Assembly (NCBI GenBank): GCA_902515155.1
Contig: CABXTT010000013.1
Coordinates: 1-32,806, forward strand
Origin: an uncultured SAR86 cluster bacterium
Lineage (GTDB): Bacteria > Pseudomonadota > Gammaproteobacteria > Magnimaribacterales > D2472
Length of the DNA stretch: 32,806 nucleotides
Direction of reading: 5' to 3'
Shown: positions 1-32,806 of the stretch, in pieces
How the letters are laid out: each line of letters begins with the position of its first letter
Numbering within the stretch: the first letter of the stretch is position 1
Made by a program: the position numbers and the translations under genes
Notes under the pieces: generated by a model
The model's input: only the letters and a program-made list of their open reading frames with translations
The model's database searches: none
Told to the model about the DNA's origin: nothing

Positions 1-453
1 TCTGTCCTAAAAGATTTACAAAATGACTATCCTGATATGTTTAAAATTTTATGCACCTTCCCAGTTCCATTTAGAGAGTTTGATGAAAAAAATGAAACTT
101 TCGCGAATGAACCCATTGTAAGGTTAAACTCTCAAAATAAAATTATTGGATTTAGATTTTCAAACCAGTTGATGCAAATGATTAACCCACAAATGCATGA
201 TTTAGACTCATTTTATTTGGCTTATCATGAGCTTTGCAACAGATTAAATAGTGAAAAGTATAAATCAAAATTTCGACTTAAATCAGGTCATATACTTTTA
301 GTTTATGGTCATAGAGTTTTACATGGTAGATGTGAATTTACGCCTAATGGAAGACGTCATCTTCAAGATGCTTATTACGAAATGGATAACGTTGAAAATA
401 ATTTAGTTCTATATAAAAATCAAATAGGAAATCAAATTGATAAAAAAAGTTGA
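1..453 (+). CDS. Gamma-butyrobetaine hydroxylase-like / TauD-family 2-oxoglutarate Fe(II) dioxygenase, C-terminal part (5' truncated by window edge); TmpA-like candidate
   Basis: Frame open from base 1 (SVLKDLQNDYPDMFKILC...). C-terminal motif VLHGRCEFTPNGRRHLQDAYYEMD matches the distal His/Arg region of BBOX/TauD-type dioxygenases. Confidence 0.8.
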   Translation, partial: SVLKDLQNDYPDMFKILCTFPVPFREFDEKNETFANEPIVRLNSQNKIIGFRFSNQLMQMINPQMHDLDSFYLAYHELCNRLNSEKYKSKFRLKSGHILLVYGHRVLHGRCEFTPNGRRHLQDAYYEMDNVENNLVLYKNQIGNQIDKKS

Positions 454-463
454 ATTTACATCA

Positions 464-994
464 ATGAATGATGGTACAAAAAATGATTATGATCTCATAG
501 CAATCCATGATTCTCAAAATGAAAGACAGTTATTAGATAGAATTATTAATTGGCTTAAAATGATGGACGGAGAATCCCCATATAAAATCAGTAGATTACA
601 GCATTGCTTGCAAACTGCCACAAGAGCAGAAAATGATGGCGCAGACACAGAAACAATAGTTTGTGCTCTAATGCATGATATTGGAGATGTCATATCTCCA
701 TCAAATCATTCTCAAGTTTCTGCAGCATTGCTTAGGCCATATGTTAGCAAAAAAAATTACTGGATAGTTTTAAATCATGGATTATTTCAGGGGTATTACT
801 GGATGCATCATTATGATGAGAATAGAAACCTTAGAGATAAGTATAAAGACCATCCTTATTATCAAGATTGTGTAGATTTTTGTTCTAAATGGGATCAGAA
901 ATCGTTTGATCCAGACTTTGAAACAAAGCCTTTAGAATATTTCAAGCCAATGATAAAAGAAATTTTTTCAAGAGAGCCTAGACCATTTGTTTAA
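464..994 (+). CDS. HD-domain protein, candidate mixed-valent diiron oxygenase (TmpB/PhnZ-like)
   Basis: H...HD...H...H...D pattern: RLQHCLQTA / CALMHDIGD / SNHSQ / LNHGLFQGYY / KWDQKSFD. Track ORF begins at a TTG (437) overlapping the upstream gene; first ATG in frame is at 464. Confidence 0.7.
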   Translation: MNDGTKNDYDLIAIHDSQNERQLLDRIINWLKMMDGESPYKISRLQHCLQTATRAENDGADTETIVCALMHDIGDVISPSNHSQVSAALLRPYVSKKNYWIVLNHGLFQGYYWMHHYDENRNLRDKYKDHPYYQDCVDFCSKWDQKSFDPDFETKPLEYFKPMIKEIFSREPRPFV

Positions 995-998
995 ATGT

Positions 999-2480
999 TT
1001 AAGTACCACAGAATGTTCTGTAAGGAATGTCAGATTCAGGAGGTGGTCCTGAAAATGATTCAAGTCCAAAAACCTCATCATAAGGATTTTGCAATATTGA
1101 ATATAAATTGGTAAATGGCTCTATATTATCATCAGATACTGCTGCTTTGAGAGCTTCTTCAACTTTGTGATTTCTCGGAATATAAATGGGATTTACTTTG
1201 TTCATTGAAAATGCAATTTTCTCATAATCAATTCCTTCTTGAGATAATCTTTCTTGCCAAGTCATCATCCAGCCATCAAACCTTCTAGAATTATTAAATA
1301 ATTTTTTAATTGATTTACTGTCTCCAATTAATGACTTTGCTAGTAATCTAAAGGTAATAGTGAAATCAACTTTTTCCTCCTCCATTATTTCAAGAAAGCC
1401 TATAATTAGTTCAACATCATTTTGTTCTTCTTTTGATAGACCTATTTTTGATCTCATTATGCTTAACCAATAGTTTGTATATACAGGTTTTATTAATTGA
1501 AGGACCTCAGTAAGCAACTTAATAGACTCATCTTTATTTTTACTAATTAAAGGTAGTAAAGCTTCTGCTAATCTCGTTAAATTCCAGGTTAATATTCCTG
1601 GTTGATTTCCATATGCATACCTTCCATTAGCATCAATCGAACTAAATACTGTCGATGGATTGTAAATATCCATAAAAGCGCATGGTCCATAGTCGATTGT
1701 TTCACCAGATATAGTCATGTTATCTGTATTCATCACACCATGAACGAAGCCAATACTCATCCATTTAGCTACTAAAGATGCTTGTTCGTTACAAACAGCA
1801 GCAAAAAAGGCTAAGTAAGGATTTTCTACATCTGCAGTTTCTGGAAAATGTCTATTGATAGAGTAATCTGCTAATTTCTTAATTACATTCTTGTCTTCTA
1901 ATTTGCTTGCATATTCAAAGGTCCCAATTCTGATATGACTTGCTGCCACTCTTGTTAGTATGCCTCCTGGCAAAATATCTTCTCTCAAAACATTTTCTCC
2001 AGTTTTAACCGCAGCAAGTGATCTCGAAGTTGGTATACCTAGAGCATGCATACTTTCACTAATAAGATATTCTCTTAACACTGGTCCCAAAGCTGACTTA
2101 CCATCTCCTCTTCTTGAAAATGGGGTTTGCCCACAGCCTTTTAATTGAATATCTCTTCTGAGTTTATTTGCATCAATTACCTCGCCAAGAAGGATAGCTC
2201 TTCCATCTCCCATCTTAGGATTGTAATGACCAAATTGATGACCTGCATAAGCTTGAGAAATCTGAATTGATCCTATTGGAGCTTTATTACCTGAAAAAAA
2301 TTGCAATCCTTCATCAGAGTTAAGGTGCAAAGGATTAAGATTTAGTTCTTCTGCTAACTGATAGTTAAAGAATAGCATCGAAGGTGATGAAACAGATTCA
2401 GGCCTACATTTTTCATATAAACTACCTAAACTATCAACAAAAGAATGTTCGAAACTAAAATTTAATTTATCTTCTAACAT
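999..2480 (-). CDS. selO: SelO/YdiU family protein adenylyltransferase
   Basis: ISQAYAGHQFGHYNPKMGDGRAILLGE, QLKGCGQTPFSRRGDGKSALGPVLREYLISE and MNTDNMTISGETIDYGPCAFMD are hallmark YdiU/SelO motifs; ends ...YRTFCGT. Confidence 0.95.
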   Translation of the reverse strand: MLEDKLNFSFEHSFVDSLGSLYEKCRPESVSSPSMLFFNYQLAEELNLNPLHLNSDEGLQFFSGNKAPIGSIQISQAYAGHQFGHYNPKMGDGRAILLGEVIDANKLRRDIQLKGCGQTPFSRRGDGKSALGPVLREYLISESMHALGIPTSRSLAAVKTGENVLREDILPGGILTRVAASHIRIGTFEYASKLEDKNVIKKLADYSINRHFPETADVENPYLAFFAAVCNEQASLVAKWMSIGFVHGVMNTDNMTISGETIDYGPCAFMDIYNPSTVFSSIDANGRYAYGNQPGILTWNLTRLAEALLPLISKNKDESIKLLTEVLQLIKPVYTNYWLSIMRSKIGLSKEEQNDVELIIGFLEIMEEEKVDFTITFRLLAKSLIGDSKSIKKLFNNSRRFDGWMMTWQERLSQEGIDYEKIAFSMNKVNPIYIPRNHKVEEALKAAVSDDNIEPFTNLYSILQNPYDEVFGLESFSGPPPESDIPYRTFCGT

Positions 2481-2482
2481 TC

Positions 2483-3148
2483 TTAGTCAATAAAAGAAGT
2501 AAACGCATCTATACTATCTCTTGAAGTCCTATAATTATTAATTGGATGCTCATTATTTGGATAACCCATAGCAATTCCACACCAAATCATTTCATTATTA
2601 GGACAATCAATAACTTTTTTAACCGTTTTTGGATAAATAGACCAAGACTCTTGAAGACATACTCCTAAACCTTCATCAATAGCAGTAAGCCATAAATTTT
2701 GCAGGAACATGCCAACATGACCCCATCCATTTTGAGCAAATGATTTATCTATGGTTACAATCATTCCAATTGGTGCTCCAAAAAATTTAAAATTTTCTCT
2801 TACCTGTTTCAATCTAGTATCGATATCATCTCTTGCAATTGATAAAGCGTCATACATATCTGCTGCGCATTGAGACCTTCTTTTTTTATACTCTTCTGCT
2901 AAAGGTTTTGGATAAATCTCGAATTCGATATCCTCTTGAACTCCGGTATCGTAATTATTCAAGGCTTGAGTTATTAGTTCATTTTTAGAATTATTTCCAA
3001 GCACATAAACCTTCCAAGGCTGTATGTTTCCTCCAGATGGCGCAGAATTGGCAGTATCTAAGATAGACTTTACTTTTTCAAAACCAACATCTTTATCTAA
3101 AAAACTTCTTACTGAATATCTAGATTCTATTAATTGTTTTATATTCAT
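2483..3148 (-). CDS. Nitroreductase family protein
   Basis: N-terminal RYSVRSFLDKDV and SAPSGGNIQPWKVYVL; C-terminal CGIAMGYPNNEHPIN; typical of FMN-dependent nitroreductases. Confidence 0.9.
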   Translation of the reverse strand: MNIKQLIESRYSVRSFLDKDVGFEKVKSILDTANSAPSGGNIQPWKVYVLGNNSKNELITQALNNYDTGVQEDIEFEIYPKPLAEEYKKRRSQCAADMYDALSIARDDIDTRLKQVRENFKFFGAPIGMIVTIDKSFAQNGWGHVGMFLQNLWLTAIDEGLGVCLQESWSIYPKTVKKVIDCPNNEMIWCGIAMGYPNNEHPINNYRTSRDSIDAFTSFID

Positions 3149-3166
3149 ATTTTTTCTATTATTTTA

Positions 3167-3196
3167 TTAACAATTCATTGTTGCTTCTTATATAAT
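3167..3196 (+). promoter_or_regulatory. Candidate sigma70 promoter for the acyl-CoA synthetase-maoC pair: TTAACA-N18-TATAAT
   Basis: TTAACA at 3167-3172, TATAAT at 3191-3196, followed by AGGG RBS and ATG at 3226. Confidence 0.5.
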
Positions 3197-3225
3197 TTAT
3201 ATCAATCAATTTTAGGGATAATCAT

Positions 3226-4842
3226 ATGAACGGAGATATGCAAAAGTGGACACCAAATATAGCTAGCATTATTGAACATGCTAAGGAATTCCATCCTACA
3301 AAGGAAGTAATAAGCAGGATGGTATCAGGTGAGGTCCATAGAACTAACTACGAAGAAGTTTGCATTAGATCAAGAAAACTTGCTTCTGCATTAGAAAAGG
3401 ATGGATATAAAAAAGGTGATGTACTTGCAACAATAGCCTTAAATACTTATAGACATTTAGAAATGTACTATGGTATTTCTGGTATGGGTGCAATTTGTCA
3501 TACTTTAAATTTCAGACTTCACCCCGAACAGGCTGTTTACATTATTAATCATGCTGAAGACAAAATAATTTTTTGTGAAGCTCCTTTTATACCAATTATG
3601 GAAGGACTAAAAGATCAGCTTCCTTGTGTTGAAAAATATATTATTCTTTGTGATGAATCAGATATGCCTGAAACAGGTCTAAAGAATGCTATTTCTTACG
3701 AAGAATATATCAAAGATGGAGATGAAAATTATGAATGGCCAGCAATGGATGACGATGCTGCTTGTGGACTTTGTTATACGTCTGGTACTACCGGTAATCC
3801 AAAAGGAGTACTGTATTCACATAAATCAAATATTCTTCATGCACAAGCCTCACTTACAGCAATGAGCATAAGTCCTAATGAAACTATATTGATGGTCGTT
3901 CCATTATTTCATGTCTTAGCATGGGGAATTCCATACTATGGTCCCATGTATGGATCCAAACTCGTCATGCCTGGAATGCAGATGGAAGGGGAGCCCTTAT
4001 ATGATCTTATTGAAAAAGAGGAAGTTACTCTAGCATTTGGTGTTCCAACTATTTGGATGGGACTACTCGCTTACTGCAGAGATAACAATAAAATTTTAAG
4101 TTCAGTAACCAATACAATTATTGGCGGAGCTGCATTATCTTTATCAACTCTTCAAGAATTTGATGAAGTGCATGATGTAAATGTTATTCATGCTTGGGGT
4201 ATGACAGAGATGAGTCCTTTAGGAACTACAAATGTTCCTACTCCACAAATGGATAAAATGACTAAAGAAGAAAAATATGCTGTTCAATTAAAGCAGGGTA
4301 AGCCAATATATGGAGTTGAACTAAAAGTTGTAGATGATGCCGGGGTTGAGCTTCCAAAAGATGGAAAATCGCAAGGCCACTTAATGGTAAGAGGGCCATG
4401 GATTTTGCAAAGATATTTTAAAGCAGAACAAGATGCTGTTGATGAAAATGGTTGGTTTGATACGGGGGATATTTCTGTCTTAGATCAAGATGGTTACATG
4501 ACAATTAAAGATAGAGCAAAGGATGTTATAAAGTCTGGCGGAGAGTGGATCAGCTCCATTGACCTTGAAAATGCTGCTTTTGGACATCCTGAAATAGCAG
4601 AAGCATGTGTTGTTGGCATACCTCACCCTAAATGGGATGAAAGACCAATGCTATTTGTTGTTACAAATGATGGAGAGCCCATTGAAAAAGATAGTATTCT
4701 AGAATTTCTCGCTTCAAAAGTAGCTAAATGGTGGTTGCCTGATGAAATAGTTTTTATGAAAGAATTGCCACATGGAGCAACTGGAAAACTTCAAAAGTTT
4801 GAATTGAGAGATGAATATAATAATCATTATATGGACAAATAG
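3226..4842 (+). CDS. AMP-dependent acyl-CoA synthetase (fatty-acyl-CoA ligase type)
   Basis: AMP-binding signature [63 protein letters not shown]-terminal GATGKLQK. Confidence 0.93.
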
Positions 4843-5304
4843 ATGCTTAAAATTATTAAACCGTCAGAAATAGAATCAGCCATAGGTACTGAAATTGGAA
4901 CTTCAGAGTGGGTAACAATCAATCAGGATATGATTGATAAATTTGCAGAAGCAACAATGGATAACCAATTTATTCATGTAGATCCTGAACAAGCAGCACC
5001 AATTTTTGGATCTACTATTGCTCATGGCTTTCTTTCTCTTTCCTTGGTAGCTGGAATACCATTTAATCAAGAGATGGGATTAGTTATAGAGGGAACAAAA
5101 ATGGGCCTTAATTATGGGCTTGATAAGGTCAGATTTTTAAGTCCAGTACCGGTTAATTCTGAAGTAAGAATAATTATGAAGTGTCTTGATATCACTGAGA
5201 AGAATGTTAATCAATACTTGATGAAAACCGAAGTTACGATGGAGATAAAGGGTGTTGAAAAGCCTGCTTATGTGGCAGTAACATTAAGCATGTTTGTGCT
5301 TTAA
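4843..5304 (+). CDS. MaoC-like (R)-specific enoyl-CoA hydratase/dehydratase
   Basis: Hot-dog hydratase motif DKFAEATMDNQFIHVDPEQAAPIFGSTIAHGFLSLSL; start immediately follows the stop of the acyl-CoA synthetase. Confidence 0.9.
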   Translation: MLKIIKPSEIESAIGTEIGTSEWVTINQDMIDKFAEATMDNQFIHVDPEQAAPIFGSTIAHGFLSLSLVAGIPFNQEMGLVIEGTKMGLNYGLDKVRFLSPVPVNSEVRIIMKCLDITEKNVNQYLMKTEVTMEIKGVEKPAYVAVTLSMFVL

Positions 5305-5311
5305 TAGTTTT

Positions 5312-6742
5312 TTAATTAAGTAGCTTTCTAAGTATCTCATTTACACTTTGAGGATTTGCTTTACCTTGAGTTTCTTTCATCACTTGACCAACAAAGAAAC
5401 CAAATAACTTATCTTTTCCACATCTATAGGCTTCAACTTGCCCAGGATTGTCATTAATAATTTTATTAGCTATGCTCTCTAAAATAGACTCATCTTGAAT
5501 CTGCACTAAACCTTTTTCTTTAATTATATTGTCTACATCATTCCCAGATTCCCAAATATCTTCGAGGACTGACTTAGCAATCTTTCCAGATATAGTCTTA
5601 TCCGAGATCCTTTCAATTAACGTAGCAAAATTAATTGAAGTTAATTTAGAATCCTCTATATCAATATTATCTTTATTTAGAAGAGCGCTAACATCTCCAA
5701 CCAGCCAATTAGCTACTAATTTTGAATCGTCTGTTTTTGAGCAAGCATCTTCAAACATATTTGCCATTGTCTTGGATGACGAAATTATTTTTGCTTCGGA
5801 TTCTTCTAAATTAGCCTCAGAAATATATCTTTTTTCTTTCTGACCAGGAAGTTCTGGAAGATTTTCTTTAATTTCATTTAATTCCTCATCAGTTATAACA
5901 ACGGGAAGTAAATCAGGGCAGGGGAAATATCTATAGTCATTAGCTTCTTCTTTTGATCTCATTGATCTAGTCTCATTTTTTACGTTGTCATATAGACGAG
6001 TTTCTTGAACTACAGATTCTCCAGATTCAATGACTCTAATTTGTCTTTCTATCTCAAAGTTAATTGCTTTCTCGATAAACTTAAATGAATTCAAATTTTT
6101 AATTTCTGCTCTTGTTCCTAATTCTTTATCTTCAGTTTTCTTAATTGAAACATTTACATCACATCTCATAGACCCTTGAGCCATTATCCCATCACATATA
6201 TCTAAAAAAGTTACAAGTTGTTTTACAGCTTTAAAATAAGCAACTGCTTCTTTGGCATTAGATATTTCTGGCTCAGAAACTATCTCTAATAGTGGCGTAC
6301 CAGCCCTATTTAAATCAACTCCAGTTTCTCCTTCAAAAAGATCATGAATAGATTTTCCAGCATCTTCTTCTAAATGCGCCCTTGTGATATTAATAATCTT
6401 TTCCTGATCTCCAACCATTATTTTAATTGAACCTTTGCCAACAATTGGCATTCCCATTTGAGTAATTTGATAACCTTTTGGTAAATCAGGATAAAAATAA
6501 TTTTTTCTATCAAAAGATGATGTTTGATTAATTTCTGCATTTGTAGCTAAACCAAAACGTATTGCTTTATAAAATGCATCCTTGTTGGCTACTGGAAGAA
6601 CTCCTGGTAGTCCCATATCAATCAAATCGACATGAGTATTTGGCTCGGCACCAAATCCTGTCGAGCCTCCAGAGAATAGCTTTGACTCAGTAGAAAGTTG
6701 AACATGAATTTCCAATCCTATTACAGTCTCCCAACTCATCAA
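5312..6742 (-). CDS. gatB: Asp-tRNA(Asn)/Glu-tRNA(Gln) amidotransferase subunit B
   Basis: [35 protein letters not shown]-like [37 protein letters not shown]. Confidence 0.98.
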
Positions 6743-8190
6743 TTTATATCCCCACTTGGTGTTTTTAAGTGCCAGTCTGAAGAAATTTGGAAATTATGAG
6801 CAATTTGAAGAAGCTTACTTTCTTGTAAAAAATTACCAATTAATTGAAGTCCTATTGGTTTACCATCAACCATTCCATTAGGAATAGATAGTGCAGGTAA
6901 GCCAGCTAAATTAGCAGGGATTGTAAACAAGTCTTCAAGATACATCTGTATTGGATCATCACCCTTAGATCCTGAGCTAAATGCTGCGCCTCGTGTTGTT
7001 GGTGTCATAATGGTGTCTACTTTTTTAAAAGCATTATCAAAATCATTTTTAATTAATCTTCTTACTTGTTGAGCCTTTTTATAATATGCATCATAAAATC
7101 CTGCAGACAGAACATAAGAACCTATCAGAATTCTTCTTTTAACTTCATCTCCAAAACCTTCAGATCTTGTTCTGATATAAAGATCTTCTAGATTTTGAGG
7201 ATTTTCACATCTTTTACCAAATTTAACTCCATCAAATCTTGATAGATTTGATGAGCATTCAGCAGGAGCAACTACATAATATGTAGGCACAGATAACGAA
7301 ATATTTGGTAAAGATATCTCTACAAATTCAGCTCCAAGAGATTCATAATGCTTTTTTGATTCTTCAAATACTTGTGCAACGCTATTATCAAGCATTGATA
7401 AATCAAACTCTTTTACGATTCCTATTTTTAAGCCTTTAATTGAAGTTGAAAGATCAGAGGTAAAGTCAGGAATTTCTTCATCGAGTGAAGTTGTATCCCT
7501 AAGGTCATGTGAACACATTTCATTGAGCATAATCGCACAATCCTCTGCAGTTCTTGCCATTGGTCCGGCTTGATCAAGACTTGAGGCAAAAGCAATCATT
7601 CCCCATCTTGATATTCTTCCATATGTTGGTTTTAATCCAGTTATTCCACACAGAGATGCAGGTTGTCGGATCGATCCGCCTGTATCTGTTCCAGTTGCTG
7701 CAGAGACTATTCCTGCTGCAACTGCTGCTGCAGAGCCTCCTGAACTTCCGCCTGGAACTAAATTACTTCCCCATGGGTTTGCTACATTTCCATAGAAACT
7801 CGTTTCATTAGATGAACCCATGGCAAATTCGTCCATATTTGTTTTTCCTATTGATATACATCCAGCATTTTCTAAATTCTCAATAACAGTAGCAGAATAG
7901 GGTGGTATAAAGTTTGAAAGCATTTTTGAACCGCAAGTGGTTCTTAAATCTTTTGTACAAAAAAGATCTTTCTGAGCTATTGGGATACCAGCTAAATTAC
8001 CTGAAGATTTATTTTTATCTAATTCTTCAGCTTTTTTTAAACTCATTTCTTCATTTAATGTAACAAAAGCATTCAAATGAACATTTGATTTAATTAATGA
8101 ATATGTATCTTTAACTAATTCTTTATTAGAAATATCTTTATTTTTAAGCATTGTTAAAAGATCTTTAATGGTTTTAAATTGAATGCTCAT
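6739..8190 (-). CDS. gatA: Asp-tRNA(Asn)/Glu-tRNA(Gln) amidotransferase subunit A
   Basis: Amidase signature [49 protein letters not shown]; 4-nt overlap with gatB. Confidence 0.98.
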
Positions 8191-8468
8191 TCAACCACCC
8201 TTGGGACTAAAAAATAATCCTCATTAGATTCAGGCGCTCTCTCAAGAAAGGTATCTTTTCTATTTTTTGCTGTGACTTTATCATCTCTTGTTTTAGCAGT
8301 TTTCTCTAAAGGGTTAGTCAAAACACTAATTCCATTAGTATCAACAGAGTCGAGTTGATCTACAAACTTTATAATGTTTTCAAGATCTTTAGTAATTTTG
8401 TCTTCATTTTTTGGATCAATCGCTAGTCTTGATAGATAAGCAATGGTTGTAACTGTTTTCTTGTCCAT
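8187..8468 (-). CDS. gatC: Asp-tRNA(Asn)/Glu-tRNA(Gln) amidotransferase subunit C
   Basis: 93 aa, [36 protein letters not shown]...FLVPRVVE; upstream of and overlapping gatA. Confidence 0.95.
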
Positions 8469-8547
8469 ATATAGGATATTATTATAAATTAGTTGAGCGA
8501 TGTTAACTCAACTTAATAGTTATTTACATATATTTAAAGGGAATACC

Positions 8548-9597
8548 GTGGAATTCAACATTTTTAAGACAGTAAGGGGTTATTTTTCGAATGATCTTTC
8601 TATAGATCTAGGTACTGCAAACACCCTTATTTATACTAAAGATGTTGGAATTGTTCTTGATGAGCCTTCTGTGGTTGCTATTAGAGAATCCAGGGGCCAG
8701 AAAACAGTTGTTGCAGTTGGAACAGAAGCAAAAAAAATGCTTGGTAGAACCCCTGGAAACATAAAAGCTATCAGACCATTATCTGAAGGAGTTATCGCTG
8801 ACTTCCAGGTTACTGAAAAAATGCTTCAGCATTTTATAGCCAAAGTTCATGAACAAAGATTTATCAAACCAAGTCCAAGGGTGCTTGTGTGTGTTCCCTG
8901 TAGATCAACTCAAGTTGAAAGGAGAGCAATTAGAGAATCCGTTTTGGGTGCTGGAGCACGTGACGTAAAATTAATAGAAGAGCCTATGGCCGCAGCAATT
9001 GGTGCTGGCTTACCTGTTGAGGAAGCTAGTGGGAATATGGTTGTAGATATTGGTGGTGGCACATCTGAAATCGCTATTCTTTCTCTAAATGGAGTTGTCT
9101 ATTCAGAATCGGTAAAAATTGGTGGAGATAAAATGGATGAATCTATAACTTCCTGGATAAGAAGAAATTATGGGTGCGTTATTGGAGAATCAACTGCTGA
9201 AAAAATTAAATATACAATTGGATGTGCAACACAAGAATCAGAAAAACTTGAGATGTCTATAACAGGTAGAAACCTTGCAGAAGGAATTCCCGAAACGTTT
9301 ACCATTAATAGTGAACAAATTTTTGATGCAATGAAAGATCCCTTATATGGAATAGTCAGAGCAATTAGGAATGCTTTAGAGCTTTCACCTCCAGAGTTAG
9401 CTGCTGATATTGCTGAAAGAGGAATAGTTCTTACAGGTGGAGGGGCTTTGATGAGAGACTTAGATAAATTAATATCAAGCTCAACAGGAATACCAGTAAT
9501 TGTTGCCGAAGATCCATTAACTTGCGTAGCAAGAGGAGGGGGTCAAGCTCTCGAAATTATGGACAAGTATAATATTGATCTTCTTTCTTCTGAGTAA
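8548..9597 (+). CDS. mreB: Rod shape-determining protein MreB (actin homologue)
   Basis: [72 protein letters not shown] start at 8548 preferred (AAAGGG RBS upstream) over the track's ATG at 8500. Confidence 0.97.
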
Positions 9598-9602
9598 AAA
9601 AA

Positions 9603-10436
9603 ATGGCTAGGGTGGCACCCACTACTGGTTCAAAAATCTTATATTTATTGTGTTTGATTATTGGATCACTTCTTTTATACATAGATATAAACTACAAGAT
9701 CTTTGAAGGAGTTAAAAATAACTATAAATCAGCTCTTATAACCTCATCTTATCTTGCAAAAAGTCTAACAATCGATCCTTTTGTTTATATATATGAGCTA
9801 TCTAAGTTGAAAAGTACACTAATCGATGAGAATAAAAAATTAAAAAGGGAATTGGATGAGAGTTATCTTTCTAACTTTATAATATCGAGAGAAACTAAAT
9901 TTTTTTCAGATAGCAGCTCTATTGAAAAACTTTTAGATTTTTATAACTTGGACAAGGTCTTCCATCTGTCAGAAATTAAATATTTTGATACAGAGAAATA
10001 TTTTTGTTGCGATCAGCATAGGCTATTTATCCAATCAGTAACACCATCTAAAAAAAATTTTACAGGAAGCCCAGTTTTTAATAGTTCAGGAATAGTAGGT
10101 CAAGTAATATATGATAATGGTATAAAGGAAGTGATGCTATTATCTGATAGCACTCATTCTTTTCCAGTATTTTCAGATGATTATTTTTGTAATGCTTCTG
10201 GCACAGGATCTCCAGGACTTATATCTTGTAGTTATAGCTCATTAATATGGCCCAAACCAATCTTTGAAGGGCAAAAATTTTTTTCATCTGGTATGGGAGG
10301 TATATATCCTAGAAATGTTTATGTAGGAGCTGCAAAAAATATAAAGAAAATTGATGATGTAAATATTAAGTTTGATATAGTCCTAGCAACGGATCCGTTA
10401 AAAGAGAATAACTTAGCAATATTAGAGAACCAATGA
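9603..10436 (+). CDS. mreC: Rod shape-determining protein MreC
   Basis: Position directly after mreB; N-terminal TM followed by coiled coil and a barrel domain with SPVFNSSGIVGQVIYDNGIKEVMLLSDSTHSFPV. Confidence 0.92.
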   Translation: MARVAPTTGSKILYLLCLIIGSLLLYIDINYKIFEGVKNNYKSALITSSYLAKSLTIDPFVYIYELSKLKSTLIDENKKLKRELDESYLSNFIISRETKFFSDSSSIEKLLDFYNLDKVFHLSEIKYFDTEKYFCCDQHRLFIQSVTPSKKNFTGSPVFNSSGIVGQVIYDNGIKEVMLLSDSTHSFPVFSDDYFCNASGTGSPGLISCSYSSLIWPKPIFEGQKFFSSGMGGIYPRNVYVGAAKNIKKIDDVNIKFDIVLATDPLKENNLAILENQ

Positions 10437-10915
10437 AGAATTTAAGTTTATTTAAGATTTTTATACTTTTATTTATCTCAAATTTTTTTGAGTCATTGCT
10501 TGCTCCTTTTTTTATAATTTTAAACATTATCGTACCAGTTACGTTTTTATTTTTTAGTTTTATAGCTTACAACTCAAGAACTAATTTTAATGCAATAACT
10601 TCTTTTGTTTTGGGAATCTATGTTGATCTTATTTCAGATTCTTTTTTTGGTTTAAATGCTATCCTCTTCAGTCTATCAAGCTTTGTAATAAATAGTTATT
10701 CAAACACTTTTAAATTGTTTTCTTACCTTCAAATATGTATCTTCTTTGGGATTACTTCAACTTTTTATATAGGCTTTTTGAATTTATTTATTAATGTTCA
10801 AAATTTTTCTTACCCTGTTTTATTTGTGAGCTTTATTTTTAATACATTTTTATGTCTGATTTTAAGTATGAGTAAATTTTATATCCCAAACTTATCAATT
10901 AATAAGAGGATATAA
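10433..10915 (+). CDS. mreD: Rod shape-determining protein MreD
   Basis: 160 aa hydrophobic protein, 4-nt overlap with mreC, mreBCD order; FVLGIYVDLISDSFFGLNAILFSLSSFV. Confidence 0.88.
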   Translation: MKNLSLFKIFILLFISNFFESLLAPFFIILNIIVPVTFLFFSFIAYNSRTNFNAITSFVLGIYVDLISDSFFGLNAILFSLSSFVINSYSNTFKLFSYLQICIFFGITSTFYIGFLNLFINVQNFSYPVLFVSFIFNTFLCLILSMSKFYIPNLSINKRI

Positions 10916-10926
10916 CCGTTAATAGT

Positions 10927-13278
10927 ATGATTAAAAGAGTATTTAAATATCTTTTGATATCAGCTATTTCATTTATAGCTATATTATTGCTCTTTTACAT
11001 TTTCTTTATTAATAGACCGGATCTAGCTATAAAGTCCTATGATCAGTTTTTCCTCCTTAACAGTTCGATAGAAATAAAATCTGTATCGTCAAATAAAAAT
11101 TTCTTAAATCCCAGCTTCACTATTGAAGATATAAATATAAAAAATAAGAATAATACTTTGGTAGCATTGCCCAAAATTACTATTGGCATAAATATTATTA
11201 AATCATTAGTACAAGATCATTTGGTGCTATCTTCGCTTGAAATTGATTCATATGAATTTAGTAATAATGCCTCTGGAGGCAGTTTCAATAATATTCATAT
11301 TTCTGGTGCAAATCTAAATTTTACTAGTTCAGACATCCAGATTAGATCTGACTTTTTTGAAATTCTTTCTTCTGATACAGGTCTCATAATAGTTTTTGAT
11401 AATGGAGAAATGAACTCTTTTCCATATGATAAATTAAATCTTTTTATCGATACTCCTAATAATAAGATCTTTTATTCAAGCGAGCATTATATTGATAATA
11501 ATATTATTAATAATTTAGAACTGTTTGATCTAAGCGCATTTGCTATTTCTGATATTAATTTAAAACTTTTTACAAAAGGATTATTTAGACTTGATACAAA
11601 TGATTCTCAACGATTTAGCAAAATTATCTTTAATGACACAAGTTTTACAAGTAATGCTGGATTCAAGGTCGAGAGCATAAAGTCCGAACTTTATTCAAAT
11701 ATAGACCAATCTCTTGTTGGTCTTTTTACTTCATCTATTCCAGATCAAAAAATAAAGGGAAGTTTATCATACACAACAGACCAAAAATTATTGATAAGGT
11801 CTAATTTGCTAATTGATATGAAAAATATCTTGGAACCTAATACATACATAAATTTAACTGGCAATGAATCATTTTCATCACTAATCCAAATAGTAAATAA
11901 AAAGATATCAATGACATTGTCATCAGAGCTAAAAAGAACAAACATTAGTTCCTCCTTGCCTATGTTAAATAAACCATCTATGACACCACTTAAAACATCG
12001 ATTTTCATAAATGACTTAACAGAACCTTCCTATGATATAAAAAATAAAATTTTCTCAGCAAATATCGACAAAAATAATTTTGGATATTTTTCTTATGGAA
12101 ATTATTTTGATACAGAGATTCTAAATAAAAATCACGACGATGGATTTTATGTTTATCTTAGTTTCAACAAAATTTCATTAGATGATTTAGATTATTCATC
12201 TGCAGGTAAAGGAAACTCAAATATAAAAATAGTAAAAATTAATTCAAAAGAGCTAAATATTCTAAATAATAAATTTGCTAATCAGCAAATAAAAATAGAT
12301 TTGAGTAAAAAAACTATTAATGCAGAAATTACAGGGAAGGATCTAAATGGAAAAATTGATATAGATCCTTCTGGGTTCACAAAAATTTATATCGAAGATT
12401 CAAGGTTAAATTTACTGAATTTAAATTTTTCTGGACTACAAGCCGATGATATAACTTCAGATACTATTAATATTAGATTTATAGGTAAGGATATTAGAAC
12501 AGAAGATGATTATTTTAAAAACATAGATTTTTATTTACTAAGTAACAAGACAATTACCACGATTGACGATATTAATATAAAAAGCAATCGCTTAAAGGTG
12601 AGCCCATATAAAGCCAATAAAAAAGCATATATTAGTTTCAACAGAGATAAGGATCTCTATAAAGTTAGAGGTTTATATGAGATTAATAATGGACTAGGAA
12701 TTTTAAAGAATATATCAAATTATGACTTTAGTTTTTTAAATACAGAACTAAATGTTCAATGGACTAGTTTGAGCAATCTTATAAATTTAGAAGGCGACAT
12801 AGATTTTCTTGTAAAGGATATTTACTTAGACAGAGATATTCCAGATTCAACATTTTTAAAAGCACTAAAAGTATTGAATTTAAATGCTGTAATAGATGCA
12901 GTGAATGATCAAAGTAACTCGAAAAAAAATGACGTTTTAAAAATTAATAGAGCCTCTGGGAAAATAGTCCTCAGCGAAAGCAGAGGATTTATCCCTGAAT
13001 CAATAATTCTAGAGACAAATGAAGCAAGTATGAAATGGTCGGGAGATGTATTAAAAAATAAACAAGGTGAGATGAACGAATTAAGACTCAACTTGGGAAT
13101 GAGATTAAAGATATCTGAAAACATTCCCTGGTATGCTGCAATAATAGGAGGCATGCCTGCGCTTGCAGGCGGGATAGTTTTTGAAAATATATTTGAAGAT
13201 ACCCTTGATGACGTCTCCACCATAAACTTTAAAGTAGAGGGTACAGTTGACGATCCTAACTTAATTAGACTAGATTAA
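10927..13278 (+). CDS. YhdP/AsmA-like envelope protein (short form)
   Basis: N-terminal TM, long beta-rich sequence, C-terminal IPWYAAIIGGMPALAGGIVFENIFEDTLDDVSTINFKVEGTVDDPNLIRLD resembling the YhdP C terminus; downstream of mreBCD as in other gammaproteobacteria. Confidence 0.75.
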   Translation: MIKRVFKYLLISAISFIAILLLFYIFFINRPDLAIKSYDQFFLLNSSIEIKSVSSNKNFLNPSFTIEDINIKNKNNTLVALPKITIGINIIKSLVQDHLVLSSLEIDSYEFSNNASGGSFNNIHISGANLNFTSSDIQIRSDFFEILSSDTGLIIVFDNGEMNSFPYDKLNLFIDTPNNKIFYSSEHYIDNNIINNLELFDLSAFAISDINLKLFTKGLFRLDTNDSQRFSKIIFNDTSFTSNAGFKVESIKSELYSNIDQSLVGLFTSSIPDQKIKGSLSYTTDQKLLIRSNLLIDMKNILEPNTYINLTGNESFSSLIQIVNKKISMTLSSELKRTNISSSLPMLNKPSMTPLKTSIFINDLTEPSYDIKNKIFSANIDKNNFGYFSYGNYFDTEILNKNHDDGFYVYLSFNKISLDDLDYSSAGKGNSNIKIVKINSKELNILNNKFANQQIKIDLSKKTINAEITGKDLNGKIDIDPSGFTKIYIEDSRLNLLNLNFSGLQADDITSDTINIRFIGKDIRTEDDYFKNIDFYLLSNKTITTIDDINIKSNRLKVSPYKANKKAYISFNRDKDLYKVRGLYEINNGLGILKNISNYDFSFLNTELNVQWTSLSNLINLEGDIDFLVKDIYLDRDIPDSTFLKALKVLNLNAVIDAVNDQSNSKKNDVLKINRASGKIVLSESRGFIPESIILETNEASMKWSGDVLKNKQGEMNELRLNLGMRLKISENIPWYAAIIGGMPALAGGIVFENIFEDTLDDVSTINFKVEGTVDDPNLIRLD

Positions 13279-14607
13279 AAAAATAGTCGCCAGCCCAAGA
13301 AATGATAGAAAACCTACTACATCAGTAACAGTTGTAACTACAACACTTCCTGCAATTGCTGGGTCTTGTCTAAGGCGTCTTAAAATCAAAGGCACGAATA
13401 TACCGGCAATAACTGAGCTTACAAGATTAATTATCAATGCGCATGAGATTAAAATAGCTAAAATAATTTCTCCAAACCACATAAAAGTTATTAGACCCAC
13501 AAGAACTGAAAGAACAATTCCATTAAGAATTGAAACTGCTAATTCTCTTTTAAAAAGCCATCGAAGGTTAGAAGAATTTATTTGCTCCAAGGTTAAACCT
13601 CGCAGAACGATTGTTAGAGTCTGAGTTGCTGCAACACCCCCCATACTTGCAACAATTGGCATGAGGATAGCTAAATATACAATTTGCTCTAAAACATCTT
13701 GAAAAATATTTATAGTTACAGAGGCAATAAAAGCTGTGAATAAATTCATACTTAACCAAAAAACTCTACTTTTTGCTGCTCGGCCTGGTGGTGCAAAAGT
13801 ATCTTCTGCGACACCAGCCATACCTAAAAAATTTTGATCAGCGTCTTCTCTTATAACATCCACAACGTCATCAATGGTTACTCTTCCAAGTAGTTTTCCT
13901 GATTCATCAATAACTGCAGATGAAATTAGATCATTTCTTTCAAAAATTATTGCTACTTCTTTATCATCTTGATCAACAGACAATGGAACAATTTCAGTTT
14001 CCATTACTTCTCTTACCGTTAAGGACAGTTGACTAGTTATTATTTTACTTATGGACAATTCACCAACATAGTGATCATCTTTGGTGACAACAAAAATTTT
14101 GTCTGTGTTTTCGGGAAGCTCTTCTTGACCTCTGAGATAATTTATTACAACTTCCATAGTATGATTTGGACGAACGCTAATAACATCAGTGTTTAATAGT
14201 CCTCCAGCTGTGTTGTCAGGATAAGTTAATCCTTGCTCAATTCTTTTTCTATCTCTAAGCGACATTTTAGAGAGAATTAAATTCATTCTTTCTTCAGGTA
14301 AGTTTTGAAGAATATCTACAATCTCATCTAGCTCTAGTTCTTTTACAGCCTCCGACAATTCTTCATTAGAAATATTAGATACTAAATCTTGTTGTATTTC
14401 TTCTCCAAGATCAGCTAAGACATCTCCTTCCTCATTAGTTTCCAATAAAGAAAATAATAAATTTCTTTGTTTTGGTGGAGATGATTCAAGTGCATGCGCA
14501 ATTTCTGAGGATGACATTTTATTTAATAATCTTCTTATTTGATTAAGTGAGAGATTAGACGAATCATCTAAGATTAGCTTAAGATTATTTTTACTAATGT
14601 TATCCAT
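13270..14607 (-). CDS. mgtE: Magnesium transporter MgtE
   Basis: MgtE N domain, CBS domains (TVREVMETEIVPLS...LLGRVTIDDVVDVIREDADQNFLGMAG) and C-terminal TM domain with GGVAATQTLTIVLRGL and VSSVIAGIFVPLILRRLRQDPAIAGSVVVTTVTDVVGF. Confidence 0.96.
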   Translation of the reverse strand: MDNISKNNLKLILDDSSNLSLNQIRRLLNKMSSSEIAHALESSPPKQRNLLFSLLETNEEGDVLADLGEEIQQDLVSNISNEELSEAVKELELDEIVDILQNLPEERMNLILSKMSLRDRKRIEQGLTYPDNTAGGLLNTDVISVRPNHTMEVVINYLRGQEELPENTDKIFVVTKDDHYVGELSISKIITSQLSLTVREVMETEIVPLSVDQDDKEVAIIFERNDLISSAVIDESGKLLGRVTIDDVVDVIREDADQNFLGMAGVAEDTFAPPGRAAKSRVFWLSMNLFTAFIASVTINIFQDVLEQIVYLAILMPIVASMGGVAATQTLTIVLRGLTLEQINSSNLRWLFKRELAVSILNGIVLSVLVGLITFMWFGEIILAILISCALIINLVSSVIAGIFVPLILRRLRQDPAIAGSVVVTTVTDVVGFLSFLGLATIFLI

Positions 14608-14637
14608 TAAAAATATTCTAACCCATAGATAATAAAA

Positions 14638-15915
14638 TTATCTATTTCTTGAGGAGGGGATATTTAGTTTCTTTCTATACTTAGTTATTGTTCTTCTTGC
14701 TAAATTAAAACCCTTTTTATTTAGTTCTAACAGGATTTTATTATCACTTTTTGGATTTTTTTCTTCTTTAATAATATTATCTATTAATTGCATAAGCTGA
14801 AGAGGAGTAACACTTCTTGTTTTTGAAACTGAAGATACCAACAACGATTTCAAAGGAATAATACCTTTTGGTGTATCAATATATTTAGACCTCAATATTC
14901 GAGAAACGGTTGATGGATGTATTCCTAACTCTTCAGATAATTCTTTATTAGTAAGAGGATTAATTTTTAATGGATTTTCTTCAAGAAATGATATTTGTTT
15001 TTTACAAATGAGTTCACCAACATCCCTTACAGTATCATTTCTTTTTTTAACTGAAGATAGTAACCATTTAGCATCTTGAATTTTTTCAGATATTTCTTTG
15101 TTAGGATTTTTCTTTAATTCATGAATGCTCTGTTCAACAAGCTGACTATCTATGGTTATTTTAGGAAAGTTTTGATCTAAAAAATCTACTGATAATGAAT
15201 TTTTATCAAGACGAATTTTTAAATCTGGAATAATAAAATTTGTTTGCTCATAATTAAGACCTGGACTTAAATCACAAGATTTAATTAAAGTTATCGCATT
15301 ATCAATTTTTGATTCAGAGTAACCTAATTTAATAAAATCATTTTTAATATTTTGAAGATTATCTGATTGATTTTGAAATAAGATTTCAAAACACAACATC
15401 TTTGTTTCGGAATCTAATTTTTTTTTATTTATTTGGATCTTTATACATTCCTTAAAATCTCTATATCCAATACCCGGAGGTTCTAAATCTTGAATTATTT
15501 CAACTAAGACATTTTCTATCTCTTTTTGATCTACTTGATAATTAAGAATTTCTATAATGTCTTCTAATGATTCACATAATTGCCCAGCTTCATCTAAACT
15601 AGCGATAATAGTTGATGCTATCTTATTAGTTTTTAAGTCAAGCTTCAGATCATTTATTTGATTTGATAAAGACTCTTTTAAACTTTCAGATGCAGCAATA
15701 TTGAAGTCAAAGTCAAAATCATTTGCCAAATTATTGTCATAGTCAATTTCATCGGATACTTCTTTTTCAATAAATGGATTTGTATCTATTTCATTATCAA
15801 TTTTTTGTATTAATTCATATCTTGATAGTTGCAATAGGTCAATCGATTTTTTAAGAAGGGGTGTAAGAGTAATCTTTTGCTTTTGTCTAAATTCTTTTAC
15901 TAGTGATATAGCCAT
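14638..15915 (-). CDS. rpoN: RNA polymerase sigma-54 factor
   Basis: Region I QKITLTPLLKKSIDLLQLSRYEL; core HTH SEELGIHPSTVSRILRSKYIDTPKGIIPLKSLL; RpoN box NLARRTITKYRKKLNIPSSRNR. Confidence 0.96.
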   Translation of the reverse strand: MAISLVKEFRQKQKITLTPLLKKSIDLLQLSRYELIQKIDNEIDTNPFIEKEVSDEIDYDNNLANDFDFDFNIAASESLKESLSNQINDLKLDLKTNKIASTIIASLDEAGQLCESLEDIIEILNYQVDQKEIENVLVEIIQDLEPPGIGYRDFKECIKIQINKKKLDSETKMLCFEILFQNQSDNLQNIKNDFIKLGYSESKIDNAITLIKSCDLSPGLNYEQTNFIIPDLKIRLDKNSLSVDFLDQNFPKITIDSQLVEQSIHELKKNPNKEISEKIQDAKWLLSSVKKRNDTVRDVGELICKKQISFLEENPLKINPLTNKELSEELGIHPSTVSRILRSKYIDTPKGIIPLKSLLVSSVSKTRSVTPLQLMQLIDNIIKEEKNPKSDNKILLELNKKGFNLARRTITKYRKKLNIPSSRNR

Positions 15916-15920
15916 AATAA

Positions 15921-16634
15921 CTAACTGTACATATTTCCTAAATATACTTTTTTTACAATCTCATCATTAATTAATTTTTCTTTTGGTCCGTCAGCTATAA
16001 TTTCTCCATTGTTGATAACTATAGCTTTATCACAAATTTCTAAGGCCTCTCTTACATTATGATCTGTAATTAAAATACCAATATTTTTTTCTTTAAGTGA
16101 TATTAAAACTTCTTTTATTTCGTCTATTGCGATTGGGTCTATGCCAGCAAAAGGTTCATCTAATAATATTATTTTTGGTTCAGAAGCCAATGTTCTTGCA
16201 ATTTCAACCTTTCGTCTCTGACCACCAGACAATTGCCTTCCTTTCAATTTAAGTAACTCACTTAAGTTAAATTCTTCAATAGATTTGTCAATAAAATCAT
16301 CAATCTCCTTTTTATTTTTTAATGCAATTTCTGCCAATCCTTGAAGATTTTCTAATACGGTCAAATTCTGAAAAATAGATGGTTCCTGAGGGAGATATTT
16401 TATTCCTAACTGAGACCTTCTATGCATTGGTAACGAAGAAATATTATCATCAAAATAAAAAATGCTACCTTCATCACTTTTTATAAGGCCCGCAATTAAA
16501 TAAAAAGTAGTTGTCTTGCCAGCACCATTTGGACCTAATAAACCATTAATGGTTCCATTAGAGACATCAAAACTTACATTATTAACTATTAATTTACCAT
16601 TAATGGATTTCTTTATATTTCTTAATGAGAGCAT
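15921..16634 (-). CDS. lptB: LPS export ABC transporter ATP-binding protein
   Basis: Walker A GLLGPNGAGKTTTFYLIAGL, signature LSGGQRRKVEIARTLA, Walker B IILLDEPFAGIDP; adjacent to lptA and rpoN. Confidence 0.96.
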   Translation of the reverse strand: MLSLRNIKKSINGKLIVNNVSFDVSNGTINGLLGPNGAGKTTTFYLIAGLIKSDEGSIFYFDDNISSLPMHRRSQLGIKYLPQEPSIFQNLTVLENLQGLAEIALKNKKEIDDFIDKSIEEFNLSELLKLKGRQLSGGQRRKVEIARTLASEPKIILLDEPFAGIDPIAIDEIKEVLISLKEKNIGILITDHNVREALEICDKAIVINNGEIIADGPKEKLINDEIVKKVYLGNMYS

Positions 16635-16642
16635 TTTATATT

Positions 16643-17059
16643 TTATTCATTGGAAGACATATTTCCGTTTTGTGGATTAAAAATTATCATATTTGAGGAA
16701 ATATTCATATTATCGTAACTCAAATTTGCACTTCCAATTAAATGTATTTTTGTATCATCAAAAAAAATTATTTTCTTTGCCTGGCCATTAAATTTTATAT
16801 TTTTATGAGTTGAATCTATAATAGAGGGATTGCCATTCACGGATATAGTTTTTTTTAAATTGTCATATATGGCATTATCAGCATCGATAATCAAAGTCCC
16901 TGTATTTATATTTACATTCTTTGTAAAAATAACCTGGTTAATATTTCTTTTTATTTCAATAGAATCTGAATTAATTTGAATATTATCTATTCTATGTTCA
17001 GAACTTTGAACACAAATAGAAAAGATAAAAATTAATGATAGAAAATTCAACCTAAACAA
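16643..17059 (-). CDS. lptA: LPS transport periplasmic protein LptA
   Basis: 138 aa with signal peptide, OstA-like repeats (INSDSIEIKRNINQVIFTKNVNINTGTLIIDADNAIYD); TTG start abutting the kdsD stop; next to lptB. Confidence 0.88.
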   Translation of the reverse strand: MFRLNFLSLIFIFSICVQSSEHRIDNIQINSDSIEIKRNINQVIFTKNVNINTGTLIIDADNAIYDNLKKTISVNGNPSIIDSTHKNIKFNGQAKKIIFFDDTKIHLIGSANLSYDNMNISSNMIIFNPQNGNMSSNE

Positions 17060-18025
17060 TTAAATAATCCTTGCTTGAATTAAATCATGCATTGAAATAA
17101 TTCCAACATTTTTATCACCTTTCATTACAACTAAAGTGAAAATTTTATTTTTTTCCATTAATTCAGCTGCGTCAATTGCCAAGGTATTAAAATCTATTTT
17201 TTTAAATTTTTTTGTCATCACATCTCTTATCTTTGTCTTATTAATATCAATTTTTTCATTAAGACATCTTCTTAAGTCACCATCAGTAAAAATTCCAATA
17301 ACTTTTGATTTATTTTTTATTAAAGTTATTCCTAGATTTTTTTCTGTTATTTCTATTAATGCTTTTGACAATAATGTATTTTGACCAACGCTTGGAATAT
17401 CTTTGCCTTTATGCATTATGTGCTGAACTTGGGTTATGAGTTTTTTACCAAGCTTGCCAGCAGGATGAGAGCTAGCAAAATCAGTTTTTGTAAAACCTTT
17501 TGATTCAAGTAATGCTATTGCCAGAGCATCCCCAAATGCCAATGCAGATGTTGTAGATGAAGTTGGCGCAAGATTAAGAGGACATGCTTCCTTCTCTGAA
17601 TTAATTATAATAGGTATATCTGAAGACCTTGCAATAGTAGACTTTTTATTACTTGTTAGCGAAGCTATTTTGAATGAAAGTCTTTTGAGCGATGGAATTA
17701 TGTTAATAATTTCATCTGTTTCTCCCGAGTTAGAAATAAGCAAAACGATATCATTTTTATCTATTAAGCCCATATCTCCATGAGCAGCTTCAGTTGGATG
17801 AATAAAAATCGATCCAGTGCCTGTACTTGAAAGCGTAGCAGATATTTTCTGACCAATGTGGCCAGATTTTCCAACTCCCATGATAATAAATTTACCATCA
17901 TTAAAACGAACTTGATCACACAAAGACGTAAAATTTGTATCTAGTTGTTTAGATAGACTTTTTATTGCATCTGATTCTATTTTAAAAGTTCTTCTTGCAG
18001 ATGCTATATAGTTATATTTTTTCAT
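17060..18025 (-). CDS. kdsD: Arabinose-5-phosphate isomerase (SIS + 2 CBS domains)
   Basis: SIS: IIMGVGKSGHIGQKISATLSSTGTGSIFIHPTEAAHGDMGLI; ASSHPAGKLGKKL; CBS pair at the C terminus. Confidence 0.95.
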   Translation of the reverse strand: MKKYNYIASARRTFKIESDAIKSLSKQLDTNFTSLCDQVRFNDGKFIIMGVGKSGHIGQKISATLSSTGTGSIFIHPTEAAHGDMGLIDKNDIVLLISNSGETDEIINIIPSLKRLSFKIASLTSNKKSTIARSSDIPIIINSEKEACPLNLAPTSSTTSALAFGDALAIALLESKGFTKTDFASSHPAGKLGKKLITQVQHIMHKGKDIPSVGQNTLLSKALIEITEKNLGITLIKNKSKVIGIFTDGDLRRCLNEKIDINKTKIRDVMTKKFKKIDFNTLAIDAAELMEKNKIFTLVVMKGDKNVGIISMHDLIQARII

Positions 18026-18055
18026 AAATTTTCTGAATTTTTATTATCTTCTAAA

Positions 18056-18064
18056 TGATATAAT
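18056..18064 (+). promoter_or_regulatory. Candidate extended -10 promoter (TGATATAAT) of mlaC
   Basis: Exact TGnTATAAT ending 6 nt before the mlaC ATG at 18071. Confidence 0.55.
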
Positions 18065-18070
18065 AGAACA

Positions 18071-18700
18071 ATGATAGCCTCTCATAAAAATTATTTTTTA
18101 ACTATTATTTTTCTTCTAGCATCTTTCGATGTTTTATCAGAAGATGATCCACATATTTTTATTGATCAAAATGCACAAATGATGGTTCAAGTTCTGATAG
18201 AAAATAAAGATCTTTTTAAAGAAAATAGAAATGAGTATGAAAATAAAATAAAAGAAATTTTTGAACCAATGATAGATTTTAAGAGAGTTGCAGCAAGTGT
18301 TATGGGAAAGAAGTACTATTTAGCCTCGACCTCAAATCAAAGAAATAATTTTGTAGAAATTTTCAAAGACTCTTTATTAGATACATATGCTGAAACCTTG
18401 GCTCAATGGGAAAATCAAGCCATAGAAACTATTTTTCCTGAGGAAGTTATATCAAATAACATTAAAAACATAGAAGTTAAGCAGATTTTGAATACGGGTA
18501 GTAGCAAGTATCCGATATCTTACAAACTTAGAAAAAATGATCAAAATTGGATGATTGTTAACATTATTGTAAATGGTGTTAATTTAGGTCTAACATTTAG
18601 AAATCAATTCCAGGCGCTCGCAAGTAATAATAACGGTGATATCAATCTTACTCTTGATGGGTGGGTTTCAGATGCAGGAGATGCGGGAATAAGTGGATAA
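18071..18700 (+). CDS. mlaC: MlaC-like phospholipid-binding ABC substrate-binding protein (Ttg2D family)
   Basis: Signal peptide; FKRVAASVMGKKYYLASTSNQRNNFVEIFKDSLLDTYAETLAQWENQ; WMIVNIIVNGVNLGLTFRNQFQAL. Confidence 0.93.
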   Translation: MIASHKNYFLTIIFLLASFDVLSEDDPHIFIDQNAQMMVQVLIENKDLFKENRNEYENKIKEIFEPMIDFKRVAASVMGKKYYLASTSNQRNNFVEIFKDSLLDTYAETLAQWENQAIETIFPEEVISNNIKNIEVKQILNTGSSKYPISYKLRKNDQNWMIVNIIVNGVNLGLTFRNQFQALASNNNGDINLTLDGWVSDAGDAGISG

Positions 18701-18911
18701 GGAACTAATAAAAAAAATTATCAAAGAAGAGATACCTGATGCTCATTGCTCTTTTGATGGAGATTCGTGCAACTTTAAGTTAATTGTTTCATCAACTATT
18801 TTCAGAGATATGAATTTAATTGATCAACATAGAAAAGTATTGAGAACTCTTAAAGATAAATTTGAGTCAGGCGACTTGCATGCTCTAAGTCTGGAAACCA
18901 TAGCCATTTAA
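18693..18911 (+). CDS. ibaG: BolA family protein (IbaG-like)
   Basis: 72 aa, DAHCSFDGDSCNFKLIVSSTIFRDMNLIDQHRKVLRTLKDKFESGDLHALSLETI; GTG start; directly upstream of murA as in E. coli. Confidence 0.9.
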   Translation: MDKELIKKIIKEEIPDAHCSFDGDSCNFKLIVSSTIFRDMNLIDQHRKVLRTLKDKFESGDLHALSLETIAI

Positions 18912-18914
18912 AAA

Positions 18915-20174
18915 ATGGAAAAACTATTAATTAAAGGTGGAAACTCATTACATGGAACAATAAATTGTTCAGGTGCTAAAAATGCTGCACTGCCTATGAT
19001 TGCAGCTACTATTCTTTGCAATGAAAAAATAACTCTAAAAAATTTACCTTATTTGCAAGATATTACTACTATGTTTGAATTGTTAGGATCAATGGGTGCA
19101 AATATTCTTTTAGATGAAAACATGAACTTTACAATATCCTCAAATGAGCTATTAGATACTGAAGCAAGATATGAGTTAGTTAAAACAATGAGAGCATCTA
19201 TATTAGTTTTAGGACCATTGGTTGCAAAATATGGAAAAGCAAGAATTGCTTTGCCTGGAGGTTGTGCGATTGGCTCTAGGCCAGTAAATTTTCATCTTGA
19301 TGCTTTGGAACAATTAGGCGCAAAGATAGAGCTCAAAAATGGCTATATTGAAGCAAGTGCAAAAGAATTAATTGGAACTAGTATTAAATTTGATGGAATT
19401 ACAGTTACAGGAACTGAAAATATAATGATGGCTGCATGCCTAGCCAAGGGAACTACCTCTTTAACAAATGTTGCTAAAGAGCCTGAAATAGAAGACCTGG
19501 CTGAATTTTTGAATGAAATGGGGGCAAAAATTAAAGGTGCAGGAACTGATAAAATTATTATTGAGGGTGTTTCTGAGCTTAAAGGAACTACTTTTAGCAT
19601 TCCAGCTGATAGGATTGAAGCTGCGACATATCTGGCTGCAGCTACAGTAACTCAAGGTAATATTTGCATCAAAGGCATTAATCCTAAAAGATTAAAAAAA
19701 GTGTTAGATAAGTTGGAAGAATCAGGTGCAGAAATATCATGTGATGAAAATTCAATATCATTATCTATGAGCAAACAAAAACCTAAACCTGTAGATATAA
19801 CAACGGCTCCCTTTCCTGAATTTCCAACAGATATGCAAGCTCAATTTTCAGTAATAAATGCTATAGCTGATGGAACATCAAATATTTATGAAACAGTATT
19901 TGAAAATAGATTTATGCATATTCAAGAATTAAATAGAATGGGATGTGATATTGAGGTCAATGGAAATCAAGCGATAGTAAAAGGCGTAAAAAACTTATAT
20001 GGAGCAGAAGTAATGGCTACTGATTTAAGAGCTTCTGCAAGTTTAATTCTTGCTGGTTTATGTGCCGAAGGCCAAACAATTGTAGATAGGATATATCACA
20101 TTGATAGAGGTTATGAGAGGATTGAAGAAAAGCTAAATTATTTAGGCGCAGATATTATCAGGTTGCCTAGTTAA
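18915..20174 (+). CDS. murA: UDP-N-acetylglucosamine 1-carboxyvinyltransferase
   Basis: GGNSLHGTINCSGAKNAALPMIAATIL; catalytic Cys loop LPGGCAIGSRPVNFH; DLRASASLILAGL. Confidence 0.98.
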   Translation: MEKLLIKGGNSLHGTINCSGAKNAALPMIAATILCNEKITLKNLPYLQDITTMFELLGSMGANILLDENMNFTISSNELLDTEARYELVKTMRASILVLGPLVAKYGKARIALPGGCAIGSRPVNFHLDALEQLGAKIELKNGYIEASAKELIGTSIKFDGITVTGTENIMMAACLAKGTTSLTNVAKEPEIEDLAEFLNEMGAKIKGAGTDKIIIEGVSELKGTTFSIPADRIEAATYLAAATVTQGNICIKGINPKRLKKVLDKLEESGAEISCDENSISLSMSKQKPKPVDITTAPFPEFPTDMQAQFSVINAIADGTSNIYETVFENRFMHIQELNRMGCDIEVNGNQAIVKGVKNLYGAEVMATDLRASASLILAGLCAEGQTIVDRIYHIDRGYERIEEKLNYLGADIIRLPS

Positions 20175-21162
20175 CTTTTTTTATTTCGCTAGATATAATT
20201 TCGACAAATTTAAATTCTTTACTTGTTGTAAACAATTTCATTTTAATGTCATCACCTATAGCAGCAAATTTTAATGATTTAGTAAGATTGCCCCATGAAC
20301 TTTCACCTTCGTTTATTTCGATGATAATATCGCCAGCTCTTATACCTTTTTCATAAAGAGGACCAATTTCATCTATTTCTATTATCTGAAGACCGTTAAT
20401 TAACTTATTATTAAGATTAATTCTTATTGCTTTAACTCTAAAATTACCAATCCACATCGTTCTAATTTTTCCATACTTGATAAGCTCTGATGCTATTTGA
20501 ACAACTATGTTAGATGGTATAGCAAAACCAAGGCCTTGATATGCTCCTGTTTTTGAATATATTTTTGTATTTATTCCAATTAAATTACCACTTTCATTTA
20601 CTAAGGCTCCTCCAGAATTTCCTGGATTAATTGCAGCATCTGTTTGAATTAGTCTTAAGTAGGGATTTCCATAATCTCTTCCAGTAGCACTTATGATTCC
20701 ACTAGATACTGATATACCAATACCATATGGGTTTCCAATGGCTAAAACCTTATCCCCTGTCTTTAATGAAGAACTATCAGCTATATTAATTTGAGTAAGT
20801 AATGAATCACTTTTAATCTTAAGAACTGCAATATCAGCATTACTATCAGTGCCTATTGTCTTAGCTTCGTATTCCTCACCATTACTCAATCTAGCTATAA
20901 TTTTTTGTCTACCGGATATGATATGAAAATTAGTTACTATATATCCATCAGATGAAAAAATAACTCCGGATCCAACACCATTAGATTTATTAGAAAAGGA
21001 CCGATTGTTTGTATATGAATAAATCGTTACAACTGAAGAAATAGATTTTTCAGATGCTGATACAAATTTATTGTTATCATAAGAAAGATAAAGCCAAGTA
21101 AAAAACATAGTTATTGAAATAACTAAAAAATAGCTTATTTTGATTGCTTGAAAAATTTTCAT
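20167..21162 (-). CDS. degS: DegS-like periplasmic serine protease with one PDZ domain
   Basis: N-terminal TM anchor, trypsin-like triad (VTNFHII, SNADIAVLKI, DAAINPGNSGGALVN), single PDZ (GPLYEKGIRAGDIIIEING-like). Confidence 0.93.
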   Translation of the reverse strand: MKIFQAIKISYFLVISITMFFTWLYLSYDNNKFVSASEKSISSVVTIYSYTNNRSFSNKSNGVGSGVIFSSDGYIVTNFHIISGRQKIIARLSNGEEYEAKTIGTDSNADIAVLKIKSDSLLTQINIADSSSLKTGDKVLAIGNPYGIGISVSSGIISATGRDYGNPYLRLIQTDAAINPGNSGGALVNESGNLIGINTKIYSKTGAYQGLGFAIPSNIVVQIASELIKYGKIRTMWIGNFRVKAIRINLNNKLINGLQIIEIDEIGPLYEKGIRAGDIIIEINEGESSWGNLTKSLKFAAIGDDIKMKLFTTSKEFKFVEIISSEIKKVN

Positions 21163-21169
21163 AATAATA

Positions 21170-22204
21170 ATGATTCAAAATATCATCGATGAACTCAAAA
21201 ACCAAGGAATTGAACTAGATGCAGTTCAATTAGAGCTATTAAAGTATTTAAATGATTCTTTTAAAAAAAATTCAAATTTTTTAGCTAATTTTACAAAAAA
21301 AAATATAAATAAGAGTTTTTATATATGGGGTGACGTAGGCAGAGGCAAGACTTTAATTACGAATGAGTTTATTAAAAAAATTGAATTAGAAAAAAGAGTT
21401 TTTCACTATATCGATTTTATGCAGGATATTCATGAATCTCTCTCAAAGCTTGCTGGAAAAAAAAATCCAATAGACGAGATTGCAAAATCTTTAAATAAAA
21501 AATATAGGATTATTTTTATAGATGAGTTTCAAGTAGAAGATGTTGCTGATGCTATGATAATAGGAAACTTATTAAATCAACTTATTCAATATGGGATGTT
21601 AATATTTCTCACTTCAAATGCCCACCCTAACAATTTATATAAAAATGGGTTGCAACGGCAAAAATTTATGAATTCAATGGCAAATATTAAAAATTCAATG
21701 AGTATTTATGAATTAAAAGGAGAAAAAGATTATAGAACTAGAAGTATATATAAAGTTAATAATGAAGCAGCAAAAAGTTTTAGTGATAATGATATTTTAG
21801 ATCTTATAAAAAATAATTTTCAAATTAATACTCCATTCAAAAATACTTTAAAGGTGAATTCTAGAGAGTTTAAATGCAATTTATGTAGCAAAGATATTTT
21901 ATGGGTTTCATTTAGTAATTTTTTTAGTCAACCAACTGGATCAAAAGATTTTAAAGAAATATGCAAATATATAGACTGGATTTTTGTAAATGATTTTAAA
22001 AAATGTAATGAAAATCATGAAGATATAATTAGAAGGTTTATTTCCTTCATCGATATTTGTTACAGAGAAAACATCAAAGTGAAATTCTTCATCAATAATT
22101 ATGAATTAGATCACATTTATTCAGGAACTAATTTACAAATTTTATGGAATAGATGTCTTAGCAGACTGCACGAAATGCAAACAATAGAGTATTTAGAAAG
22201 GTAA
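21170..22204 (+). CDS. zapE: Cell division ATPase ZapE (AFG1-like)
   Basis: Walker A YIWGDVGRGKTLI; RIIFIDEFQVEDVADAMIIGNLLNQLI; LTSNAHPNNLYKNGLQRQKFM. Confidence 0.95.
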   Translation: MIQNIIDELKNQGIELDAVQLELLKYLNDSFKKNSNFLANFTKKNINKSFYIWGDVGRGKTLITNEFIKKIELEKRVFHYIDFMQDIHESLSKLAGKKNPIDEIAKSLNKKYRIIFIDEFQVEDVADAMIIGNLLNQLIQYGMLIFLTSNAHPNNLYKNGLQRQKFMNSMANIKNSMSIYELKGEKDYRTRSIYKVNNEAAKSFSDNDILDLIKNNFQINTPFKNTLKVNSREFKCNLCSKDILWVSFSNFFSQPTGSKDFKEICKYIDWIFVNDFKKCNENHEDIIRRFISFIDICYRENIKVKFFINNYELDHIYSGTNLQILWNRCLSRLHEMQTIEYLER

Positions 22205-22283
22205 TTTTTTTAAATATTATTAGCTAAAATATTGCTAATTTCCCCTCTAAACATTAATATTCGCATCTTACTAAAATATGATT

Positions 22284-22718
22284 ATGAAAACGTTCTCACT
22301 TAAAAAAGAAAATGTAGATAGACAGTGGTATGTCATAGATGCATCAGACAAAGTTCTTGGAAGGGTTGCAACAAAAATTGCTGACCGAATTAGGGGCAAA
22401 GATAAACCAACCTTCACACCACACACTGATGGCGGGGATTATGTTGTAGTTATTAATGCTGAAAAAATAAAAGTTACCGGCGCAAAATTTACAGATAAAA
22501 AATACTATTCACATTCTTTATATCCAGGCGGTTTAAAAACTAAAACTTTCAAGGAAATGAATGAAAAATTTCCAGAGAGAGTAATAGAAGAGGCTGTTAA
22601 GGGAATGCTTCCTAAAAACAAGTTAGGTAAATCGATGATAAAAAAACTAAAAGTGTTTAGTGGCCCTAATCATCAGCACGAATCACAGCAACCAATAGAA
22701 TGGAATCCAAAAATATGA
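22284..22718 (+). CDS. rplM: 50S ribosomal protein L13
   Basis: [59 protein letters not shown]; start at 22284 fits the family better than 22278. Confidence 0.97.
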
Positions 22719-23107
22719 CATCAGAAATTCACTACGCTACAGGCAGAAGAAAAACTTCATCTGCAAGAATATATCTCTCATCTGGTAAAGGTGAAATAGT
22801 TGTTAATGATAAAAAATTAGATGTTTATTTCGGGCGAAAAGTAGCTCAAATGTTAGTAATGCAGCCAATAGAAATGACAGAACTTTCTGGAAAGCTTGAC
22901 ATTAAAATCAAGGTAAAAGGCGGTGGTAGTTTTGGACAAGCCGGGGCCATAAGACACGGCATTTCTAGAGCTCTTATTTCTTATGATGAAGAATTAAGAC
23001 CTCAACTTAAAAAAGCCGGGCTTCTCACGAGAGACCCTAGAAAAGTAGAGAGAAAAAAACCTGGCTTAGTTAAAGCTAGAAAAAGTAAACAATTCTCTAA
23101 ACGTTAA
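22715..23107 (+). CDS. rpsI: 30S ribosomal protein S9
   Basis: [25 protein letters not shown] ... [32 protein letters not shown] overlap with rplM stop. Confidence 0.98.
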
Positions 23108-23136
23108 TTTTTTCCAAATTTTTTCCTAAAAATTAG

Positions 23137-23145
23137 TGGTATAAT
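23137..23145 (+). promoter_or_regulatory. Candidate extended -10 promoter (TGGTATAAT) for petABC
   Basis: TGnTATAAT exact match 45 nt upstream of the petA ATG (23190). Confidence 0.55.
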
Positions 23146-23189
23146 CTGCTAGTTTTTTATTAGTACATATTCAAGCACACAAAGGGCTA

Positions 23190-23774
23190 ATGCAAGAAAA
23201 AGACAATACAAGAAGAAAGGTTTTAATCGGTTTAACTAGTGCAGTTACTTTGTCTGGAATTCCTTTTGCAGCTACTCCATTCATAGCGGCATGGAACCCT
23301 AGCGCAAGAGCAAAAGCTGCAGGAGCATCTGTAAAACTTGATGTTTCAAAAATGATGTATGGACAACAAATCCAGGTTGCTTGGAGAAAACAACCCGTAT
23401 TTATTATTAGGCATACAGAGGAAAGTCTTAAAAGTTTAGAGACAACAGTTCCAAAACTGGCTGACCCGAATTCAGAACAAATTGAGGAGCTTTATAGAGG
23501 CATGAACGCTACGAGATCTAAAAGTGAAGAATATACTGTAATTGCTGGTGTTTGCACTCATTTAGGGTGCTCGCCTAAATATCATCCTGAAGTAGAGCCG
23601 AAGCCTTGGGATGCAACGTGGGCTGGTGGCTTTTTTTGTCCATGCCATGGATCTATGTTTGATATGGTTGGTAGAGTTTTTAAAGGAGTTCCAGCTCCTA
23701 CAAACTTACCTGTGCCGCCACATTTTTTTAAGGGAAGTATTTTAACTATCGGTGAAGACGGAGGAAACGCATAA
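23190..23774 (+). CDS. petA: Ubiquinol-cytochrome c reductase iron-sulfur (Rieske) subunit
   Basis: Twin-arginine-type N terminus TRRKVLIG; CTHLGCSPKYHP and CPCHGSMFDMVGRVFKGVPAPTNLPVP. Confidence 0.97.
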   Translation: MQEKDNTRRKVLIGLTSAVTLSGIPFAATPFIAAWNPSARAKAAGASVKLDVSKMMYGQQIQVAWRKQPVFIIRHTEESLKSLETTVPKLADPNSEQIEELYRGMNATRSKSEEYTVIAGVCTHLGCSPKYHPEVEPKPWDATWAGGFFCPCHGSMFDMVGRVFKGVPAPTNLPVPPHFFKGSILTIGEDGGNA

Positions 23775-24992
23775 ATGAGTGAAGTAATAGGAAAGATGTT
23801 TGGCTGGTTTAATAGTAGGCTGCCAATTGTAAATACTTTTGAAAGACATTTGTCTAAACATCCTGTTCCCTCAAAGGTTAATTTTTGGTATTTGTTTGGA
23901 GCTCTAGCTTCAGTAGTTTTAATTATTCAAATTGTTTCAGGAATTTGGTTAATAATGCCTTACTCTAATACTGAAGAAGAAGCTTTCTCATCAATTGAAT
24001 ACATTATGAGAGATGTCGACTATGGTTGGGTTGTTAGGTATATGCATACGACTGGTGCATCCATGTTCTTTGCAGTTGTTTATCTTCATATGTTTCGTGG
24101 TTTGCTTTATGGCTCATATCAAAAACCAAAGGAATTAGTCTGGATTTTTGGTTGTGCTATATATTTAGCAATGATGGCCGAAGGTTTTCTTGGATACGTA
24201 TTGCCCTATGGTCAAATGTCTTATTGGGGTGCTCAGGTAATTATTTCTCTTTTTGGTGCTATACCGTACATTGGGGAATCTCTCGAACTCTGGGTAAGAG
24301 GTGATTACTATATTTCAGGCATTACAGTTTCAAGATTTTTTGCTCTTCATGTCGTTGCATTACCCTTAGTTTTAATTGCTTTGGTCTTTCTTCATCTGGT
24401 TGCTTTGCATGAGGTTGGTGCTGGAAACCCAGAAGGAGTGGATATTGAAGAATTTTTAGATGATGACGGCGTGCCTTTAGACAGTGTTCCCTTTTTTCCA
24501 TATAAAGTTTTGAATGCATTAGTTGGAATTGGAGTATTTATGACTGTTTTTGCAATTATTATGTTTTTCTTCCCTGAAGGAGGAGGGTACTTTATTGAAA
24601 TGGCTAATTTTGAAGAAGCTAACCCTTTAGTAACACCTGAACATATTGCACCTGTTTGGTATTACTCGCCATATTATGCAATGTTAAGAGCAGTTCCAGA
24701 TAAATTAGGTGGATTAATAGTAATGGGTTCAGCTGTTGCAATTTTGTTCGTTGTCCCGTGGCTTGATAAAAGTAAAGCAGCATCAATAAGATATAAAGGT
24801 ACCTATAGTAAATTAGCAATAACGTTGTTTGCAATTAGCTTCTTAACTCTTGGATATCTAGGAACCGTTGGCGTAACTGAAGTGAGGAAAACAATGAGTG
24901 TGATATGTACATTCATATATTTTAGTTTTTTCCTACTCATGCCTATATATACAAAATATGAGAAAACAAAAGAAGTGCCCAAAAGATTATGA
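23775..24992 (+). CDS. petB: Cytochrome b
   Basis: VVRYMHTTGASMFFAVVYLHMFRGLLYGSY, GYVLPYGQMSYWGAQVI, WYYSPYYAMLRAVPDKLGGLIVM. Confidence 0.98.
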   Translation: MSEVIGKMFGWFNSRLPIVNTFERHLSKHPVPSKVNFWYLFGALASVVLIIQIVSGIWLIMPYSNTEEEAFSSIEYIMRDVDYGWVVRYMHTTGASMFFAVVYLHMFRGLLYGSYQKPKELVWIFGCAIYLAMMAEGFLGYVLPYGQMSYWGAQVIISLFGAIPYIGESLELWVRGDYYISGITVSRFFALHVVALPLVLIALVFLHLVALHEVGAGNPEGVDIEEFLDDDGVPLDSVPFFPYKVLNALVGIGVFMTVFAIIMFFFPEGGGYFIEMANFEEANPLVTPEHIAPVWYYSPYYAMLRAVPDKLGGLIVMGSAVAILFVVPWLDKSKAASIRYKGTYSKLAITLFAISFLTLGYLGTVGVTEVRKTMSVICTFIYFSFFLLMPIYTKYEKTKEVPKRL

Positions 24993-25822
24993 GTAAAATC
25001 AATATATCTATAGCAGATTTCATATTAATGAAGTTGATAATGCTTGGAATATTAGTTTTTTGTGTAAATAATCTATTTGCAGCAGAAGGCGGTCCTTGTA
25101 AAGATTACGGTGATTGCGATAAATTTAAATATTCTTTAAACGACATGGAATCACTGCAGAGAGGGGCCTCTACTTTTCTTAATTATTGTTATGGTTGTCA
25201 TTCATTACAATATTCAAGATGGGGAAGAGTGGCAAAAGATCTTCAAATTCCTGAAGATATTTTTTTTGAAAATCTAGTTTTTGACAAGTCAATTAAACCA
25301 GGAGATCTAATGACTGGCTCAATGCCTAAAGAGGAATCAGCTAAATGGTTTGGAGTTGCGCCACCTGATCTTACACTTGTAAGCAGAGTAAGGGGCGATG
25401 ACTGGATATATTCTTATTTAAGAACTTACTATGAAGATGCTTCAAAACAATATGGTGTTAATAATTTAGTATATCCTGGAACAGCAATGCCTAATGTTTT
25501 AATGGCACTTCAAGGTAATCAAAAATTAGTTTGTAAAGAAGTTCCAATGCTTGCAAAAAACGGTGGTGAAAAAAGAGATGATTTTGGTAATACGATTACC
25601 AAAGAGAAATGTGGAATTTTAGAAGTTGAAGAAAGCTCAGGGGAATTAAGTAAAGACGAATTTGATAAATTAATATATGATTTAACAAATTTTTTAGTTT
25701 ACGTAGGCGAGCCTGCTAAGGCAGAAAGAGAAAGAATAGGCTGGTATGTAATATTTTATTTTTTAATATTTACAGCTTTATCCTCTTTGTTGTATAGAGA
25801 ATATCAAAAAGACTACCATTAA
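24989..25822 (+). CDS. petC: Cytochrome c1
   Basis: Haem motif NYCYGCHSLQYSRWGRVAKDL; APPDLTLVSRVRGDDWIYSYLRTYY; C-terminal TM; 4-nt overlap with petB. Confidence 0.96.
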   Translation: MSKINISIADFILMKLIMLGILVFCVNNLFAAEGGPCKDYGDCDKFKYSLNDMESLQRGASTFLNYCYGCHSLQYSRWGRVAKDLQIPEDIFFENLVFDKSIKPGDLMTGSMPKEESAKWFGVAPPDLTLVSRVRGDDWIYSYLRTYYEDASKQYGVNNLVYPGTAMPNVLMALQGNQKLVCKEVPMLAKNGGEKRDDFGNTITKEKCGILEVEESSGELSKDEFDKLIYDLTNFLVYVGEPAKAERERIGWYVIFYFLIFTALSSLLYREYQKDYH

Positions 25823-25836
25823 ATTTAAGGAAAATT

Positions 25837-26451
25837 ATGATTTTATATTCAGATAGAGACGATCACTATAGTCAAAGAGTTAGGATTGTCTTGGCTGAGA
25901 AAGATATTACTGCTGAGATAAAAGAATCTAGACCTGAAGATGCACCAGAGGATATTTTATCTATTAGCCCTTATCATAGATTGCCTATTTTAGTTGATAG
26001 AGATTTAGCAGTGCATGATCCTTCGGTAATGATGGAATACCTTGATGAAAGGTTTCCTCATCCGCCTCTGTTGCCCGTTTATCCAGTTGCAAGAGCTAAT
26101 AGTAGAACACTAATGTTAAGAATTGATAGAGAGTGGTGTCCTATGGTAGATGCCTTAATATTAGCGGACCTACCAGAAAAAGAACTTATTAAGCTTAGAG
26201 AAGAACTTCTTCATGAAATATCCTCAATAGCCCCAACTTTCAAGGAATTTAAATACTTCATGAGTGATGAATTTACCCTTGTAGATTGTTGCTTTGCTCC
26301 AATCTTATGGAGACTTCCCTCAATAGGAATAAGATTGCCAGTTAACAGGCATCTAAAACCACTTATAGACTATCAAAAAGATATATTTAAAAGGCCTGGT
26401 TTTCTTGACAGCCTTTCTTCACTTGAAAGAGATCTTAAGAACGATCAGTAA
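25837..26451 (+). CDS. sspA: Stringent starvation protein A (GST-like)
   Basis: GST N domain LYSDRDDHYSQRVRIVLAEKDI, DPSVMMEYLDERFPHPPLLPVYPVARA; follows petABC as in other gammaproteobacteria. Confidence 0.93.
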   Translation: MILYSDRDDHYSQRVRIVLAEKDITAEIKESRPEDAPEDILSISPYHRLPILVDRDLAVHDPSVMMEYLDERFPHPPLLPVYPVARANSRTLMLRIDREWCPMVDALILADLPEKELIKLREELLHEISSIAPTFKEFKYFMSDEFTLVDCCFAPILWRLPSIGIRLPVNRHLKPLIDYQKDIFKRPGFLDSLSSLERDLKNDQ

Positions 26452-27604
26452 AGTTATTTAAAGTTACCCTCCATAATGGAAGGTCTCTTTTAATACATTC
26501 ACTATTCTTAAAAACTGCTGGACTAGTTTCAAAAATAACATCTATAGCATTTACGTTTAAACGTTTTAATTTTTCTGCAGTTAACAAATCATTTATTAAA
26601 GCTTTGTTGTATTCGTCATTAAGATTAAGAATTTCTTTTTTATTAGAAACTTGTTTAAAAAAATAATCATGAGAAGGTATTAGCATACCTTCGAAATCAT
26701 TTAATTCTTTTATGTTGGAAACATTCAAAATAATCTCGCTTGTTGAATAAAAATCAGTGTTTATTAAGTAACTTCTAAATATTGGAACTAAAAATTTACC
26801 CAAATCATAGTCAAGTAAAAAATAAATTTTATCAAAGTCTTTTTTTACTCTTGGATTATTCTCTAATTTGATACTTCTATCCAATGACTGAATATAATTA
26901 AATCTTTTGGTGCTTGAATCAATATTTAAAGTTTGTTCAGCAAACCCTTCATAATTATTATTATCAATTTGCAAATAATTTGCATCTGGATATCTTTCTT
27001 TCAGACTGTCTACAGTATCTTTAAACTGAGCCATATATATAACAATTACGTCTTTTTCATAAAGTTTGTCAGAAAACAGAGAAGTTTCGATCAAATCTTT
27101 TTGATCATTGAGAAATGTTTTACAAAAACTTATAAGATTAGACTGTAAGAGATTGTTCTTAACTTTTTTTCCATTGTTTTCTTCAAATGAAATATTAAAA
27201 CTCGGACTATGCTCAAAACTAGATTCTATGATGTATTCTTTATTTTTTTTACTAGTTATATAACTTATATTAATCGACTCAAGAGCATTAATTTTTTTGT
27301 TAGTTTGAATAGTTTTTGAAATATTTCCAATAAATTCTTTTTTTATATAATTGTTATCAATATGAGACAAAACCAGGTCTATATCACTTTTTTTTACATT
27401 TTTATAAGTAAATAATTTCTCTAGATCATTCACAACTTTATCTCTATCGACCTTTGCGGCTAACTCTTTTTTATTTAACATCTTTGATAATGTCGATTGA
27501 TTTTCATCATTATTTACATCTATATTTTTATATGATGAAGTAGAGGTGCATCCAGATATAATAAGAATCAGGATTAATGAAATAAATGTTAAGCTATCTT
27601 TCAT
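26435..27604 (-). CDS. LpoA/LppC-like penicillin-binding protein activator lipoprotein (short form)
   Basis: Lipobox LIISGCTS; C-terminal region similar in layout to LppC; divergent from rsmI as E. coli lpoA is. Confidence 0.6.
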   Translation of the reverse strand: MKDSLTFISLILILIISGCTSTSSYKNIDVNNDENQSTLSKMLNKKELAAKVDRDKVVNDLEKLFTYKNVKKSDIDLVLSHIDNNYIKKEFIGNISKTIQTNKKINALESINISYITSKKNKEYIIESSFEHSPSFNISFEENNGKKVKNNLLQSNLISFCKTFLNDQKDLIETSLFSDKLYEKDVIVIYMAQFKDTVDSLKERYPDANYLQIDNNNYEGFAEQTLNIDSSTKRFNYIQSLDRSIKLENNPRVKKDFDKIYFLLDYDLGKFLVPIFRSYLINTDFYSTSEIILNVSNIKELNDFEGMLIPSHDYFFKQVSNKKEILNLNDEYNKALINDLLTAEKLKRLNVNAIDVIFETSPAVFKNSECIKRDLPLWRVTLNNFTDRS

Positions 27605-27621
27605 CTATAATTTGTTAAATT

Positions 27622-28437
27622 ATGTTAAATTTAATATCAACACCAATTGGTAATATAAATGATATCTCACTAAGAGCAATTGATGTTCTAAAAAATGCAG
27701 ATTATATTTTTGCAGAAGACACTAGAAGAACAAATAAACTTCTTCAGTTTATAGATGTAAAAAATAAATCCAAAGCTTTTCATGAGCATAACGAAGACAA
27801 AGCAACCAGTTACGTAATAAGTTTATTAAAAAAAGAGGATATCAATATTGTACTTGTTTCTGATGCTGGGACGCCAACAATATCTGATCCAGGATATTTT
27901 TTAGTTCAAGAATGTATTAAAAACAATATTAAATTTTCATTAATTCCTGGGCCTTCATCGGTTTTAAATGCTTTAGTCTTATCTGGTTTGCCTACTTCAA
28001 GTTTTAGCTTTCTTGGATTTATCCCAAAAAAGTTAAATCAAAAGAAGGTATTTTTTAGCGAATTAAAATATGAAAAACATACTATTGTTGTTTTTGAATC
28101 TGCAAAAAGAGTTAAAAACACATTAGAGCTTCTTAAGAGTGAATATTCAGCAAATAAGAATATAGCAGTTTGTAGAGAGATGACTAAAATTTATGAGAAT
28201 ATTGACAGAGGAACAATATCTGAAATTCTGTCTAAAGTTAACAATAAAAAAATCACATTAAAAGGTGAATTCGTATTAGTTATTGAGCCATTTTCATACA
28301 CAAAATTTAACTTCTCTATTAATAAAAAAATTAAAAAAGCATTTTTAGAACAAATGCCTGCAAAAGATGCTGCAAAATTGATATCTCTTTTAACAAATGA
28401 CAACAAAAGGGATATTTATAAACAATTAATAGATTAA
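27622..28437 (+). CDS. rsmI: 16S rRNA (cytidine(1402)-2'-O)-methyltransferase
   Basis: STPIGNINDISLRAIDVLKNADYIFAEDTRRTNKLL; LVSDAGTPTISDPGYFLV; PGPSSVLNALVLSGLPTSSFSFLGFIPKK. Confidence 0.97.
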   Translation: MLNLISTPIGNINDISLRAIDVLKNADYIFAEDTRRTNKLLQFIDVKNKSKAFHEHNEDKATSYVISLLKKEDINIVLVSDAGTPTISDPGYFLVQECIKNNIKFSLIPGPSSVLNALVLSGLPTSSFSFLGFIPKKLNQKKVFFSELKYEKHTIVVFESAKRVKNTLELLKSEYSANKNIAVCREMTKIYENIDRGTISEILSKVNNKKITLKGEFVLVIEPFSYTKFNFSINKKIKKAFLEQMPAKDAAKLISLLTNDNKRDIYKQLID

Positions 28438-28454
28438 AAAGATATTAAAACATT

Positions 28455-28460
28455 TATAAT
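28455..28460 (+). promoter_or_regulatory. -10 element (TATAAT) of rnpB
   Basis: Exact TATAAT ending 6 nt before the P1 5' strand G at 28467. Confidence 0.6.
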
Positions 28461-28466
28461 ACATAT

Positions 28467-28797
28467 GAGTTGGTTGGATGATCGCTGGCATTGCTAGAGG
28501 AAAGTCCGGACTTCATAGAGCAGGGCGCCAGGTAACACCTGGGAGACGCAAGTCTACGGAAAGTGCAACAGAAAATATACCGCCAATTTTTATTGGTAAG
28601 GGTGAAAAGGTGGGGTAAGAGCCTACCGCTTGAATGGAGACATTCAGGGCATTGTAAACCCCAGCCTGAAGCAAGACCAAATAGAAATCCTTTAAAGTTG
28701 CTCGCTTAGGGTTTGGGTAGGTTGCTAGAGTATTATGGCAACATAATATCGAGATAGATGATCATCTTTTACAGAATCCGGCTTACAGACCAACTCA
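28467..28797 (+). ncRNA. rnpB: RNase P RNA, class A
   Basis: P1 pairing gagttggt...accaactc at the ends; conserved GAGGAAAGTCCGGACTTC, GCAGGGCGCCAGGTAACACCTGGG, AGTGCAACAGAAA, GGTAAGGGTGAAAAGGTGGGGTAAGAGCCTACCG, ACAGAATCCGGCTTACAG; between rsmI and mraZ. Confidence 0.97.
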
Positions 28798-28818
28798 TTT
28801 CTTTTTTTGACTATTTTT

Positions 28819-28858
28819 AAAGTGCGAAAAAGTGTGTAAATGTGTTGCAAAGTGTGTA
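28819..28858 (+). repeat. Four tandem 10-bp direct repeats, candidate MraZ-binding boxes
   Basis: AAAGTGCGAA|AAAGTGTGTA|AATGTGTTGC|AAAGTGTGTA; GTG cores at 28822, 28832, 28842 and 28852, exact 10-bp period. Confidence 0.8.
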
Positions 28859-28873
28859 AAAAGCCTTTATATT
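28845..28873 (+). promoter_or_regulatory. Candidate sigma70 promoter of mraZ: TTGCAA-N17-TATATT
   Basis: TTGCAA 28845-28850, 17-nt spacer, TATATT 28868-28873; predicted start at or next to the ATG at 28881. Confidence 0.6.
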
Positions 28874-28880
28874 TTAAAGC

Positions 28881-29348
28881 ATGTTTGGATTTAATACAGT
28901 TTCGCTAGACAAAAAGGGGAGATTAGCTATTCCTGCGAAGTATCGAGCTCAGTTAATTGAGAATAAAGAGTCTAAAATTGTTATAACTAAAGATCCTCAA
29001 TATCCATCATTAAAAATATATCCTGGCTCACAATGGCAGATAATTGCCTCAAAACTTGAATCTCTTCAAGGACTTGATCCTATAGTAAGAAATCTTCAAT
29101 GGACCATATTAGGGAATGCAAGCGTCATTGATTTTGACGCAACAGGAAGGATGTTGGTTCTTATTCCCTCTGAACTAAGAAAGTATGCTGATATCAAAGA
29201 CGAAAAACAGATTTCATTAATAGGCATGGGTAATAAGTTTGAAATATGGAATGTAAACAATTGGGAAATGAGGCAAACAGGTGGATCATTGTCAACAGAG
29301 ATTTTAGATGTTGTACTTCCAGAAAGCATTAAATCAATGTCATTTTAA
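28881..29348 (+). CDS. mraZ: Transcriptional regulator MraZ
   Basis: MFGFNTVSLDKKGRLAIPAKYRAQL and FDATGRMLVLIPSELRKYADI, the two SpoVT/AbrB-like repeats with the DxxGR signature. Confidence 0.96.
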   Translation: MFGFNTVSLDKKGRLAIPAKYRAQLIENKESKIVITKDPQYPSLKIYPGSQWQIIASKLESLQGLDPIVRNLQWTILGNASVIDFDATGRMLVLIPSELRKYADIKDEKQISLIGMGNKFEIWNVNNWEMRQTGGSLSTEILDVVLPESIKSMSF

Positions 29349-29361
29349 AAGGGGATAAATA

Positions 29362-30471
29362 ATGAACTTTGAAGTTATAGGTCAAGCAATCGAAAATGCA
29401 AAGATTAAAGTTGTAGGCGTTGGTGGTGCTGGCGGTAATGCAGTTATTCATATGATTAATCACAATATTGAGGGAGTAGATTTTATTTGTGCTAATACAG
29501 ATACTCAAGCTTTATCTGCTGCAGATGGAGCAATTACTTTAAAACTAGGCAACGGTCTTACCAAAGGTTTAGGTGCGGGAGCAAATCCAGATGTTGGAAG
29601 AAAAGCAGCTGAAAGCGATCGAGGAGCAATAGAAGAGCTTTTAACTGGTGCTGACATGATTTTTATAACAGCTGGTATGGGTGGCGGAACAGGAACTGGT
29701 GCGGCTCCAGTAATTGCATCAATTGCAAAAGAAATGGGAGCATTGACTGTTGCAGTTGTTACAAAACCATTTAAATTTGAAGGCAAAAAGAGGATGACAG
29801 CAGCTGAGAAAGGCTTGGCTTCATTAGTTGAAGAGGTAGACAGCTTAGTGACAATACCTAATCAAAAATTGTATGAGATACTCGGCGAAGATACGGCCAT
29901 GCAAGATGCATTTGCAAAAGCAGATGACGTACTTAAGGGCGCAGTTCAGGGTATTTCTGACATCATTATGAAGAAAGGACATATCAATGTTGACTTTGCT
30001 GATGTTAAAACTGTTATGTCTGAAAAAGGAATAGCAATGATGGGAACAGGAAGAGCTAGCGGAAAAAATAGAGCGGAAGCTGCAGCCACCCAAGCCGTAA
30101 GAAGTGAATTATTAGAAGACATCAACTTAAAAAATGCTAGAGGCGTTCTTATAAATATAACCGCTGCAAAGCCTACACTTGGAGATCAAACAGAAGTTGC
30201 AGATATTGTTGAAGAAATTGTTCATGAAGATGCAAATATTATTTATGGTCTTGTTTATGACGAAAGCGTTGATGATGATTTGTTAGTTACTATTGTAGCC
30301 ACAGGTGTTGATCAAAGAGCTCCTACATTAGTAATAGACAATCAACCATCCATTCAATTAAATCCAGTAGGATTAAAAAAGGATGAACCTATTCAGAAAG
30401 CTGGCACATCGTCTGCAGCGGAAATTGATTTCCTTGATGTGCCAACTTTTATGAGAAAACAAGTAGACTAA
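29362..30471 (+). CDS. ftsZ: Cell division protein FtsZ
   Basis: VGVGGAGGNAVIHMI, CANTDTQAL, tubulin signature GMGGGTGTGAAPVIA, C-terminal conserved peptide IDFLDVPTFMRKQ; RBS AAAAGGGG. Confidence 0.99.
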   Translation: MNFEVIGQAIENAKIKVVGVGGAGGNAVIHMINHNIEGVDFICANTDTQALSAADGAITLKLGNGLTKGLGAGANPDVGRKAAESDRGAIEELLTGADMIFITAGMGGGTGTGAAPVIASIAKEMGALTVAVVTKPFKFEGKKRMTAAEKGLASLVEEVDSLVTIPNQKLYEILGEDTAMQDAFAKADDVLKGAVQGISDIIMKKGHINVDFADVKTVMSEKGIAMMGTGRASGKNRAEAAATQAVRSELLEDINLKNARGVLINITAAKPTLGDQTEVADIVEEIVHEDANIIYGLVYDESVDDDLLVTIVATGVDQRAPTLVIDNQPSIQLNPVGLKKDEPIQKAGTSSAAEIDFLDVPTFMRKQVD

Positions 30472-30472
30472 T

Positions 30473-31366
30473 ATGCTTCACTTTCCAGTACTACTGGAAG
30501 AGTCTTTAAATTTCCTCATCCATAAAAATAATGGTAACTTCATTGATTGCACTTATGGACGGGGTGGGCATTCCAAATCCATACTAAAAAAAATTTCAAA
30601 CGAATCTCATCTGACTTCATTTGATAAAGATCTTGAAGCGTTTGAGGATGCCTTAACAATAAATGATAGTAAATTTACGCCAATACATGATTCATTTAAT
30701 AGACTTCAAAAATACTTCAAAAACAGAACTGTAGATGGAATTTTTTATGATCTAGGAACTTGCTCTACCCATTTTGATGACGATTCTCGAGGCTTTAGTT
30801 TTAGAAACAATGGCCCACTAGATATGAGATTTAATACAACGTCAGGCAATCCCCTTAGCGTATGGATTAATAAAGCTACACAAGATGAGATTATGGAAAT
30901 ATTATATAAATATGGTGATGAAAAACATGCAAAATTAATCTCAAAATCAATTATTAAAAAGCGAGAAATTAAAAAACTTAAAACTACAAAGCAACTCTCA
31001 AGTATCATCGAGGAAATTTATCCTGAAAAAAGAAAAAAGATACATCCAGCTACAAAATCTTTTCAAGCCTTTAGAATTTTAGTAAATGATGAACTAAATC
31101 AATTGAGAGAGTCGCTTGAGCAAGCAAGCCAAATTATTAAAAAAGACGGAATTATTGTAGTAATTTCATTTCACTCACTTGAAGACAATATAGTGAAGAA
31201 TTTTTTCAGACCAAGTATTAAAAATTTCCCAAAAGATATTCCACTTAATTCAATTGAAAACAAAGATTTTAAATGTATAGCAAAAAAAATAAGACCATCA
31301 AAAAATGAAATTGAAAAAAATGCGAGGTCAAGAAGTGCAATTATGAGAGTTTTTAAAAAAATATGA
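30473..31366 (+). CDS. rsmH: 16S rRNA (cytosine(1402)-N4)-methyltransferase
   Basis: HFPVLLEESLNFL, FIDCTYGRGGHSKSIL, GIFYDLGTCSTHFDDDSRGFSFRNNGPLDMRF, IVVISFHSLEDNIVKNFF. Confidence 0.97.
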   Translation: MLHFPVLLEESLNFLIHKNNGNFIDCTYGRGGHSKSILKKISNESHLTSFDKDLEAFEDALTINDSKFTPIHDSFNRLQKYFKNRTVDGIFYDLGTCSTHFDDDSRGFSFRNNGPLDMRFNTTSGNPLSVWINKATQDEIMEILYKYGDEKHAKLISKSIIKKREIKKLKTTKQLSSIIEEIYPEKRKKIHPATKSFQAFRILVNDELNQLRESLEQASQIIKKDGIIVVISFHSLEDNIVKNFFRPSIKNFPKDIPLNSIENKDFKCIAKKIRPSKNEIEKNARSRSAIMRVFKKI

Positions 31367-31653
31367 TGAATAAGCTTCAATACTCATTGTTAAGCATAAT
31401 GCTATTTTTAGTTTGTTTTCTTGCATTGGAACAAATAAAACTATCTTTTGAGATTAATAGATTGCATACAAATCAAGAAAATTTACATGTTGAATACCAA
31501 AATTTTAAAGATTCAAATCTTAAATTAATCACTCAATTTCATACAGAAAATTCTCCGGCCATGATTGAGAGACAGGCAAAAGAAGATTTAGGTATGGTTA
31601 AGCAAAAAGCAAAAAAAATTATTATCGAAAATCATAAAGATGAAAAAAATTAA
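31363..31653 (+). CDS. ftsL: Cell division protein FtsL
   Basis: 96 aa single-TM protein between rsmH and ftsI; C-terminal coiled coil and AKEDLGMVKQK; ATGA overlap with rsmH. Confidence 0.88.
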   Translation: MMNKLQYSLLSIMLFLVCFLALEQIKLSFEINRLHTNQENLHVEYQNFKDSNLKLITQFHTENSPAMIERQAKEDLGMVKQKAKKIIIENHKDEKN

Positions 31654-32806
31654 TTTTTTAAATTGGAGGCTAATATTAATATGCACATGTTTAGTTTTTT
31701 CTATTATTGCAGTCTCTTACAAAGTTATTTCTGTTCAAATTGAAGATAGCTTATTTCTGAAGAATGAAGGAAAAAAAAGGTACATAAAGTATAGGACTAT
31801 CAACCCAGTAAGAGGGACTATTTATGATAGAAATAATACTCCACTAGCTGTGTCCATTATAAATTACGATTTATATGCTCTGAGCGGGTTGAATACTAAT
31901 AGATATTTAAAACTTAAAGACGCTATCAGTATTCAAGATGATATTTTAATAGATGGTTCATTTTCACAAAAAACTTTACTTAAAAAGGGACTAACACTTG
32001 ATGAACAAAAAACTATAAATGAACTACATTTTAATAATATTGAAATTGAGATCAGGCATAGTAGGCATTATCCTTTGGGAGATCAAATAGCACCACTTAT
32101 TGGCTTTTATGGAAAAGATCGAGCTCAAGAAGGTATTGAGAAGAGTTATGACTCTGTCCTGTCTGGCAAGAATGGTAAGCAAAAATACTATACAAATGCT
32201 AAACAAAAAATTATTTCTAAGCCAATTGAAGTTATTAAGACCATTCAGGGACAAGATATTCAATTAACAATCGATTCCACGATTCAATTTTATGCATATA
32301 AATATCTTGCAGAAGCCATAACTAATAACAAAGCCAAAGCTGGAACAGTTTTAGTTTTTGATAACAAGAATGGAGAAATTCTAGCTATAGCAAGTTACCC
32401 CTCCTACAATCCAAATAATCCTAAGAGAGAAATACAAAAGAATAGAGCGCTGATTGAGGCATATGAGCTGGGATCAGTTTTGAAACCCATTGTTTTTTCA
32501 AAGGCAATAGATAAGAAAATTTTTAGTCCTGATGCGCATATTGAAATTCCAAGAAGACTTGAATTAGGAAATACAATTATTACTGATCCTAAAATTTATG
32601 AAAAATTAACTCCAAAAGAAATTGTTGCATACTCAAGTCAGGTGGGAGCATCAAAGATTGCTTTAAAGCTTGGATATGAGGACTTAAAAAATAATTATTA
32701 TAGTTTTGGTTTTACCAAGCCTATTTCTATAAATTTTCCATCTGCAGCTTTTGGCTTTATGAACGCAAAAGAAACTGTATCTGATATAGAGTTAGCCAGT
32801 CTTGGA
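31640..32806 (+). CDS. ftsI: Peptidoglycan transpeptidase FtsI/PBP3 (3' truncated by window edge)
   Basis: Not in the ORF track because no stop is in the window. MKKINFLNWRLILICTCLVFSII...; NPVRGTIYDRNNTPLAVSI; catalytic YELGSVLKP (SxxK). Confidence 0.93.
   Translation, partial: MKKINFLNWRLILICTCLVFSIIAVSYKVISVQIEDSLFLKNEGKKRYIKYRTINPVRGTIYDRNNTPLAVSIINYDLYALSGLNTNRYLKLKDAISIQDDILIDGSFSQKTLLKKGLTLDEQKTINELHFNNIEIEIRHSRHYPLGDQIAPLIGFYGKDRAQEGIEKSYDSVLSGKNGKQKYYTNAKQKIISKPIEVIKTIQGQDIQLTIDSTIQFYAYKYLAEAITNNKAKAGTVLVFDNKNGEILAIASYPSYNPNNPKREIQKNRALIEAYELGSVLKPIVFSKAIDKKIFSPDAHIEIPRRLELGNTIITDPKIYEKLTPKEIVAYSSQVGASKIALKLGYEDLKNNYYSFGFTKPISINFPSAAFGFMNAKETVSDIELASLG

Follow-up and report, generated by a model that had tools for sequence, protein, structure and literature searches.

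Results

The window, by which we mean the whole 32,806-nucleotide stretch of SAR86 DNA that was analysed, carries a small group of division genes headed by mraZ, with four phased GTG repeats between rnpB and mraZ. The features considered below are:

27622-28437: rsmI
28466-28801, + strand: rnpB, the upstream neighbour, outside the operator (Rfam RF00010, 319.7 bits)
28819-28828, + strand: putative MraZ-box unit 1, AAAGTGCGAA, GTG at 28822
28829-28838, + strand: putative MraZ-box unit 2, AAAGTGTGTA, GTG at 28832, almost invariant among relatives
28839-28848, + strand: putative MraZ-box unit 3, AATGTGTTGC, GTG at 28842, overlapping the predicted -35 hexamer, with its end inside TTGCAA
28845-28850, + strand: predicted -35 hexamer TTGCAA (consensus scan, 17-bp spacer)
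28849-28858, + strand: putative MraZ-box unit 4, AAAGTGTGTA, GTG at 28852, in the promoter spacer
28868-28873, + strand: predicted -10 hexamer TATATT (consensus scan), ending 7 nt before the ATG
28881-29348, + strand: mraZ, whose product is taken to be the cognate regulator (TIGR00242 in NCBIfam, PF02381 in Pfam; fold matching that of MraZ structures)
29362-30471, + strand: ftsZ, placed second in the presumed operon (NCBIfam TIGR00065)
30473-31366, + strand: rsmH (mraW) (NCBIfam TIGR00006)
31363-31653, + strand: ftsL-like gene (NCBIfam FtsL models, weak matches below cut-off)

The array occupies positions 28819-28858 of the + strand, and the end of rnpB lies 17 bp upstream of it. The four GTG cores placed at 28822, 28832, 28842 and 28852 by a first-pass annotation of this DNA are indeed there, in exact 10-bp phase. 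The same annotation had fitted the units to the form AAAGTGTN3; units 2 and 4, and only these, are perfect AAAGTGT, but unit 1 reads AAAGTGC and unit 3 AATGTGT. The GTGC of unit 1 belongs to this species, as opposed to GTGT in most close relatives.

On both strands of the 32.8-kb window we found no second run of at least three GTG at 10-bp spacing. Among 60 windows simulated with a first-order Markov model, three-unit runs occurred at a mean of 0.017 and four-unit runs at 0; when 150-bp upstream regions of the family were shuffled with their composition kept, three-unit runs appeared at about 5e-5 and four-unit runs never. The fourfold GTG pattern has a single match in the 1.02-Mb genome, namely the array before mraZ, and a wider MraZ regulon in this genome was rejected on that ground. 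Two-unit matches away from mraZ recur among relatives (G327, G341, G343, G344, G350, G312, G315, G317 and G320), as AGTGTTTTAAAGTGCT in family f157 and as AGTGTTTTAAAGTGTT in family f3 of the same order; they are possibly conserved coding sequence.

Conservation of the array and its loss together with mraZ

We compared the locus with genomes, many of them incomplete, drawn from its own family (f1) and from the order and class to which that family belongs; the class is taken to be Gammaproteobacteria from its gene content and from the resemblance of its MraZ proteins to that of E. coli. Every one of the 93 family loci whose upstream region could be read has a phased array ahead of mraZ, so that the 10-bp phasing, which had been proposed as a check on the first-pass reading, proves to be conserved. 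The array spans about ten genera of family f1 and two further families of the order, f3 and f157, where it takes the form of AAAGTGTG arrays. In unit 1, compared across 45 relatives anchored on the promoter, GTG is kept in 98% and the A-run in 47-56%, which argues that GTG and not the A-tract is the kept feature.

Within the order, a two-unit pattern could be detected in 117 of the 137 genomes with mraZ versus 2 of the 39 genomes without it, and in all 69 family genomes checked the pattern stops 24-50 bp short of mraZ. A natural deletion is provided by family f2: rnpB is followed by ftsZ and rsmH, mraZ is absent, and the rnpB-ftsZ interval contains neither mraZ nor an array in the four genomes with a readable ftsZ start. 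Loss of mraZ was here accompanied by loss of the array.

We thus have GTG repeats at a 10-bp period directly upstream of the mraZ that heads the dcw genes, a cognate MraZ with both D-x-x-x-R motifs, and an array that is kept and lost with mraZ. The array is very probably an MraZ box, a docking site through which MraZ would control its own gene and ftsZ. The MraZ-box operator suggested by the first-pass annotation is in this way supported by sequence conservation and co-loss.

Predicted promoter, leader and translation start

The combination TTGCAA-17-TATATT at 28845-28873 agrees with consensus at 9 of 12 positions, and promoter-like sites in this stretch number two, compared with 0.6 expected from shuffles. 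Of 93 family loci, 45 share a TTGCA-N18-TATATTT arrangement, and 44 of these 45 have a -10 ending 6-7 nt before the ATG; the promoter calls are consensus-based, with no promoter above threshold in 41 of the 93. Units 1 and 2 come before the predicted -35, and the promoter spacer is taken up by unit 4. Unit 3 had been called degenerate, and AATGTGTTGC does deviate, but it looks so because it carries the start of the overlapping predicted -35 hexamer, TTGCAA.

Among class loci with a predicted promoter, 73 of 77 have a -10 that coincides with or precedes the first unit; among those of family f1, 44 of 52 have it beyond the downstream end of the array. Genus g181 of family f3 has TTGACA-17-TAAAGT followed by units in the leader, an arrangement that by eye is class-like. 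Since g181 resembles the class, the array-over-promoter arrangement of f1 is probably derived. In many class loci (e.g. L099-L128) the mraZ -10 is TATAGTGT, in 10-bp phase with the GTGG units that follow, and this -10 may double as the first MraZ unit.

A Shine-Dalgarno motif ahead of mraZ was absent in 93 of 93 family loci; ftsZ is preceded by one in 87 of 91. The median energy of the anti-Shine-Dalgarno duplex is +0.4 kcal/mol for mraZ versus -6.6 kcal/mol for ftsZ. The predicted transcription start falls near 28880-28881. With the -10 ending 7 nt from the ATG and no Shine-Dalgarno motif, the mraZ mRNA is predicted to be leaderless.

Gene order

In family f1, ftsZ comes directly after mraZ and before rsmH, with ftsA about 14 kb away in most genomes. 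Families f3 and f157 share the order rnpB-mraZ-rsmH-(short genes)-ftsA-ftsZ-ftsI-like-murE-like-murF-like, in which the last three names were read from translations; ftsA and ftsZ stand there between the ftsL region and the ftsI-like gene. Comparison of these orders with each other and with that of f2 indicates that the division cluster was rearranged more than once within the order. Elsewhere in the window, mreB (8500-9597; PF06723, 474 bits) lies some 20 kb before the division genes. A lipoprotein-like open reading frame at 26435-27604 on the - strand, divergent from rsmI, gave no Pfam or NCBIfam match; it occupies what we take to be the place of lpoA in E. coli and may encode a divergent LpoA.

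The MraZ protein

The identity of the 28881-29348 product as MraZ is secure. Its AlphaFold model has a mean pLDDT of 84, and the best PDB matches of this model are the MraZ proteins of M. pneumoniae and M. genitalium, including entry 9sz7, "MraZ in complex with 4 box promoter". The two D-x-x-x-R motifs are present as D10..R14 and D86..R90. Comparison of 100 full-length MraZ proteins from the order with 78 from the class revealed features that are fixed or nearly fixed in the order: Arg3 is missing, W74 replaces Arg75, M116 replaces Gln113, and two residues (M91-L92) are inserted directly after R90, the arginine of the second D-x-x-x-R motif.

The base after GTG

For the following counts, units overlapping a TATAGTG -10 were excluded. 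Across 85 other loci of the class, 247 of 260 units have G directly after GTG, and in none of these 85 loci does T at this position reach half of the units. T follows GTG in 288 of 316 units (91%) in family f1, in 23 of 24 in f3 and in 33 of 46 in f157. The first-pass remark that GTGT is unusual for a presumed gammaproteobacterium agrees with its rarity in the rest of the sampled class. Mutational pressure towards AT was rejected as the sole cause: 13 AT-rich class loci (below about 0.42 GC) retain G at almost every unit, so that base composition alone is inadequate to account for GTGT. Loss of Arg3 was likewise rejected as the sole determinant, because three class loci without Arg3 are mostly GTGG and Bacteroidota loci, which lack Arg3 as well, carry both bases (139 G, 57 T).

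Discussion

Relation to known MraZ boxes

The MraZ box of the E. coli Pmra promoter was reportedly described by Eraso in 2014. The E. coli DNA upstream of mraZ, CAGTGGGAAATTGTGGGGCAAAGTGGGAAT, contains three GTG units (GTGGG) at exact 10-bp spacing, the third being AAAGTGGG. The SAR86 array shares with it GTG units at a 10-bp period just before mraZ, but has four units with GTGT or GTGC instead of three with GTGG. The E. coli array lies downstream of the -10, in the leader, whereas the SAR86 array lies over the -35 and spacer with no leader predicted; the gene next after mraZ is rsmH in E. coli and ftsZ in this window. In B. cenocepacia, PmraBc carries four repeats of 7 nt separated by 3-nt spacers, and EMSA showed that MraZ binds a fragment containing them (PMC7761207). 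These repeats resemble ours in number and 10-bp period, but they lie downstream of the -10 and overlap the transcription start, unlike the SAR86 array upstream of its predicted -10. An array downstream of the -10 with a GTGG core, as in E. coli and B. cenocepacia, does not describe this locus, where the predicted -10 is downstream of the array and no unit has GTGG.

The first-pass annotation set an "E. coli" box apart from a "Mollicutes" box, a distinction that finds no support, as both are one 10-bp GTG repeat: AAAGTGGG is one such unit, and according to PMC7761207 mycoplasmas share a conserved GTG repeat with B. subtilis and E. coli. Nor are four units special, as had been suggested. Among class loci, 43 of 89 show four or more strict units, and the first of these often overlaps the -10 (TATAGTGT); four are also found in B. 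cenocepacia and in the cryo-EM structure 9sz7, where M. genitalium MraZ is bound to a "4 box promoter".

With the Mollicutes box, of consensus AAAGTG[T/G] (PMC8475190), the SAR86 array has in common the AAAGTGT found in its units 2 and 4, four boxes in the promoter and the presence of ftsZ in a short mraZ-led cluster; this comparison was made with the published consensus and the structure entry. A genome scan with M. genitalium MraZ as query matched Bacteroidota and one Pelagibacteraceae contig. The window MraZ is nearer to E. coli MraZ (38% identity) than to that of M. genitalium (about 27% by structural alignment), so that the GTGT form looks convergent, and Mollicutes MraZ is without the two-residue insertion found in the order. 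Common descent of the GTGT array with the Mollicutes form is unlikely, given that the MraZ protein is nearer to gammaproteobacterial ones. MraZ sites as such are already known; this one differs by its altered core base and shifted promoter position across this small-genome group.

Proposed mechanism and alternatives

We consider it likely that the array is the operator of mraZ-ftsZ-rsmH-ftsL, at which MraZ binding would lead to autorepression and feedback on FtsZ supply; binding, repression, leaderless transcription and co-transcription all enter this model as inferred steps. Neighbouring subunits of the MraZ oligomer would contact successive GTGs, one for each turn of the helix and all on the same side of the DNA. 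MraZ on units 3 and 4 would cover the -35 hexamer and the spacer, and because of this coverage bound MraZ should block RNA polymerase. The blocked polymerase would account for autorepression of mraZ and for feedback on the FtsZ supply. E. coli MraZ represses, as cited in PMC7761207 and PMC8475190, and mutation of mraZ in M. genitalium raises the levels of dcw genes (PMC8475190). Repression is thus the better supported sign but, as Neisseria elongata MraZ activates the first dcw genes (PMC9395523), we hold it, once binding is granted, to be highly likely instead of certain.

The N. elongata precedent also lends itself to a model with the same operator and opposite sign, in which MraZ on units 1 and 2 would activate the mraZ-ftsZ promoter. 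The position of these units upstream of the -35, where the class has its array after the -10, would suit an activator. We regard this as unlikely, since units 3 and 4 sit on the -35 and spacer, the usual position of a repressor, and MraZ of both E. coli and M. genitalium represses. That some other regulator binds the array and mraZ is adjacent by coincidence is conceivable insofar as MraZ binding is deduced from sequence, but very improbable given that the array co-occurs with mraZ and has the GTG/10-bp form seen at MraZ-bound sites in other bacteria.

Curvature can arise from A-runs spaced every 10 bp ahead of a promoter, and the array does contain such runs, which might bend the DNA or serve as an UP element without MraZ. 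The preference for GTG over A in unit 1 of 45 relatives weakens curvature as the main function; class loci retain GTG with varied flanks, and the array disappears together with mraZ, so that we assign this explanation an even smaller likelihood. A chance repeat, for which one could invoke the local base composition of about 31-33% GC and the nearby end of rnpB, is refuted by conservation over about ten family genera and two further families, as well as by uniqueness in the genome, the simulated windows and shuffles, and the absence of an array after rnpB where mraZ is gone (f2), and its probability is negligible.

Beyond autorepression by MraZ, we put forward a broader evolutionary proposal, to which we give less than even weight. 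The order may have recoded its operator from GTGG to GTGT and fixed changes in MraZ (no Arg3, R75W, the M91-L92 insertion after the second-motif arginine, and Q113M, with R and Q positions in E. coli numbering). One family may also have shifted the operator out of the leader to cover the -35, made its mraZ mRNA leaderless and brought ftsZ into second place, so that MraZ would directly meter FtsZ.

Implications

MraZ is among the most widespread bacterial transcription regulators, but how its DNA specificity and its place within promoters vary has been little mapped. With well over 100 genomes, this order provides a natural series whose families differ in core base, promoter position, mraZ loss and ftsZ position, and a possible link between the recoded core base and the fixed MraZ substitutions is directly testable. 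The arrangement described here suggests that in these small genomes the supply of FtsZ is tied to MraZ feedback.
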